DNA from: Candidatus Hydrogenedentota bacterium
GTDB lineage: Bacteria; Hydrogenedentota; Hydrogenedentia; Hydrogenedentales; JAEUWI01
Direction: 5' to 3'
Length of the DNA: 64,000 bases
NCBI GenBank assembly: GCA_016182605.1
Contig: JACPGE010000095.1
Coordinates: 1-64,000, forward strand
In this document: positions 1 through 64,000 of the stretch, piece after piece
Position numbering within the stretch: position 1 is the stretch's first letter
Layout of the letters: each line of letters begins with the position of its first letter
The notes under the pieces: model-generated
What the model saw: the letters and a program-made list of their open reading frames with translations, nothing else
Database searches by the model: none
What the model was told of the DNA's origin: nothing
Program-made: the position numbers and the translations under genes

Positions 1-123
1 CCGCCAAACCCGAGCAGATCGGGCGAGGAAATACCCAAAAAGAAAAAACTCCGCCAGCCCCACGAAGAACAGTCAATCCATGGAGAAGTCACGAAAGAAG
101 TGAAATTCCACTATTTTGTAGAA

Positions 124-2271
124 TTAGATGCGAAAGCCCTGGCCGCCTTCCTCGTTCAGTATCCTTCCGCGAATCGTCGTGCCACGATCCAGCACGATGG
201 TTTGAAACAGCAGATCTCCGGTGATATTGATCGATACCAGTTTGGATGCGAATCCGGGGCAAATGATCTGCAGTATCTGTTTTCCCGCGGGAAGGCACGC
301 CAGTTGAAATGTGCCCTCGGCGGGGGTTCGTGTGCAGGTGAGATCCTCAATGGGCGCGTTCGACGTGGATTCAGGGCCGCCCGGGGTCCGGGAATAGCGG
401 CTGTGCGTGAGCACCAGTGCGTCGCCCACCGGCTTGCCCGTTTCGTCGCGCAGCATGCCACGAACGGGGAGTCCCCGGCTCAAGACCACCCTGGCACTGC
501 CGTCACGCATCTGCTGTGCCGAAGGCAGTGCGTGGTCGCGGCTCATGATGGTGGAAACGTATTCTGCGTGTTGCACGCGCAGATCCACCATGGGGAGGTC
601 CTTCGGAAGCAGCCGCTTCCAGCGCCCGTCTGCGCCCGAAGCGGCCAGCGCCGTCCTCATCCCGCCTTCCACATTAATGCCCAGCCAGATTTTGGCGCCG
701 CCAATGGGATTGCCCGCCTCGTCTTCGATGAGGCCGCTGTAATGCGCCATCTCCGGCCCGCGCTGCAGGTATTCCACCTGGGATTCGTTCAGATGGGCGA
801 TGCTCTGCCGGGAGGCGATCGCCTCCGCCTCTTCAGCACGCAATGTGAAGGTGGGCACTTCCAGGTGGTGACGGACGGCGCCAAGATCCTGCGGCGCGCT
901 CCACGGCCCGGGCGCCGTTTCAGGAAAGAGGATTCGGGCCTGCATTGCGAGGCCGCGCCGTCTTGGCATGGTCTCACAGTCGTAGTATCCATGGACGTTG
1001 GCCGTCAGTGGCATGGCGATGAACTCCGCGCCACTTTCATCCGTTATGCGCAACTGAACTTGGGCCTTGGCCACGCCCTTTCCGTCCGGATCCAGCACCA
1101 GTCCGGAAACGTCTATCAATTCGCAATCGAGTGTAATTTCCAGTGGAGATTGCGTACCGTCCGGAGGCAGCTTGAATAGCGAAGCCGTCTGCGTATTCTG
1201 ACTGTAGGCCAGCCACGATGCCGCCGCATCCGGGCCGCGCTCCAGTTCGAACTGGCCGTTGTCATCGGATTCGGCGCCCCAATAGATGCGATTGGTCCAA
1301 TCCTGGGAGAGGTAGACCGCGGGCCGTGGAAATCCCGTTTCGCTGCGCACCACACCGTGTACCGTTCCAGGCGCTGGCTGTTCCGTGGCAGCGATTTCGA
1401 CGGTGCTTTCCACCACTGCGGCCGCCACGACAGGTGCGGGCGGCGCGGTGGTTTCGGCTGATACCGCCTCCGGAGCAGCCGGTGTGGCGGCTAAGGACGG
1501 CGCTTCGTTCCGCACCACCGAGGTCATCAATCCGAGAAGGCCTGTGCCCACGGCCACCAGAAACAACGCGGCGGATCGCGGGGCCAGCAACTTCCCCATC
1601 GTCCCCCAGGCCGGTGTATGCAGGGCCGTTGCGCCCTCATGGGCGAAGCCGCTGATCGCCACCTTGCCGAGTTGTTCGGCCAGGGTGCGCGGGGCGGCCT
1701 CCACGCCTTCTTGAAGCAGCATGCTTCCCAGCGCGGCCGAGGCGACGGGAATGCCGCGCCGCTTCAGGCCCCGGCGCGCCAACTGTATGCCCTTCGTGAT
1801 GCGCCGGCTGACGCCCGATCGGGAAAGCCCCATCGCCTGCGCAATCGTTTCGTGCGACTCGCCCGCAAGAAAATGGCGCACCAGCGGCGTCTGGTACTTG
1901 TCCGGAAGCTCCGCGATGACCGCGTCCACATGGGGGACGACGTCATTCCAGGCCAACTCCACCGTTTCCCCGCGGAGTTCCACGAAGCGCTCTTCCCGTG
2001 CCCGGCGCCGGGACTCCGATCGGATGAGATTGAAGGCTTGGCGCGTGGCCATCGTGTGGAGCAGGCCAGGCAGGGAAGCCCCCGCGTGCGATACCGAAGC
2101 GAGTTTCAAGAAGCACTCCTGTGCCACATCTTCCGCTTCCGTGGAATTGTTCAGAATGCGGCGCGCGGTGCCATAGACAAGCCCGGAGTAGCGCTCGACT
2201 ATCGTGGCCATGGCCTCGGGATCGCGGCGGACCACCCAGTCGTGAAACAGGACATCATCGGATGTATTCAT
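124..2271 (-). CDS. ECF-type sigma factor fused to a membrane anchor and extracytoplasmic repeat domains
   Basis: A 715-residue protein. Residues about 5-90 match sigma region 2 (GLVYGTARRILNNSTEAEDV), and about 118-170 match region 4 with its helix-turn-helix (ETIAQAMGLSRSGVSRRI). Ordinary ECF factors end near residue 190. This one continues into a hydrophobic segment at about 232-252, an Ala/Pro-rich linker (255-310), and several carboxypeptidase-regulatory-like/Cna-B-type beta domains (about 310-700, recurring G.V.d..G.pv...V pattern). The sigma part would face the cytoplasm and the repeats the periplasm, so the protein could sense and transcribe without a separate anti-sigma factor; that role is inference. 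It stops just as another repeat begins (TTIRGRILNEEGG), so the C-terminus looks truncated. No anti-sigma gene is adjacent. Confidence 0.85.
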   Translation of the reverse strand: MNTSDDVLFHDWVVRRDPEAMATIVERYSGLVYGTARRILNNSTEAEDVAQECFLKLASVSHAGASLPGLLHTMATRQAFNLIRSESRRRAREERFVELRGETVELAWNDVVPHVDAVIAELPDKYQTPLVRHFLAGESHETIAQAMGLSRSGVSRRITKGIQLARRGLKRRGIPVASAALGSMLLQEGVEAAPRTLAEQLGKVAISGFAHEGATALHTPAWGTMGKLLAPRSAALFLVAVGTGLLGLMTSVVRNEAPSLAATPAAPEAVSAETTAPPAPVVAAAVVESTVEIAATEQPAPGTVHGVVRSETGFPRPAVYLSQDWTNRIYWGAESDDNGQFELERGPDAAASWLAYSQNTQTASLFKLPPDGTQSPLEITLDCELIDVSGLVLDPDGKGVAKAQVQLRITDESGAEFIAMPLTANVHGYYDCETMPRRRGLAMQARILFPETAPGPWSAPQDLGAVRHHLEVPTFTLRAEEAEAIASRQSIAHLNESQVEYLQRGPEMAHYSGLIEDEAGNPIGGAKIWLGINVEGGMRTALAASGADGRWKRLLPKDLPMVDLRVQHAEYVSTIMSRDHALPSAQQMRDGSARVVLSRGLPVRGMLRDETGKPVGDALVLTHSRYSRTPGGPESTSNAPIEDLTCTRTPAEGTFQLACLPAGKQILQIICPGFASKLVSINITGDLLFQTIVLDRGTTIRGRILNEEGGQGFRI

Positions 2272-2585
2272 GGCTATTCCTCGTTGGGCCCATGGATTTT
2301 CCGGGCGCCCCCATGGGGCCTGCCGGGCGATGGGCGATTTCTACTTGGAATACACCGCCGCTCCGGGATCGGTGCCGATTTTTTCTGAATCCCGCCAAGC
2401 CCGTCACTCGCCATGCCAGCCGCCCGCTTCCCCGTTGCATGTGCCCTCCCCTTACTTCAGGCGAAGGACATAGGCGGGCAGCGCGGCCGTGCCCCGCCGG
2501 AGGAGTGTGGTCCTCCTGCGGAGCGGGCCGGGTTGGGGTGTACCGGGATGTGCGTGCGGGGCTTCTTCAATCGACGCGTTGGGCA
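2272..2585. other. intergenic region without recognisable gene
   Basis: This 314-nt GC-rich gap lies between the 5' end of the sigma-factor gene and the 3' end of the ATPase gene, both on the minus strand. It should hold the sigma-factor promoter, but I see no convincing -35/-10 pair, RNA gene or repeat. Open frames crossing it lack family features and look like chance frames. Confidence 0.5.
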
Positions 2586-3845
2586 TCATGCTGTTGCCGG
2601 CGATTCACCGTTGCCGCCCTGCCACAGCGCGTTGAGCGGCAGCGCGTGCAGCTTCTCGCCGAATCCGATCGTGCTTTCGCCCATGTAGAGCACGATGCCA
2701 CGGACAAAGCGCTCTCCCAGCAGACCCTGAAGGCATCGTATATGTTGGAAATCTTTCGGACTCACGGTGGAGGATGCCTTTATTTCAATGGCAACCACAC
2801 TGCCGTCCGGCCTTTCGAGCACCAGGTCAATTTCTCTTCCGCCCTGATCGCGGTAGTGGTAGAGCTTGAAGCGCCGCCGGCTCCAGCCTTGTTGCTTGAT
2901 CAACTCCATGGCCACAAAATTTTCGGCCAGGGCGCCAAGCTGCCGGGGCTGCACATCCTCCACCTCGTCGATGCCGAGCAGGTGGGCCATGAGACCGCAG
3001 TCGCTCAGCAGGAGCTTGGGCGATTTCACCAGGCGTTTGCCGAGATTGGCGTGCCACGGCTGCAGCGCCGTCACCATGAACGTGCGTTCCAGCAAGGTCA
3101 TGTAACGCTTCAGTGTCGACTGCGGCAAATCCAGGCTGCGCGACATTTCAGAGAAGTTCACCAGGCCCGTCGCCCGGGCCGCGATGAGCGACAAGAGCCG
3201 GGGCATGGCGCTCAATTGTTCGATGTTGCTCATGTCTCTCACATCGCGTTGCAGGATGGAAGTTATGTAGGCGCCGAACCAGGCATCCCGCCGTATCACG
3301 GACGTGCGCCCTTGCACTTCCGGAAAGCCGCCCATGAGGATGGCCTTCAGGGTTGTGTCTCGATCATGCCGCGGAACCGCCAGATCCACACTTTCCCGCC
3401 GGAATACCCGGTCTGCGAAGTCTTCACGCTGCCCCTGCAATTCCCCCATCGAGAAGGGCCAGAGGGTAAAGAACTCTATGCGGCCCGCCAGCGAATCCGA
3501 AATGCGCGGCAGGAGCAGGATATCGGCCGAGCCTGTCAACAAGAAGCGTCCTGGCTGACGATCGCGGTCCACCGCATATTTAATGGCCCGGAAGAGTTCC
3601 GGCACACGCTGGATTTCATCGAGCACGATCGAGCCCTTGATGCCGGCAATGAAGCCCATGGGATCGTCGATGGCGGCCGTATAGACGCTGGCATCGTCCA
3701 GACTCACGAAACGGGTATCTGGACCGCTGGGGCTGCAGAGCTGGGCCAGGGTGGACTTGCCGGACTGCCGGGGCCCGTTGATGACGAGTACGGGGGTATC
3801 TTTCATGGCTTCTGCCAGGCTATGTTGTAAATTCCGTTGTATCAT
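2586..3845 (-). CDS. AAA-family ATPase with DUF4143 C-terminal domain
   Basis: A 419-residue soluble protein. A Walker A motif (GPRQSGKST) lies near residue 25 and a Walker B-type strand (GSIVLDEIQRVP) near 95, followed by the sensor-like LLTGSADIL. The second half has the DUF4143 layout: winged-helix-like region (LPQSTLKRYMTLLERTFMV), then a PD-(D/E)XK-like core (GREIDLVLERPDG...VAIEIKAS). Such ATPases are widespread, often mobile, and of unsettled function; links to toxin-antitoxin or nucleic-acid processing have been proposed. The gene stands alone. The start has no obvious Shine-Dalgarno sequence and follows a palindromic operator-like site by only about ten bases, so autoregulation is plausible. 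Confidence 0.88.
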   Translation of the reverse strand: MIQRNLQHSLAEAMKDTPVLVINGPRQSGKSTLAQLCSPSGPDTRFVSLDDASVYTAAIDDPMGFIAGIKGSIVLDEIQRVPELFRAIKYAVDRDRQPGRFLLTGSADILLLPRISDSLAGRIEFFTLWPFSMGELQGQREDFADRVFRRESVDLAVPRHDRDTTLKAILMGGFPEVQGRTSVIRRDAWFGAYITSILQRDVRDMSNIEQLSAMPRLLSLIAARATGLVNFSEMSRSLDLPQSTLKRYMTLLERTFMVTALQPWHANLGKRLVKSPKLLLSDCGLMAHLLGIDEVEDVQPRQLGALAENFVAMELIKQQGWSRRRFKLYHYRDQGGREIDLVLERPDGSVVAIEIKASSTVSPKDFQHIRCLQGLLGERFVRGIVLYMGESTIGFGEKLHALPLNALWQGGNGESPATA

Positions 3846-3854
3846 GGCTACATT

Positions 3855-3880
3855 TTAACCAATTGGTGGTTAATTTGTCA
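3855..3880 (-). promoter_or_regulatory. palindromic operator overlapping the ATPase promoter, copy 1
   Basis: The palindrome TTAACCAATTGGTGGTTAA (3855-3873) has 7-nt arms TTAACCA/TGGTTAA and is followed by TTTGTCA. Read on the minus strand it begins TTGACA, and 17 nt later comes TTAAAA, so it covers the spacer of a possible -35/-10 pair just upstream of the ATPase start. A repressor bound here would block that promoter. Confidence 0.55.
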
Positions 3881-4007
3881 ATATCGCCTCGCGCACATTT
3901 TTTAAATGACATAACAATTTTAACAACAATAACTTATGAATATTAGATCTCCTCAGAAAACCTACTCCGATCAACCACTACATATTCCATCTTACAATGG
4001 TTGAAAA

Positions 4008-4033
4008 TTAACCATTCAATGGTTAATTTGTCA
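4008..4033 (-). promoter_or_regulatory. palindromic operator, copy 2
   Basis: TTAACCATTCAATGGTTAA (4008-4026) followed by TTTGTCA repeats the layout found at 3855, about 153 nt away. The arms TTAACCAT/ATGGTTAA are perfect. An overlapping inverted repeat (AATGGTT at 3997, AACCATT at 4010) extends it. The two spaced copies suggest cooperative binding or looping by one regulator. Confidence 0.5.
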
Positions 4034-4281
4034 TAGTGTCACTTAACCTGTTTACATGGCGCTACTTATGGCATGACACTCTGGCGCCGAAACCTGACAG
4101 AGGGCCGTATCACCAACGGCCCAAGCCCCACAACATGCACTGCCACCCCCAACGCGGTTCAAGGGATTCCGAAAGCCGGGCCGGAACCGGGAACCCGCCC
4201 ACCTCACGCACAAAATCACGATTGCAATTCGTGCGCGGTTCCCGCAAACTGGTGTAATTCCAGGGGAGAGAAGCAGGGATT

Positions 4282-5874
4282 ATGGTAAACATGACGCGTC
4301 GTGAATTCGTGGCCACTACGGCAACCCTTTCGAGCCTGGCCTGTGTGGCGGATCCCATCGCCGAAGCACAGACGCAGGCTGCGGTGGACAACATACTGGA
4401 TGCGAAGCGTCCGAACATTCTGCTGATCATCGCCGATCAGCACCGCTTCGACTGTCTGGGCTGTTCCGGCAATTCCGAGGTGCGCACCCCGCACATCGAT
4501 GCCCTGGCGCAGGATGGTGTGCGCCATACGCAATGCATCTGCCCATATCCGGTGTGCACCCCGTCGCGCTATTCCCTCATCACCGGGCGCTACGTGTTTG
4601 AGCACCGGGGCTACTCCAACCACTGCACGCTCCCCCCCGAGTTCGAGACCTTTCCGCGCATGCTTCGCGATGCGGGTTACGAGACGAAGGCCGTGGGGAA
4701 GATGCACTATACGCCCACCTATCTCGATGTGGGCTTTCAGGAAATGGTGCTGGCGGAGCAAAACGGGCCGGGCCGCTGGGACGACGACTACCACCGGGAA
4801 TTGCGGGCGGCAGGGCTGGTGAATGCGAGCGATCTGGAGGATCAGGAAAGCAGGTTCCGCAAAGAGGCGCGCCCGGAATATTGGAAGACCTTCGGCGCGC
4901 TGCCGTCCAACCTGCCAGAAGAATTTCATTCCACTTCCTGGGTTGGCCGCAAGACCCTGGAGAGCCTGGAGGATTGGGGCACGGGTCCCCAGTTGCTGGT
5001 GGCGAGTTTCGTGAAACCCCACCATCCATTCGATCCCCCGGCAAACTGGGCGAGCCGGTACGACGCGGAAAAGCTTTCCATCCTGCCGGGCTGGTCCGAT
5101 ACGGTTTTCGACCATGATCAGCGCCTGAACAAGGGCTACTTCGAGAATGCCTCGCTCACCCAGGAGTCCCTGCGCCGCGTGATGGCCCATTACTATGCCG
5201 GCATCGAACATATCGACGCGCAGGTGGGCGCGCTGGTGGACGCACTGAAGCAGCGCGGACTCTATGATGACACGGTGATCGTGTACACCTCGGACCACGG
5301 CGAGTACCTCGGCCAGCACCACCTGCTGCTGAAGGGAAACTACATGTACGAAGCCCTCACGCGCGTGCCGCTTATCATCAAATACCCCCAGCAGCAGCGC
5401 AGCGGCACCGTGTCGAATGGGCTGACCAATCTGGTGGACCTCGCGCCGACCCTGCTGCAACAGGCCCGCCTCGCCCCCGCGCCCGGGATGAAGGGACTGA
5501 ACCTGGCGGAGCGGCCCGATGGACGGCCCATCGACTTCTCGGAGGGCCACAATGGTGAACAGCGCATGGCACGGACGGCAACCCACAAACTGATCGTGCA
5601 CGACGGCACGGGCGATCACCAGTTCTACGAACTGGACAAGGATCCCTGGGAAATGGAGAACCGCTATGCCGATCCCGGGTTCCAGAACCAGATTCATTTC
5701 ATGACCCAGGCCATGAACGCGTGGCGGGATCCTGCGCTACGTGTGCAACCGCATGTGGATGAAAATGCGCCCGTGATCGACGCGCCCAACGTTCCGCCAA
5801 GTGACGGCGCCCACCGCGATCTCTTGCAGACCTGGACCACCGGGCAGATGAAGGGAATTTGGGAGCGGACGTGA
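4282..5874 (+). CDS. sulfatase (arylsulfatase family, Cys-type)
   Basis: A 530-residue alkaline-phosphatase-superfamily sulfatase. An N-terminal RREF motif followed by a hydrophobic Ala-rich stretch suggests Tat export. Metal-binding segment NILLIIADQHRFDCLG is at about 48-63. The CTPSR signature (Cys92) would be converted to formylglycine by an anaerobic or FGE-type maturase, not present in the window. Later motifs include KPHHPF, IVYTSDHGEYLG and GNYMYE, all typical of the family. Substrate cannot be told; related enzymes remove sulfate from polysaccharides or act as choline or glucosamine sulfatases. GAGAGAAG lies a suitable distance before the ATG; a second in-frame ATG at 4291 is possible. 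It may be co-transcribed with the SIS gene 76 nt downstream. Confidence 0.92.
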   Translation: MVNMTRREFVATTATLSSLACVADPIAEAQTQAAVDNILDAKRPNILLIIADQHRFDCLGCSGNSEVRTPHIDALAQDGVRHTQCICPYPVCTPSRYSLITGRYVFEHRGYSNHCTLPPEFETFPRMLRDAGYETKAVGKMHYTPTYLDVGFQEMVLAEQNGPGRWDDDYHRELRAAGLVNASDLEDQESRFRKEARPEYWKTFGALPSNLPEEFHSTSWVGRKTLESLEDWGTGPQLLVASFVKPHHPFDPPANWASRYDAEKLSILPGWSDTVFDHDQRLNKGYFENASLTQESLRRVMAHYYAGIEHIDAQVGALVDALKQRGLYDDTVIVYTSDHGEYLGQHHLLLKGNYMYEALTRVPLIIKYPQQQRSGTVSNGLTNLVDLAPTLLQQARLAPAPGMKGLNLAERPDGRPIDFSEGHNGEQRMARTATHKLIVHDGTGDHQFYELDKDPWEMENRYADPGFQNQIHFMTQAMNAWRDPALRVQPHVDENAPVIDAPNVPPSDGAHRDLLQTWTTGQMKGIWERT

Positions 5875-5950
5875 AGCGCGCCCGTCGCTTCCTTTATACT
5901 GGTGGCTCCCGGCTGAATCCACGCTCACCCCACGCAGTAAAGGACTCCCC

Positions 5951-6610
5951 ATGGCCTCGTTGTTGCCCGTAGAACAGGAAGTGTTGGAGGGCATGCTTGC
6001 GCGGCGCGCGGATTTGGCGCCCTGCGTGGATCCGCTCCTCGAGCTGCACCATGCGCTGGTAACGTGCTACGACGGCGGCGGCACACTCTTCACCTGCGGC
6101 AATGGCGGATCCAACGCGGACGCCATGCATATCGTGGGCGAGTTGAACAAGAGCTTTGAGCGGAAGCGCACGCTGACCGAAGAACTCAAGGCCGCGTTGC
6201 AGCCCTTGCCGTTCGGACCCGAGTTGGCCGAAAATCTGGAAGCCGGCCTGCGCGGGCACGCCCTGGGCTTCAACGGCGCGTTGAAGACCGCGGTGGAAAA
6301 CGACATCCCCTTGCGTGACATCGCCTTTGCCCAGGAACTGAACGCACTCGTGCGCAAGGGCGATGTGCTGCTGGGCATTTCGACCTCGGGCAATGCGAGC
6401 AATTGCCTCATGGCCATGTCCGTCGCGAAGGCGCATGGCGCGGTGGCGGTAAGTCTCACCGGACCCCACGGAGGGAAGATGGCCTTATTCGCGGACATCG
6501 CCATCAAGGCGCCAGGGGACAAGACCAAGGTGATTCAGGAAGCCCACATCGTGCTGTGGCACACCATGTGCTGCCTGATCGAAGCGCATTACTTCCCCGT
6601 GATGCGCTAA
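5951..6610 (+). CDS. SIS-domain phosphosugar isomerase, GmhA-like
   Basis: A 219-residue SIS protein. CGNGGSNADAMHIVGEL (about 52-68) matches the GmhA sugar-phosphate loop, GISTSGNASNC is the second SIS motif, and the C-terminal QEAHIVLWHTMCCLIE resembles the QE.H....H region of sedoheptulose-7-phosphate isomerase, the first step of ADP-heptose synthesis for LPS. It differs from classical GmhA (VGEL where AEEL is usual; longer central segment), so it could be a relative acting on another phosphosugar. AAGGA sits 7 nt before the ATG. Confidence 0.8.
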   Translation: MASLLPVEQEVLEGMLARRADLAPCVDPLLELHHALVTCYDGGGTLFTCGNGGSNADAMHIVGELNKSFERKRTLTEELKAALQPLPFGPELAENLEAGLRGHALGFNGALKTAVENDIPLRDIAFAQELNALVRKGDVLLGISTSGNASNCLMAMSVAKAHGAVAVSLTGPHGGKMALFADIAIKAPGDKTKVIQEAHIVLWHTMCCLIEAHYFPVMR

Positions 6611-6681
6611 GAACGCGGTTTCGCTCCACGCATCAGTACTCTTATAGTACATATAGGTCATATATGTCCTATTCCCTCATC

Positions 6682-7599
6682 CTATTCCACCAAGCGCTCA
6701 CCGGCATGCGCAACGCGCAACTCTCCCTGCATGCAGGGGCGCGGATTGCCCGTGCAATACAGCTCGAAGCGGCGGGCGTCCCCTTCCACCCAAGCCTTCA
6801 CCGTGGACGTATCCCCGATGAAGACCGGCCCCTTGTAGATGAGTCCGCAGTGCTGTGGCGCATCTTCCGGAAGGGCGGGCAATTCACTCAGGCACCGCGC
6901 GGACGACCACATGCCGTGAATGATGGCCCTCGGAAAGCCAAAGAGCTTCGCGGGCAGATTGCCAATGTGTATCGGGTTGTAGTCCCCACAAACCTTCGCA
7001 TAGCGCCGGCCCTCACCGAAAGGCACGGGCCAGGAGCGCTCCATCCACGGACTGGCAAGCGGTTCCTCGGGAATGTCGAGTGGCGCCATCGCTGCACGCG
7101 GCGGCGCATCCACCGGCTCGCCGAATTTCTTGCCGCGCGCGAGGTAGGTGCTGATGCTCTCCCAGATCCGCGCGCCTTCCACACTAAGCACGGTCGTCAC
7201 GTCCAGTTCGAGGCCCTGCTTGACCACGCGGTACGCCGCAAGGCGGCAGTGCACAGCCGGTTGTGTATCCGGACCGAAACTTCGGTGCTGCACGGCGTGA
7301 AAGCGCGCATGCACGGCACCGAACAGTGAGACCGGGAAGCTCGGCTGGCTGAAGAGGGCAATGTGCATGGCGGAGCTCAGCACATGCGGATACAGGATGG
7401 GGACTTTTCCCGTGAAGGGCCAGTCACAGACCTTGCAATAGGCCTGCAAGCGCTCCCGATCAAACCGCGCGTTCGCCCACGTTGCTTCCAGCGCGGGCAA
7501 GGTCTGGCCCCGCTGAAATCCGCTGCGCCGCGTGGTGAGCAGTTGCCAGTACACAGGCCCGAAGCCGGGCACGTTCTCATAGGTCAGGCTGACGGCCAT
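6682..7599 (-). CDS. MaoC-like hotdog dehydratase family protein
   Basis: A 305-residue double-hotdog protein. The C-terminal half carries the MaoC signature (GDYNPIHIGN...FPRAIIHGMW, about 225-250), where the Asp and His of the D-x-N-P-x-H region form the R-hydratase catalytic pair. The N-terminal half is a degenerate hotdog. Likely activity is hydration or dehydration of acyl thioesters, substrate unknown. GAGG lies about 8 nt before the ATG. It starts 10 nt after the TerB-like gene, so the two probably share a transcript although their functions are not obviously related. Confidence 0.8.
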   Translation of the reverse strand: MAVSLTYENVPGFGPVYWQLLTTRRSGFQRGQTLPALEATWANARFDRERLQAYCKVCDWPFTGKVPILYPHVLSSAMHIALFSQPSFPVSLFGAVHARFHAVQHRSFGPDTQPAVHCRLAAYRVVKQGLELDVTTVLSVEGARIWESISTYLARGKKFGEPVDAPPRAAMAPLDIPEEPLASPWMERSWPVPFGEGRRYAKVCGDYNPIHIGNLPAKLFGFPRAIIHGMWSSARCLSELPALPEDAPQHCGLIYKGPVFIGDTSTVKAWVEGDARRFELYCTGNPRPCMQGELRVAHAGERLVE

Positions 7600-7609
7600 G
7601 ATCCGATCC

Positions 7610-8020
7610 TCAGTCCAGCGTTTGCTCCGCCTCTTCCAGCAATTCCTCGCCCTTCAGCACCCACCGCAGCCCCTCCTGCACCCAGGCATCGATACGATCC
7701 ACAAAATCGAGGGACATGCCCATGTGCGCGGCGATATCGAGAATGGCCGCTTTTTCGTCGTTGTTGAAGTGGCCGTCGATATGCGACAGGCGGAGCAGTT
7801 CCTGCATGACGACTACCAGCGAAGCGGGGCTTTCAAACTGCGGGATCAACTCCTCCGGGGTATAGTTGCCTTCCAGCGTGCGGAAGTCGACCTCCACCAG
7901 CGTGGCGTACTGGTGCAATACCTCGTTCTCCACGTCGCGTATCTTTCCATCGGACTGCGCCATGTAGATGAGCAATTCCATCAGGGCCTTTTGCTCATTG
8001 TGACTCAAACGATCAAGCAT
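7610..8020 (-). CDS. TerB-like protein
   Basis: A 136-residue acidic, all-helical protein. LMELLIYMAQSDGKIRDVE and LLRLSHIDGHFNNDEKAAI are the two internal repeats of the TerB/DjlA-N fold, each with an acidic metal-binding loop (SDGKI, IDGHF). Family members bind metal and are linked to tellurite resistance or membrane stress, but the cellular role is generally unknown. I chose the ATG at 8020 because AGGAG lies 7 nt upstream; the frame is open a little further. Next to MaoC-like and LRAT-like genes on the same strand. Confidence 0.75.
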   Translation of the reverse strand: MLDRLSHNEQKALMELLIYMAQSDGKIRDVENEVLHQYATLVEVDFRTLEGNYTPEELIPQFESPASLVVVMQELLRLSHIDGHFNNDEKAAILDIAAHMGMSLDFVDRIDAWVQEGLRWVLKGEELLEEAEQTLD

Positions 8021-8113
8021 GCAATTTCTCCTGTACCGTGTCTCCATTCCCCGGAAGCGCCAAAAGAATGGTGTGAAAATTCTTGTGTAGGGTTCCCTGC
8101 GCTGTGCGGCCGA

Positions 8114-8548
8114 TCACGCGCTTCGCCGGATCCGGCTGCGCAAATAGGCCCTTGCCAGCACCAGGCCGCCGCTCAACGCTATCCCGGCCATGGCGACGCC
8201 CGCCGTGGCCACTGCCCGGGCCACCTGCCTGCTCACCAGCTTGCCCGTCTTGCAGTAGCACGCGAAGTGCTCGCAATTGTTCAGCATAAGATCGTAGCCG
8301 GTGCTCCCCAGGTGGGAACGGGCGATCGCGACCACCTGCTCGGGCGTATTCGGTTCCTCGTCATGACGCACCACATGTGCGACACCGCCCTGCAGGAATG
8401 CCTCCATGGGGACCTCGCACAGCACCGCGTTCTGCATGCGGAAGGGTTCCCCGGAAAAATGGATGACGTTGCCGTCACCCGCATCGATGCCGTGGTGCCA
8501 ATAGAGGCCGCGCGCGCGCCGCACGCGTATGTGATCGCCCAGTGCCAA
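8114..8548 (-). CDS. LRAT-domain (NlpC/P60-like) protein with C-terminal membrane segment
   Basis: A protein of about 144 residues. LALGDHIRVRRARGLYWHHG, then VIHFSG, and NCEHFACYC with the catalytic-type Cys form the H-box/NCEHF pattern of the LRAT family, circularly permuted papain-like acyltransferases or hydrolases. A hydrophobic helix (AVATAGVAMAGIALSGGLVL) follows and ends in an Arg-rich tail, so it is probably membrane-anchored. I prefer a TTG start at 8548 because GGAG lies 8 nt upstream and the domain starts right there; an ATG at 8599 would add 17 residues. Substrate unknown; phospholipid acyl transfer is the usual proposal. Confidence 0.78.
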   Translation of the reverse strand: MALGDHIRVRRARGLYWHHGIDAGDGNVIHFSGEPFRMQNAVLCEVPMEAFLQGGVAHVVRHDEEPNTPEQVVAIARSHLGSTGYDLMLNNCEHFACYCKTGKLVSRQVARAVATAGVAMAGIALSGGLVLARAYLRSRIRRSA

Positions 8549-8638
8549 GGGGGTAACTCCAAGTGAACAGACACTACACGATACCCCATATTGCCCCATA
8601 AAAACTACCGGAGTGCGGTCACCGGAGCGCAGGCGCTC

Positions 8639-9034
8639 TCAGAAGAGATTGCGCCCAACCATGTACACAAAACCGCTGAACGCCAGTCCAATCCAGTACC
8701 AGCGGCCGGGCCGCCATGCCGGGAGGCCCCACACGCGGGCAGCGAAGGCGCGCAAGCCCAAAAGCGTTCCAAAGGGCAACAGCACCGCTACCATCCAGGG
8801 ATTGAAGAAGAAGGCCGCCCGCAGATGGCCATGCAGCAACGCATGCACGGCGCGTTGACCGCCGCACCCCGCACACTGGAGGCCGGTGACGCTCAGGACG
8901 GCACACGGCCAGGACGGGGACACAGCCGGGTCGTTGCGGTACAAGTACACAATCCCGCCAAGTGCGAGCAGCACCATTGCGGCGCTCCACGCAGGGTGAA
9001 GCTTTCGGCGCGATGTGGGAAAGGGCTGGTTCAT
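8639..9034 (-). CDS. DUF2752 membrane protein
   Basis: A protein of 131 residues with three hydrophobic stretches. The motif CAGCGGQRAVHALLHG followed by NPW is diagnostic of DUF2752, a small family of unknown function in many Gram-negative and PVC bacteria. The ATG at 9034 is chosen over an upstream TTG (9040) on the basis of GGTGA 8 nt before it. Confidence 0.85.
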   Translation of the reverse strand: MNQPFPTSRRKLHPAWSAAMVLLALGGIVYLYRNDPAVSPSWPCAVLSVTGLQCAGCGGQRAVHALLHGHLRAAFFFNPWMVAVLLPFGTLLGLRAFAARVWGLPAWRPGRWYWIGLAFSGFVYMVGRNLF

Positions 9035-9127
9035 GGGCAAATCACCGTGAGCGCTGTCTGGGGAACTTGCTGCGATTATAGCGCCAAGGCATCAAGGGGA
9101 CCAGCAGACCACGCACACACAGCGTCA

Positions 9128-9156
9128 TTGACTTGCACGTAGTGTCTTGGTACGCT
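9128..9156 (+). promoter_or_regulatory. sigma-70-type promoter of the first paired membrane-protein gene
   Basis: TTGACT (9128-9133), a 17-nt spacer, and TACGCT (9151-9156), about 45 nt before the ATG at 9203. The same TTGACTTGCAC block starts the promoter of the downstream paralogue. Confidence 0.6.
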
Positions 9157-9202
9157 GGACGCGCGGTGCAGCTATGCCCATAACGAACTGGAGGAAGCCC
9201 TC

Positions 9203-9820
9203 ATGCGCGCCCAGCCCGTCAATTTCGATGTCATGTCATTACTCGAAGATGCTTGGCGGGAGGTCTGGGAAGAACCCGGACTCATGATCGGCGGCTTTAT
9301 CCTCTTTTCCTTGCTCAGCAGTGCTGCCGGTGGCTCTGGCATCGGCATTATCATCCAGGGTCCCCTGTTCGCGGGGATCTACGTCATGTACCTGAAAAAG
9401 GCCCGCGGTCAATCCACGGAGATCAAGGACCTCTTCTACGGGTTTGAGCACTTCGTTCCCACCATGCTTATAGGCTTGGTCACCACCATATTCTTGTTCG
9501 TGGGAATGATGTGCCTCATTATCCCCGGGCTCATCCTCTGGCTGCTCTATCTGCCGGTCTACCTGGTCTTTCTGGACACCAAGGACGAATTCTGGACCTG
9601 CATGGAAGAAAGCCGGCAGATGGTGTGGGAGAATTTCGGCCAGTGGTTCTTGCTGGCTTTCGCCCTCTTTCTGGTCAACCTCATTGCAGGGATTTTCACC
9701 TGCGGGCTGGGCTGCCTCATCACCGGACCGATCAGCATGATGGCCATAACCCTGGCCTATGTGCAGAGCGTGGGAGACGCGGGATCCCCCCCGCCGATCC
9801 CGGACTCCTACGAGCCCTAA
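9203..9820 (+). CDS. integral membrane protein, paralogue 1
   Basis: A 205-residue protein with about four to five hydrophobic segments. A soluble N-terminus (FDVMSLLEDAWREVWEEP) is followed by IIQGPLFAGIYVMYLKKAR, FYGFEHFVPT and, near the end, LGCLITGPISMMAITLAY. The last three motifs recur in the next gene, so the two arose by duplication. The arrangement resembles bacterial DUF4013/GDPD-membrane-domain-like proteins, but I cannot assign a function. TGGAGGA precedes the ATG by about 8 nt. Confidence 0.75.
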   Translation: MRAQPVNFDVMSLLEDAWREVWEEPGLMIGGFILFSLLSSAAGGSGIGIIIQGPLFAGIYVMYLKKARGQSTEIKDLFYGFEHFVPTMLIGLVTTIFLFVGMMCLIIPGLILWLLYLPVYLVFLDTKDEFWTCMEESRQMVWENFGQWFLLAFALFLVNLIAGIFTCGLGCLITGPISMMAITLAYVQSVGDAGSPPPIPDSYEP

Positions 9821-9879
9821 GCTCCTTAAACAAATAGGTTTAGCACATCGCACTCCATGCGGCGCCGTGACAGCCATTG

Positions 9880-9908
9880 TTGACTTGCACCGGGGCTGCT
9901 GCTACACT
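9880..9908 (+). promoter_or_regulatory. sigma-70-type promoter of the second paired membrane-protein gene
   Basis: TTGACT (9880-9885), 17-nt spacer, TACACT (9903-9908). The -10 box overlaps the most upstream possible TTG start (9908), which therefore cannot be translated from this transcript and supports the start at 9950. Confidence 0.6.
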
Positions 9909-9949
9909 TGAGGTGGATTCACGCCCAAAGTGTGTCCCAAGGAGTTGCC

Positions 9950-10627
9950 TTGACGGTTTCTTCCGAACGAGAGCACGTTACGTTTGACGTGAAAGCCCTG
10001 CTCCACGATTCATGGGGGGTATACAAGGCAAATGCCGCAATTTTTGTGGCCGCCTTCGTGTTTTACCTCGTGATCGTGTTACTGGGCGACTGGAAACTGT
10101 GGATCGCGGGCACCATCCTGAATGGCCCCCTGCTCATGGGGCTTATGAAGATGGCCCAATGCGGTGCCCGCCGCGAGCCAGTGCGCTTCGGCGATATGTT
10201 CATCGGTTTCGAATACTTCCTGCCCGCGCTGTTCCTCGGCGTATTAAGTCACATCCTCGTCGCCATGGGCCTGATGGGCATCGGCCTTATCGGCTTCTTT
10301 CTGGTCTTGCCCGCCTTCCTCTTTATCCTCGAAATGGAATGCGGTGCCAAGTGTGCGATGGTAACCTGCTGGGACATGGTCCGGGAAAATATCCGCGAAT
10401 GGCTCTTTTTGGTGGTAATCCTCACGGGTATTACGATTGTGGCGGTCCCCATTACCCTCGGCCTCGGATTGCTCATTACAGGTCCGGTGACCATGATCGC
10501 CATCGCCAAAGCTTATGATCTTGAGCGCGGCACCTGCTGCAGCAAACCGCACGATTGTCCGCTCGGAGACACGCCGGAGTCCCCCCCACTCTACCAGCCC
10601 GGCAGGGACATGTCCGGCAGCCTCTGA
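9950..10627 (+). CDS. integral membrane protein, paralogue 2
   Basis: A protein of 225 residues, homologous to the preceding gene: N-terminal FDVKALLHDSW, central TILNGPLLMGLMKMAQCGAR and FIGFEYFLPALF, distal LLITGPVTMIAIAKAY. It has about four membrane segments and a Cys/Pro-rich soluble tail (about 25 residues) missing from its partner. The start is set at the TTG at 9950, with AAGGAG 5 nt upstream; a TTG at 9908 lies inside the -10 element. Function unknown; the partners may form a hetero-oligomeric membrane complex (inference). Confidence 0.72.
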   Translation: MTVSSEREHVTFDVKALLHDSWGVYKANAAIFVAAFVFYLVIVLLGDWKLWIAGTILNGPLLMGLMKMAQCGARREPVRFGDMFIGFEYFLPALFLGVLSHILVAMGLMGIGLIGFFLVLPAFLFILEMECGAKCAMVTCWDMVRENIREWLFLVVILTGITIVAVPITLGLGLLITGPVTMIAIAKAYDLERGTCCSKPHDCPLGDTPESPPLYQPGRDMSGSL

Positions 10628-10640
10628 CCCGCGCGCGTCC

Positions 10641-11456
10641 CTATCGCTTCGGCGGAAGACTTCGCAGCCGCCGCCACAGATCCAGCGCGATCAGTGCAGG
10701 AATCACTCCGGCCACATAGCGCAGCAGCCCGCCCAAGCTCCAAAAATATTCCGGATAGAAGATGCCGCCGCGCGAAACGCTGAGCACCCATAGATGCCCC
10801 GCGCCGCCGAATGCGCCGGAGGCGATCGCGCCGTAGATGCGTCCCCCCTCCACAGTTTCGATGCTGAGTATCGTCTGCACCGGGGCAAGCGCGAGGGCAA
10901 CATTGAACACGCCCCAACCCATCACCACACGAAAAATATCCCGCCAGCGGCCAAAGGCCACATCGCACCACCAGGCCCACACCACGATCTCCACGGCATA
11001 GACCAAGACCGCGAAGCTGTAGGCCAGGATCATGGGCGGTCCGCCAAAGTCGATAGTGCCATCCGCTTCCGTGGCCAGCAGGCTCTCCACCACGGGATGG
11101 GGCAACAGCAGCAAAACGACCCACAAACCGAAGAGGAGCATATAGACGAGAAAGCGGGGATAGCGATTCAAGCGGGCGGGTTGGGCATCGGCGCGCCGCT
11201 TCAGCCAAACGAGGCTGCCACAGAGCGCAAGCAGGAAAAAGGTCTGCCCCGCGAAGTAGTGCACCCACGAGTTCAGGAGCGCGTCCCGCCCCATTTCCTG
11301 GGTATGCAGAAACGCCGCGACCAGCTTTAACAGCGTGGTGAAGAACCGGATCGCGAGCATCCACGCCAGCGTGAGCACCATGGCAGTGGCAAGCTTCCTG
11401 CGCAGACTTGGCCGCGCCACGGTCTCGATTGAGTGTGCGGGAGCTGCAGAACCCAT
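10641..11456 (-). CDS. polytopic membrane protein of unknown function
   Basis: A protein of about 271 residues with six or more hydrophobic helices (TAMVLTLAWMLAIRFF, FFLLALCGSLVWL, LVYMLLFGLWVVLLLL, ILAYSFAVLVYAVEIVVWAW and two more). I recognise no family motif. It begins about 20 nt after engB on the same strand and may be the distal gene of that transcript. I chose the ATG at 11456; an upstream start at 11510 would overlap engB. Confidence 0.6.
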   Translation of the reverse strand: MGSAAPAHSIETVARPSLRRKLATAMVLTLAWMLAIRFFTTLLKLVAAFLHTQEMGRDALLNSWVHYFAGQTFFLLALCGSLVWLKRRADAQPARLNRYPRFLVYMLLFGLWVVLLLLPHPVVESLLATEADGTIDFGGPPMILAYSFAVLVYAVEIVVWAWWCDVAFGRWRDIFRVVMGWGVFNVALALAPVQTILSIETVEGGRIYGAIASGAFGGAGHLWVLSVSRGGIFYPEYFWSLGGLLRYVAGVIPALIALDLWRRLRSLPPKR

Positions 11457-11476
11457 ATCGCTAACCAAGGTGTTGC

Positions 11477-12064
11477 TCAGCCTTCCAGTTGCGCTTCGAT
11501 GATTTCCCACAATTCCTTCACGCCTTCGCGAGTGACGGAGGAAAAGGGGATGATCGCCGCCTCGGGGTCGAGTTCGAGGGTCTTGCGGATCTGGTTGATG
11601 TTCTTCTTGCGCTCGCCCTGTTTGAGCTTGTCAAACTTGGTCGCCACAATCAGCGTGGGCACTTCCGCGCCGTCGAGGATGTCGAACATGTGCTGATCTT
11701 TTTCGGAAGGATTGTGGCGGGCATCCACCAGCGCGACCACGAGGCGCAGGGGCTCGCGGTTGGTGAGGTATTCGACCATGACCTGGTTCCACTGCTCTTT
11801 GAGATGCTTGGGCACCTTCGCATACCCGTATCCAGGCAAATCGACGAAGTAGAATTTCTTGTTGATGTCGAAGAAGTTGACCGTCTGCGTCTTGCCCGGC
11901 GTGGCACTGGTCTTCGCCAGGCCCTGCCGGTTCAACAAGGTGTTGAGCAGCGTGGACTTCCCCACGTTGGAGCGGCCGACAAAGGCGATCTCGGGCCGGC
12001 GGTCCTTGGGATAATGTTCAGCGCTGAGCGCAGACTTCAGGAATAGCGCTTCGTTGATCTTCAT
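11477..12064 (-). CDS. engB: ribosome biogenesis GTP-binding protein YihA/YsxC (EngB)
   Basis: A 195-residue TRAFAC GTPase of normal EngB length. G1 is GRSNVGKST (about 30-38), followed by a conserved TPGKTQTVNFF switch segment, G3 DLPGYG, G4 ATKFDK and G5-like FSSVT. EngB acts in assembly of the 50S ribosomal subunit. The gene sits 2 nt after lon, and the lon-engB pairing is a common arrangement, as is the wider tig-clpP-clpX neighbourhood. Confidence 0.96.
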   Translation of the reverse strand: MKINEALFLKSALSAEHYPKDRRPEIAFVGRSNVGKSTLLNTLLNRQGLAKTSATPGKTQTVNFFDINKKFYFVDLPGYGYAKVPKHLKEQWNQVMVEYLTNREPLRLVVALVDARHNPSEKDQHMFDILDGAEVPTLIVATKFDKLKQGERKKNINQIRKTLELDPEAAIIPFSSVTREGVKELWEIIEAQLEG

Positions 12065-12066
12065 GC

Positions 12067-14457
12067 TCAGTGCTGCGCGGCGCGCACACGGCGTGCGGCG
12101 GCCTTCACCTCGGCAACGGGATAGGCGATACGCAGGGCGTCGTCCACCATCTCCGCGAGGGTGAAGGAAATATCATTGCGGATTTCTTCCGGCACCTCGA
12201 TCAAATCCTTGGCATTCTCTTTGGGCATGATGACGTGACGGATGCCCGCGCGGTGCGCCGCCAGCACCTTTTCCTTGATCCCGCCCACGGGCAGCACGCG
12301 GCCACGCAGGGTAATCTCGCCCGTCATGGAGAGGGCCGCGCGCGGCGCCTTTCCGGTGAGGGCGGAAAGCATGGAGACGAACAGGGCAACGCCGGCCGAG
12401 GGGCCGTCTTTGGGAATGGCGCCCTCCGGCACGTGCACGTGCAGGTCCATGTTCTTGGCAAAGTCCGCCGGCACCTTCAGGAGCGCCGCGTTCGATCGAA
12501 TATAGGTGTAGGCGGCTTCGGCCGATTCCTTCATCACATCCCCAAGCTGTCCGGTGAGCTTGAGGAGGCCCTTGCCCTTCATGGTCGAGGTTTCAATCGT
12601 GAGGATGTCGCCCCCGGCCTGGGTCCACGCCATGCCGATGGCCACGCCGACCTGGGGAATCACCTCGGCCTGGATCGGGCTGTAGGGCGGCGGTCCGAGC
12701 ATGTCCATCGCGGTCTCGGCGTCGATACGGAGATTGCCCTTGAGTTCTTCGGAGACGACCTTGAGCGCCACCTTCCGGCAGAAGGCGGCGATCTTCCGCT
12801 CCAGCTCGCGCACGCCCGCCTCGCGCGTATAGCGCTGGATGATCGTGTCGAGCCCGTCGTCGGCCAGCACGATCTGTTTCTTGTTCAGGCCGCTCTCTTC
12901 GATCTGGCGCGGCAGCAGGAAGAGCCGCGCGATGTTCTCCTTCTCTACCATCGTGTATCCGGGCAGGCGCACCACTTCCATGCGGTCGTGGAGCGCGTGT
13001 GGGATGTCGTATTCGTTGTTGGCCGTGGCGATGAAGAAGACCTCGGAAAGATCGTAGTCCACTTCGAGATAGTGATCGGAGAAGTTCTTGTTCTGCGCGG
13101 GGTCGAGCACTTCGAGCAGGGCCGATGCCGGATCGCCGCGGAAATCCGCGTTCATCTTGTCCACTTCGTCGAGGAGGAAAACCGGGTTCTTGACGCCGGA
13201 TTTCTTCACGCCCTGTATGATGCGGCCGGGCAGTGCGCCGATGTAGGTGCGGCGGTGGCCCCGGATTTCGGCCTCGTCACGAATGCCGCCCAGTGACACG
13301 CGCACGAATTTCCGGTTCATGGCATGGGCGATGCTCTCGCCCAGGGAGGTCTTGCCCACCCCCGGCGGGCCGACGAGACACAGGATCGGGCCCTTGGAAA
13401 AACGGTTAAGCTTTTTCACCGCGAGAAACTCAAGGATGCGCTCCTTCACCTTCTCCAGCCCATAGTGCTCCGCGTCGAGGGTGCGGCGCGCCTTCTTGAG
13501 GTTGATGGCGTCGCGGCTGCGCTTCTTCCACGGCATGTCACAGAGCCATTCGAGGTAGGTGCGGATCACCGCGCCTTCCGGGCTGAGCATCGGCATGCGC
13601 TCATAGCGCACGAACTCGCGCTCGGCCTTTTCCTTCACTTCCTTGGGCATGGGGGTCTCGGAGAGCATGCGCCGGATCTCGGAGAACTCGTCGCCGCCGT
13701 CTTCACTGCGCCCGCCCAGCTCCTGATGGATGGCCTTGAGCTGTTCTTGAAGGTAGTGTTCGCGCTGGCCGCGCTCCATCTGCTCGCGCACGCGGTTGCG
13801 CACGTTGTGTTCGATCTGGATCAGTTCATTCTCGCGCATGAGGATGCTGACAATTTTCTCCAGCCGCTTCAGCACCACGTTCTCTTCGAGCAGCGCCTGG
13901 CGCTCCGCCACCTTCACGGGCAGGTACGCGCACAAGGTGTCCGCCATCATGTCCGGCTCGTCGATCTCCTGGATGGACGACACGATCTCGGGGGAGATGC
14001 GCTGGCTGATGCGCACATAGTCTTCGAACTGGCTGAAGGCCGTGCGGATCAGCCCCTTCAATTCCTCTTTCTCGGCAACGAGGGGATCCAGGCGGCGGAT
14101 GCTCACCTCGGCAATGGACGCGCTGAAATGGAAGCGCTGCACACGGCCGCGGCAGATGCCCTCCACCACCACTTTCATGGTGCCGTCGGGCATGCGCAGC
14201 GTTTGCAGGATGTTCGCGGCCACGCCGATGCGGTACATGTCTTTCGCGGCGGGTTCTTCTTCACTGCCGTCGAGCTGGGTGCACAGAAACAGCGGCTTGT
14301 CCGACGCGAGCGCCTCTTCAACCGCGGCCAGCGAGGCGGGGCGGCCGACCAGCAGGGGCACGACCATGCGCGGAAAGATCACGGCATCCTTGAGGGGGAG
14401 CATGGGCAGCCGGGTGCGGTGAAAGGCGAAGGCCTCGGTATTGTACGCATTGGCCAA
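12067..14457 (-). CDS. lon: ATP-dependent Lon protease
   Basis: About 796 residues, the normal LonA length. An N-terminal substrate-recognition domain ([19 protein letters not shown] onward) is followed by an AAA+ module with Walker [10 protein letters not shown] and Walker [12 protein letters not shown]. The protease domain has catalytic Ser in [11 protein letters not shown] and Lys in [13 protein letters not shown]. It degrades misfolded and regulatory proteins. The frame is open to 14574, but a TTG at 14457 has CAGGAG 8 nt upstream and gives the standard N-terminus, so I prefer it. It lies between clpX and engB. Confidence 0.96.
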
Positions 14458-14627
14458 GATGGAAACTCCTGAACCGGCCGTGCCGGTGACCTGGAACTCG
14501 GGCAGAATAAGCGGGGGTGAATGCGAAAAAGTGTGGTTACGTGCTGCCACACCCCTTGCGACAGTATAGCGCACCGGGGGCCGGGGGAACCACGGGCCGC
14601 CCCCCCACTGCCGCCGCTACGGCCACA

Positions 14628-15908
14628 TCAGGCCGATGCGGATGTCGTGCCCTTGGCGCCCTTGCGGCGATCCACCTCGTGTTCATAGACCAGCAGCGGT
14701 TCTTCGCCGTTGCTGATGACCCCGGGCGTAATCACACACTCCTTTACGTCCTGGCGCGAGGGCAGATCGAACATCACATTGAGCATCGACTCTTCCAGGA
14801 TGCTGCGCAAGCCGCGCGCACCGGTGTCGCGCTTGATCGCACTTGCGGCAATGGCCGTGATGGTCTCGTCTGGGAAGCGCAGATTCACGTTCTCCAGCTC
14901 GAAGAGCTTCTGGTATTGCTTCACCAGGGCGTTCTTCGGTTCGGTGAGAATGCGGCGCAGTTCGTCCTGGCCCAGCTCGTGAAGTGTGGCCGTGACAGGG
15001 AGACGCCCGGAGAACTCCGGGATCATGCCAAACTTGATCAAGTCTTCCGGCTTCACTTCGGCGAGCAACTCGCCCAAGCGCATCTCGTTCTTGGACTTGA
15101 TGCGCGCGTTAAAGCCGATGACCTGCGTGCCGGTGCGCTTCTGTATGATGCGTTCCAAGCCGTTGAATGCGCCACCGCAAATGAAAAGGATGTTCCGCGT
15201 GTTGACCTGGATGCACTCTTGCTGCGGGTGCTTGCGGCCACCCTGCGGCGGCACATTGGCGATGGTGCCTTCGAGCAGCTTGAGCAGAGCCTGTTGCACC
15301 CCCTCGCCGGAAACGTCGCGGGTGATGGAGGGGCTGTCGCCCTTGCGCGCCACCTTGTCGATCTCGTCAATATAGACAATGCCGGTTTCCGCGCGGGCAG
15401 GGTCGAAATCGGCCGCCTGCAACAGCTTCAGGATGACGTTTTCCACGTCATCCCCCACGTACCCGGCTTCGGTCAGGGTCGTCGCATCCACGACGGCAAA
15501 AGGCACGTCCAGCAGCCGCGCCAGACTCTCCGCGAGGAGCGTCTTGCCGCAGCCCGAGGGCCCGATAAGCAGCACGTTGGATTTCTGGATCTCTACTCCG
15601 TCGATCTCGCCGCCGGAGGAGATGCGCTTGTAGTGGTTGTGCACCGCGACCGAGAGCACGCGCTTGGCGTAGTCCTGCCCGATGACGTAGGTATCGAGGA
15701 AGTCGTTGATTTCTCTGGGGGGCGGCACCTTCATGGCGCGGGAGGTGCTCTTACGGGCGCGCTCTTCGGCGACGATCTCGCTGCAAAGATTTACGCATTC
15801 ATCGCAAATATTTACATCGGGTCCGGCGATGAGTTTATTGACCTCATCATGGCGCTTTCCGCAGAAAGAACAGGTGGGAACGTCGTTCCGGGAGCGTTGG
15901 GCGGCCAT
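14628..15908 (-). CDS. clpX: ATP-dependent Clp protease ATP-binding subunit ClpX
   Basis: A 426-residue AAA+ unfoldase. The N-terminal zinc-binding domain has CSFCGK...CDECVNLC. Walker A is [11 protein letters not shown], Walker [11 protein letters not shown], and sensor 2 is in [11 protein letters not shown], the loop that docks into ClpP, is present in the segment around VIGFNAR. ClpX unfolds tagged substrates, including tmRNA-tagged ones, for ClpP. It has its own promoter with a palindrome over the -35 box, apart from tig-clpP upstream. Confidence 0.97.
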
Positions 15909-15948
15909 AAGTTGTTAGCCCTCCATTACTTAGCATTGGCACCCTGCA

Positions 15949-15977
15949 ACTATAGCATTATGCAAGGGATTTGTCAA
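15949..15977 (-). promoter_or_regulatory. clpX promoter
   Basis: On the minus strand TTGACA (15977-15972), a 17-nt spacer and TATAGT (15954-15949), about 40 nt before the clpX ATG, with GGAGGG between. This is close to the sigma-70 consensus. Confidence 0.7.
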
Positions 15978-15989
15978 TAATTTATTGAC
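15973..15989. promoter_or_regulatory. 17-nt palindrome overlapping the clpX -35 box
   Basis: GTCAATAATTTATTGAC is a perfect 8+1+8 inverted repeat covering the -35 hexamer. Its position suits a repressor (HrcA- or CtsR-like in logic, but not in sequence). It does not match the CIRCE element. Confidence 0.45.
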
Positions 15990-16174
15990 CGAGCTTCACA
16001 CGGGTATAAACTCGCTTCTATTCTGCCAATTAAACAGGCGGCAGGTCAAGTTTCGACGGCTTTTTCCGGAATCCCGCCCCAATCCCGGAGTGTAGCGCCC
16101 CGTATCGACCAGTCCGTGGGTAAAATACCCCTGGTGGACTCAAGGTTCCGGCCGTGCGCGGATGGCAAGGGCGC

Positions 16175-16819
16175 TCAGGGCTTGGCAGGGGGCTTCTGGC
16201 GCTCCAGCATGACATCGATCAAGCCGTATTCTTTGGCTTCCTGGGCACCCATAAAGAAGTCCCGGTCGCTGTCCCGGTGCACGATATCCATGGATTGCCC
16301 GGTATGCTTGACCAGGATTTCATCGAGCATTTCCCCGATCCGGATGATTTCCCGGGCCTGGATGTCGATATCCGAGGCCTGGCCCTGCACCCCGCCCATG
16401 ATCTGGTGGAGCAGGAAGCGGGAATAGGGCAGGGCAAAGCGCTTGCCCTTGGTGCCGGCGGCCATCAAGACGGCGGCCATACTGGCGGCCTGCCCGAGAC
16501 AGATGGTGTTGATGTCGGGCTTGATGTACTGCATGGTGTCGTAAATGGCGAGCCCGGCGGTCACACTGCCACCGGGCGAATTGATGTAGATATTGATGTC
16601 TTTGTCGGGGTCGGCCGCTTCCAGAAAGAGGAGCTGGGCGATGACGTAATTGGCGACGTAGTCATCAATGGGCATGCCGAGGAAGATGATGCGGTCTTCC
16701 AGCAGACGCGAATAGATATCGTAGGTGCGATCCCCGCGGCTGGTCTGCTCATAGATGGTGACCATCCGTGGGTCGACGGGCTGATAGGGCGCGTTTGCCG
16801 GGTGGCCCAAGTGGGCCAT
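16175..16819 (-). CDS. clpP: ATP-dependent Clp protease proteolytic subunit ClpP
   Basis: A protein of about 214 residues. The serine peptidase triad is visible: Ser in [12 protein letters not shown], His in FLLHQIMGG, and a downstream Asp in the [11 protein letters not shown] segment. INSPGGSV, the oxyanion-hole strand, is also present. The start at 16819 follows tig by 7 nt, with GAGG 6 nt upstream; ATGs at 16849/16846 overlapping tig are alternatives. ClpP forms the tetradecameric protease chamber driven by ClpX. Confidence 0.96.
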
Positions 16820-16826
16820 GACCGCC

Positions 16827-18263
16827 TCAGGATTCTTCGGTGTCATCATCGGCCTTGTCCAGTTCGTCTTGGCTGACTTTCTTGTCCGTGATGGTGGCGG
16901 TGTCGATGATCACATCGACGGCCTTCTGCCGGGCAATGCGGCCTTCGTATTCAGAGCGTTGTTCGTCCTGCTTGAGAAAGCGGGTCACAACGGACATGTC
17001 CATGCCGGTGCGGGTGCGAATGGCTTCCGCTTCCTTCTCGAAGTCTTCGTCGGTGACTTCAATGCCTTCCGCGTCCCGGATCTCGCCGATGGCGACAAAG
17101 GCCTTGATCTGGCGGACCGCGTCTTCATGGGACTTGGCCTCCAACTCTTCCATGCGCGCGGAGAGTTCCGTGGGCGAAATGCGCATCTGGGCGAGACGGC
17201 GCAGTTCCTGCTGGAAATATTCGCGGGCGGAGGAGTCAATCAGCGACTTGGAAATCTCGAAGGTGCTGCCGGCCACCACGGCTTCGATGGCGCGCTGCTC
17301 CAGGATCCGGCGGCTCTGTTCGTCGGAGCCCTGCTGAAGCTGCTCACGGATTGTGGCGCGCATGCCGGCCACGTCTTCAAACCCGGACTCCTTCGCGAAG
17401 TCGCCGGTGACTTCGGGGAGGGTCTTGCGCTTGATCTCGTTGACCGTGATTTCAAAATTGGCGGACTTGCCGGCCACGTCTTTGCCGTGGTAGTCCTCGG
17501 GGAATTCCACGGTGCAGGCGCAGGTTTCGCCCGCCTTGGCGCCGGTGAGCGCTTCTTCAAATTCCTTGAAGAAACGGCCGGAACCCAGGATATATGCGTA
17601 ATTTTCCGCAGAGCCCCCGGAGAACTCTTCCCCGTCGATGGTGCCCTTGAAATTGATGATGACCTGGTCTTTTTCCTTCGCCTTGCCCGTGGCCGTTTCA
17701 TACACGGCCAGGCGTTCGCGAAGTTCGCCTATGGCGCCTTCCACGGCGGCGTCGTTGATTTCCAGGATGGGCCGTTCCAAGCTCAGCCCGCGGTATTGAC
17801 CGAGTTCGCAGCGGGGCGCCACCTCGAACTTGAGGGTGACTTCCAGCGGTTCGTCGGACTTGCGTTCCTTGGCCGCTTCGACGCCGTCCACATCCGGGAA
17901 ATCGATCGGTTTCAACGCTTCCTTCTTGATCAACTCGCGGAAGGCCGCTTCAATGAGTTTTTCGGTGGCTTCGGCGTGCACCGCCTTGCCGAATTTCTTG
18001 TGCAGCAGATTCAGCGGCGCCTTCCCTTTGCGAAAGCCGGGCAGCTCGGCGCCTTCCTTCAACTCTTCGAACATGTGCTCGGCCTGCTTGCGCGCATTGG
18101 CCGGCCCAATCACCACCTTCACTTCATAGGCGCATTCGCCCTTGTATTCCACGTCGAACACGGGGGCCTCGACGAATTCAAACGCCTTCTCCGCGGACTC
18201 GTCCGCTTCAAGCGTGTCGACAGCAGCATCCTGCGAATCGTTCTGGGTTTCTTTGTCGCTCAT
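16827..18263 (-). CDS. tig: trigger factor (ribosome-associated chaperone and PPIase)
   Basis: A protein of 478 residues. The N-terminal ribosome-binding region contains [19 protein letters not shown], matching the conserved GFRKGK.P signature. The FKBP-like PPIase domain is in the middle ([19 protein letters not shown]), followed by a long helical C-terminal arm and an acidic tail. The ATG at 18263 is used: the longer open frame runs into the tRNA-Leu gene, and GGAAGGGG lies upstream. It heads a tig-clpP operon. Confidence 0.94.
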
Positions 18264-18287
18264 GATTCTTGCGAACCCCTTCCAATG

Positions 18288-18372
18288 TGGTGGGCGAGGC
18301 GGGACTTGAACCCGCACACCTCTCGGTACTAGAACCTAAATCTAGCGCGTCTGCCAATTCCGCCACTCGCCC
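18288..18372 (-). tRNA. tRNA-Leu (anticodon UAG)
   Basis: On the minus strand the 85-nt gene starts GGGCGAG and ends CTCGCCCACCA, with a long variable arm typical of Leu tRNA. The anticodon stem CTAGA/TCTAG encloses the loop TTTAGGT, giving anticodon TAG. CCA is encoded. It lies between tRNA-Lys and tig. Confidence 0.95.
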
Positions 18373-18489
18373 GTCGCGATCCCTGGTGGATTCGAGCCAA
18401 CTCGGGGAGGGACTCCGTGGTCCGGCGGCACGCCCCGTAAATATACCAAAAAACACCCCAAAATAACGAGGTGTCTCATTAAGAGCGCA

Positions 18490-18565
18490 TGGTGGGCCGT
18501 GGAGGGCTCGAACCTCCGACCTCGTGATTAAGAGTCACCTGCTCTACCAACTGAGCTAACGGCCC
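18490..18565 (-). tRNA. tRNA-Lys (anticodon CUU)
   Basis: A 76-nt minus-strand cloverleaf starting GGGCCGTTAGCTCAGTTGG, with anticodon loop CTCTTAA (anticodon CTT), T-loop GGTTCGAGCC and an encoded CCA. It is the middle of a three-tRNA cluster. Confidence 0.95.
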
Positions 18566-18574
18566 AAAAAAAAA

Positions 18575-18649
<75 letters not shown>

Positions 18650-18664
18650 TCAATTGGTGGCGAG

Positions 18665-18694
18665 AGCATAACAAACAGAAATGCGGGATGTCAA
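18665..18694 (-). promoter_or_regulatory. promoter of the tRNA-Gly/Lys/Leu cluster
   Basis: On the minus strand TTGACA (18694-18689), an 18-nt spacer and TATGCT (18670-18665), about 15 nt before the tRNA-Gly 5' end. It may read on through the three tRNAs towards tig. Confidence 0.65.
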
Positions 18695-18738
18695 CATCGC
18701 GCGCCCAATCTTGTACCCGTTCAACCGGGTGTCCCGCC

Positions 18739-21339
18739 CTATACCGTGGCGGATTTCGCCACGGCGTCTTCGGGTTCCGGGCCTGCGCCAAAGACCTGAA
18801 AAAAAACCTGGCGCAATTCGCTGAACTGGAACGGTTTCTGGATGTAGGCCCCAAAAAATTCCGGCGGCAGCGCCTGTGCCAGATTGTCCCGGCCGTAGCC
18901 ACTGCTCACCACCATTGGGCGGCCAGCCAGCAGTTTGTGCATCTCTTCCAATCGCGCGGCGGATTCCACGCCGAGTATGGCGCCATCCACGAGCGCACCG
19001 CGGATCTCCTTCTCCGTCTGCAGCAATTCCAGGGCCTCGGGAAGGGTCTGCGCGCTGACCACGCCGTAGCCCAGGCGCTCCAGCATCCCGGTGCACACCG
19101 ACAGGATGTATTCCTTGTCATCGAGCAGCAGCAAGAGGCCACTCCCGCGCCAGCCCTCGAGATCGGGCGGCCGGAGCAAGGGCCGCACCCGTTTCCCCCG
19201 TATCACAGGGAAATAGGTGGTAAATATGGTTCCGGCGCCGGGGGAACTGCTGAGCTTCAGGGCGCCCTGGTGCCCGCGCACTATCCCCAGCACCGCGGCC
19301 AGCCCCAGTCCGCGGCCCGGAGCCTTCGTCGAATAGAAGGGGTCGAAGATGCGCTTCATGGTGTCTTCGCTCATGCCTGCGCCCGAGTCTTCCACTTCGA
19401 CCTTCACGTACATCCCCGCGGGCAGCGCACTGCCCACGACCGTCGAAGCGAAATCCTTCGCCGTACATTCGCAATCTGCGAGTCTAACCCGCACCGAACC
19501 CGCCTGCCCCTGCATGGATTCCGCCGCATTGGCAATCAGGTTCAACAGAATCTGCCGGATCTGGGAGGCGTCACCCTCCATCAGTTTCAGGTGAGGAGCC
19601 ACCTCGCACTGCAGCGAGACGTTGCGGGGCAGGGAGACACTGAGCAAGGACTGCATCTCCTGGGCCAGCATGCCGAGATGGATGGGCTCGATAACCACCT
19701 GCCCCTTGCCGGCCATGGCCAGCATCTGCCGGCACAGATCGGCGGCCTGGCGCGCTGCCTGCTCCACATTGCGCAGGTTGTGCTCGGCCTCGGGCAGCAC
19801 CAGGTTCCGCAGCCGGATCAGATCGACGTTGCCCAGCACGCACAGCAGCAGATTGTTGAAATCATGGGCAACGCCACTGGCCATCACCCCCAGACTCTCC
19901 AGCTTCTGGCTGTAGCGGATTTGGCGTTCCAGCGCATCGCGCTGCCGCTCGTAGGTCATCCGGCTCCAGGCGTTCCACAGCACTTCCCCCACGAGGCGCA
20001 AGAAGGGCTCGTAGTTTGGCGGCCAAACCCGCGTGGACTTGACCGAATCAAGCCCGACATAGCCGCGAAACAGTTTCCCGGTGATGATGGGGACGGTGAT
20101 CACGGCACGGCAAAGCTGCCATTCGTGCCAGCGCCGCTCATATTGTGCTTCCGGCGGAAACTCGTCGAGATCGTTGATCACGATCGAATGGCCGGCTTCG
20201 AAGCGGCGCACCGCCCACGTGAACTTGTCCACGGGAACATTGAGCGTGGCGTTCACGAAAGACGGGATGCCGGCAGCGCACCACTCGAAATGCGCGACGT
20301 TCTTGAACTCCGGCTCATGAAAGGAGATGAACGCGCGATCCACGTCGAGCACTTTCCCCACGCGCCGCAGCGCCAGATTGATCTCCGATTCCGTCTTCTC
20401 CGGGGCAAGATTGACAAAACGGGTCGAAATGGAGGCGACGAGCATTTCAAGCTCGATGCGTTTCTGAAGCTCCTCTTCCGCCTTCTTTTGCGAAGTGATG
20501 TCAAGCGCGACGCCCAAAACGGCCTGCGAGTCCACCCGGTTGGAAATATAGGGGATCTTAATCGTCTGGATCTGCCGCGGTTCCCCCTTGATAGTCACCG
20601 TATGCTCTTCATATGGAAGGGGCTGGCCGGTCTTTGCATGATCCGGAACCCGGTCGAAGGGCGAGTCGAACTCGTGCTTGCTGTATTCGCTGCGGTGCAC
20701 CCTGCCCACGATCTCCTCCACCGTGGTGTCATAGGCGTCGGCGTAGGCCTTGTTTGCGAGCAGGATCACGCCTTCGCGGTTCCGCGCGAAGATCATGTGG
20801 GGGACCGTATCGAGCACCTGCCGCAACTCCCGCTCCCGCTCCTGCAACTGGTGGGTAATGAGCTGCGATTCGATCAGGGCGCTCTCTTTCTTGATGGTCT
20901 CCCGTTGCAGGCGGCGCCGGTTCTGCGCGGCGAGAAAGAGGCTGTGCAGCAGCCCGGCAAGCACCATGCACAAGCCCATGTTGAAGAACATGTCGTCCAG
21001 ATTCTTGAAGTAGTAGGCGCCTTCGGGACCGATGACCATGACCTCACGGAAAGCCGCCGAGGTCTCTGCGAAGTAGATGCCCTGGGAGAGAAGCACAAAA
21101 AACGCCCCGCATATGACCGTGGCGGCGACACGCGGATAAATGAGCGCGCTGCGCAGGACCAGGAGACAAAGCATGAGGGGAATGGAAGCCGCGGTGATAA
21201 AGATCCAGCGTTCAATCTGGTACGGATTGGCGAGCACGTTGTCGACGATGAATCCCGCGTTGAACAGGACCATCGTGAGCACGGCGCCGGTATTGATTAA
21301 GGCTGGGACATAACGATTGAATCGATGGAGATTTATCAA
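18739..21339 (-). CDS. membrane-bound hybrid histidine kinase with PAS, GAF and receiver domains
   Basis: An 866-residue protein. Four hydrophobic segments lie within residues 10-140. They are followed by a PAS domain (about 170-285), a GAF-like region (300-460), a HisKA helix with phospho-acceptor His492 in SGVAHDFNNLL, and a HATPase domain (NLIANAAES; DSGAGMSEDTM; GRGLGLAAV). A C-terminal receiver (about 745-860) has LLLLDDKE, an Asp in GALVDGAI and the switch Lys in YIQKPF. It signals from the inner membrane. It follows the flagellar cluster by 100 nt on the same strand, so a link to motility is possible but unproven. Confidence 0.92.
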   Translation of the reverse strand: MINLHRFNRYVPALINTGAVLTMVLFNAGFIVDNVLANPYQIERWIFITAASIPLMLCLLVLRSALIYPRVAATVICGAFFVLLSQGIYFAETSAAFREVMVIGPEGAYYFKNLDDMFFNMGLCMVLAGLLHSLFLAAQNRRRLQRETIKKESALIESQLITHQLQERERELRQVLDTVPHMIFARNREGVILLANKAYADAYDTTVEEIVGRVHRSEYSKHEFDSPFDRVPDHAKTGQPLPYEEHTVTIKGEPRQIQTIKIPYISNRVDSQAVLGVALDITSQKKAEEELQKRIELEMLVASISTRFVNLAPEKTESEINLALRRVGKVLDVDRAFISFHEPEFKNVAHFEWCAAGIPSFVNATLNVPVDKFTWAVRRFEAGHSIVINDLDEFPPEAQYERRWHEWQLCRAVITVPIITGKLFRGYVGLDSVKSTRVWPPNYEPFLRLVGEVLWNAWSRMTYERQRDALERQIRYSQKLESLGVMASGVAHDFNNLLLCVLGNVDLIRLRNLVLPEAEHNLRNVEQAARQAADLCRQMLAMAGKGQVVIEPIHLGMLAQEMQSLLSVSLPRNVSLQCEVAPHLKLMEGDASQIRQILLNLIANAAESMQGQAGSVRVRLADCECTAKDFASTVVGSALPAGMYVKVEVEDSGAGMSEDTMKRIFDPFYSTKAPGRGLGLAAVLGIVRGHQGALKLSSSPGAGTIFTTYFPVIRGKRVRPLLRPPDLEGWRGSGLLLLLDDKEYILSVCTGMLERLGYGVVSAQTLPEALELLQTEKEIRGALVDGAILGVESAARLEEMHKLLAGRPMVVSSGYGRDNLAQALPPEFFGAYIQKPFQFSELRQVFFQVFGAGPEPEDAVAKSATV

Positions 21340-21439
21340 CTACCGCCTCCAGAATTTCGCCCAATATCTCAATCTGGCCAGAACACCGGAAGGATAGAGC
21401 AGTGCAAGGCCGGGATCAACTTTTATGAGCACTCTGTGC

Positions 21440-21715
21440 CTAGATCGATTTATTCATTTTGTATACAAACGCGAGTATCCCGGCCACTGCCCGGTACAGG
21501 TGCTCGGGGATCGCGGCCTGCAAATCGAGCTGGGAAAGCATCTGCACCAGATCGGGATCGGAATGCACCGCGATACCATGCTCGGCGGCGAGCGCAAGAA
21601 TCCTGTCGGCGGCGAATCCCTCCCCCTTGGCCACAACGCGGGGGGCGGCATCGGCTTCCATGTCGTAGCGCATGGCAACCGCTTTGCGCCGCGGTATGCG
21701 TTTGTCCTCATGCAT
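21440..21715 (-). CDS. FlhB C-terminal domain-like protein (flagellar)
   Basis: A 91-residue protein. RKAVAMRYDMEADAAPRVVA followed by GFAADRILALAAEHGI and VYKMNKSI reproduces the cytoplasmic FlhB domain after the autocleavage site, without the membrane part. Such stand-alone proteins (FhlX/YlqH type) can replace FlhB-CC in the export-specificity switch. It overlaps the FliK-like gene by 8 nt, fitting that role since FliK acts on FlhB-CC. No NPTH cleavage motif is present, as usual for these proteins. Confidence 0.85.
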   Translation of the reverse strand: MHEDKRIPRRKAVAMRYDMEADAAPRVVAKGEGFAADRILALAAEHGIAVHSDPDLVQMLSQLDLQAAIPEHLYRAVAGILAFVYKMNKSI

Positions 21716-22895
21716 TCAGATCGAGCCGCTCCAGAGTTGAAAGGTATTTGCCCAGCGTCTCCAAATAGTCTTCGGTCCACGGCTGCACGCGCACCGCCGC
21801 GGTCTTGAAATGGCGTTCCAAGCCCGCCTGCATTTCGGGCGCGGCGGCAGTCAGGTGCGCCACACTCTCGGTGTTTCTGCATTTGAACACGCAGTTGCAA
21901 TGCCCTTTGGCCGTTTGCAGCGCGATCCACATCGCCCCGAGGCGGGTCAAGGCCATGTCCAGCACCACACTGTGCGAGGCGGCCATATCGTCCCCTCCGG
22001 CCGCCTTGTCGGGCATCATGTGCAAGTACAGGTACTCTACGCCACTACCGGGCGCGAAAGGAACCTGCACAAAGCTATACGGCGAATCCGGATTCCGTGC
22101 AGACTGCAAGGCCCCGCCCAAGAGCCGCTGTTCAAGGTTACGAAGCAACTCTTTGAGTTCGCCCTCCACTCCTGCATCGCGTGCTGCGGCAAGCAGGCCG
22201 CCGTGGCCGGATAGTTCGGCGATCAGCCGGCGCAAGCCCCCCAGATCCGCCAGGGCGTCTGAAGCGGGGGCGCCGCCGACCAAGGCTTTGAGCCGGGCCT
22301 CCACCAGAGTGTCATTGCGCATCCTGCGGATGACCTCGGGCAGATCGGCGGGCGTGGTGACCTGGAATAGCATCAGGGCGGCCGCGGCGTTTCGAATGAA
22401 GCCGGCAATCGGCCCTCCCCCTTGTTCCAAGCGGTTGAGCAGACCCAGCAACTGGGAGAGATCGACCGAAAGGCCCTGCTGTTGCAGGAAGAGGGTGAGT
22501 ATCTGCCGTGTGGCCGCCTCCGATGCGCGCAGGGCAGGCGGAAGCAGGGCTGCGGCCTTGCCGAGCGCCCCTTCGGCCACCCCCAATTGCCGAAGCAAGG
22601 CAAGCCACGGGGCCTGCGTGCCCTGCGGCGCGGGCGCGGTTGAGGCCGTCTCCAGCGCTGTGACGCGAATACTCAAGACGGGCTCGCGGGCCAGCACTTC
22701 AATCTGAACGCGCTGCCCCGGCGCCAGGGCATGGCCAGGCTCAAGTGGAATTTGTCCGCCGGCAAATTGGAGGAGGGGGCCGGAGCGTCCTGCTTGGACC
22801 GTCGCTTCCAGGCGCAGCCCGGGGCGCAGTTCGACGGATTGAAGGGCCGTACGCTGCGCCGCTGGGGGTATGGATTGAACGAATTCAATGGGCAC
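21708..22895 (-). CDS. FliK-like flagellar hook-length control protein
   Basis: A 395-residue protein. The N-terminal 250 residues are Ala/Leu/Gly-rich and variable. The C-terminal part (PYSFVQVPF..., DMALTRLGAMWIALQTAKGH, then ERHFKTAAVRV) has the layout of the FliK C-terminal core, in which a beta-rich domain contacts FlhB. Sequence similarity is weak, and the assignment leans on position between the flagellar genes and the 8-nt overlap with the FlhB C-like gene. FliK would measure hook length and switch export to filament proteins. Confidence 0.7.
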   Translation of the reverse strand: MPIEFVQSIPPAAQRTALQSVELRPGLRLEATVQAGRSGPLLQFAGGQIPLEPGHALAPGQRVQIEVLAREPVLSIRVTALETASTAPAPQGTQAPWLALLRQLGVAEGALGKAAALLPPALRASEAATRQILTLFLQQQGLSVDLSQLLGLLNRLEQGGGPIAGFIRNAAAALMLFQVTTPADLPEVIRRMRNDTLVEARLKALVGGAPASDALADLGGLRRLIAELSGHGGLLAAARDAGVEGELKELLRNLEQRLLGGALQSARNPDSPYSFVQVPFAPGSGVEYLYLHMMPDKAAGGDDMAASHSVVLDMALTRLGAMWIALQTAKGHCNCVFKCRNTESVAHLTAAAPEMQAGLERHFKTAAVRVQPWTEDYLETLGKYLSTLERLDLNA

Positions 22896-22939
22896 TGGGC
22901 ATCGATCCGGCAGGCTGCGGGCAAGCGCGGATAAGCGCG

Positions 22940-24046
22940 CTATTCGGCGCCCCGCGCCAGGTTAAGCATGAGCCGCACTTCGCCTTTTCCAATTCCAAGT
23001 TCACTGGCTATGGCCGCTACGCTCATGCCCGCATTGCTGTATTCCACGATCCGCTGCTGAAGCGGTTTTTGTATGCCGTTGGGACGCGATGCGGACGGCT
23101 CTTCCCCTGCTTTTTGCGGAGCCGGCTGGAGGGGCGCCTCGGCATCCATATTCAAAAGGGCGCGAAAGGCGCTGCGGGCCGCATCGGCATCGGATGGCGA
23201 TGCGGGCGGGCGGGGCACGGCCACCGGCGCGGACTCTTCCGGAAACGTGTCGCCTTGCCACGTCTCGAAGGGGGCCCGAGTCAATCCGGTTCCAGCAAGC
23301 GGATCCAGGACTTGGCGCATTCGAGGTTGCTGTGCAAGGACCATTCTGGCGGGGTCCATCGCCGTACCGCCATTGGGAGCCGCCGTTTCAACGGACCGCC
23401 GCGGTGGAAGGCCCGCGGGAGGCGCCTCGCCACTGGGATTCCGGAGGGAGACGCCCGGCTCCATAGAGGGCACCGAAAAAAACACCTCGTCATTCTTGTT
23501 CGCCGGAGCAGCGGCCACGGGCCGTACCGAGGCAGCGGCCCGAACGGGCGCCGGGGTAGCATGTGGAGGCACAGATTGGAGCGCCGGCTGGGACGCAGGC
23601 CGCGGCGGAGGGGGGGGAGTTGCACGTGCTGGCGGGCGGCTCATCGTTTCGAGAGAGGCCTTCAAGGCCTGGATCTCTTCATGCAGACGGGCGATATGGC
23701 GGCGCAGCATGTCGATCTCTTCCTTGCGCGCCTCGATCTCGGCGTTTGCCTGGCGCTGCGTCTCCTGGATGGTCTGAGACTCCAGCAGACCCCGAGCGAG
23801 GATCGCCTGAACACCCTTCGACTTTTCCTCGAGTTCGAGGTTGAATTCCTTGGCCAGGGACTTCTGCTGGCGCACGATGTCGCGCATGGTCTGAAAGAGG
23901 ATGGCCATATCCGCGATGTTGGTCTTGGCCTGCTGTTCCTGCTGGCGCAGCCGGCGCTCTTTGCGCCAGTACAGCCAGCTCATGAGCATCATGCAGAAAA
24001 CGGCACTGCCGCCCACGGCTATGGAAACGATCGACACATTGTCCAT
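22940..24046 (-). CDS. membrane-anchored coiled-coil protein with C-terminal helix-turn-helix, flagellar cluster
   Basis: A 368-residue protein. An N-terminal transmembrane helix (about 5-25) is followed by a coiled coil (30-135, many Q/E/R/K). Next come a long Pro/Ala-rich disordered linker (135-320) and a C-terminal helix-turn-helix-like motif (VEYSNAGMSVAAIASELGIGKGEVRLMLNL). This layout resembles DUF2802/DUF6115 proteins found beside fliA and flhG in other bacteria. Exact function unknown; its place downstream of fliA suggests a motility role. Confidence 0.65.
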   Translation of the reverse strand: MDNVSIVSIAVGGSAVFCMMLMSWLYWRKERRLRQQEQQAKTNIADMAILFQTMRDIVRQQKSLAKEFNLELEEKSKGVQAILARGLLESQTIQETQRQANAEIEARKEEIDMLRRHIARLHEEIQALKASLETMSRPPARATPPPPPRPASQPALQSVPPHATPAPVRAAASVRPVAAAPANKNDEVFFSVPSMEPGVSLRNPSGEAPPAGLPPRRSVETAAPNGGTAMDPARMVLAQQPRMRQVLDPLAGTGLTRAPFETWQGDTFPEESAPVAVPRPPASPSDADAARSAFRALLNMDAEAPLQPAPQKAGEEPSASRPNGIQKPLQQRIVEYSNAGMSVAAIASELGIGKGEVRLMLNLARGAE

Positions 24047-24087
24047 GAATCTACTTCAATTCCCGCGGGTTGCCAGGCACTGGGGCC

Positions 24088-24441
24088 TCAGATGCTGACG
24101 TCAAAATCGATCCCGACACGATCTTCCACCACGTCGGTCTTTTCGTGCTCGTTGTAAAACGTATGCGCCGCCTTGCCCGCGTCCCCCTCTTCCCCTTCAC
24201 CGTCCTGCTCCCGCTTGCGGCGCCGGCCCACAAAGGGCGCCTTGCGCTTGAGGGCCTCGTCCACTTCCTCACTCTTCGCGCGGGACTGCTGCACCTGGGT
24301 TTCTTTGGTTACCGCAGACTGGGTGACTTCACTGGACAAACGGGCCTGTGCGGCAAGGGAAGCGCGATCCGCAATCTGCTGGATCCGCTCCGCGGCACTC
24401 ATCCGGGCCAATTCTGTGAATGGATCGATGGGCTGCGGCAT
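24088..24441 (-). CDS. small hydrophilic protein of the flagellar cluster
   Basis: A 117-residue, highly charged protein without hydrophobic segments. It starts MPQPIDPFTELARMSAAERIQQIADRA, has a basic patch (KRKAPFVGRRRKR, about 66-78), then an acidic stretch (DGEGEEGD). I recognise no family. It lies 67 nt after fliA and 41 nt before the coiled-coil gene, same strand, so it is probably co-transcribed. Confidence 0.6.
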   Translation of the reverse strand: MPQPIDPFTELARMSAAERIQQIADRASLAAQARLSSEVTQSAVTKETQVQQSRAKSEEVDEALKRKAPFVGRRRKREQDGEGEEGDAGKAAHTFYNEHEKTDVVEDRVGIDFDVSI

Positions 24442-24508
24442 CGTTCAGCCCTCCTGTATGAGCGGGCCGCGCGCCTAGCCAGACGCGGCCATTGCTCGGG
24501 ATGCTGGG

Positions 24509-25270
24509 TTAGTTTTCACGTTCACGCACCGCTTTCCGTAGCGCCTTCATCGCCGCGCTGTGAATCTGCGAAACCCGCGATTCGGACACGTCCAGCACGG
24601 CCCCTACTTCCTTGAGGGTCAGTTCTTCGTAGTAATACAAGTTTAGCACTTTTTGCTGCTGTTCGGGAAGTTCCAGAATGGCCTCCACCAGAATCTCCTG
24701 CCGCTCCCGCTGCTCCGCGGCATGGGAAGGATTGGGCGCCGAGTTGCTGCCCACCATATCGCCTTTGCGCGCATCCCCGGAATCCTCCGAGGGGAGATAG
24801 TCGTCCAGGGAGAGGATTTGCGCGGTCTGAAGCTGGGCCAGGGTATCTTCCACGTGCTCGACCGAGGTGCCCAAGTCAGCCGCTATCTCTTCGGCAGCGG
24901 GCTCCCGCCCCATCTCATGGCGCAGTTTCTCGCGGCATGCGCCCACCTTGCGCGCCATGGTGCGCAGCGAGCGGGGCGCCCAGTCCAGGGTGCGGATCTG
25001 ATCGATGATCGCGCCGCGGATGCGAATGGAAGCATAGGTTGAAAACTTGATGTTCTGATTGTGATCGAACTTCTCCACCGCATCCATCAGGCCCATGACG
25101 CCCCAGCCGATCAGGTCGTCCATCTCCACGCTGTTGGGCACGTGCATCGCCATGCGGCCCGCAATGTACTTCACCACGCGCATGTAATGAATGATGAGCG
25201 TATCGCGCGCGCCCTGATCGTTCTTTTCCTTAAACCGGGTCCAGCACCCTTTTTCGTCAGATTCGATCAC
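24509..25270 (-). CDS. fliA: flagellar sigma factor FliA (sigma-28)
   Basis: A 253-residue sigma factor. Region 2 (IIHYMRVVKYIAGRMAMHVP..DLIGWGVMGLMDAVEKFD), region 3 (DWAPRSLR, a hallmark of FliA) and region 4 with HTH (LTLKEVGAVLDVSESRVSQIHS) are all present. FliA directs late flagellar and chemotaxis genes. It starts with GTG overlapping the fliN/fliY stop codon by 4 nt, so translation is coupled. No FlgM anti-sigma gene is in the window. Confidence 0.95.
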   Translation of the reverse strand: MIESDEKGCWTRFKEKNDQGARDTLIIHYMRVVKYIAGRMAMHVPNSVEMDDLIGWGVMGLMDAVEKFDHNQNIKFSTYASIRIRGAIIDQIRTLDWAPRSLRTMARKVGACREKLRHEMGREPAAEEIAADLGTSVEHVEDTLAQLQTAQILSLDDYLPSEDSGDARKGDMVGSNSAPNPSHAAEQRERQEILVEAILELPEQQQKVLNLYYYEELTLKEVGAVLDVSESRVSQIHSAAMKALRKAVREREN

Positions 25271-26199
25271 TGAAGACTCTCGATTCGTTCGCGCTGGCTA
25301 ACGATCTCGGTGATGCGCAGGCCGAACTTCTCATCGACCACAACGACGTCACCCCGGGCAATCAGCTTGTCATTCACGAGCAATTCGATGGGCTCGTCGA
25401 CCAGGTGCCCCACTTCGATGATGGAACCCGGCCCCAGCCCCAGGATATCGCCAATCGGCAGTTCCACCCGCCCCAGGCGCGCCGTGGCCACGAGCCGGAT
25501 ATCGAGGATCATGTCGAGGTTTTCCGGCGCGTTGCCCGCCATAGCGCGGCCCGGCGCAGCAGTCCCCGTGTCGAATCCACTCAGGATATCCGACATCTCC
25601 TGCGGGCTCAGGGTGGCTTCGGTCAGTTTGCCGGCAGCGCCACTTTCAGACAGGACTTCTTCGGGCACAAGTACCTCCATGCGCCCGTCAAAAAGTGCGA
25701 CGCCTTTACCGCTTATATTCGGCGGGGCAGCGAAACTGAAGGGAACGATAATGGCATCCGTGCCGAACCGTGCGCTCAATGTTTTCTGCGCTTCGCTGCC
25801 CAGCACTTCGATATGCTCCAACTGCTCCACATTCCGGCCGAAACGCTCCATCAGATTGGTGACCCCGCCCCCAAGCGCGGAAGAAGCAATCTCGGACAGC
25901 GTGGCCAGTTCGCCCGCGTCCAGCGCCGTCTTGCCGCCCGTGTCCGCCGAAAAATCCATGGCCGCAAGCTTGGCCGCGTCCGCCAAGGGAAAGAGCAGCC
26001 CCACCGAGCCGAGACCGCCCTGGATGTCCGCGATCAGCGCGACGGGATACGCCGCCACAGCCGTGTCCAGCGATTGCGCCGTAAGCGGCTCGGGTACGCC
26101 CGCCGAAGGCGTGCACGCCAGCGCCAGCATCGCTTCGAACACGTCGAAGGCCCCCTTGAGGAAGCCTTCACTCAGTACATTGGCGGCGGCCGGATTCAT
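25267..26199 (-). CDS. fliN: flagellar motor switch protein FliN/FliY
   Basis: A 310-residue protein. The C-terminal 75 residues (LDIRLVATARLGRVELPIGDIL...IELLVNDKLIARGDVVVVDEKFGLRITEI) are a clear SpoA/FliN domain. The N-terminal 200 residues resemble the CheC/CheX-type region of FliY, though the E..N phosphatase motifs are not evident, so CheY-P phosphatase activity is doubtful. It forms the lower C-ring with FliM. It starts 6 nt after fliM and overlaps fliA by 4 nt. Confidence 0.9.
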   Translation of the reverse strand: MNPAAANVLSEGFLKGAFDVFEAMLALACTPSAGVPEPLTAQSLDTAVAAYPVALIADIQGGLGSVGLLFPLADAAKLAAMDFSADTGGKTALDAGELATLSEIASSALGGGVTNLMERFGRNVEQLEHIEVLGSEAQKTLSARFGTDAIIVPFSFAAPPNISGKGVALFDGRMEVLVPEEVLSESGAAGKLTEATLSPQEMSDILSGFDTGTAAPGRAMAGNAPENLDMILDIRLVATARLGRVELPIGDILGLGPGSIIEVGHLVDEPIELLVNDKLIARGDVVVVDEKFGLRITEIVSQRERIESLQ

Positions 26200-26205
26200 G
26201 GGACC

Positions 26206-27189
26206 TCACTCTCTGATAAACGCCAGCAGCTTCACGGCGTGATGCTCCTGGCGCCGGCCGGGGCGTGCAAGAAATTTGCGTACACCACCAATTTCCACTT
26301 CCATCGGATCGCGGGGAGAAGCATTGAGTTGGATCACGTCGCCCACCTGCAAGTGGGCGATATCATACAGGGAAAGCCGCGCATGACCCAATATCGCGTC
26401 CACCGGCACGGAAGCGCGCATCACCGATTTTTCAATGGCGCGGCGGGTCATGCGCGCCTGCTCATCCGTCATGCGGCGGGAAAAGTGCGCCTGCTGGGAG
26501 ATCTGATCCAGGATGGGATTGAGCACCATAAGCGGGATACAGAAATTCATCGTGCCCACGGTCTCGCCGATGTGCACTTCGTAGCCCACCAAAATGACCA
26601 TTTCACTGCCGGCGACGATTTGAACGATCAGCGGATCGCTTTCCTGCTGAATCACGCTCAAGCGGAATTCGATCAACTGCTCCCAGGAACGCCGCAGACT
26701 GTCCAGCAACATCATCACGATGCGCTGAATGATGCGGTTCTCAATCTCGGTGAGTTCGCGTGGCTCGGATAAGGTCATGCCTTTGCCGCCCAACACCCGG
26801 TCCACGATGGGAAACACCATCGACGGACTCATCTCCAACACCGCGTTGCCCTCCAGGGGCGCCATGCTCACGATCGAAAGTGAAGTGGGCCGGGCCACGG
26901 AGAGAATAAATTCGTCGTAGGTGAGCTGATCGATGGAAGTGAGATCGACCCGGACTACCGTGCGCAGGTAGGGCGGAAAAATGATGCTCATTTCCCGAGA
27001 AAAGGCCTCGAAGAGACTCTGGAGTCCCTTGAGCTGCTCTTTTGAAACGCGTTCCGGGCGCCGGAAGTCGTAGGTCGTCAGATGCATCTCGGGCTCAGCC
27101 GAGGGCCCAGACTCCCCCTCGCCCAAGTCGCCTTCCGAGACGGCGCCCAAGAGCAGATCGACTTCATCCTGGCTGAGGATGTCAGCCAT
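26206..27189 (-). CDS. fliM: flagellar motor switch protein FliM
   Basis: A 327-residue protein of standard FliM length. The N-terminal LSQDEVDLLL is a close match to the CheY-P-binding motif LSQ.EID.LL. The middle domain (YDFRRPERVSKEQLKGLQ; FGxGxG-like VLGGKGM) contacts FliG, and the C-terminal SpoA domain (LGHARLSLYDIAHLQVGDVIQLN) pairs with FliN. First gene of the flagellar run, so its promoter should lie in the 600-nt gap upstream. Confidence 0.96.
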   Translation of the reverse strand: MADILSQDEVDLLLGAVSEGDLGEGESGPSAEPEMHLTTYDFRRPERVSKEQLKGLQSLFEAFSREMSIIFPPYLRTVVRVDLTSIDQLTYDEFILSVARPTSLSIVSMAPLEGNAVLEMSPSMVFPIVDRVLGGKGMTLSEPRELTEIENRIIQRIVMMLLDSLRRSWEQLIEFRLSVIQQESDPLIVQIVAGSEMVILVGYEVHIGETVGTMNFCIPLMVLNPILDQISQQAHFSRRMTDEQARMTRRAIEKSVMRASVPVDAILGHARLSLYDIAHLQVGDVIQLNASPRDPMEVEIGGVRKFLARPGRRQEHHAVKLLAFIRE

Positions 27190-27759
27190 GAGGGCAGTTC
27201 TCCTTTTGCAACCGCGTCATACTTCTCACTTTACACGAGTATAGCATAGCGCACACCATGAGGCAACCGGTTTTCATGCGCTAAAATGTTTGTTATTAAG
27301 CACATAGACTGGACAAATTTGGGGCTGGTCCAGCCCGGCCACGCCCACTTTTATTCGCAGTTTGCGAACTTTACTCCAATATCACGATCCGGCAACCGAC
27401 TGCGAAACTGGATTGGGCCACCGATGTTGTAAAACAGCCGCTCCCCCAGTTTCAAGCCCGGCCCTTCTCGATTGGTGCCGGAGCCTGGGCCACCCTCAGA
27501 CGCTCCGATCGGACTTTCGCCAGTCGCAGAGACGCGACAGCATATTACCTCGGGCGTCAGCGCCAGGAAAACGTCCCACTACCACGTCGAACCCGCAATG
27601 CAAAGGACAACACCGGTGCGTCGGACGATTGCGCGGTGCCATTCATCGACTTCATACTTCCTCGCCTATGCATCCATCCCAAGTCCCATTATCGCTAACC
27701 TTAATCTTGGCGCCAGCGGATAATTGGTTACTGGCTCCATTTTCTGTCATTTTCCCCCC
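27190..27759. other. long intergenic region, fliM to padR
   Basis: This gap of about 570 nt between divergent genes holds no recognisable gene or RNA. It must contain the fliM promoter (minus strand), but I find no confident sigma-54 or sigma-28 element. Short frames in it show no family features. Confidence 0.5.
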
Positions 27760-27788
27760 TTGACAGATCTACCCAGTCTGTCTAAGAT
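27760..27788 (+). promoter_or_regulatory. padR promoter with internal operator
   Basis: TTGACA (27760-27765), 17-nt spacer, TAAGAT (27783-27788). The expected start is about 7 nt on, at or next to the ATG at 27795. An inverted repeat GACAGA...TCTGTC (27762-27782, 9-nt centre) lies between the two boxes and fits a PadR autoregulatory operator. Confidence 0.65.
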
Positions 27789-27794
27789 AACTTC

Positions 27795-28142
27795 ATGGGC
27801 AAGATTGAAAAGGACATGTTGCGCGGCCACCTCGAAGGGCTGGTGCTCTCCGTGCTCGAACGCGGTGACGGACATGGTTATATGATTCTTAACCGGTTGC
27901 GCGAACTGAGCGCCGGCACCCTCCAGTTGCGAGAGGGGTCTTTGTATCCGGCACTGTACCGGCTGGAAGAATCGGGCTTGGTCCGGGCGCGGTGGGATAC
28001 CTCGGGATCAGAAGAACGGCCCGGACCACGGCGGCGCACGTATTCCCTGACGAGAAGGGGAAAAAAGACCCTGAGCGAACGGCGGCAGGCCTGGGAGCAG
28101 TTCGCCCAAGTCGTCGGAACCATATTGGAGCCTGCACCATGA
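27795..28142 (+). CDS. PadR-family transcriptional regulator
   Basis: A 115-residue winged-helix protein: LRGHLEGLVLSVLERGDGHGYMILNRL, then GTLQLREGSLYPALYRLEESGLV (recognition helix and wing), then TRRGKKTLSERRQAW. It is a classical short PadR. Its stop overlaps the start of the next membrane-protein gene (ATGA), an arrangement typical of PadR/permease-prefix pairs. It probably represses its own promoter in response to an envelope or drug signal (inference). Confidence 0.92.
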   Translation: MGKIEKDMLRGHLEGLVLSVLERGDGHGYMILNRLRELSAGTLQLREGSLYPALYRLEESGLVRARWDTSGSEERPGPRRRTYSLTRRGKKTLSERRQAWEQFAQVVGTILEPAP

Positions 28143-28945
28143 AGGCACTCAAGATCGTTGTGGAACGAATTGTTCGTCCAATCGCTGCGTCGGAACTGCG
28201 AAAGAACAAGATGCGAGAGGAATTGCTGGCCCACCTGTACATGGCCTACGAAGAGGCGCTCGCCGCCAATGAACACGATCCGGTCGCAACGGCGGCACTT
28301 CGACTGGGCGATCCGAACATTCTTCGAGAGGAACTGCAGGCTGCCGTTCCCCGTTCCGAGCAATACACCGGCGGCAAATTTGTCCGCCGCCTGTTCCACC
28401 ACCTGGAAGCAACCTTCGACCCCGGCAACCCGGCGCCCTACCGGCATTGCCTCAAAGCATCGCTGTACATGACGGCTGTATATTTCGCGACCCTGTTCCC
28501 CATGGGCCTGCTGAGCTTCAGCGGGATCGCGTGGATCTCCAAAGGCACGATACCCGGCGATAAGTTCGTTCATCTGGCCGGCGTCTTGATGCTGATCGGT
28601 GGCGCCATGGCACTGTGTCACTTCTCCTGCGTCAGCAGTTTCATCGTCCTCCGGTTGCACCACCTCGTTCGGGCGTCCAGCAAGGCTTCGCCGATCTGGA
28701 AAGGCCTGGTATTGACTACCCTCGTGCTTGGCTTCGCCGGCCTGTTTCTTCTCCTGCTGGCTTGGGTACTCGGAGGGTGGCCCCCTCAGCGCATCCCCTA
28801 TTTCGTTGCCGAACTGGGGGCCATTCTCGCACGGGAACCCGTGGCATACCTCATTCCCATCGGTCTCTTCACATTAACGACCTGGGCCTTTCACGTGGAA
28901 CGGAGGCAATTCCAGGCCTGGGGATCGCTGGAGATTGATGAGTAG
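28139..28945 (+). CDS. membrane protein with permease-prefix-like N-terminus, PadR partner
   Basis: A 268-residue protein. The N-terminal 90 residues form a soluble helical region (RKNKMREELLAHLYMAYEEALA..DPNILREEL) like the prefix domain seen in PadR-associated membrane proteins. Four hydrophobic segments follow (about 110-135, 150-175, 195-225, 240-260). The ATG at 28139 overlaps the padR stop, and an upstream in-frame start lies inside padR. Function unknown; the PadR pair suggests an envelope-stress role. Confidence 0.75.
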   Translation: MKALKIVVERIVRPIAASELRKNKMREELLAHLYMAYEEALAANEHDPVATAALRLGDPNILREELQAAVPRSEQYTGGKFVRRLFHHLEATFDPGNPAPYRHCLKASLYMTAVYFATLFPMGLLSFSGIAWISKGTIPGDKFVHLAGVLMLIGGAMALCHFSCVSSFIVLRLHHLVRASSKASPIWKGLVLTTLVLGFAGLFLLLLAWVLGGWPPQRIPYFVAELGAILAREPVAYLIPIGLFTLTTWAFHVERRQFQAWGSLEIDE

Positions 28946-29314
28946 GGGAAACGCGACAGATCTTGGGCTTGGCCGCCCCTATTTTGTCGTGCATTTTTCC
29001 TTCTTACTCCCTCCTTTTTCCCCAGGAAAAATGGGGACCGTAACCAATTGTTGTAATTAACGGCAGTATCGAATGGCGCTAACTTTTTTTGTCGTCTTAC
29101 CCCAATCACGCTGCTCGGCGAGAAGCGTGCTACCTTTTAGATGCCACCCAAGTAGGCCTTCGCTCGCCGAGCGCAGGCATTTCGCGGTAGTGCGTTTCGC
29201 GCAAGCGTGTGGCACGGGGAGGTTGGTGTGTGGTGTGAGCTGATGCTGTAATTCAGCCTCAAACCCCGTTTCAAGCCGGTGAAGACCAATACAAGGGGTC
29301 GCGCCGGACTTTCT
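28946..29314. other. intergenic region between convergent genes
   Basis: A 369-nt gap between convergent genes. It contains several T-rich tracts (around 28985-29030) but no stem-loop I would call a terminator, and no gene. Confidence 0.5.
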
Positions 29315-30844
29315 TTACATGTCGCCCGGAAAGTAAGCCACAATGTCGTGGACGCTTGCGTGCGGAAAGGCAATTTCGGCCATGCCTTCGTCCACCACAT
29401 CACGCAGGGTACGGGTTCGTTTGCGGGCGCAAACGTTGAACACAATGTGGCGCCGGGCTCTCTGGAGCGCCGGATAATTCATATCGGTCATGTGAAAACC
29501 CGTGCGGCGCATCCACGCCCCTATCGTTCCGGGTTCCAGCGCCACCCCGAGATTCTCCAATTCGCGATCGGAGACCCGGAGCAGCAGTGTGCCGCCAGGC
29601 GCCAATAACTCGTGCGCCGTGCGTAAACTGGCCTCCGCGGCGCAGCCAAGCCGGAACAGGTCCCCTATCAACACCACGTCACATGCTACGGTCAGGTCTG
29701 CCTTGGGGGGCCACGCCAGCACACCATGCCCCGTGGCAGCGCCACCCATTGCTTCAAGAATTTCGCGCGCCCCCAAGGCCCTCAAGAGCGGGGCGCTATC
29801 TGTAAAACTCTGCCCCGCATCCAGAATGCGCCGCGCACCCGCAGGCAACAAACTCAACAGGCTTTCGGGCGGCGCCTGGGCGGGCCGCGACGCGGGAAAC
29901 CCAGGCTGTAGCGCGGCAACAGTGTCCAGGATGGTCTGCACCCGATGGACATACGTGTGCTTGGCGAGCACCTCGGCCCGCCCTGCCTCGCCGATGATAC
30001 GCGCCCGATCGGGATTCTCCAGGAACTCCCGGGCCAGCTCCAACAGGTGCTCCGCGGAATCGTATATAATCAGGTGCTTCCGGTCCTCGAACAAATCGCA
30101 CAACCCGTTTCGTTCGGACTCGCGGTTGGTGAGCAGCAGCTTTCCCATGGCCAACGCTTCGAAGACACGCATATTGAGGTCGTTCACGGCCGCATGGTTA
30201 AAGACCAGCCTCCCCGAACACAGCGCCCGGCAGAAATCCTCGCCGTACGCATTTTCGAAGTGGCCCACGGAGTGGCTTTCCCGCAAGCGCGTCAGCAGCC
30301 CGCGCCGCGTCTCGTGGACCCCGGCCGCCACCGACCCCGCAAACGAAATGTCCCGCTCGGGTGCGTCGCAGCAGGGGTGGTGCACTTCCGGATCGGCGCC
30401 GAGCGGCAGCCAGTAGACATGCCGGGAGCCGGTCGCCTGAAGCCGGGGCACAAAACTCTTCTGCGCCGTGAACACTGCGTCAAAGAATATTGCGTCGGCA
30501 TAGTCGATGGGGCTTTGCCAAGTGTCAATGCTGAGGTAGACCTTTGGGCACCGCAGCCCCGTCATGTCCGCGCCCAGGGGATGCCCAAAATCGGAGATGC
30601 CCACGATCAGATCCGGTTCCCAGCCAGCGGGAAGCAGTTCAGACAACCTTACCGAGCCGTTGAGATGGACATTGATGTCGTTCTCACGTTTTAGATCCGG
30701 CCGATGCGTGATCTTGTACGTAACCAGGTACTCGTCGCCAAAGGGCGGCCCTACCGTGAGCACTTCGCCAAACTGGCGGAATGCCTTCACGAAATGCGCC
30801 GTCCACGTCAGTGGATTGGCCAGTCCCAGGATGCAAATGCGCAT
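29315..30844 (-). CDS. CgeB-like glycosyltransferase with C-terminal methyltransferase-like region
   Basis: A 509-residue protein. The N-terminal 330 residues follow the CgeB/spore-maturation GT pattern: RICILGLANPLTWTAHFVKAF, a central PKVYLSIDTW and GADPEVH, then RVFEALAMGKLLLTNRES and the GREA-like EAGRAEVLAKHTYVHRV. The last 170 residues resemble a class I methyltransferase, but the expected GxGxG loop reads DAGQSFTDS, so SAM binding is uncertain. AGGGAG precedes the ATG at 30844. It is the last gene of a surface-glycan operon. Confidence 0.78.
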   Translation of the reverse strand: MRICILGLANPLTWTAHFVKAFRQFGEVLTVGPPFGDEYLVTYKITHRPDLKRENDINVHLNGSVRLSELLPAGWEPDLIVGISDFGHPLGADMTGLRCPKVYLSIDTWQSPIDYADAIFFDAVFTAQKSFVPRLQATGSRHVYWLPLGADPEVHHPCCDAPERDISFAGSVAAGVHETRRGLLTRLRESHSVGHFENAYGEDFCRALCSGRLVFNHAAVNDLNMRVFEALAMGKLLLTNRESERNGLCDLFEDRKHLIIYDSAEHLLELAREFLENPDRARIIGEAGRAEVLAKHTYVHRVQTILDTVAALQPGFPASRPAQAPPESLLSLLPAGARRILDAGQSFTDSAPLLRALGAREILEAMGGAATGHGVLAWPPKADLTVACDVVLIGDLFRLGCAAEASLRTAHELLAPGGTLLLRVSDRELENLGVALEPGTIGAWMRRTGFHMTDMNYPALQRARRHIVFNVCARKRTRTLRDVVDEGMAEIAFPHASVHDIVAYFPGDM

Positions 30845-30953
30845 GGGTTCTCCCTGTCGATTGAGAAATGGTGCACAGGCGCCGGCCGGAGAATCAAACC
30901 CGCGATACGGAAGCCGCCCCGCACGAAGCGCCCGATTGGACCGTCCGGACAAA

Positions 30954-31784
30954 TCAACGGGTCCCAAGCACGCGGTTCAGCAGCCGCCTGGCGCGAATCC
31001 CCAGGGCACTGTCCTGCACGGAAAGCAGATCCAGCGTGCCGGTCACTTTGTCCTGGAACTGCGCGAGCGTATCGGTCCGGTCGATCCAGATGCGGCGCTG
31101 CTCGAAGGGAACCCGGTCTCGCGATGCGGGGCCGTAACAGTTGCTCACCGCGCAACGAAATCCCGCCCCGTTCACGAAGCCGACGGTCTCTTGGGTGTAA
31201 TCCAGCCGGGATCCGTAGGGATAGGCGAAACTGTGAACCGCGGCCTGCAACTCGTCCTCGATGCGCTTCTTGCTGCCGCCAATCTCTTCGCGCTGCTGCG
31301 CAACGCTGCACTGAGAAAGCCGCGGATGGGTCAGCGTGTGGGCGCCGATCTCTATCCCCATGGCGGCAAGTTCGCGCAACTGCGGCCAGTCCAGGATCCG
31401 GTCCGCCTCGTTGCCGCTGCCCGCGGGGAAGCAGGCCCCCGCACTGCCCGCAATCATGAATACCGTGGCGGGAAAGGCATGCTTCACCAGTATAGGCGCC
31501 GCATGGAGCAGGTTGTCGGCGAATCCATCGTCAAAGCTTAGTGCCACACCGGGTCGGCCGAATACGGCGTCACGAAGCGGGATCACCTCCGCATGCGCCG
31601 CCAGCCATTCCATTTGCGCGGCGAAGTCCTCCGGGCGCACATTCATTTCGTGGCCGCGCGCACCCACACTGTGATACGTGAGGATACGGGTCTGCCCGCT
31701 GCCGCTCCGCCGGAGTGTTCCCAATACGCGCGCGCCGTGCTTTACCCCGCGCTTGAGGGCGTGTTTAAGCGGGGCCGTTGCCAT
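30954..31784 (-). CDS. polysaccharide deacetylase family protein (carbohydrate esterase 4 type)
   Basis: A 276-residue protein. ILTYHSVG, ALSFDDGFADN (catalytic base and metal Asp) and IGAHTLTHPRLSQ (metal-binding His pair) are the NodB-fold motifs, and SFAYPYGSRLDY is the later barrel motif. No signal peptide is visible, so it may act on a cytoplasmic glycan or lipid-linked intermediate, removing an N-acetyl group. It overlaps the upstream glycosyltransferase by 20 nt. Confidence 0.9.
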   Translation of the reverse strand: MATAPLKHALKRGVKHGARVLGTLRRSGSGQTRILTYHSVGARGHEMNVRPEDFAAQMEWLAAHAEVIPLRDAVFGRPGVALSFDDGFADNLLHAAPILVKHAFPATVFMIAGSAGACFPAGSGNEADRILDWPQLRELAAMGIEIGAHTLTHPRLSQCSVAQQREEIGGSKKRIEDELQAAVHSFAYPYGSRLDYTQETVGFVNGAGFRCAVSNCYGPASRDRVPFEQRRIWIDRTDTLAQFQDKVTGTLDLLSVQDSALGIRARRLLNRVLGTR

Positions 31785-32634
31785 GCGGCGTCAACTCCTT
31801 CGCGGTGAGCCAGCCCCAGAGGTAACCGGCGGCATAACTGGTATACGCCACAAAGCGCATTTCCTGAAAGGTAATCAGGGCGCGCACGAGCCGCAACGGG
31901 AAGCGCGCCACGCGGTAGCCCAGGGAACGCCGTGCGACGAAGGTCTTGTCGTGCAAATCTTCGTGGGTCTCGTAGACCGATTCGGGCTGAAACTTCTGCG
32001 CGTAGGCGGAACCGAAGCCATTGCGGAAAAACATGCGCGCGAGTTTCTTCCAGCCTGCGGGAAGCGGATGGTAGATCCGTGCCTGGGGCGCAAGGACCAC
32101 ACGATAGCCTGCCGCGCGCAGGCGCTGGCGCAGGTCGGGATCGAGCCCCCGCATGATGTCCTCGCGTTCCCCGCCAATGGCATCGAAAATGGGCTTCGGA
32201 AACGCGCAGCAGCCATGACAGGCGAGGTCGCTGTCAGTGATGGCATCCACGACCGGGGTCTGAAAACGGGGAAACTGCCCCGCCGCCCTGCGCTGAAACG
32301 GAGTAGAGCCTGGCGAGAGAGTAATGCTGGCGCCGGCCATGCCAATCCGGATGTCGGACTCCAGCGTGTGCAGGATGCGTTCGAACACGTGGGCGTCGGC
32401 GAGTTCGCTGTCGTCATCCAGAATCATCAGCACGGCGCCGCGCGCCTGGGCCGCCCCCTGATTTATCGCCTTCCCCTGGGGGAAAACCCCCTTGATCATA
32501 ATAATCTCGACGTCTTGAATCGTCTGGCGTTGCACACTCTCAAGCAGACGGGGCACACAACCGTTTCGATAGCCGTCCAGCGTGGGAATTACTACCGATA
32601 GCCGGGGTGTGCTGCTCTCGGGCTCCACGTCCAT
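31765..32634 (-). CDS. family 2 glycosyltransferase
   Basis: A 289-residue GT-A enzyme. LSVVIPTLDGYRNGCVPRLLESV opens the Rossmann-like core, and GAVLMILDDDSE contains the DxD metal and nucleotide-sugar motif. IMRGLDPDLRQRLRAAGYRV is the downstream acceptor-side ED-like segment. The C-terminal hydrophobic region suggests membrane association. It likely adds a sugar to a surface polysaccharide. Confidence 0.88.
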   Translation of the reverse strand: MDVEPESSTPRLSVVIPTLDGYRNGCVPRLLESVQRQTIQDVEIIMIKGVFPQGKAINQGAAQARGAVLMILDDDSELADAHVFERILHTLESDIRIGMAGASITLSPGSTPFQRRAAGQFPRFQTPVVDAITDSDLACHGCCAFPKPIFDAIGGEREDIMRGLDPDLRQRLRAAGYRVVLAPQARIYHPLPAGWKKLARMFFRNGFGSAYAQKFQPESVYETHEDLHDKTFVARRSLGYRVARFPLRLVRALITFQEMRFVAYTSYAAGYLWGWLTAKELTPHGNGPA

Positions 32635-32658
32635 CCCGGTGGACTCCTTTGTGCCGGG

Positions 32659-33306
32659 TCAAGGGCCGGTTGGTGCGGAGGAGCGATCCAATACGCAGAC
32701 CAGCCCCATCACCAGGGCTTCGGCCTCTTCCTGAACAACGTCTATCGGCACCGAAGGGATGGGGTAGCCGTTTTCATCCCAGCCGCTCCAGACCATCGTG
32801 GTCACCAGCGCCCCGATAAACTGGGCAGAGAGCGCCTCGGGCCGGACCCGCCGGAAGCGGCCTTGATCGAGACCGCGCTGGACGATCGCCCCCACGCGCG
32901 CATTGATTTGATCGAGCAGACGGTCGGTGCATTCGAAATGGCCCTTGGCCACACTGCCCGCCTGCGCCAGATCGCGCAAGATCAGCCGGATTTGGGCGGG
33001 ATTCGACGCCAGGTAGGAAACGAGATCGCGGGCCCAGCGCTTGAGCACCACTTCCGGGTCGCCGGAGTCGTCCTCCCCCAACTGGTGGATGATCCCCAGA
33101 AGCAGCCGCTCAGAGACCGCCTCCGCAATCGCATAGCGCCCTTCAAAGTGGGCAAAAATGCTCGGAGGACGCACCCCCACCCGCTCCGCGACTTCCTTAA
33201 GCTGAAAGCCCTCCACCCCGTGCTTGGCGATCAACACTTCCGCCACCTCCAGGATCTTCTCCCGAGTGTCGGAGCGCCGGCGATCCGTGCTTTCCACTTT
33301 AGTCAT
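32659..33306 (-). CDS. TetR-family transcriptional regulator
   Basis: A 215-residue protein. The N-terminal 50 residues form the TetR DNA-binding domain (TREKILEVAEVLIAKHGVEG, LKEVAERVGVRPPSIFAHF), and the rest is a helical ligand domain. It overlaps the acyltransferase gene by 8 nt and is 24 nt before the glycosyltransferase, so a regulator sits inside a glycan-synthesis operon and may control it. Ligand unknown. Confidence 0.92.
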   Translation of the reverse strand: MTKVESTDRRRSDTREKILEVAEVLIAKHGVEGFQLKEVAERVGVRPPSIFAHFEGRYAIAEAVSERLLLGIIHQLGEDDSGDPEVVLKRWARDLVSYLASNPAQIRLILRDLAQAGSVAKGHFECTDRLLDQINARVGAIVQRGLDQGRFRRVRPEALSAQFIGALVTTMVWSGWDENGYPIPSVPIDVVQEEAEALVMGLVCVLDRSSAPTGP

Positions 33307-33919
33307 GGTCTTCCTCCGCCGCTACGGCGAAGCCATACAGCGACAGTAGCTCGCTGTGCCGTTTCAGGCGCGAGGCCTTGTCTGCGTCCATCCGGTGGGC
33401 AATACGCTGGGCACTGGGTGCGCCGGCCCAGACCTCGAAGGGCGCCACATTCTTGGTCAGTATGCTGCCGGGAGCGATCAGGGCACCCTCCCCGATCGTC
33501 ACTCCGGGTAGAATATAAGTTCGCGCGCCGATATAACAATTCTTTTCGATGTGAATCGGCTTGGTGATGTGGGGCGTAAGGCGCCAATGAATATCGGTGC
33601 CGTGGAAGGTGTGGTTCGTGTCCCGAATCACCGTGTAGGGCCCCACATATACCCCGTCGCCTATGGTAACCGATGCATTGCTCTGTATCATGACGTAATC
33701 AGCCACCGTCACCGAGTCGCCCAGATTGATCCGGCCCCCATGGTGCGTGCGGAGCACCAGGTTCCCATGCAGGGTACAGTTCGACCCCAGGCCCACATGT
33801 CCCTTGACGTCCAATCCAAATCCACATATCTCGGAACCCGCACCCCATTGGCAAAAGAGCCGCCGGGTGCGCCAATTGTACCAGCGAAGGGACCAAGCTT
33901 TGGGATAGGCTGAAGTCAT
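33299..33919 (-). CDS. hexapeptide-repeat (left-handed beta-helix) acyltransferase
   Basis: A 206-residue protein. The hexapeptide pattern runs from LGSNCTLHGNLVLRTHH through GDSVTVADYVMIQSNASVTI to GARTYILPGVTIGEGALIAPG. HTFHGTDIHWR contains a likely catalytic His. It resembles WbbJ/LacA-type O-acetyltransferases that acetylate surface sugars. It is the first gene of the glycan operon. Confidence 0.88.
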   Translation of the reverse strand: MTSAYPKAWSLRWYNWRTRRLFCQWGAGSEICGFGLDVKGHVGLGSNCTLHGNLVLRTHHGGRINLGDSVTVADYVMIQSNASVTIGDGVYVGPYTVIRDTNHTFHGTDIHWRLTPHITKPIHIEKNCYIGARTYILPGVTIGEGALIAPGSILTKNVAPFEVWAGAPSAQRIAHRMDADKASRLKRHSELLSLYGFAVAAEEDHD

Positions 33920-34359
33920 GATGCCACATTGTAAACGATACCCGCTGGAAGGATAAAGGCGCGCCCAATTTTCACTGGCATCGGGTGCGTTGGAGGCGCC
34001 ATCCGGCGCAATGTGTGGGCAGACGGATTGCGTGGCTCTGTGATCGAAAATGCAATCAGAATTACAAATAAATTTATTATTAATCGTATTTTTCTCTATA
34101 TTTGCAAATTTAAAATCTCCAAAAACCGATAAATTCCCTTCCCAATCGTGTAATTTTATGTTAACCTATGACATACTTCCCGTGGTGGCCGCCCGTGGCA
34201 ATTCAGGCGATCACAAGATATAGGTGCATTTTGTTTGAGCTTGCATATATATTGTAACCGTGCTAGTATCTACACGACATATTGTATAATTTCCAGATTT
34301 TATAGTCCATATATTGTGGTCACTGAATGCTCCTTAGCGGAAGGAAGGCAGGTACCAGT
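33920..34359. other. AT-rich intergenic region between divergent operons
   Basis: From about 34040 to 34325 base composition drops sharply to AT-rich, unlike the flanking GC-rich coding DNA. Several TATAAT/TATATT-like hexamers are present (for example GTATAAT near 34284). It should hold the promoters of both divergent operons. No gene is seen. Confidence 0.55.
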
Positions 34360-35943
34360 ATGTCCAAGTCTGGGATTGTGAGTATCGTTTACTTGCCATC
34401 GTTGCCCTTTACGTTGGACAAGCTCATACCACAGGCAGCCATGTTCGCCCTGGCGCACCGTTTGCAAGCGGCCGGCTACCGCGTTTTGTGCTATGACGAT
34501 GCCACCGTTCAGCATGTGCGGGAACTGCAAGCGTGCGGCGCGGCGGAACTGGGCGCCCTGAACACGGATCTGGCCTCTGCCCTCCCTCAACGGCAGCGGC
34601 ACGCCAGAAGGTTACGCGCAGTCTTGCGGGGCAGACGCGTGGATCGCCTCTTGAGCTACTATCGCCGGCGCGAAACCCCGGATCGCATGGTGTTGCTCGC
34701 AGAAGATTATGGTGAATATTGCGAAGCACTGGCGATGATAGCGCTCTTACGCACCCGGCTCACGTGCCGTTTTGAACTTGCCGGGCGCTTTGTGCGCCAT
34801 TGGGCCCACGCGTTGCGCGCGCTCCATGCCGGTTCGGGCGGCATTGGGGTCTTCGAAGAACCCACTTCCCCGCACGCAACGATCACCCCGGGAACAACCT
34901 GGTTGCCAGAGCAGGTGCGGGCGGAAGACATCACGCAAGGTCTCATGCGGCTCGACCTGCACCGGCTGCATTCGCGGCTGATCGCAGCGGGAAAATTCAA
35001 CCTTTTGTCTTGGAGCATGACGGAACTGGGCGAACCCAGACCGTGCAGCACCTCAAGAGATGATATCCCCTCGCCGGACACGCGCCGCGATCTGTGGCTG
35101 GCGCGGCTTCTTGCGCAGGTCGGCTGTAACGCGGTACATCTCGATCTTACGGAGATCTCCGAGTGGCGCGTGCACCAGACGATGCACACCGTGCGCGACG
35201 CGTTCGATCGCCAGTTTCTGGCCCTGAGCCTGCGCGATCCGGCCTGGCTGGGGGAACACCCCCACCTCATGGGTGAAATCGCCTGCGTGGCGGCGGATGT
35301 CTCCCTGCCTAGCGGCAGCCAGCGCCTTCTGGAAGATTTTTTCCGGATGCGGACAGGAGTCGGCCGTTGCGAAAACGGACTGCGTCTCCTGCGCGAGGCC
35401 GGCGTAAGCACGGGCTTGCGCCTCCAGTATCCCTGCCCGTGGGACGACTACCACACGGCGGCGGAAACGGCGCGCTTCATTGCGCGCACCAAGCCCGATA
35501 CCGTTGCCGTGGACGCGGTCGTGCCCTCGCCCGCCTCTCCCTGGTATGGCGAGCCCGCACACTATGGATTCCGGATCTCCGGCCGCATGGTGCGGCGCTG
35601 GCTGATGCCTGGCGCGCACGATGCTGGCGGCTGCCGCCACCGGGATACCCCCCCCTGGCGCAATGCCTTTGGCAATGCAAAAGAGCAGGAAGCGGCCGTG
35701 CGGGAACTTCTTGAACAGAGTGGCCATGCCCAGCGCCCCGCGCCTTCGGCGTTGGAACGCTTGCTCGCGGCCGGCCTGAACACGCATCAGAGCGCGGCGC
35801 ACGGCAAGCTTGAATCCAGTTTGCCCGCGTTTGACGCCGGCCCCCTGGAAGCGGCGGCGGCGGCCTTTAACGCGGCGATGACCACCCACAAACAAACGCG
35901 CCCTTCGGGGTATACATTCCGCCTGGCGGCAGTAGGAAATTAG
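34360..35943 (+). CDS. radical-SAM-like protein with decayed cluster motif
   Basis: A 527-residue protein. The N-terminal 130 residues have the alternating pattern of the B12-binding-type domain seen in many radical SAM enzymes (LAHRLQAAGYRVLCYDDATV). The core matches a radical SAM TIM barrel: SGSQRLLEDFFRMRTGV, GLRLLREAGVSTGLRLQYPCP, then KPDTVAVDAVVPSPASPWY and HYGFRISG. Where TxxGCPxxCxxC is expected it reads TELGEPRPCSTS: Glu225, Cys229, Ser232. Only one of three cluster Cys remains, so a [4Fe-4S] cluster and SAM cleavage look lost. It is followed 3 nt later by a ketosynthase gene. ATG 34360 has CAGG 8 nt upstream; ATG 34327 is an alternative. Confidence 0.72.
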   Translation: MSKSGIVSIVYLPSLPFTLDKLIPQAAMFALAHRLQAAGYRVLCYDDATVQHVRELQACGAAELGALNTDLASALPQRQRHARRLRAVLRGRRVDRLLSYYRRRETPDRMVLLAEDYGEYCEALAMIALLRTRLTCRFELAGRFVRHWAHALRALHAGSGGIGVFEEPTSPHATITPGTTWLPEQVRAEDITQGLMRLDLHRLHSRLIAAGKFNLLSWSMTELGEPRPCSTSRDDIPSPDTRRDLWLARLLAQVGCNAVHLDLTEISEWRVHQTMHTVRDAFDRQFLALSLRDPAWLGEHPHLMGEIACVAADVSLPSGSQRLLEDFFRMRTGVGRCENGLRLLREAGVSTGLRLQYPCPWDDYHTAAETARFIARTKPDTVAVDAVVPSPASPWYGEPAHYGFRISGRMVRRWLMPGAHDAGGCRHRDTPPWRNAFGNAKEQEAAVRELLEQSGHAQRPAPSALERLLAAGLNTHQSAAHGKLESSLPAFDAGPLEAAAAAFNAAMTTHKQTRPSGYTFRLAAVGN

Positions 35944-35946
35944 ACC

Positions 35947-37215
35947 ATGGCAGTCCCGCAAGATACGAAACCCCACGCCATACCGGTGGTCATCACCGGT
36001 TTGGGTGTGTTGTCGTGCAACGGCACCGGGCGCAAGTCCTACTGGAAGGCACTGGCCAACGGGCAGTCGGGAATCCGGGCCATCAAGCGCTTCGACGCTT
36101 CGGACCTGCCCTGCCAGATTGCGGGCGAGCTGTGGGATTTCAATCCTGAAGATTACATGAAAAAATCCACCGTGCGCCGTTGGAACCGGCACGTGCACCA
36201 GGCCGTCGCATGCTCGCGCCTCGCGGTGGAGGACGCCGAGTTGAACCAGGCCAAGTATGACCCGGAACGCATCGCGGTGGCCATCGGCACGAGTATCGGA
36301 TCGCCCGACGAGGCCTATCAGGAGCACATGGAATCCCTGGAGACGGGCGGCTTCCGCAAGATCAGCAAGTTCGCGTCCAGCGCGTTTTCGGGCCACTCCG
36401 CGACGGTACACGTTTCCATCGACATCGGCTTGCGCGGGCCCGCCGTGACCATTTCCAGCGGATGCGCCACCGGCCTCGATGTGCTCGCCTGGGGCATGAA
36501 AGAGATTCGTCTGGGCAATGCCGATGCCGCCTTGGTCGGCGCCACGGAATCGCCCATTTTTCCCCTCTCCATGGCATCCGCCTGCTCGCTGGGCATTCTC
36601 TCGCAGCGCAACCGGGAACCGGAACTCGCCATGCGCCCCTTCGATCGCCACCGCGACGGTATCGTGCTGGCCGAAGGCGCCTGCGCGGTCGTGCTGGAGC
36701 GGCTGGACCATGCGCTGGCCCGGGGCGCGCGCATTCTCGGCGAGGTCGGCGGCTCGGGCGCCGCGGCGGAAGCCCAGAGTCCGCTGATCCTCGATCAGCA
36801 GGGCCAGGCGCTGGCACGGGCGATTGCCTCCTGTCTTGCCGAAGCCGGGTTGAGCGCACACGAAGTGGAATGTGTGCTGGCGCATGGCGTTTCCCTGGAG
36901 ATGTATGACAAGTGCGAAACAAACGCCTATAAGCTGGCGCTCGGCAAGCACGCCTACCGGATTCCGGTGTCGGCGGTGAAGTCCATGATCGGCCAGTCCT
37001 ATTCCGCGGGCGGTCTGCTCAGTGTGGGCGCAGCCCTGATGGTGCTCAACGATGGCATCGTGCCGCCAACCCTGAACCTGGAGCATCCCGACCCGGCCTG
37101 TGATTTGGACTATGTGCCGCAGCGCGCGCGTATGAACGATATCCGGTGTGCCCTGGTGACGTCGATCAGCTTTGGAGGCACGCACAGTGCCGTGGTATTA
37201 AAACGAGCGGTTTAA
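35947..37215 (+). CDS. beta-ketoacyl-ACP synthase (FabF-like) with Cys-His-Gln active site
   Basis: A 422-residue thiolase-fold ketosynthase. The nucleophile is Cys173 (SSGCATGLD), the first His is His313 (LAHGVSLEMYDKCETNA), and the conserved Lys is Lys345 (VKSMIG). The second active-site His of FabF (KSMTGH) is replaced by Gln350 (KSMIGQ). E. coli FabF uses Cys163-His303-His340, with the same spacing. Loss of the second His should impair malonyl decarboxylation, so it may be an acyltransferase, a chain-length-type partner or a specialised KS. No ACP or ketoreductase gene is adjacent. Its stop overlaps the next ATG (TAATG). Confidence 0.9.
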   Translation: MAVPQDTKPHAIPVVITGLGVLSCNGTGRKSYWKALANGQSGIRAIKRFDASDLPCQIAGELWDFNPEDYMKKSTVRRWNRHVHQAVACSRLAVEDAELNQAKYDPERIAVAIGTSIGSPDEAYQEHMESLETGGFRKISKFASSAFSGHSATVHVSIDIGLRGPAVTISSGCATGLDVLAWGMKEIRLGNADAALVGATESPIFPLSMASACSLGILSQRNREPELAMRPFDRHRDGIVLAEGACAVVLERLDHALARGARILGEVGGSGAAAEAQSPLILDQQGQALARAIASCLAEAGLSAHEVECVLAHGVSLEMYDKCETNAYKLALGKHAYRIPVSAVKSMIGQSYSAGGLLSVGAALMVLNDGIVPPTLNLEHPDPACDLDYVPQRARMNDIRCALVTSISFGGTHSAVVLKRAV

Positions 37216-39734
37216 TGCTTGAACTGAACAATGTAAACATTGCGAGCGCGATGCTCCTGCTCTCAGCCGTATTGAGCATGGGGCTGGGGACCTTCGTCTT
37301 CTTCCGCAATCAGCGCCGTCCCACGCACCGCGCCTTTGCCTGGCTGACGCTGGACCTGAGCCTGTGGGCTCTGGGCGTGTTCTGCATTATTCACGCCCAC
37401 ACCGAATTCAGCGCGCGCTTCTGGCTGATCGCCACCTTCTGCGTGGCCAGTTTCCTCCCCGCCACCTTCTATCATTTCATCACCTATTTCCCCTATCAGC
37501 GCTTCGAGGGGTCGCGCCTCTTCCTGGCAGTAAATTATGTGGGCGCGCTCCTGATCTGCATTGGCACCTTCACCCCGTGGTACCTCGTCAAACTGGAGGT
37601 CTTTCCGGATCGCCCCCCCATTCCCCACTACGGACCCGTCTTTCAGGTCTACGGGCTTCTCGTCGGCGCCACCGCGCTGGTCATGTTCATCAACCTCTTT
37701 TCGAAGTTGAAGGAAACCGGCGGCATCCAGCGCCGCCAGATCGAACACGTCCTCTTCAGCTTCTTCGCGGCCATCATCACCGCCTCGCTGACCAATGTGC
37801 TCGCCCCGGTCGCCAACATCGCCGACATGGAGGCCTACGGCCCCTGTTTCCTCGTCCTCATGATGGGCGGGCTCGCCTACTCCATGATCCGCTACCATCT
37901 GCTGGACATCTGGGTGCTGGCATCGCGCACCACCGTCTACGCCGTCACCTCCGGCTTTGTGCTTCTCACCTTCTTCTGCATCGTCTCCATCGTGCACTGG
38001 CTCTTCACCGACGTCGGCCGCGGCAACGATCTGCTTACCGCCACCTTGACGGCATTGATCGTCTCCGTGGGCATTCAACCGCTCAAGGAGCGCGTGCAGC
38101 TCTTCTTCGATCGGCTCGTGCTCTACCGCCGCTATGACACGAAGGCCTTTCTTGAGCGCATCAGCCGCTATGCCACCCAGTACGTGAAACTGGACGAACT
38201 GCTGGAAAAAGTCGCCAAGGACATCAAGCAAACGGTGGGCGTGCGCCGCATCCGCATACTGGTGGTGTGCGACAAGCGCCCCCTCGGCATGATCACCGAA
38301 TATTCCACCGAGGCGCAGGAACTGCGGGAGCGCAACATCAATCTGGACTACCTGCTCCATCACGTGGAGCGCAACCCCGAGCCCCTCGTGCTGGAAGAGC
38401 TGATTCACCGCCCAAGCGAGGAAAACGCGAAGGTGGCCAAACACCTCGCCGAACTGGACGCCTATCTGCTTGTCCCCCTGCGCACCACTTCGGGTGTGGT
38501 CGGCATGATGACCCTCGGCGAGAAGAACACCCGCGACATCTACAGCCGCGAAGACACGGAAGTCTTCTCCACACTCGCCGTGCCGCTCGCCACCGCCATC
38601 GAAAACGCGCGCCTCTACCGGAAATACGAAGAGTTGAACCTGCACCTGGAACTCATCATGAGCAACATGCGCGGGGGCGTTATCGCCGTGGACACCGTGG
38701 GGATCATCACCACGGTCAACGAGGAGGCCCGGGAACTGCTGGGCTGTGTGCAGCCGGGGCAAGGCCTCGACGCGCTGGATTCCAAGGTCGCCGCCGTGCT
38801 GCGCCAGACCCTGCGGCGGCGCCACAGCATCAACCACGTGGAAATGATCATCGGCGACGAAAACGGCAAACCGGGCATACCCGTGGCGCTTTCGTCGTCG
38901 CACCTGCGCAGCGTGGGCGAGGAACACCTCGGCGCCATGGTCTTAATCTACAACATGACCGAGATCAAGCGTCTGGAATCCAATGTGCAGCGCGCGGACC
39001 GGCTCTCCTCCATCGGCACCATGGCGGCCGGCATGGCCCACGAGATCAAGAATCCCCTGCAATCGATCAAGACCTTCACGCAGTTGCTGCTGGAGCGCTA
39101 CGAGGACGCCGACTTCCGCCACACCTTTACGGAAGTGGTGCCGCCCGAAGTGCAGCGCATCGACACGATTGTTACGCGGCTGCTCCACTTTGCCCGCCCG
39201 CGGCCCATCCATTTCATCCCCCAGAATCTTCAGCGGATCATCGATGACGTCATCGCCCTGGTGGAAAACCAGTTACGCAAGAGCATGATCGGCATTAGCT
39301 GCGAGTATCCCGAGGTGGCGCAAGAGGTTACCGCGGACAACCAGCAGTTGCACCAGGTCTTCCTCAACCTCATTCTGAACGCCATCACGGCGATGGAAGG
39401 CTGCACGGAACGGCGTCTCCACATAAAACTTTATTACGAACGGACAAATTTACATAATACGCCCAGCCTCCCCCTCTATGACGTGAGCTGCGCCCGGGTG
39501 GAGGTGAGCGATACCGGCTGTGGCATACCGCCGGAAAATATGGACCAGTTGTTCAATCCCTTCTTCACAACCCGTGATAACGGAAGCGGACTCGGCCTCG
39601 CCGTCGTGCATGGTATTGTCACCAGTCACAACGGCGAGATCGACGTCGCAAGCGAAGTGGGCAAAGGCACCACCTTTACCCTCACTTTTCCGCTCGCGGC
39701 CAACAGAGCAAACCTTGAAAGGTTTGGGACATGA
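37215..39734 (+). CDS. membrane sensor histidine kinase (7TM, GAF, PAS, HisKA, HATPase)
   Basis: An 839-residue protein. Seven or eight hydrophobic helices (residues 5-290) resemble the N-terminal 7TM sensor module of bacterial kinases. A GAF domain follows (about 330-470), then a PAS domain (480-590), HisKA with His609 in GMAHEIKNPLQSI, and HATPase with NLILNAITAME, DTGCGIPPENM and NGSGLGLAVVHGI. It overlaps the ketosynthase by 1 nt and the next kinase-like gene by 4 nt, so expression is coupled. It is the most likely phosphoryl source for the NtrC-type regulator two genes on. Confidence 0.92.
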   Translation: MLELNNVNIASAMLLLSAVLSMGLGTFVFFRNQRRPTHRAFAWLTLDLSLWALGVFCIIHAHTEFSARFWLIATFCVASFLPATFYHFITYFPYQRFEGSRLFLAVNYVGALLICIGTFTPWYLVKLEVFPDRPPIPHYGPVFQVYGLLVGATALVMFINLFSKLKETGGIQRRQIEHVLFSFFAAIITASLTNVLAPVANIADMEAYGPCFLVLMMGGLAYSMIRYHLLDIWVLASRTTVYAVTSGFVLLTFFCIVSIVHWLFTDVGRGNDLLTATLTALIVSVGIQPLKERVQLFFDRLVLYRRYDTKAFLERISRYATQYVKLDELLEKVAKDIKQTVGVRRIRILVVCDKRPLGMITEYSTEAQELRERNINLDYLLHHVERNPEPLVLEELIHRPSEENAKVAKHLAELDAYLLVPLRTTSGVVGMMTLGEKNTRDIYSREDTEVFSTLAVPLATAIENARLYRKYEELNLHLELIMSNMRGGVIAVDTVGIITTVNEEARELLGCVQPGQGLDALDSKVAAVLRQTLRRRHSINHVEMIIGDENGKPGIPVALSSSHLRSVGEEHLGAMVLIYNMTEIKRLESNVQRADRLSSIGTMAAGMAHEIKNPLQSIKTFTQLLLERYEDADFRHTFTEVVPPEVQRIDTIVTRLLHFARPRPIHFIPQNLQRIIDDVIALVENQLRKSMIGISCEYPEVAQEVTADNQQLHQVFLNLILNAITAMEGCTERRLHIKLYYERTNLHNTPSLPLYDVSCARVEVSDTGCGIPPENMDQLFNPFFTTRDNGSGLGLAVVHGIVTSHNGEIDVASEVGKGTTFTLTFPLAANRANLERFGT

Positions 39735-41641
39735 ATGTCTTGCTGCTTATCGCAACCGAACCCGCGGTCAGCGAATCGGTGAAAGCCGCCGCCGCGGATA
39801 CCGATCTCGTTTTGGTGGAGCCCGATCTCGATCAGGCGAAACGCCGCCTGGCCTCCATCGAAGTCGATGCGCTCTTTATCGACGACACCGTGCTGCACGG
39901 ACTGCGCAACCTCGCTGCGGTAAAGGATCTCGCCCCAGGCAAACCGGTCGTCGTCATCTCCTCGCGGGGCGACGTCATCAGCCAGGCCGACCTCTACCGT
40001 GCCGGGGCCGATCAAGTCCTGGTCAAGCCCTTTGCCCCCCAGGATGTGCACCGCATGCTGGAACAGTCCACCTCGGTGGTGCGCGCGCCGGCCTCATCCC
40101 CGCTCGCGGAATTGGCCGTTCCCGGCGGCGCTCCCGCCTTGCACCAGCACCAGATCGCGCTGCGCTGGCTGAGCCGCGCCGCCACCAACCGGAGCGAAGC
40201 CACCCAGCTCTGCGAAAGCCTGCTCGAAACCGTCTCGGACATTTTCAACCTCGTCCGCGCGGCCATCGTTCTGGATACGGGCAATGGCCTGAACATCGTG
40301 GCCTCTTCGGGCATCTCGCATTCCATCGTAAAGTCGCTGCGCCTCGAATACCACCGCGGGCTCATGCGCTGGTTCGACGAGCATGCCTGCCTCTTCGACC
40401 GCCACACCGGGCAAGACGCCCCCGCGGCCCAGAAAGAATTGCGCCTGCTGAACGGCCAACTCGCCGCACCCTTCCTGCAAGACGGCGAAGTCTTTGGCGC
40501 CATCATCCTCGGCGAAAAGATTTCCGGCCTTAATTACAGTGGTGAGGAGCGCGATCTCCTGGCCCTGCTGGCCCGCGCCGCCTCCCAGGCCATCGAGCGA
40601 CAGCAGAAACAGCATCAGGTGCAGCGATCCGAGAGCAGCCTGCGCGACATGTTTACCGACGCGCCCGTGGGCCTGCTGTCCGTGGACAAGAACCGCATTG
40701 TCACCATGCTGAACCGCCATGGCGAAAGCTTGCTGAGCCTGCAAAAAGATGCCCTCATCGGAGAGCGCCTCCAGCGCGCGGGTTCGGCCTTTGCCGATGT
40801 GGTCATGCGCACCCTGCGCAACAACGAGCCCACGCAACAGAACGTCTATGACGCCGCAACGGGGCGCCACCTCCAGGTGCAGGCCCAGCCCCTGGCCGAC
40901 GGCGGCGCGATCGTCTCCTTCGGCCCGCTGCACGAAGTCCACGTGAACACCGAGGAGATTGCCTACAGCCCCTTCTGGGAATACCTCTCCTCGCGCGTGG
41001 CCCAGGAAATCAAGAATCCCATGGTGGCCATCAACACCTTCGCGCAGCTCCTGCCCAAGCGCTACGACTCCGACGATTTCCGCGACGCCTTCAGCCGCGT
41101 GGTGCAGCAGGAGATCAACCGCATCAACAATGTGGTGGAAACGCTCTTCCAGTTTGCGCGCAATCCCAAGCTGAGCCTGCAAAAGTGCAACGTGAACCAG
41201 GCCATCCGCGATGTGCTGCACTCCTTCGAGGAAGTGCTGGAGGCGCGCTCCATTGAATTGAACACCTCCCTCGATCCGGGCATGCTGGAAGCGGAACTCG
41301 ACCCGGTCTTCTTCTCCCAGGCCTTGCAGAATGTGCTGCAAAACGCCATCGACGCCATGCCGGCCGGCGGGAAGCTCGCCGTGCGCTCGGAACAGCAGAA
41401 CAACCGGGCCTCCATCATGATCTCCGACACGGGCCCCTCCATCTCCACCGACGATGCCGAAAACATCTTTCTGCCCTTCTACAGCACGAAAGAACAGGGC
41501 ATGGGGCTGGGACTGCCCATTGCCAACCGGATTCTGCAACAGCATCAGGGCGCATTGCGCCTGGTGACCTCGGAGTCGGGCGAGAAACTGTTCTCGATCG
41601 AATTGCCGACCGTACCGGCGGCGAGTTTGCATACCAATTAG
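39731..41641 (+). CDS. kinase-like signalling protein lacking the phospho-acceptor His
   Basis: A 636-residue soluble protein. Residues 1-110 form a receiver-like domain with Asp in ALFIDDTV and Lys in VLVKPF, but without the usual acidic pair after strand 1. A GAF-like region (140-290) and PAS (295-400) follow. The H-box reads RVAQEIKNPMVAI: Gln425 (codon CAG) replaces the conserved His. HATPase motifs remain (NVLQNAIDAMP; GMGLGLPIAN), although DTGPSI departs from DTGxGI. It cannot autophosphorylate at the usual site; it may act on its partner kinase as an allosteric or phosphatase-like subunit (inference). Confidence 0.88.
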   Translation: MNVLLLIATEPAVSESVKAAAADTDLVLVEPDLDQAKRRLASIEVDALFIDDTVLHGLRNLAAVKDLAPGKPVVVISSRGDVISQADLYRAGADQVLVKPFAPQDVHRMLEQSTSVVRAPASSPLAELAVPGGAPALHQHQIALRWLSRAATNRSEATQLCESLLETVSDIFNLVRAAIVLDTGNGLNIVASSGISHSIVKSLRLEYHRGLMRWFDEHACLFDRHTGQDAPAAQKELRLLNGQLAAPFLQDGEVFGAIILGEKISGLNYSGEERDLLALLARAASQAIERQQKQHQVQRSESSLRDMFTDAPVGLLSVDKNRIVTMLNRHGESLLSLQKDALIGERLQRAGSAFADVVMRTLRNNEPTQQNVYDAATGRHLQVQAQPLADGGAIVSFGPLHEVHVNTEEIAYSPFWEYLSSRVAQEIKNPMVAINTFAQLLPKRYDSDDFRDAFSRVVQQEINRINNVVETLFQFARNPKLSLQKCNVNQAIRDVLHSFEEVLEARSIELNTSLDPGMLEAELDPVFFSQALQNVLQNAIDAMPAGGKLAVRSEQQNNRASIMISDTGPSISTDDAENIFLPFYSTKEQGMGLGLPIANRILQQHQGALRLVTSESGEKLFSIELPTVPAASLHTN

Positions 41642-41692
41642 CGATAGAGCGAGAATATTGGCCATACTCCGCGTTTTCGTGGAAGGAACCCC

Positions 41693-43087
41693 ATGAAGAA
41701 CATCTTGGCGATAGACGACGAGATCAGCATCCGCGAGTCGTACCGCATGATCCTGGGCGGCGACTACCACCTCCTCCTGGCCGAGAACGGCCATAACGGA
41801 CTCGATGCATTGGCCGCCAATCGCGTGGATCTCGTCCTGCTCGATCTGTCCATGCCCGGCATGAACGGCATGGAATTCCTCGAGGCGATGTCCGGCCAGG
41901 GCCTCTCGGTGCCTGTCATCGTCATTACTGGCTCCAACACGGTCGACGTGGCGGTGCAGGCCATGAAGCAGGGCGCCAACGAGTTCGTTATGAAGCCCTT
42001 CGATGTGAATGAACTCGTTCGCAAGATTGAAGGGGTGCTCGCCGAGGATGCGAAACGCCGTTCGCTCTGCTCCATTCAGGATATCCACCCCGGCGAGTTC
42101 GAAGGCCTCATCGGCGACGCCCCCCTCTTCCGCGAAGCCCTGAACAAGGCGCGCATGGCCATGCAGGTCGATTCGACCGTGCTCATCACCGGCGAAACCG
42201 GCACCGGCAAGGATGTCCTCGCCCGGGCCATTCACCAGGGCAGCCAGCGCAAGGACAAACAGTTTGTGCCGCTGTGCTGCGGCGCCATTCCGGCCAACCT
42301 CGTGGAAAGTGAACTCTTCGGCACGATCAAGGGCGCCTTCACCGGCGCCACCGACTCCCGCCAGGGCAAGATGGAACTGGCCCACCGCGGCACCCTCTTC
42401 CTGGACGAAATCGGCGAGATGCCCACCGACGCGCAGGTCAAATTGCTGCGCGTGTTGCAGGACGGCAGCTTCTACGCGGTGGGCGGCAACGTCCTGAAAG
42501 AAGTGGACGTCCGCTTTATCTGCGCCACGAACCGCCCCTTTGACGAAGCCATCGCCGAAGGGCTCTTCCGCGAAGACCTCTACTACCGGATCAACGTGCT
42601 GCCCATCGAGATGCCCGCACTGCGCAACCGCCGCCAGGACATTCCAAAACTGGTCTCCCATTTCGTGCGAATACAGGGCGCCAAACTGCGTTCGCAGGTC
42701 GAGGAATTCGCGCCGCGCGCCATGGCCCGGCTCACCGCGGCCCCCTGGCCCGGCAACGTGCGCCAACTGCAAAACACCGTGGAGCGCCTGCTCGTCTGCT
42801 ATGGCAACGAACGCGTGATCAAGCCGGAACACCTCGACGAAGTCCTGCCAAAATCCTTTGCGGATCCCAAGGATGTCAGCCTGGAAAACTTTGACGGCCT
42901 CTCCCTGCAACAGGCCACCCAGCGCGTGGAACGCTTCGTTATTCGTCAGGCCCTGGAGCGCAACAGCTTCATTCAGTCCAAGGCCGCGGACGCCCTCGGC
43001 ACCACCCGCCGCATCCTCAAATACAAGATGGATCAACTCGGCATTGAGAGCCCCGTTGAGAACCAGCCCGACAGCCTCGCAGGCTGA
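41693..43087 (+). CDS. NtrC-family sigma-54-dependent response regulator
   Basis: A 464-residue regulator. The receiver (1-115) has Asp8/Asp9 and phospho-acceptor Asp51 (LLDLSMPG). The AAA+ domain has Walker A GETGTGKD, the sigma-54-contacting GAFTGA loop, and Walker [13 protein letters not shown]. The C-terminal Fis-type HTH ([22 protein letters not shown]) binds enhancers. It activates sigma-54 promoters and is the expected output of the two kinase genes just upstream (52-nt gap). Its targets are not evident in the window. Confidence 0.95.
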
Positions 43088-43178
43088 GGCCCGCCCCGAC
43101 TAGACTCGCTCCCCCGCCGCCTGTCAGAATAGCGGCTCAATCTTTCACTTCAGCTTTTTTTCGCAGGAGAGTTGTCTC

Positions 43179-44078
43179 ATGAGTGTTACCGTAGTCGGTT
43201 CTGTCGCCCTGGATACTGTGGAAACCCCGTCGGGCAAGAACATCGAAGGTCTGGGCGGTGCGGCGGTCTATTTCAGTCTCGCCGCCGCGAACTTCACCCA
43301 GGTCCACCTGGTCGGCGTGGCCGGCGACGACTTCCCCAGCGAGCACGAGCGGCTCCTGGCCTCCAAAGGCATCGATCTCACCGGCCTGGAGCGGGCTCCG
43401 GGCCGCACCTTCCGCTGGGCGGGGAAGTATCACGAAGACGTGAACGAACGCGACACGCTGGACACCCAGCTCAACGTCTTCGAGAGCTTCCACCCCAAAG
43501 TGCCCGAAGCCGCCCGCAACGCGGAATACCTCTTCCTTGGCAATATCCACCCGAGCCTGCAACTCGAAGTGCTGGAGCAGACCAAACACAAGTTTGTCGC
43601 GCTCGACACCATGAATCTCTGGATCGACATTACGCTGGACACACTGACCGAGGTCCTCGGCCGGGTGGACTGCCTCATCATCAACGATGGCGAAGCGAAG
43701 CAGCTCACCGGCGAGGTCAACCTGCGCCACGCGGCCCGCGTCATCCGCGGCATGGGACCGCACATCGTGGTGATCAAGAAGGGCGAACACGGCGCGATGC
43801 TCTTCGATGAGAAAGACCACATCTTCTCCGTGCCCGCCCTGCCCCTGGAAAAGGTCGTCGATCCCACCGGCGCGGGAGACAGCTTCGCGGGCGGCTTCAT
43901 GGGTTACATCGCCACGCAAGACAAGACGGACTTCGCCACGCTCAAACAGGCCGTCGTGCACGGCAGCGCCTGCGCCTCCTGCACCTGCGAAGCCTTCGGC
44001 CCCGACGCCCTGGTCCTGGCCAACATGGATCTCATCAAGAGCCGCGTGGATGATTTCCGGAAGCTCATGGCGTTTTAG
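43179..44078 (+). CDS. PfkB-family carbohydrate kinase
   Basis: A 299-residue ribokinase-like protein. GSVALDTVETP, LGGAAVYFSLAAA and VAGDDF are N-terminal PfkB signatures. DPTGAGDSFAGGFMGYIA holds the anion hole and catalytic Asp (GAGD). Substrate is unknown; adenosine, ribose and other sugars or nucleosides are possible. CAGGAG lies 8 nt before the ATG. It lies 91 nt after the NtrC-type gene on the same strand and may or may not share its transcript. Confidence 0.9.
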   Translation: MSVTVVGSVALDTVETPSGKNIEGLGGAAVYFSLAAANFTQVHLVGVAGDDFPSEHERLLASKGIDLTGLERAPGRTFRWAGKYHEDVNERDTLDTQLNVFESFHPKVPEAARNAEYLFLGNIHPSLQLEVLEQTKHKFVALDTMNLWIDITLDTLTEVLGRVDCLIINDGEAKQLTGEVNLRHAARVIRGMGPHIVVIKKGEHGAMLFDEKDHIFSVPALPLEKVVDPTGAGDSFAGGFMGYIATQDKTDFATLKQAVVHGSACASCTCEAFGPDALVLANMDLIKSRVDDFRKLMAF

Positions 44079-44159
44079 CCCGCATATTTCACCACGTTGC
44101 GACCTCCGGATCGCATTCGAATTGGCAACGTGGTGCACCATGCTCAGCGTAACGTCGAT

Positions 44160-44286
44160 GCTGGCGTTCACCGGGCAGGCCAAATCACGGGCTGTCTGGC
44201 GGTAGCGCCCTGCATGATGGGGCCCATGCGGGTCGAAGAAGAAGTTACGGAGCAAACGCTTGGAGCCCGTGATTTATCCGGGCTAA
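44160..44286. repeat. dispersed inverted-repeat element, copy A
   Basis: This 127-nt element shares long blocks with a copy at 54766. Shared blocks are CTGGCGTTCAC, AAATCACGGGCTGTCTGGCG, AAGAAGAAGTTACGG and CCCGTGATTTATCCGGG. Its ends are inverted: AAATCACGGGCT on the left and AGCCCGTGATTT on the right. It carries no coding capacity, so it fits a MITE or other short palindromic element, here just left of the CRISPR array. Confidence 0.7.
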
Positions 44287-44449
44287 CGCGGTTGACGGGG
44301 TGATGTTTCTGCGGGCCGGGCCGGGTGCGGGTAGTCCTGCGCAGGACGGGGTGCGGAGCACCGGGGACGGCATTACCAAGGGGGACCTTGGTAACGAGAA
44401 AAAAGGGGGGCCGAATCCAATCGGCGCTCCCTACCCCTATCCAATGGGG
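44287..44449. other. flank of the CRISPR array with a stem-loop
   Basis: No gene is visible. At 44373-44394 a perfect 9-bp stem (TTACCAAGG/CCTTGGTAA) closes a GGGA loop. It has no T-tract after it in the plus direction, so I do not call it a terminator. Confidence 0.5.
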
Positions 44450-45518
44450 GTCGTGATGCCTCTACAGAGAGCTCTGGTGCGCACCCCAAGGGACTTAGGC
44501 ATTCCTGCCTGAGATTCGGAAGTTGTAATCCCTCCGCAGAGCGCCACGGGGATCAAAGTGGGCAGAATACGGGCGGGACGCCCGTGCTCCCAATGGGGGT
44601 CGCATTCCCTCCGAAGAGGGCGGTGTGGCACACCTCGCCGACTTTCAGGGGAATCTTCCCGGCTTGGTGACTGTCGTAATCCCTCCGGAGAGGGCCAAGG
44701 GGATCAAGTGTACCTGGGATTGGCCGCCTGGTCCTCATTTCAGAGTCGTAATCCCTCCGAAGAGGGCCAAGGGGATCAGGCGGCGGCACTCCAGAAACAA
44801 TCTCCATCAGAAGATGGTCGTAATCCCTCCGAAGAGGGCCAAGGGGATCAGGTCCGCACACTCTTAGGAATTAAGCTTGGACAGTATATAGTCGTAATCC
44901 CTCCGAAGAGGGCCAAGGGGATCAGGAATGGGGTGAAATCGACGGCGTCCCCTGGAATAAAGAAAGTCGTAATCCCTCCGAAGAGGGCCAAGGGGATCAG
45001 GCAACTCCAAAGAGAAAGGTTGGAGCTTCAGAGACAGAGGCAAGTCGTAATCCCTCCGAAGAGGGCCAAGGGGATCAGGAAGGTACGCTACCAGAATTGG
45101 TTACCGCACTAGAAAGTCGTAATCCCTCCGAAGAGGGCCAAGGGGATCAGGATCATAGCCCTGCTCGCAGTGCCCGCCCAAGCGAATGTCGTAATCCCTC
45201 CGAAGAGGGCCAAGGGGATCAGGTACTATACGACGGACACAAGCGCGACGATCATCATCGAAGTCGTAATCCCTCCGAAGAGGGCCAAGGGGATCAGGGC
45301 CGCCAGACCACCGAAAACTCATTCATGGTACCAAGTCGTAATCCCTCCGAAGAGGGCCAAGGGGATCAGGTCTACTGGTAGGTTTGGTCGGGTTGTTGTA
45401 TGCAAGTCGTAATCCCTCCGAAGAGGGCCAAGGGGATCAGGGGGTTATGTCAACCTGTGGTTGTCTACCTGCGGAAACTCTCGTCGTAATCCCTCCGAAG
45501 AGGGCCAAGGGGATCAGG
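44450..45518 (-). CRISPR. orphan CRISPR array, type III-like repeats
   Basis: Twelve near-identical 36-nt repeats start at 44673, 44745, 44817, 44891, 44966, 45044, 45116, 45188, 45263, 45335, 45406 and 45483. On the plus strand each begins GTCGTAATCCCTCC and ends GCCAAGGGGATCAGG. The 11 spacers between them are 35-42 nt and all different. Three decayed repeats extend the array to the left with the right spacing (44450, 44522, 44599); the one at 44673 has two changes. Decay on the left marks the trailer end, so transcription is probably leftward (minus). In that sense the repeat forms stem CCCTC/GAGGG with a TTCG loop and ends ATTACGAC, close to the ATTGCGAC handle of Thermus type III crRNAs. 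No cas gene is in the window. Confidence 0.96.
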
Positions 45519-45918
45519 TCCCGCGATTTTAAGGTCTTGAGCGACAGGCACTTGGGATATGTAAAATCCTAACCCTCGTCAAGAGTTTCATTTTGCTTCC
45601 TCAGCATACCCTAAGAATATCGCCAAGTCAAGGAATATCAAGGGGATCTAACCCTCCTTTTTGGCCGCGAAGCGCTAAGCGATTGATTTTGCAAGATTTA
45701 GCCATAGTAAACTCGAAAATCCAGACGATGTAATAACTGCGATTTTCCGGAATATCCGTACCGCCTTCCACGGCGGCGGTCTGCAGGCAATCCGCGCAGA
45801 GGGGGGTAGCAGACGACATGGGGCTTAGTGCAGGCATGCATTCCCACGGAGGACCGTGGGAACGAGCGGATTTGCTGGCGGCCAATGTTATTTCGGAAAT
45901 GCAAGCCCTTCTTACCCT
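45519..45918 (-). promoter_or_regulatory. probable CRISPR leader side and REP-like hairpin
   Basis: This 400-nt region next to the best-conserved repeats has no gene. The part from 45519 to about 45740 is AT-richer than its surroundings and is the likely leader and crRNA promoter if the array runs leftward. It contains a permuted fragment of the repeat (CAAGGGGATC near 45639, then CCCTCC). At 45841-45862 a perfect 9-bp hairpin (TTCCCACGG/CCGTGGGAA, loop AGGA) resembles the dispersed REP-like elements common in bacterial genomes. Confidence 0.5.
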
Positions 45919-46527
45919 TCAAAACCGGATCTCAAAGCCCACGCACAAGTGCGGCTCCATGGGGTGCTTCTCCATCACTTCGAATTTGGTCTTCACGAGC
46001 GGCCACTCTTCCACGCTGCATGCGCAATACAGGTACTCCACGCCAACATATTCCGCCATCATCATGTCCTGCACGGGCTGGGGCGGCTTGATGCGGAAGC
46101 GGTAGTGGCGGCCGATCTCCTTCATCCCCACGCGCCGGTAGTAGCGCTGCGCGCGCCGATCCTGGCTCCAGTATTCGAGACGGTTGAAGCCCTTCTTCTT
46201 CGCGTCTTCCACCGCGCCCGCGATCAGCATTTCGCCGATCTTGCGGCCGGCATACTCCGGGAGCCGTCCGAACTCCAGCACGTAGCCCCCGAGGCTGTCG
46301 TCGAGAAAGCACAGTTCCTTGGGCTCCTTCTCGTACTGCACGTCCGTCAGGCCCACGATTTCTTCCCCGTCCAGCACCACCAGCTTCGTCGATAGATACT
46401 CCTTGTAGAGCGGGCGCTCCTGGATGCTGTAGTTCCATGAATGGGAGATGCTCAGGATGATGGCGTGGGTGCGCATCCATTTGACCTCGTCTTCCGGCCG
46501 GTACGCGCGCAGGATCAGTTCGCCCAT
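45919..46527 (-). CDS. GNAT-family N-acetyltransferase
   Basis: A 202-residue protein. KLVVLDGEEIVGLTDVQYE (beta 2-4) leads to the acetyl-CoA loop LPEYAGRKIGEMLIAGAVEDAKKKG, then YYRRVGMKEIGRHYRFRI, matching the GNAT fold. The last 50 residues are an extension. Substrate unknown. The gene lies beside the CRISPR array but has no known Cas role. Its stop is 1 nt from the next gene's end region, and the start is at 46527. Confidence 0.85.
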   Translation of the reverse strand: MGELILRAYRPEDEVKWMRTHAIILSISHSWNYSIQERPLYKEYLSTKLVVLDGEEIVGLTDVQYEKEPKELCFLDDSLGGYVLEFGRLPEYAGRKIGEMLIAGAVEDAKKKGFNRLEYWSQDRRAQRYYRRVGMKEIGRHYRFRIKPPQPVQDMMMAEYVGVEYLYCACSVEEWPLVKTKFEVMEKHPMEPHLCVGFEIRF

Positions 46528-46528
46528 T

Positions 46529-47614
46529 TCATGTTTCCTTGCCGCTCACGGCATTCGAGGCCGCGTCAAGCGCCCGGACAAACGCCACCGCGGCTTCCGC
46601 AGTGCCCAATGTCTCCGCGGCGCCAATATAATTCTCCCGGGCCGCCTCGTGGCCGGGATTCAATCGCAACGCGCGCCGGAAATTCTCCAGCGCGTCCTCG
46701 TGCCGCCCCAGGGTCCATTGAATCACGCCCACGTCGTTGTAGTTCTGTTCCAGGGTGGGCGCCATCTCCATGGCCTCCTTCAGCGCCGCCAGCGCGCCTT
46801 TCACGTCGCCCCCTTCGATCAGCCGTTGCGCGCGCCGGTTCAACTCGAGCGATCGCTGTATCGCATCCGCCTTTTCATCTGGTGCGATCTGCCACTTCTC
46901 GCGGAAGCGCCGCTGGTTCTCCTGCAACAGGCCCTCCCACGCCTCGTTCACATAGCCCATGGCGAGAAAGGTGCGGCTGCCGTAATGAAACACGAAGGCG
47001 TCCCGCGCCACCACGAGCCGGTGGCCCGCCCGCTGCACGCGCATGCAATAGTCGTCGTCTTCGTAGTTCCCAATGCCGTACTGTCCGTCCAGATCCCCCA
47101 CGGCATCCGCCACCGTATCGCGGATTAACAGGCAGAACCCCACGAGCCGGTTCACCTCCAGGCGCTGCCCGGCATGCGCCTCCGCGCACTGCGCCGCGTA
47201 CGCGTGGATCTCATCGATGTGCTTGAAATCGAGTCCGGGAAGCAACTGCACGCCGGAGACGTAGTTGCTCATGGGGCCCACCGCGCCGATACCCGGATCT
47301 TCGTCGAGCGGGGCGATCAGCCCCTCCAGCCATCCCGGCGAAACGATGGTGTCGCTGTTCAAGAGCAGGGCATGGCCCTCACGGTGCGCCAGGCCCAGAT
47401 TCACCCCCGCGGCGAAGCCCAGGTTGCGTTCCGCGTGCACCACCACCGCGCCCGGCACCGAATCGAAATAGACCCCCACGCCATCGGTCGAGCCGTTGTC
47501 CACCAGCACCAGTTTATAGGGCGCCGTTGTGTACGCCAGAATGGACGATACACACTGCCGGCAATACTCCAACTGATTGAAGGCGGGGATAATGATGGTG
47601 GTGATGGTGCTCAT
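46529..47614 (-). CDS. family 2 glycosyltransferase with C-terminal TPR repeats
   Basis: A protein of 361 residues. The N-terminal GT-A domain has TIIIPAFNQLEYCRQCV, LVLVDNGSTDG and the DxD-like LLLNSDTIVSPGWLEGL. The C-terminal 80 residues contain TPR-like pairs (ALAALKEAMEMAPTLEQNYND; GRHEDALENFRRALRLNPGH). GT-TPR fusions often glycosylate proteins such as flagellin. The ATG at 47614 is chosen since the fold starts there; an upstream start at 47653 is possible. Immediately upstream (1 nt) of the GNAT gene. Confidence 0.88.
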   Translation of the reverse strand: MSTITTIIIPAFNQLEYCRQCVSSILAYTTAPYKLVLVDNGSTDGVGVYFDSVPGAVVVHAERNLGFAAGVNLGLAHREGHALLLNSDTIVSPGWLEGLIAPLDEDPGIGAVGPMSNYVSGVQLLPGLDFKHIDEIHAYAAQCAEAHAGQRLEVNRLVGFCLLIRDTVADAVGDLDGQYGIGNYEDDDYCMRVQRAGHRLVVARDAFVFHYGSRTFLAMGYVNEAWEGLLQENQRRFREKWQIAPDEKADAIQRSLELNRRAQRLIEGGDVKGALAALKEAMEMAPTLEQNYNDVGVIQWTLGRHEDALENFRRALRLNPGHEAARENYIGAAETLGTAEAAVAFVRALDAASNAVSGKET

Positions 47615-47751
47615 GGCGGGGAAAGTATGGCGTGAGAGGCACAAAGAGGGCAAGTCGAGTCCAGCGGCTCACGACGCACATACGGCATCGGGCGAAGCGT
47701 GCCTCCCTTTGCCGACTAACCCTCTGAAAACCCGTGACGGCGCAACGCCCC

Positions 47752-48696
47752 TCAGTTCAGTTTCTCGCCAATCTCGGGCCGGTTCCAGCGGGAGGGCCAG
47801 AGCCACATAAACGGATGGCTGGTGAAGGCAAACCGGATGGTGAGCACGCCTTCTCCGGTGGCGACGCGCACCTTGGGCCGTACTGCGATGACGGTGCCGG
47901 GCGGCTCACTCACGGGCGCCGCGCTATACGTCACGCTGGCAACGTAGACCAGATTGCCGCGAAAAAGAAAGCGCGGGAATGGCGACGGCGTAATGGCGCG
48001 CACGAGACGTTCCAGTTGTTCCGCGGGCTTTTCCCAATCGAGCCAGGCGTCGTCCACCGTGGGGCGCTTGTCGTAGGTGGCGGCCTCCGGGTCTTGCGGC
48101 GCGCCCGCGAGGCCCTCGGTCTCGATCCGATCCATCACCGCGGCCACGCGCTCGCCCGCACGGTCGCAGGACTTCTGGTAGATCGTAAAAATCGAGTCGC
48201 TGGCGGTGATGGGAAAGGCCGACTGATCGAGAATGCGACCGTCGTCAATCTGCGGCGTCATGACGTGAAACGTAACCCCCGATTCGGCCTCGCCCTGCAT
48301 CAGCACCGCGAAGAAGGGATTGGGACCGCGATGCCGGGGCAGCAGCGAGGAATGCATATTCACACACCCCACGCGCGGGATCTCGAGTAAGGGCGGTTTG
48401 AAGATGATGCCGAAACCGCCCACAAGAATGAGGTCCGGAGCGGCGGCTCGGATAGGCGTGAGATCCTGCTCGTTCATCTGGTCCAGCCAATAGATGGGCA
48501 GGCCATTCTTGACGGCCAATCCCCCCAGGCTCGACCGCCCCCCAATCCAGCGCCCCACACGCGGGTTCAGCCAGCGCCGGAACGCGCTCGCCTTGCGCCC
48601 GTCGAGAATCACGCCGATCACTTCATGCTGCGATTGCAACAGGGGTTTCAACAGGCTCACGCCGAGGCGTCCGGATCCCGTGACGAGTATACGCAT
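47752..48696 (-). CDS. formyltransferase, methionyl-tRNA formyltransferase-like
   Basis: A 314-residue protein. The N-terminal Rossmann-type domain has [12 protein letters not shown] and the catalytic block VNMHSSLLPRHRG, with Asn and His in place; IDDGRIL supplies the Asp. A C-terminal OB-like domain follows. The 10-formyl-THF chemistry is intact. It could be the cell's Fmt or a sugar-amine formyltransferase; a canonical SLLPRWRGAAP is not seen, so I leave the symbol blank. Its ATG overlaps the dtd stop (TGATG). Confidence 0.85.
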   Translation of the reverse strand: MRILVTGSGRLGVSLLKPLLQSQHEVIGVILDGRKASAFRRWLNPRVGRWIGGRSSLGGLAVKNGLPIYWLDQMNEQDLTPIRAAAPDLILVGGFGIIFKPPLLEIPRVGCVNMHSSLLPRHRGPNPFFAVLMQGEAESGVTFHVMTPQIDDGRILDQSAFPITASDSIFTIYQKSCDRAGERVAAVMDRIETEGLAGAPQDPEAATYDKRPTVDDAWLDWEKPAEQLERLVRAITPSPFPRFLFRGNLVYVASVTYSAAPVSEPPGTVIAVRPKVRVATGEGVLTIRFAFTSHPFMWLWPSRWNRPEIGEKLN

Positions 48697-49145
48697 CAGA
48701 AGGTCTTCTTCGAGTCGAGCAACAGCGTCACCGGACCGTCGTTCACCAGGTGCACGTCCATGTGCGCGCCAAACACGCCTGTGGCCACGGTAAAGCCCTG
48801 CTCCCGCCAATGGGCCGCCATCCCCTCGTACAGGGGAATGGCCTCTTCCGGGCGGGCCGCCTGCGTGAAGGAGGGACGGCGGCCCCGCCGGCAATCCCCC
48901 AGCAGCGTGAACTGCGACACGAGCAATAGACTGCCCTTCACGTCTTCCAGGGTGCGGTTGAACTTTCCATCATCGTCGTTGAAGATGCGCAAGTCGGTGA
49001 TCTTTCCAGCAAGATAAATCATCTCTTCGCGCGTGTCGCCGGCTTCCACCCCGAGCAGCACCAGCAATCCCGGTCCAATCTCCCCCACCACCGCGCCCTC
49101 CACCAGCACGCGGGATTCGCTGACCCGTTGTACCACAGCTCGCAC
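48696..49145 (-). CDS. dtd: D-aminoacyl-tRNA deacylase
   Basis: A 149-residue protein of standard length. SQFTL (about 86-90) and the trans-cis GP loop (NDGPVT, near 135) are the hallmark motifs of DTD, which hydrolyses D-aminoacyl-tRNA and Gly-tRNA-Ala. It is translationally coupled with the formyltransferase, so both may serve tRNA quality and charging. Confidence 0.96.
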
Positions 49146-49217
49146 GCGACGATCTCCTGTTGAAATTCAAGACGGAGACGAGCAAGGTCAGCGAATCGCG
49201 ATGACGTCCATCTGAGG

Positions 49218-49269
49218 TTTCACATCCCCCTTAGTCCCCCTTCGAAGGGGGATAAAGGGGGATGTGAAA
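49218..49269. repeat. 52-nt near-perfect palindrome, REP-like
   Basis: The outer arms TTTCACATCCCCCTT/AAGGGGGATGTGAAA (15 nt each) and inner arms CCCCCTTC/GAAGGGGG are perfect, separated only by 3-nt AGT and ATA bulges. It lies upstream of both divergent genes (dtd and the M28-like gene), so it is not a transcription terminator for either. Similar C5T2-G5 palindromes recur in many bacterial genomes. Confidence 0.8.
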
Positions 49270-49442
49270 CTTCGCACGCCTTACCGGCACCGTAGGATCA
49301 AGTCTAGCAGCAGCACCCATGCGGGATAAAGCGGGCGCCGCGCTGGCGCACTCCGGCGCGGGCGTATATACTGAAAGCGACACGCCCGGACATCGCATGG
49401 CGGCGCCAGGGGGGTGCGGGCACAACTTCACACAACACGGTT

Positions 49443-50684
49443 ATGCGACTGGACATTCAGCAGATTAAAGACGACCTGATGTTCCTGGCTGGACGCCTGC
49501 TCCACCGGGGCGCCCAGACCGCGGATGAACGCGAAGCGGCGAAGTTCATCCAGCGGCGGCTGGAGCCGTATACCGTGACGGCGGGTCTGGAAGATTTCGA
49601 GACCCACGACAACTTCCCCTTCCTCTTCTCCTCCTACTATTCCGAGTTCTTCGTCGTGGCGCTTCTGGCGCATTGGGCGCCGCTTCTCGGATTGGTCTAT
49701 GGCCTCGTGATACTCGGCGCCTACCTCGCGGAGTTCACGGGCTACCGCGGGCTCTCGCGCTTTCTCCCCCAGTTCGAATCGCAGAACGTCGTCGCCAGGA
49801 CGGAAGCGTCCGCGCCACGCCACCTCTTCGTTGTCACGGCCTATTACGACAGCGGTTGCGCCAGCCCCCTCACCGATCCCCTCCTGCTGCCGCGCCTGCG
49901 CCTGCTGCACCACATCGTGCTGCTCGCCATTGTGCTGCTCCTGGCCACGTGCGTGCTGGATTCCATCGGCCAATTTCAGGAGGTGAGCTTCGCCCTTACC
50001 ATTTACGTGCGCTGGGCCACGGTGGTCTTTCTGCTCTTCGCAGCCTTCATGTTGTATTACCTTGCCTCCCAGGGCGAAGACATCCGCGGCGCCAACTCGA
50101 ACGCCTCCGGGGTCGCTGCCATGTTGCGTCTCGCGGAAAAGCTGCACAATCAGCCGCTGCACGACGCCGACGTGTGGTTCGTTGCGCCCGGCAGCCACGA
50201 AGCCTGGATGAGCGGCATGGCGGCCTTCCTCCGGCGTCACCGGCTGCCGCGGCGGCACACCTACATGCTCAACCTGGAAGGCGTGGGGGCGGGCCGGCTC
50301 AACTACACCACCGCAGAGGGCCTGCTGCAGCGCATGCCGTGCAGCCCGAAGATGGTGCAGGCGGCGCGCGCCGCCGTGCGGGATCAGCGCATCGTCCACA
50401 CCCGGCTGCACTCCATTCCCACCGGCGTGCACACCGCGCTCGCCCGGGGCTACAACGCCATCTCCATCATCGGGCTCGATCCGCGGGGCGTGCCGCCGCA
50501 CTGGAACCAGATCACGGATCGCATCACGGAAGTGGACGAGGAAAGTATCGCGCAGGCCGCCGACTTCGCGGAGGAGACCTTGCGCCAGTTGGAGAAGCAC
50601 CTCAAGCATGAAGGCGCGTCAACACCCTCATGGCGCAAGAACAAAGAAGCGCCGCCCATCTACGAAGACGACTTCACGGCCTGA
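49443..50684 (+). CDS. M28-like peptidase-fold membrane protein with altered metal site
   Basis: A 413-residue protein. It has the Zn-aminopeptidase order of motifs, but several ligands are changed. HLFVVTAYYDSG stands where H.D is expected (His to Tyr), GANSNASGVAAML where GANDNASG is expected (Asp to Ser), and GSHEAW where the Glu-Glu pair is expected. PPHWNQITDRI keeps the last His. Three to four hydrophobic helices are inserted (about 65-100 and 155-205), so it is membrane-bound. It may be a catalytically dead or repurposed relative. Confidence 0.75.
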   Translation: MRLDIQQIKDDLMFLAGRLLHRGAQTADEREAAKFIQRRLEPYTVTAGLEDFETHDNFPFLFSSYYSEFFVVALLAHWAPLLGLVYGLVILGAYLAEFTGYRGLSRFLPQFESQNVVARTEASAPRHLFVVTAYYDSGCASPLTDPLLLPRLRLLHHIVLLAIVLLLATCVLDSIGQFQEVSFALTIYVRWATVVFLLFAAFMLYYLASQGEDIRGANSNASGVAAMLRLAEKLHNQPLHDADVWFVAPGSHEAWMSGMAAFLRRHRLPRRHTYMLNLEGVGAGRLNYTTAEGLLQRMPCSPKMVQAARAAVRDQRIVHTRLHSIPTGVHTALARGYNAISIIGLDPRGVPPHWNQITDRITEVDEESIAQAADFAEETLRQLEKHLKHEGASTPSWRKNKEAPPIYEDDFTA

Positions 50685-50694
50685 TGCGCGCGGC

Positions 50695-51009
50695 CTACTC
50701 GAATTCCGGCTCCTGCTTCAGGCTGCGCTCGATGGCATCCACGATATCCCCCAGTTCATCCTCTTCCACGTCGCTGTACCAGATGTTGTCCGGAAAAACC
50801 ATGATGTTCGGGCCGCTCTCGCACCGATCCATGCATCCCGATCGGCTCACGCGCACATTGCGGCGCAGCCCCCGCCGCTCGATAAGCGACTTCAGCGTCG
50901 CGTGGAGGTCCTCACTCCCGCCACTCGCGCAGCAGACCCGGTCCCCCGGCTGACGCCGGTTGGTGCACACGAAGATGATCTTGTCGTAGGGTAAGTCGTT
51001 TTCTTCCAT
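50695..51009 (-). CDS. thioredoxin-like 2Fe-2S ferredoxin
   Basis: A protein of 104 residues. Four cluster ligands are visible: VCTNRR..., VCCASGG and SGCMDRCESGP, the CxnC...CxxxC pattern of Shethna/NuoE-like thioredoxin-fold ferredoxins. The ATG at 51009 has AGGA about 9 nt upstream. It carries electrons for an unknown partner; the flavin reductase 500 nt away is on the opposite strand. Confidence 0.85.
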   Translation of the reverse strand: MEENDLPYDKIIFVCTNRRQPGDRVCCASGGSEDLHATLKSLIERRGLRRNVRVSRSGCMDRCESGPNIMVFPDNIWYSDVEEDELGDIVDAIERSLKQEPEFE

Positions 51010-51090
51010 GATCCCGGGTCCTGTTGGCTGCACGTCGGTTCGGTGGGCATTATTTCACCTTGGGGCCGGGCGTATCCAGCGCCGTTTTAC

Positions 51091-51120
51091 TTGACATATC
51101 GCGATATTACGACATATACT
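51091..51120 (+). promoter_or_regulatory. arsR-type promoter with internal palindromic operator
   Basis: TTGACA (51091-51096), 18-nt spacer, TATACT (51115-51120). A perfect palindrome ATATCGCGATAT (51096-51107) sits between the boxes. The start codon is 7 nt after the -10 box, so the mRNA should be leaderless. Confidence 0.7.
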
Positions 51121-51126
51121 CTTCTC

Positions 51127-51429
51127 ATGGCAAGCAAAACCCTCAAGCTGTCCCCGCTCAACGCACTCGACGCAGCCGCGGAGTGCCTCAGAACCCTGTC
51201 GCATCCCCTGCGCTTGCGCATGGTGCAGATGCTGCTCCAGGAAGAATTCACCGTGGGAGAACTCGCGGAAGCCTGCGAGATACCCAGCCACATGGCTTCC
51301 GAGCATCTCGGAAAAATGAAAGACCGCGGGCTCCTCTCCGCCGAACGCCGCGGCCGCAACATTTACTATGGGATCGCCGAACCCGGCCTCGCCGGAATAG
51401 TGCAGTGCGTGGAGCGCCGCTTCGGCTAA
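51127..51429 (+). CDS. ArsR-family winged-helix regulator
   Basis: A 100-residue protein: TLSHPLRLRMVQMLLQEEFTVGELAE, then recognition helix EIPSHMASEHLGKMKDRGLL and wing ERRGRNIYYGI, as in ArsR/SmtB. The metal-binding ELCVCDL-type motif is absent (FTVGELAEACE has a single Cys), so it may sense redox or persulfide through Cys rather than metal. The ATG at 51127 follows a -10 box by 7 nt with no Shine-Dalgarno. The persulfide-type reductase starts about 100 nt downstream, same strand. Confidence 0.9.
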   Translation: MASKTLKLSPLNALDAAAECLRTLSHPLRLRMVQMLLQEEFTVGELAEACEIPSHMASEHLGKMKDRGLLSAERRGRNIYYGIAEPGLAGIVQCVERRFG

Positions 51430-51526
51430 GCCTGCCCGCGCCTTCAATGCGCCGGTAGCCCCAAAGAATCCAACAACCTTCGGCAGCCGCCCCTGGACAC
51501 GCCGGAAAACTCGGGAACCTCATACA

Positions 51527-53200
51527 ATGACTACACCAAACCGGACTATTGTCGTGATCGGTGGCGTGGCGGGGGGCGCGAGCGCCGCAGCCCGAGCCCG
51601 CCGCTGCAATGAAGCCGCAACGATCATCCTTTACGAGAAGGATGCCTACGTCTCCTTTGCAAACTGCGGGTTGCCCTATTATCTGGGGGGCGAGATCGCC
51701 GATCGCGCGAAGCTGCTGGTTTCGCCCGTGGAGCGCTTCAAGGATCGATTCAACATTGACGTCCACACCCGTCATGAAGTGCTCGCCATCGACCGTGGCG
51801 CGAAGACGGTCACCGTAGTCAACCGCATCAACGGCGAGACGCTTCAACAGCATTTCGACAAACTCATTCTGGCGCCCGGCGCCGCGCCCATCCGCCCCGA
51901 GTTGGAGGGCATCGATGCCGCCAATGTATTCACTCTGCGCAACCTCGAAGACACCGATGCAATCCAGGACTTCATGAAGGGTGCCGGGCCGGGGCGCGCC
52001 ATCGTCGTGGGCGCGGGTTTCATTGGCCTGGAAATGGCCGAGCAATTGCACCGGGTGGGCTGGTCCGTGGACCTCGTCGAACTGTCACCGCAGGTGCTGC
52101 CCCCGCTCGACCCCGAGATGGCGAAGCCGGTCCAGATCGCGCTGGAGCAAAAGGGTGTCCGCCTGCATCTGGGGAAGGGCCTGAAGTCGTTCATCCCCGG
52201 GCACGATCGCGTGCAAGGCATCGTGCTGGACGGCGGCGCCGCGATTGAGGGCGATCTCGTCCTGCTCGGCATGGGCGTGCGCCCCAGCACCCAACTGGCG
52301 GCCGCAGCGGGCCTGGAACTCGGCCCAATGGGTGGCATTTGCATCAATGAATTTCTCCAGACGAGCGACCCCGATATCTACGCCGTGGGCGATGCCGTGG
52401 AGTATACGCACACCGTGCTGGGCACGAAGATGCGCGTTCCACTGGCGGGCCCCGCGAACCGCGCCGGACGGCTCGCAGGAGAACATGCCGCGACCGGCCG
52501 CAGCGCATCCATGGCGCCGGTGGCGGGCACCGCGATTGTGCGGGTATTCCATCAGACGGCGGCCCTGACCGGGCTCAGCATCAAGGGGGCGGCGCGCGCA
52601 GGGCTCGAAGCGCGCAGCGTCACCATTGCCGCGGGCAATCACGCCGGCTACTATCCCGGCGCCAGCACCATTTTGCTCAAGCTTGTCTACGCTCCGGGAG
52701 ACGGCCGGATACTCGGGGCGCAGGCCGTGGGCGAAGCCGGTGTGGACAAACGCATCGACGTCATCGCAACGGCAATCCATTTCGGCGGCACCGTGCGCCA
52801 GTTGGCCGGCGTCGATCTCGCCTACGCGCCGCCCTTCGGCAGCGCGAAGGATCCCGTCCATATGGCAGCCTTCGCCGCCTGCAACGATCTGGACGATCTC
52901 TCCCCCCTGCTGCCCGCCGATGCCGATCTTACAGGCTTGCAGATTCTGGACGTGCGGATGGACGAAGAGGTCAAGCGCATGCGCCTTCCAGGGGCCATTG
53001 CCCTGCCCGTTGACGGGCTGCGGAAGCACCTGGACCAGCTCGATCCGGCCCGCCCCACCGTCGTGCTCTGCCACAGCGGCATGCGCGCCCACGTCGCCGC
53101 GCGCCTGCTCAAGCAATCCGGCTTCGAGGACGTTTCCGTGTTGAGCGGCGGCATGCTCATGCGCCGCTACGCCGTGCCCGAAAGCGTCATCCCGGGGTGA
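51527..53200 (+). CDS. CoA-disulfide/persulfide reductase: FAD oxidoreductase with C-terminal rhodanese domain
   Basis: A 557-residue flavoprotein. VVIGGVAGGASAAARAR binds FAD, Cys47 in SFANCGLPYYLGG is the single redox Cys of CoA-disulfide reductases, and AIVVGAGFIGLEMAEQL binds NAD(P)H. The C-terminal rhodanese domain (about 460-555) has its active Cys515 in LCHSGMRAHVAARLL. The domain set matches CoADR-RHD/Npsr enzymes that reduce persulfides, polysulfide or CoA disulfide. With the ArsR-type gene upstream it probably forms a sulfide or thiol-stress unit. Confidence 0.93.
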   Translation: MTTPNRTIVVIGGVAGGASAAARARRCNEAATIILYEKDAYVSFANCGLPYYLGGEIADRAKLLVSPVERFKDRFNIDVHTRHEVLAIDRGAKTVTVVNRINGETLQQHFDKLILAPGAAPIRPELEGIDAANVFTLRNLEDTDAIQDFMKGAGPGRAIVVGAGFIGLEMAEQLHRVGWSVDLVELSPQVLPPLDPEMAKPVQIALEQKGVRLHLGKGLKSFIPGHDRVQGIVLDGGAAIEGDLVLLGMGVRPSTQLAAAAGLELGPMGGICINEFLQTSDPDIYAVGDAVEYTHTVLGTKMRVPLAGPANRAGRLAGEHAATGRSASMAPVAGTAIVRVFHQTAALTGLSIKGAARAGLEARSVTIAAGNHAGYYPGASTILLKLVYAPGDGRILGAQAVGEAGVDKRIDVIATAIHFGGTVRQLAGVDLAYAPPFGSAKDPVHMAAFAACNDLDDLSPLLPADADLTGLQILDVRMDEEVKRMRLPGAIALPVDGLRKHLDQLDPARPTVVLCHSGMRAHVAARLLKQSGFEDVSVLSGGMLMRRYAVPESVIPG

Positions 53201-53327
53201 ATACCGACAGGCAAAAAAACGGCGCGCCATGGGGCAATTTCGCACGCCGGCATTGAATCGGCGGCGCGGCAGTGTTACGATTTGCCGGTTGTAACACTGC
53301 GTTTTGCAGGAGGAGGACCGACCATCC

Positions 53328-54713
53328 ATGAAGCTGAACCCCAGCATCTTTCGTGAATATGACATCCGCGGCGTCGCCGGAACCGACCTGGACGCAGACA
53401 GCATGGAGCTGCTCGGCCAGGCCTATACCGCCTATCTGCGCGGCAAGAAAACCCACAACACCGTGGTCGTCGGCCGCGACGGACGCCTCACCGGCAAGTC
53501 CTTCATGCGCGCCGTCATCGACGGTGTGGCCGCGGGCGGCGTCAACGTGATCGACATCGGCGAAGTGCCGAGCCCCGTGCTCTACTTCGCCCTCAACACC
53601 CTCAAGGTCGATGGCGGACTCATGCTCACCGCCAGCCACAATCCCAAAGAGTACAACGGGCTCAAGGTGGGTATCGGCAAATCGACCATTTATGGCGACG
53701 AGATCCAGAAGCTGCGCCTCATCGCGGAAAAGGGTGATTTCCCCGTGGCGAAGAAGCCCGTGACCATCACCAAGATGGATCTCGTGCCGAAATACATCAA
53801 ACGCATCCTCAACGGCATCCATCTCAAGCGCAAACTCAAGATCGTCGTCGATGCCGGCAATGGCGTCGGCGGACGCGTCGCCGTGCCCCTCTACGAAGCC
53901 CTCGGCTGTGAAGTCATCCCCCTCTTCTGCGAGGTGGACGGCAATTTCCCGAACCACCACCCCGATCCCACGGTGGAAAAAAATCTCACCCACCTGCGCG
54001 CCGCCGTGAAAAAGCACAAGGCAGACCTCGGCATCGGCTTTGACGGCGATGTGGATCGCCTCGGCGGTGTCGATGAAAAAGGCAATATGCTCACGGGCGA
54101 TCGGCTCGTGGCGCTGCTCGCACGCCCGATTCTCCTGGACAAACCCGGCTCCACCATCATCGGCGAAGTGAAGTGCTCGCGCACCATGTACGCAGACATC
54201 GAGAAGCACGGCGGCAAGGCCATCATGTGGCGCACCGGCCACTCGCACCTGAAGGCCGCCATGAAACAGTTCCACGCGGAACTCGCCGGGGAAATGAGCG
54301 GACACATCTTCTTCAAGCACCGCTGGTATGGCTTCGACGACGCCATCTACAGCGGCGCGCGCCTGCTCGAACTCGTGGCCAATGGACGCAAGCCCCTGAG
54401 CGCCCACATGGACACCATCCCCACCAAACCGATCACACCCGAAATTCAGATCAACTGCCCCGACGAGAAGAAGTTCGGCCTGGTGAAAGAAGCCACCCGC
54501 TACTTCGAGAAGGAACTGGGACTGAAGGTCGTCACCATCGACGGCGTGCGCATCGAATTCAACGATGGCTGGGGCCTGCTCCGCGCCTCGAACACCTCCC
54601 CAAAACTCGTGCTGCGTGTGGAGGCCGACACCCCCAAGCGCATGCGCGAAATCCAGAAGATGCTCGAGGACAAGGTCGCCAGCCTCAATAATTTCAGTCC
54701 ACTTTCAAGATGA
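53328..54713 (+). CDS. phosphomannomutase/phosphoglucomutase
   Basis: A 461-residue alpha-D-phosphohexomutase. The phosphoserine loop is LTASHNPKEYNG (Ser103), the Mg2+ loop GIGFDGDVDRLGG, the sugar-binding loop GEMSGH, and the phosphate-binding region RASNTSPKLVLR. It interconverts hexose 1- and 6-phosphates for nucleotide-sugar synthesis and serves the surface-glycan genes. AGGAGGAGG lies about 10 nt before the ATG at 53328. Confidence 0.95.
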   Translation: MKLNPSIFREYDIRGVAGTDLDADSMELLGQAYTAYLRGKKTHNTVVVGRDGRLTGKSFMRAVIDGVAAGGVNVIDIGEVPSPVLYFALNTLKVDGGLMLTASHNPKEYNGLKVGIGKSTIYGDEIQKLRLIAEKGDFPVAKKPVTITKMDLVPKYIKRILNGIHLKRKLKIVVDAGNGVGGRVAVPLYEALGCEVIPLFCEVDGNFPNHHPDPTVEKNLTHLRAAVKKHKADLGIGFDGDVDRLGGVDEKGNMLTGDRLVALLARPILLDKPGSTIIGEVKCSRTMYADIEKHGGKAIMWRTGHSHLKAAMKQFHAELAGEMSGHIFFKHRWYGFDDAIYSGARLLELVANGRKPLSAHMDTIPTKPITPEIQINCPDEKKFGLVKEATRYFEKELGLKVVTIDGVRIEFNDGWGLLRASNTSPKLVLRVEADTPKRMREIQKMLEDKVASLNNFSPLSR

Positions 54714-54765
54714 GACTAACGATGTTATATTGTGTTCATGGCAAGACCAAAACAAATCGACCCAG

Positions 54766-54885
54766 AGCTGGCGTTCACTGGACAGGCTAAATCACGGGCT
54801 GTCTGGCGATAGCATGTTGTGGCCATTGTGGCTCTAAGAAGAAGTTACGGAACAAACGCGTGGATCCCGTGATTTATCCGGGTTA
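54766..54885. repeat. dispersed inverted-repeat element, copy B
   Basis: A 120-nt relative of the element at 44160, with the same ends (AAATCACGGG at left, CCCGTGATTT at right) and the same internal AAGAAGAAGTTACGG block; the middle differs by a small length change. It lies between the phosphohexomutase and the efflux operon. Confidence 0.7.
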
Positions 54886-54915
54886 AGGACGCAGGGCGGG
54901 CTGGGCAGATATGGG

Positions 54916-54944
54916 TTGCTATTTTCGGCGTGCAGGTGTAAGAT
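54916..54944 (+). promoter_or_regulatory. candidate promoter of the metal-efflux operon
   Basis: TTGCTA (54916-54921), 17-nt spacer, TAAGAT (54939-54944), about 28 nt before the first reading frame of the operon. The same TAAGAT -10 hexamer is used by padR. Confidence 0.4.
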
Positions 54945-54971
54945 CCCGTTCATACTGGGTATGTGCACCTT

Positions 54972-55376
54972 ATGATAATGTCTAATCAACTGCTTCGTTT
55001 GCTCCTGATCCCCGTGCTGTTAATCAGCGCGGGCTTCAGCATGCGTTGCGAATGCACCGGCCACAGCACCCCGCAGACCCGGTTTGTGGGCGTTCATTGT
55101 TGTGACGATGAAGGCAGCCCGGTCTCCGCGCCCGCGGAGAGCATCGGGAACGCGCCACACGGTTGTGTGGATGCGCCTTTTGTGGTGGCCAAGGCCAATC
55201 TTTCCCGCATGGGGCATTATGGGCCGGAAACGCCGCTGCCTGCGAAGGCCATTGTGGCCGGCACGCATCTGGCGGGCAGCGATGGGCTGCTCAACCGGGC
55301 GGTGAGTGCGCCCCGCCATGCCAGTGCCACGGCACTGGACCTTCCCGCCGAACGTTGCGATTTGCTGCAACGCTGA
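54972..55376 (+). CDS. small secreted Cys/His-containing protein preceding the efflux operon
   Basis: A protein of about 134 residues. A hydrophobic N-terminus (LLRLLLIPVLLISAGFS) acts as a signal peptide, followed by RCECTGH, VHCCDDEG and HGCVD. These Cys/His groups could bind metal in the periplasm, fitting its place about 100 nt before the TolC-like gene. No named family is recognised. GTG (54963) and ATG (54978) are alternative starts. Confidence 0.6.
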   Translation: MIMSNQLLRLLLIPVLLISAGFSMRCECTGHSTPQTRFVGVHCCDDEGSPVSAPAESIGNAPHGCVDAPFVVAKANLSRMGHYGPETPLPAKAIVAGTHLAGSDGLLNRAVSAPRHASATALDLPAERCDLLQR

Positions 55377-55482
55377 TTCTCCTTTCCATGATCGACTGAT
55401 TCTTCCCCACCCTTGCCCGTTACTGCTGTAACTTTACGCGGCGCGGCCAGGGTTCATCAGCGACCCAAGGAGCATCCTGGAC

Positions 55483-56904
55483 ATGGTCAATCGACCTCTA
55501 CTTCTTTTAATGGTGTGTGCGGCTGCGCTTGCCGCGGCCCCGGCGTGTCTTGCGGCCCCGTTGAGCCTGGCCGAGGCGCAAGTGCGCGTGCTTGAGGCCC
55601 ACCCCGCGCTGGAAGCGGAGAACTTTGAAATTGAGGCGGCGGTGGCGCTGGCGGCGCTGGCGCGTCTTCGTCCCAATCCCGTGTTGAGTCTGGAGGTGGA
55701 GGATCTGCGCTGGAGCGGCGTGGACTCGCGCGGAACGGCTTCCAATCTGGGCGTTGGCCTGGAGGGGCTGAACGCGGGGATCGCGCGGGAACGCGGCGAT
55801 GATGGGGGCAGCGGCCCGGACGATGCGGAGTGGACCCTCTCTCTGGAGCAACCCGTCGAATTGGGCGGCAAGCGCGGCAAGCGCGGGGCACTGGCGGAGC
55901 GCGAGGCCGACGTGGCCCGCGCGCGGCTGGAGGTGACCCGTTTCAATCTGCTCTCCGAGGCGGCGCTGGCCTTCGTGGAGGTTCTGGGCGCGCAGGAAGA
56001 ATGTGCCCTGCTCGACGCGGCACGGGCTCGGCTGCAACCGCTCCATGAGGCGGTGGACGCGGGGGTGCAGGCGGGCAAGTATCCGCCGGTGGACTCCCTG
56101 CAAAGCCTCCAGATTGTGGAACAACTGGGTCTCGCGCGCCGGGATGCCGAAACGCGGCTGCGCGTCGCGCGGCAGGCCCTGGCGGGCATGTGGGGCGCGG
56201 CCTCCGCGGACTTTGATTCGGTGGATGGCGCCCTGCCGGCCGCGCCCGGTTTTCCGAAGGACCTGGCCTGGCAGGAGGCGGCAAAACTGCATCCCCTGTA
56301 TCGTGAGTGGGACGCCGTACTGGCGGCAAGCGAAGCGGAGTATGCCCTCGCGCGCGCGGAACGGCTGCCGGATATTGCCGTGACCCTGGGCTATCGCACG
56401 AGGGGCGGCGCGGATGCGTCGTCGCGCGGCTGGTCGGCGGGTACGGACGGCGTGGGCTGGACTGGAAGCGATGAAAGCGGCGACCGGGAGCATTCAGTGC
56501 TGCTGGGCGTAAGCGTGCCCCTGCCGCTGTTCAACCGGAACCGCGGGTCCATCGCCGCGGCGCAATACCGCATGCAGAGCGCGTCCGCCCGGCAGCAGGC
56601 CGCATTGCGGGAACTTGAACGGCGCATGAATGTGCTCGCCGTGGAGATTGAAGGGGAGATCGGCGCATTGACGGAAGCATCGGGGCGGTTGCTGCCGCGG
56701 CTTCGGGAAATCGAGGCCTCCACGCTTGCAGGGTATAACCAGGGGCGTTTCAATGCCTTTGATTACATGCAGGTACTGGAGGATGAATTGGAACTGGAGC
56801 AGGCGCTGCTTGCGCGGCGGACCCGGCTTTATCAGGCGGTGGTGGAACTGGAGCGGCTCTCGGGGCGGCCCCTCGCGGCGGTCTCTGAAGCGGCGGCGAA
56901 GTAG
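55483..56904 (+). CDS. TolC-family outer-membrane efflux protein (CusC/CzcC-like)
   Basis: A 473-residue protein with a signal peptide (cut near residue 25, after CLAA). Its two repeats carry OEP-type helices (LSLAEAQVRVLEAHPALEAENFEIEAAVALAALARLRPNP; LPLFNRNRGSIAAAQYRMQSA). It would form the trimeric outer-membrane channel of the pump. AAGGAG is about 12 nt upstream of the ATG. First of three closely spaced pump genes. Confidence 0.9.
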   Translation: MVNRPLLLLMVCAAALAAAPACLAAPLSLAEAQVRVLEAHPALEAENFEIEAAVALAALARLRPNPVLSLEVEDLRWSGVDSRGTASNLGVGLEGLNAGIARERGDDGGSGPDDAEWTLSLEQPVELGGKRGKRGALAEREADVARARLEVTRFNLLSEAALAFVEVLGAQEECALLDAARARLQPLHEAVDAGVQAGKYPPVDSLQSLQIVEQLGLARRDAETRLRVARQALAGMWGAASADFDSVDGALPAAPGFPKDLAWQEAAKLHPLYREWDAVLAASEAEYALARAERLPDIAVTLGYRTRGGADASSRGWSAGTDGVGWTGSDESGDREHSVLLGVSVPLPLFNRNRGSIAAAQYRMQSASARQQAALRELERRMNVLAVEIEGEIGALTEASGRLLPRLREIEASTLAGYNQGRFNAFDYMQVLEDELELEQALLARRTRLYQAVVELERLSGRPLAAVSEAAAK

Positions 56905-56937
56905 AACGGCTCAACGAATACAAACGAGGGTTAACCC

Positions 56938-58566
56938 ATGAAACATAATGCATTGAATTGGATAAACCGGATTGGATTGGTGGCGGGGCTGGGTGTTGCG
57001 GCGTGGCTGGGTGTGACGGGCGTGATGGGCGTGACGAAGGGCCCGCTTCCCGAGCCACTGGAGGAGGTGCATGCGGAGGCCGCAGGCGAACATGAACACG
57101 CAGCGGAGGGGGAAGAGCATGCCCTCCACGAAAGCCCTGCGGCTGCCTTGGAAGTTGTGAGCACGAAAACCGATGCAGTGGATACGTGTTGTCCGCCGAA
57201 GAAGGGCGTTGTGGAAAAGGCTGAAGGGCATGCGGGCGGGACGCCCCCACCACGGAATGCCGCGGAGGCACAAGCGGAGGAAGAAGGGCACGAAGGCCAC
57301 GCGCACGGCGCGGAGGAACATGATGCCGGCGTACACGCCGAAGAGGCGGATCATGCGGGCCATGAACACGGCGACGAGGGCCATGCTGTTGGCGCGCCGG
57401 GCGAAGCGTGGTGCGGCGAGCACGATGTGGCCGAAGCGCAATGCGCGATCTGTCAACCCGGACGAACGGCCGATCTGAAGCCCGGTGAGAGCCTGCTGCT
57501 GCGCATGGTGTCGGAGACCTCCGCGGAGAAGTCGGGCGTGCGTGTGGGCTTTGCATTGGCGGGCGGGCTCGACACACGGCAGGAACTGCTGGGCGAGGTC
57601 ACTTACAACCAGGCGCGGCGCGCGCACATCACGCCGCGCGTGACGGGGCGCATTGAAGAAGTCTTTGTGTCGGCGGGCGAAACCGTGGAGGCGGGTACGC
57701 CCCTGGTGCGGATGAGCTCGCCGGAGATAGCCGCGGCGAAGGAGGCGCTTCTCACGGCGGTGTCGGAAGGGAACATCGCGTCGAAGCGGCTTGCGAGCGA
57801 GCAACAGCTTTGGGAAGCGAAGGCCACGGCGCGTCAGGCCGTGGACGAAGCGCAGGCGACACAGCAGAAGAGCGCGCATCGCGTGGCCGCGGCCCGGCAG
57901 CAACTGTTGAACATGGGGTTGAGCGAGGGCGATGTGGCGGATGTGCTCAAGAACAGCAGCACGTCCGCGGAGGTCATCGTGGCCGCGCCCTTCGAGGGCA
58001 CGCTGGTGGAGCAGCATGCGGTGCTGGGTGAACTGGCGCAGCCCGGCGTGGAACTCTTCACGCTGGCGGATCTCACGAGCATGTGGCTGCAGATGGCGAT
58101 TCCCGTGCAGCGCGCGGGCAGCGTGCAGCCGGGCGATCATGTCGCGGCGCGATTCGAAGGACTGGGCGACCGGGTTTTTGACGCGTCGGTGGAGTGGGTG
58201 AGCCCCGAGGTGGACAGCGCAACGCGGACGGTGGCGGCCCGCGCCGTGCTGGACAACAGCGAAGGCACGCTGCGGAGCGGTTTGTATGGCCGGATGCGGC
58301 TGGACGCGGAGGATGGCGAGCCCTCCACGAGTGTGCGCGTGCCGCTTGCGGCGGTGCAGCACTACGACGATCGGCCCTATGTGTTTGTGCAGGAGGCGCC
58401 GGATCTTTTCGAGGTGCGCCAGGTACGCATTGGCAGCGAGGCCGCGGGCGAGGCGGAGGTGCTGGAAGGGCTCGGTACGGACGAGTCCGTGGTGCTGGAG
58501 GGGGCCTACCTGGTGAAATCGGAATTTCTGAAGGCGCGCCTGGGCGCAGGATGCACGGATCACTGA
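56938..58566 (+). CDS. RND efflux periplasmic adaptor (CusB/CzcB-like) with long His-rich N-terminus
   Basis: A 542-residue membrane-fusion protein. After an N-terminal membrane anchor comes a region (about 45-165) with some 16 His plus many Glu and Asp, and a Cys pair at VDTCCPP. It ends in WCGEHDVAEAQCAICQP, the heavy-metal-binding motif of many CusB-type proteins. The lipoyl and helical-hairpin domains (ITPRVTGRIEEVFVSAGETVEAGTPL...EVIVAAPFEGTLVE) and beta-barrel follow. It bridges the RND pump and outer-membrane channel, and probably captures metal. Confidence 0.92.
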   Translation: MKHNALNWINRIGLVAGLGVAAWLGVTGVMGVTKGPLPEPLEEVHAEAAGEHEHAAEGEEHALHESPAAALEVVSTKTDAVDTCCPPKKGVVEKAEGHAGGTPPPRNAAEAQAEEEGHEGHAHGAEEHDAGVHAEEADHAGHEHGDEGHAVGAPGEAWCGEHDVAEAQCAICQPGRTADLKPGESLLLRMVSETSAEKSGVRVGFALAGGLDTRQELLGEVTYNQARRAHITPRVTGRIEEVFVSAGETVEAGTPLVRMSSPEIAAAKEALLTAVSEGNIASKRLASEQQLWEAKATARQAVDEAQATQQKSAHRVAAARQQLLNMGLSEGDVADVLKNSSTSAEVIVAAPFEGTLVEQHAVLGELAQPGVELFTLADLTSMWLQMAIPVQRAGSVQPGDHVAARFEGLGDRVFDASVEWVSPEVDSATRTVAARAVLDNSEGTLRSGLYGRMRLDAEDGEPSTSVRVPLAAVQHYDDRPYVFVQEAPDLFEVRQVRIGSEAAGEAEVLEGLGTDESVVLEGAYLVKSEFLKARLGAGCTDH

Positions 58567-58610
58567 CCGGCGGGGTTGGTGGCGAAACAACAACTGAAGC
58601 GAGGTGATCC

Positions 58611-61600
58611 ATGCTTGCTCGATTGGTAGCCCTATGTCTTGAGAACCGTCTGATGGTGTTCAGCGGCTTCTTCGCGGCCTTCATTATTGCGGCGGGAGCG
58701 GTGCCGAAGATACCGCTGGACGCATTTCCAGACACGACGCCGGTGCAGGTGCAGGTGAACACGATCGCGCCCGCGTTGAGCGGCGAAGAAATCGAACAAC
58801 AACTGACGCAGCCCATTGAACTGGCCCTGGGCGGCCTGCCCGGGCTCACGGAAGTGCGATCGGTCAGCAAGTTCGGCCTGTCCCAGGTGACGACGGTCTT
58901 CGACGGCCAGACCAGCATCTACACGGCGCGCCAGTTCATCGCCGAGCGCCTGCAAGGCATCGAACTGCCCGAGGGCGCGGAGCCGCCGGAACTGGGCCCC
59001 ATCTCCAGCGGGCTGGGCGAGGTCTTTCATTACCTTGTGAGCAGCAAAGACGGCTCGCACAGCCTGGAAGAGCTTCGCACGATTCACGACTGGGTGATTA
59101 AGCCGGTGCTGCGCAAGGTGCCGGGCGTGGCGGAGGTGAACGCGTGGGGCGGCTTCGAAAAGCAATACCACGTGTTGCCCGATCCCGCAAAGCTGATCGA
59201 GTACGGGCTGGTGCTGGACGATGTCTTCGGCGCGCTGGAAGGGAACAACACCAACGCGGGCGGCGGCCTGCTGGTGCGCGGCGGTCAAGCCTGGCTGGTG
59301 CAGGGGAAAGGCCGCGTCAGCTCCCTGGAGGATATTGGCAATATTGTGATTGCCTCGCGCGGCGGCCTGCCCATACACGTGCGCGACGTGGCCGGGGTGA
59401 AGATCGGCGCGGAAGTGCGGCGTGGCGCGGTCACGGCGGAGGGCCAGGGGGAGGCGGTGCTCGGCCTGGGCTTCATGCTCATGGGGGAGAACAGCCGCGC
59501 GGTTACCGCCGGCCTGCGGGAGGCGCTGGATCGCATCCGGCCGTCCTTGCCCGCTGACGTGGAAGTAACACTGGCCTACGAACGCACGGACCTGGTGGCG
59601 GAGGTGCTCGGCACGGTACAGCATAACCTCAGCTCGGGCGCGGCGCTCGTGGTCATTGTGTTGTTCGTGCTGCTGGGCAGTGTGCGCGCGGGACTGCTCG
59701 TGGCCATCACCATTCCCATGGCCATGCTTTTCGCGGCGTGGGGCATGGAGCGCTTCGCGATTGCGGCGAGTCTGTTGAGTCTCGGCGCGATCGACTTCGG
59801 TATCATCGTGGATGGCGCCGTGGTGATGGTGGACGCGAACCTGCGCCGCCTTTCCGAGATCCGCGAGGCCGTGGGGCGCAAGCTCACGCGGGCCGAACGG
59901 CTCCAGGCTGTGGTGGAGTCCACCGTGCAAGCCCACCGTCCCGTATTTTTCGGCATGCTGATCATCGGGCTGGTCTTTCTGCCCGTACTCCTGCTGGAAG
60001 GCACGGAAGGCAAAATGTTCCGGCCCATGGCGCTCACCTTTATCTTTGCCCTGGCGGGTGCCCTGGTTCTCGCGGTCTTCCTGGTGCCTGCCCTCTCCTA
60101 CTATCTGTTGCCCGAGGTCAAGGGCGGCGAGAAGGGCGGCCGCATCAACCGCGCGGTGGACGCGGTCTACAGCCGTGTGCTGGGTGGCGCCCTGCGCATG
60201 CGCGGGCTGGTGCTTGGCGGGCTCGCGGCGATCCTGGTCTTCACGCTGATGCAGGCCTCCCGCATGGGGGGCGAGTTCCTGCCGGAACTCCAGGAGGGCG
60301 CGCTCGTCATCAACGTGGTGCGTCTCGCCGGCATCTCGCTGGAGGAATCCACCGCGTACAACACGCGCATGGAGCAACTGTTGAAGGACGCGTTTCCGGA
60401 CGAGGTGCGCATGGTGTGGAGCCGCATCGGCACGGCGGAAGTGGCGACGGATCCCATGGGCATCGAATTGACGGACATCTACATCATGCTGCATCCGCGC
60501 GCGCAGTGGAAGCGCGCCGGCACGCAGGCGGAACTGACGGCGGCGATCGAGGCGGAACTCGGGGACCTTCCCGGTCAGAATCTGGCCATGTCGCAGCCCA
60601 TTGCGCTGCGCATGAACGAGCTGGCCTCGGGCATCCGATCGTCGCTGGGCCTGAAGATTTTTGGCGACGACCTGGATGAACTGGTGAGGCTGGCCGACGA
60701 GGCGCAGGCCATCTTGCAGCAAGTGCCCGGCGTGGAGGATCTCAGCGCGGATCAGATGACCGGTCAGCCCACGGTGGAGATCAAGGCCAACATGGAGGCC
60801 ATCGGGCGCCATGGCGTGCCGGTGAGCACGGTGATGGACATGGTCTCGGTCATGGGCACGCGCAAGGCGGGTTCGGTATTCGAGGGCCAGCGCGTCTTTC
60901 CCCTGGCCGTGCAGTGGCCGGAACACCTGCGCGACGATCCCGATCAACTTGCCGCGTTGTCTGTCCCGCTGCCGAGTGGCGCACAACTTCACCTGGGCGA
61001 CCTGGCGACCGTGACGAAGAAGGAGAGCGTGTCCACCGTGAACCGCGAGTGGGGGAAGCGGCTCATTCGCGTGCAGGCGAACGTGCGCGACCGCGATTTG
61101 GCTTCGTTCGTGCAGGAGGCACAGGCGGCGATCGCGAAGAAGCTAAAACTTCCAGAGGGCTACTACGTGGAGTGGAGCGGTCAGTTTGAAGATTTGCAGC
61201 GCGCGCACCGGAAGTTTCTCATCGTCGTGCCCATTACGCTCGCGGGCATCTTTGTGCTGCTGTGCATCAGTCTGGGCCGCGTGAGCGACGCGCTGCTGGT
61301 CTACACGGGAATTCCCTTCGCCGCTATAGGCGGGGTGCTGGCCTTGCAGGCGCGCGGCATCCCCTTCAGCGTGAGCGCGGCGATAGGCTTTATTGCGCTG
61401 GCCGGCATCGCGGTGCTGAACGGGCAGGTGCTCGTGAGCGCCATCCGCCGCAAGCTCGAAGAGGGCGCCGAAGTGGGCACAGCCGTGGTCGAGGCGGCAT
61501 GCCAGCGGCTGCGCCCCGTGCTGGCCACGTCTATCACTGACGGGCTCGGCTTCCTGCCCATGGCCCTCTCCACCGGCGTCGGCGCGGAAGTGCAGCGCCC

Positions 61601-61736
61601 CCTGGCCACGGTGGTGATAGCGGGGGTCTGTACCAGCACCCTTCTGACGCTGGTGGTGCTGCCCCTAATCTTCACCATGTACTACCGGTTTGAGAAACCC
61701 GCCGCGAATCCGCACGCCGGGGAGGAGGGGGTGTGA
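58611..61736 (+). CDS. heavy-metal RND efflux pump (CzcA/CusA family)
   Basis: A 1041-residue RND transporter of normal length with 12 hydrophobic helices in the RND pattern. The TM4 proton-relay motif is DFGIIVDGAVVMVD (Asp395, Asp401, Asp408). The DFG...VDG form marks divalent-cation pumps (Zn, Co, Ni, Cd), unlike the Cu/Ag type, which lacks DFG. Position 408 is Asp where CzcA-type pumps normally have Glu. With the adaptor and TolC-like genes it spans the whole envelope. It is expressed from the same operon, 44 nt after the adaptor. Confidence 0.93.
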   Translation: MLARLVALCLENRLMVFSGFFAAFIIAAGAVPKIPLDAFPDTTPVQVQVNTIAPALSGEEIEQQLTQPIELALGGLPGLTEVRSVSKFGLSQVTTVFDGQTSIYTARQFIAERLQGIELPEGAEPPELGPISSGLGEVFHYLVSSKDGSHSLEELRTIHDWVIKPVLRKVPGVAEVNAWGGFEKQYHVLPDPAKLIEYGLVLDDVFGALEGNNTNAGGGLLVRGGQAWLVQGKGRVSSLEDIGNIVIASRGGLPIHVRDVAGVKIGAEVRRGAVTAEGQGEAVLGLGFMLMGENSRAVTAGLREALDRIRPSLPADVEVTLAYERTDLVAEVLGTVQHNLSSGAALVVIVLFVLLGSVRAGLLVAITIPMAMLFAAWGMERFAIAASLLSLGAIDFGIIVDGAVVMVDANLRRLSEIREAVGRKLTRAERLQAVVESTVQAHRPVFFGMLIIGLVFLPVLLLEGTEGKMFRPMALTFIFALAGALVLAVFLVPALSYYLLPEVKGGEKGGRINRAVDAVYSRVLGGALRMRGLVLGGLAAILVFTLMQASRMGGEFLPELQEGALVINVVRLAGISLEESTAYNTRMEQLLKDAFPDEVRMVWSRIGTAEVATDPMGIELTDIYIMLHPRAQWKRAGTQAELTAAIEAELGDLPGQNLAMSQPIALRMNELASGIRSSLGLKIFGDDLDELVRLADEAQAILQQVPGVEDLSADQMTGQPTVEIKANMEAIGRHGVPVSTVMDMVSVMGTRKAGSVFEGQRVFPLAVQWPEHLRDDPDQLAALSVPLPSGAQLHLGDLATVTKKESVSTVNREWGKRLIRVQANVRDRDLASFVQEAQAAIAKKLKLPEGYYVEWSGQFEDLQRAHRKFLIVVPITLAGIFVLLCISLGRVSDALLVYTGIPFAAIGGVLALQARGIPFSVSAAIGFIALAGIAVLNGQVLVSAIRRKLEEGAEVGTAVVEAACQRLRPVLATSITDGLGFLPMALSTGVGAEVQRPLATVVIAGVCTSTLLTLVVLPLIFTMYYRFEKPAANPHAGEEGV

Positions 61737-61788
61737 ATGGATTTGCAGCCCTCATGCAGGGGGCTGGGTGTTCGCAAATGAGTGCAGT

Positions 61789-61817
61789 TTGCTGCGTGGG
61801 CGCCTGTGTGGCATAAT
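61789..61817 (+). promoter_or_regulatory. candidate ssrA promoter
   Basis: TTGCTG (61789-61794), 17-nt spacer, CATAAT (61812-61817). Transcription would start near 61824, leaving a short 5' leader (about 55 nt) for removal by RNase P. Confidence 0.5.
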
Positions 61818-61878
61818 GGAGGCGTGGCAGTGTCTGAGCAACACGGCCATCTTTCAACGGCTCACCCAAGCTCTTCGT

Positions 61879-62237
61879 GGGGGCGATCTGGTCTCGACGG
61901 GGGTGGATGAAACGTTGGTTGCGTGTCGAGGAATCCCGTTGGCCTCGTAAAAAAACGGGAACCGTATAACTGCGAACGATCAACAATTCGCAATGGCCGC
62001 CTAACCTCGGCCACGTCCTCCACCTGACTGTCTGCTAGGGTGATCAGGGCGCCAAACAGCGGGCCCCGCGCCAAACCCGGTTGGTGAACCGATTGGCAGG
62101 GTAGGTTTTCACCTGGCGGCCTTGGGTAGCGAGTCTGACGCGACCCCGGGTGGCGAGACCTAAAAGACAGACTACACACGTAGACGCCTCCGTAGAAACG
62201 CTTCCGGACGCGGGTTCGATTCCCGCCGCCTCCACCA
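61879..62237 (+). ncRNA. ssrA: transfer-messenger RNA (tmRNA, ssrA)
   Basis: A one-piece tmRNA of 359 nt. The 5' end GGGGGCGATCTGGTCTCGAC and 3' end CGCCTCCACCA pair as a 7-bp acceptor stem, and the T-arm GGTTCGATTCC is intact. The tag frame starts at 61972 and stops at TAA (62002-62004), encoding ANDQQFAMAA. The AND start and ALAA-like end match tags recognised by ClpXP, whose genes are also in the window. Downstream pseudoknots fill the middle. CCA is encoded. Confidence 0.96.
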
Positions 62238-62249
62238 TCTAAGCATTTG

Positions 62250-62286
62250 CGCCTCTTGATCCCAACTTTGGGTCAAGGGGCGTTTT
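62250..62286 (+). terminator. intrinsic terminator of ssrA
   Basis: The arms CGCCTCTTGATCCCAA and TTTGGGTCAAGGGGCG pair along 15-16 positions (two G-T or similar mismatches), followed at once by TTTT. It lies 13 nt after the tmRNA 3' end. Confidence 0.85.
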
Positions 62287-62784
62287 GCTGCACCGTTGCC
62301 GACAAGTACGTCGGCCTGCGTCTGGCTCGGCCCAAGCGCCACATGTGCGGCGCTTGGCTTCGCATCGGTGGTTTGGAGCGGCCCGCCGTTCTTGATAATC
62401 CCAGAGGCAACTACGCATAATTTATTCGCGGTTCATGGCCAAATCACGAAAATTTGGGACGGGATGGGGCAATTGCTGGAAACCATCGAGAGCATTGCCC
62501 CGGACTTCCAAGAGTCTCTGTTGGAGAGCGGGGTGCCCCGCCGCGAGCGAGTGGAACCGGTTCGCGGGAAAGCGACCGCGCGTATCGGCGTGTGCCGCGA
62601 CGCCTCGCTCGCACCCTGTAACACGAACTCGAAGAAGGTGTACTGCATTGACCACGTCTTGGTCTCGGGCCCATTTGGACTGACAGGCGATTCGTGTGGG
62701 ACAATGAAGGCGGATAAGGAATGTGTGCAGCCGTCCAGCTCGATTGGCGATCTCTGTGTACCGTGCGAAACGGGAGGAACTCGA
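62287..62784. other. accessory DNA downstream of ssrA
   Basis: A 498-nt stretch without a confident gene. A weak open frame (about 62440-62700, containing GMGQLLETIESIAPDFQESLL) could be a decayed gene remnant. The region starts the accessory segment that runs to the right edge. Confidence 0.45.
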
Positions 62785-63057
62785 GTGCCTACGATATCGA
62801 TGTTCTATGGCATTTTGATTCGCATGTTTTTTCATGACACAGACAGGCATCATTTGCCGCACATTCATGCGGATTATCAGGGAGAGGTCGCGGTGTATTC
62901 GATCGAGGGCGGAGAAGTGCTGGCAGGCAGCCTGCCTCCGAAGAAGCACAAGCTGGTGGTTGCATGAATCGAGATTCATCATGAAGACCTGATAGCAGAT
63001 TGGGAATTGGCGGTGAACGGCCAGAACCCGTTGCCCATTCGAGGATTAGACCAATGA
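62785..63057 (+). pseudogene. DUF4160 protein gene interrupted by an in-frame stop
   Basis: The gene begins with GTG at 62785 (GGGAGG about 9 nt upstream) and encodes PTISMFYGILIRMFFHDTDR, then HHLPHIHADYQGEVAVYSIE, a typical DUF4160 start. After KHKLVVA a TGA (62965-62967) stops it. In the same frame the family's ending follows intact (IEIHHEDLIADWELAVNGQN...GLDQ, stop at 63055). The conserved residue at the TGA position is normally Trp, so a single TGG-to-TGA change explains it. Family members pair with DUF2442 and resemble toxin-antitoxin or regulatory pairs. Confidence 0.85.
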
Positions 63058-63317
63058 AGATAGCAAGTGTCTTATCGCGGGAAGACGGCACCTTGCACGT
63101 GGCCGCCGAAGATGGGCGTTCCGGCATTTTTGATGTTCGCCCTTATATGGAATCGCCTGCCTTCTTACCGTTGAAGGACTGGGCTGAGTTTTCCCAGGTT
63201 CGAAACGGGAGCTACTATATCGAGTGGCGGTGTGGGGCCGATTTGTCCGCTGACACGATCGAGGCGCGTTGGCAAGAAAGCGCGGCTTCCGACGCCCTGC
63301 AAGCGCCTTGCTCCTGA
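63054..63317 (+). CDS. DUF2442 protein
   Basis: An 87-residue protein. LHVAAEDGRSGIFDVRPYMESPAFLPLKD followed by FSQVRNGSYYIEWRCGADLSADTIEARW is the DUF2442 pattern. Its ATG overlaps the end of the DUF4160 frame (ATGA), the standard arrangement of this pair, so translation of this gene may suffer from the upstream stop. Function unknown; proposed as the antitoxin or DNA-binding half. Confidence 0.85.
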   Translation: MKIASVLSREDGTLHVAAEDGRSGIFDVRPYMESPAFLPLKDWAEFSQVRNGSYYIEWRCGADLSADTIEARWQESAASDALQAPCS

Positions 63318-63688
63318 GCAACGGAGGTGGCGGGCAGGGACCATGACCTCGACCGCCAGGTCGCGCTTAAGGTGGCCTCGGATTCGCATCGACAGGTTGC
63401 CACGGGGGCCGCGCTGCCGGGTCTCGCCGGTGCCTTGTTGCAGACGCTGGCATCCTCCAAGTCGACGGGGGGGCAAATGGCAGATGAGATTAAGTACACC
63501 GGCACGGTGGCAGTGTCTTCTAACGCCGGAAAATGGCCAAGCTGCCGACCGGCACAAACCCTTGTTCTCACGTCTGATTTCCGCAGCACCCACGGATTTC
63601 GGCGTCAGCTCGATTGGCTTGTTCGATGGCGTTCCGAGACAAGCAATCGTAACGCACCTCAATCATTACTGTTCATGCTCATTTCGCT
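63318..63688. other. accessory DNA without recognisable gene
   Basis: A 371-nt segment between DUF2442 and the insertion-sequence end. Open frames exist but show no family features, and I see no RNA or repeat. Confidence 0.45.
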
Positions 63689-63757
63689 GATTCCGGCCAC
63701 CGATTCCAGAGGAAGGCAGCCGGTGATTCCGAAGGAAGGCGGCCACGTTTCCGGGGG
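63689..63757. repeat. tandem repeats at the presumed IS21-family terminus
   Basis: Direct repeats with the lead GATTCC begin at 63689, 63702 and 63725. The two 23-nt units at 63702 and 63725 agree at about 17 positions (GATTCC.., GGAAGGC, GCC). Iterated repeats of this size near the ends are typical transposase-binding sites of IS21-family elements, and these lie just outside istB. Confidence 0.5.
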
Positions 63758-63805
63758 TCTTTGCTCGGGATCGGAGCGTAGCGGCGCGGGGATTCAATTG
63801 TGGGT

Positions 63806-64000
63806 TTAGTTTTTAGCGTCTGTCTGGGGGAGAGTCCAGTTTTTGGCCCTGGTTTTGCGCATGGATTCTCCTTTGAGGGTAATGGTGTAGGCGTTGTGGA
63901 TGCGTCTGTCAAGAATGGCGTCGGCCAGTGTGGGTTCTCCGATGGCTTCGTGCCAGTGGCTGGCGGGAAGCTGGGCGGCGATGAGGGTGGCCTTGAGGTC
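63806..64000 (-). mobile_element. IS21-family istB, 3' end, running off the window
   Basis: Read leftward from 64000 the frame encodes [20 protein letters not shown], then [29 protein letters not shown] and a stop at 63806-63808 (64 residues visible). This is the C-terminal end of the IstB ATPase helper of IS21-family transposition (P.s.WHE.[13 protein letters not shown]..H.a..i.LKGeSmRK). The rest of istB and istA must lie beyond the right edge. The start codon is outside the window, so completeness cannot be judged. Confidence 0.88.

Follow-up and report, generated by a model that had tools for sequence, protein, structure and literature searches.

Results

The gene examined here heads a conserved five-gene operon within a 64,000-nucleotide stretch of Candidatus Hydrogenedentota DNA, referred to below as the window. 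It encodes a radical-SAM-like protein and is followed by genes for a ketosynthase (KS), an intact-looking histidine kinase (HK1), a kinase-like protein (HK2) and an NtrC-type regulator, an order retained, as far as contigs reach, in about 35 genomes, with the neighbours called by homology. The features are as follows, those upstream of the gene coming from a PWM scan unless otherwise stated:

34211..34230, +, weak upstream NrdR-type box, 10.4 bits
34241..34269, +, sigma-70-like promoter, read from the sequence: -35 TTGCAT (34241-34246), 17-bp spacer, extended -10 TGcTAGTAT (34261-34269)
34242..34261, +, NrdR-type box 1, TGCATATATATTGTAACCGT, 15.2 bits, overlapping the -35 element
34272..34291, +, NrdR-type box 2, ACACGACATATTGTATAATT, 17.7 bits
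34304..34323, +, NrdR-type box 3, AGTCCATATATTGTGGTCAC, 19.1 bits
34360..35943, +, cluster-less cobalamin-radical-SAM-like protein, 527 aa, conserved C-terminus AVGN (reading frame, orthologues, model and fold search)
35020..35055, +, degenerate cluster motif TELGEPRPCSTS, residues 221-232 (sequence, alignment)
35947..37215, +, FabF-like KS with Cys-His-Gln for Cys-His-His, Gln350 codon 36994-36996 (Pfam/NCBIfam)
37215..39734, +, HK1, a HisKA_7TM-GAF-PAS-HisKA-HATPase kinase with intact H-box (AHEIKNP); start ATG 37215 inferred, longest reading frame from 37146
39731..41641, +, HK2, a receiver-GAF-HisKA-HATPase kinase-like protein whose phospho-acceptor His is Gln425 (AQEIKNP, codon 41003-41005)
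41693..43087, +, NtrC-type sigma-54 response regulator with receiver Asp, GAFTGA and Fis HTH present

The open reading frame at the first gene spans 34327-35943 (+), and the conserved start within it is ATG 34360, which gives 527 intact codons ending 3 bp ahead of the KS gene. Flagellar genes lie a few kb away (24509-25270 and 26503-27072, both on the minus strand: a FliA-type sigma factor and FliM), and fliM is also near the operon in genomes G014, G015, G035 and G038. A divergent cluster at 29315-33919 (-) encodes a hexapeptide acetyltransferase, a TetR regulator, glycosyltransferases and a polysaccharide deacetylase, and relatives of the acetyltransferase and of the GT2 enzymes recur next to the operon in several genomes. 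Rfam further places a tmRNA gene and three tRNA genes at 61879-62237 (+) and 18291-18649 (-).

The cluster site and the predicted fold

Where radical SAM enzymes carry TxRGCPxxCxxC, the window protein reads TELGEPRPCSTS. Alignment with the phylum's own cobalamin-radical-SAM paralogues, whose motif here is ITARGCPxxxCxxC (e.g., ITARGCPxGRCxFC or SRGCCGHCTFC), places Glu225 and Ser232 at the first and third cluster cysteines, as an earlier note on this DNA had proposed; its residue numbers 221-232 hold with the start at 34360, whereas the nucleotide position it gave, 35011, lies three codons upstream of the true 35020. Cys229, the sole motif cysteine left, is not conserved among relatives. A different cysteine triplet, which that note had named as evidence against its reading, does not occur: a scan of the whole 527-aa protein, with its 10 cysteines, finds no CxxC or CxxxCxxC elsewhere, and the cluster-less relatives hold no alternative triplet at the cluster site.

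By sequence the window protein is barely recognizable: it has no Pfam match (PF04055 included, E 1), as a single query it retrieves nothing from the PDB by sequence, and NCBIfam yields one weak hit, to TIGR04479 (20 bits); among 29 relatives, PF04055 matches in 8 at a threshold of 0.01 and PF02310 weakly in 4. Structure prediction, a check proposed at the outset, brings out the likeness to cobalamin-dependent radical SAM structures: the AlphaFold2 model of the window protein (pLDDT 79.6, pTM 0.83, cluster loop 225-233 of low confidence) and that of an intact relative (pLDDT 87.0, pTM 0.90) both find TsrM as the top Foldseek match in the PDB (E 2e-8 and 6e-19, respectively), with AprD4, MgmA, OxsB, CysS and TokK among further matches. 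The predicted fold combines an N-terminal Rossmann-type cobalamin domain with a partial TIM barrel, the latter present in the window-protein model, and the TsrM match is full-length; the barrel strands, SGSQ and the C-terminal GFRISG are all in place, as previously described.

Loss of the cluster across a conserved family

A protein search of 60 genomes from the order recovers relatives in 55, and a family profile matches all 68 of 68 phylum genomes, with some 60 clear orthologues, mostly one per genome, whose profile scores far exceed those of ordinary B12-radical-SAM paralogues. Run over named genomes, the profile returns 27 loci, nearly all from Candidatus Hydrogenedentota. One contig titled Nitrospiraceae (L071, JAACEL010000473.1) carries a family member; it equals a contig of G054, a genome of the same order, and probably stems from a mislabelled MAG.

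CxxxCxxC is absent in 52 of the 60 orthologues that cover the site, and since the loss is common to so many it is not a sequencing error. The eight that keep the motif (G019, G038, G044, G050, G054, G056, G061 and G067) all belong to GTDB family f5. Erosion of the ancestral motif can be read from loop remnants, among them SRGC, SRGS, SRAC and SRGA; many orthologues have no cysteine in the cluster loop, and the loop itself is gone in G047, G055 and G002. Within one operon context the family offers a graded series of three cysteines, one and none. With the family tree rooted on cluster-bearing paralogues, the intact copies fall inside part of f5, which implies between about 6 losses (weak nodes resolved favourably) and 11 (tree as drawn) if three in-register cysteines cannot be regained; under plain parsimony, in which regain is permitted, the intact label has to change four times. 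A subclade of family f11 (G031, G037, G039, G045 and G053) shares FYYQD, FIYQE or FFYQD after β1, at the position of the cluster motif, and this replacement is possibly a new functional motif.

Intact homologues had been named beforehand as a sign that the window copy might be a merely decayed gene. The eight that exist are a minority, sit in the same operon and show the same eroded accessory motifs, and the loss is therefore not a private decay of the window copy; equally, because CxxxCxxC persists in that operon context in these eight members, some of them may still be enzymes or bear a structural or redox cluster.

The accessory motifs extend this picture. The paralogues' SAM-site motifs DDNF, ESGxQ and GxPxET (after β2, β4 and β5) are replaced in the family members compared. 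DDxF (after β2), GxPxET (β5) and GGxH of the cobalamin domain, whose second Gly and His are not retained, are gone in all members compared, the intact ones included, and even among the intact members the ExGxQ Glu is mostly lost; a few members keep it. What the family has in their place is a near-invariant core of GSQRLLEDFY and YPCPxDDYHTRAET, in which G319, S320, Q321, P358, D362, D363, H365, T366 and E369 are invariant in a 28-row alignment and DD-x-H-T-x-x-E is near-invariant in members with and without the cysteines. Because the accessory motifs are eroded even in intact members, which share the different core, the departure from standard chemistry seems to predate cysteine loss. The C-terminus mostly reads A-V-[GA]-N, whether or not the gene sits in the operon; this tail, of low confidence in the model, is possibly a docking or modified tail.

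Between close pairs, dN/dS (NG86) is low in cluster-less members (G048/G052, 0.095; G020/G025, 0.10; G010/G033, 0.13; G047/G055, 0.16; G008/G017, 0.16; G016/G059, 0.18), as it is in intact ones (G044/G050, 0.14; G044/G067, 0.16). The earlier note's suggestion that selection has maintained the fold in the absence of its cluster is thus borne out by phylum-wide presence, shared cysteine loss, an invariant different core and low dN/dS in cluster-less pairs; that the family is under selection and mostly cluster-less we consider very likely.

Tandem NrdR-type boxes in the promoter

Apart from boxes 1-3, neither strand of the 64-kb window has a site that reaches 14 bits. They fit the 16-bp palindromic NrdR box, with ACAATATATTGTGT as the consensus in family promoters, and the layout of TTGCAT, extended -10 and tandem boxes recurs by eye upstream of most orthologues. 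At least one box is found in 57 of 58 upstream regions of family genes. Published NrdR box pairs have 15-16 bp spacers (PMC12051234); phylum-wide, 73 box intervals measure 30-32 bp, and a tandem spacing of about 31 bp centre to centre holds for most family intervals. A matrix built from the family boxes picks up the E. coli nrdA site (19.7 bits) and the nrdHIEF sites before nrdH (17.1 and 12.5 bits, 31 bp apart), and no site at E. coli nrdDG.

A tandem-box scan of the phylum turned up further sites before thyX-nrdJ in several genomes, and a dedicated check of the region ahead of these genes was positive in 18 of 20 genomes (the window's is one of the 18), against 0-0.4 in shuffles; one of the two negative genomes has a truncated upstream region. 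The NrdR gene is present in 61 of 67 genomes, as is the AdoCbl-dependent ribonucleotide reductase NrdJ (61/67). Motif, spacing and co-regulated genes together make it probable that NrdR controls the radical-SAM-like gene. Two other forms of control were considered and rejected: a sigma-54 promoter before the operon scores 10.26 against 10.18 in shuffled sequence, and Rfam has no cobalamin riboswitch match near the gene.

Tandem boxes also occur at other loci. In the window's genome one pair (L220, G000:C2:4545-4584) lies between mutS and fliR-flhB-flhA-flhF, and in two f11 genomes pairs lie near flhB (L232, L233), with gene names at all three loci taken from reading the translations; these positions suggest a link between NrdR and flagellar genes. 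Another pair in the window's genome (L221, G000:C102:4939-4978) precedes the gene for a PAS-domain protein of 1130 aa that looks like a sensor kinase. The literature searched holds no NrdR regulon with radical SAM or flagellar genes.

Altered partners in the operon

Two of the downstream genes have lost key residues of their own. In all 35 of 35 operon copies of the KS the second catalytic His is Gln, while the Cys and first His are kept; the operon enzyme reads KSMxGQxYxxGG, whereas the ordinary FabF of the same genomes retains the second His (KSMxGH) in the phylum's KSMxGHLLGAAG. HK2 has Gln for the phospho-acceptor His (AQEIKNP for AHEIKNP) in 25 of 25 copies; HK1, with its AHEIKNP H-box and its ATPase (N and G) boxes, and the regulator look intact. 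Neither replacement, a Cys-His-Gln triad or a His-less kinase, proves inactivity.

In degenerate-codon scans, each genome of the operon lineages has exactly one altered HK2 site and families f7 and f11 have none; the altered KS site is distributed likewise, save for a few f11 matches that look like chance. Families f7 and f11 have the radical-SAM-like gene alone, without its partner genes. FliM is present in 33 of 35 genomes with the HK2 Gln vs. 12 of 32 without it (Fisher p 8e-7, kinship ignored).

Discussion

In light of these results, our preferred reading, to which we assign a probability of about 0.6, is that the family descends from cobalamin-dependent radical SAM enzymes, no longer performs radical SAM chemistry in most lineages and serves as a non-radical adaptor under NrdR control. 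We infer a binding, scaffold or adaptor role for the protein and, from the structure of the operon, an interaction with the KS or the kinases. NrdR would repress the gene together with nrdJ, and the product would be made when deoxynucleotide supply by the AdoCbl-dependent ribonucleotide reductase and thyX is switched on too. In flagellated lineages this non-radical binding or adaptor protein and the Cys-His-Gln KS might then provide the HK1/HK2 pair of kinases with its cytoplasmic input; within the pair, HK2 would act as a His-less, DivL-like allosteric partner of HK1, with output through the NtrC-type regulator; candidate ligands would be an acyl thioester, from the ketosynthase, or cobalamin or nucleotides, from ancestry and NrdR.

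These parts differ in strength. The basic function of the radical-SAM-like protein is independent of the partner genes, because some lineages have the gene without them; since f7 and f11 keep it in this way, signalling cannot be the whole function. A signalling role for the protein is plausible, with the odds somewhat against it. Doubtful, if conceivable, is the fullest version of the proposal, a sensory operon in which a cluster-less radical SAM fold, a changed-triad KS and a kinase without phospho-acceptor make up a receptor complex of repurposed enzymes, controlled by NrdR and reporting deoxynucleotide/cobalamin or acyl state to a motility-tied sigma-54 regulator; if true, it would be a sensory operon of a new kind.

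The conserved core itself raises the alternative that the protein is still an enzyme, its barrel rebuilt round another catalytic site (DD-x-H-T-x-x-E, GSQRLL) that performs non-radical chemistry, with a substrate tied to the KS or to deoxynucleotide/cobalamin metabolism. Purifying selection, the Cys and one His retained by the operon KS, and the nature of the most conserved residues, which are polar, lie at the ends of strands β4 and β5 and are common to members with and without cysteines, all agree with it, but sequence and fold searches return no solved relative with such a site, and the adjoining KS and HK2 are altered at key residues too, which points to signalling, not a pathway; we regard this alternative as rather unlikely. 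It is also quite unlikely that the protein assists the AdoCbl-dependent ribonucleotide reductase by handling cobalamin or nucleotides (as a sensor, chaperone or reactivator), the kinases having been added later in flagellated lineages. In favour of this, the gene has the same NrdR-type boxes as thyX-nrdJ, NrdJ is as widespread as noted above, and lineages that lack the kinase operon, and for the most part flagella as well, still have both gene and boxes; yet the paralogues' GGxH is lost from the cobalamin domain of all members compared and no physical linkage to nrdJ is seen.

The remaining two alternatives concern the window copy and its site. A lone decayed gene is ruled out for the family, in which 52 of 60 members share the loss and dN/dS is low; the window copy, however, is the fastest-evolving member, with the longest branch in the tree (2.27), a terminal branch 4.1 times the median vs. 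1.6 times for the KS and HK1, and several weakened family motifs, FHI and YSR among them. Because of this branch, and with no close relative for a direct dN/dS, selection on it is judged from the family, the intact frame and the kept invariants. Decay with loss of function in the window's genome only is nevertheless very unlikely, given the uninterrupted 527-codon frame that closes 3 bp before the next gene, the retention of all family-invariant residues and of the promoter boxes, and cluster loss as the family norm. Still less credible, to the point of being negligible, is a cluster assembled with other ligands, either Cys229 with Glu225/Ser232 or a partner protein. Non-cysteine ligands do occur in some Fe-S proteins and one cysteine is left at the site, but Cys229 is not conserved, many orthologues lack any loop cysteine or, in the three genomes named above, the loop itself, and the SAM-site motifs are lost as well.

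The family predicts an NrdR target other than ribonucleotide reductase, together with a two-component system in which two partner proteins are altered, and its graded cysteine series makes the role of the fold without radical chemistry directly testable. In the papers searched we found no radical SAM lineage without its cluster that is kept by selection phylum-wide.

Several known systems help to place the locus. By fold the family belongs with the cobalamin-dependent radical SAM enzymes, sharing the predicted N-terminal Rossmann-like domain and partial TIM barrel of TsrM (6wte), AprD4 (6fd2), MgmA (9ccb), TokK, OxsB and CysS, and it fails membership by the defining features: cluster cysteines are missing in 52/60, DDxF, ExGxQ, GxPxET and GGxH are eroded in the members compared, and the window protein has no Pfam match. 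Profile similarity to B12-radical-SAM enzymes of the PhpK, BzaD, HpnJ and ApyD types (TIGR04479, TIGR04385, TIGR03471 and NF050148) extends to up to 18 of 29 family members, whereas the window protein has a single such match, TIGR04479, at 20 bits where the cut-off is 600. The operon KS similarly has the fold, catalytic Cys and first His of FabF (β-ketoacyl-ACP synthase II) and 375 bits to TIGR03150, but it falls under the cut-off of 493.75 and has Gln for the second His in 35/35. The promoter resembles the NrdR regulon in its 16-bp palindromic boxes about 31 bp apart and in the boxes at thyX-nrdJ of the same genomes, and differs from it in its target, which does not encode a ribonucleotide reductase, and in often having three to four boxes, not a pair (PMC12051234). 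With PrsK/PrsR, the two-component system of PEP-CTERM, the operon shares a related kinase, an NtrC-type regulator and polysaccharide-type genes nearby; identity with that system was rejected, the scores of 88.8 of 300 and 341 of 502.6 bits lying under the cut-offs. Finally, HK2 is comparable to the pseudo-histidine kinase DivL of Caulobacter, the His-less partner of CckA (PMC4211667), in that its other boxes are largely kept, its phospho-acceptor His is replaced and its partner kinase is intact, and it departs from DivL in having Gln rather than Tyr, a receiver-GAF input and a sigma-54 regulator as output.
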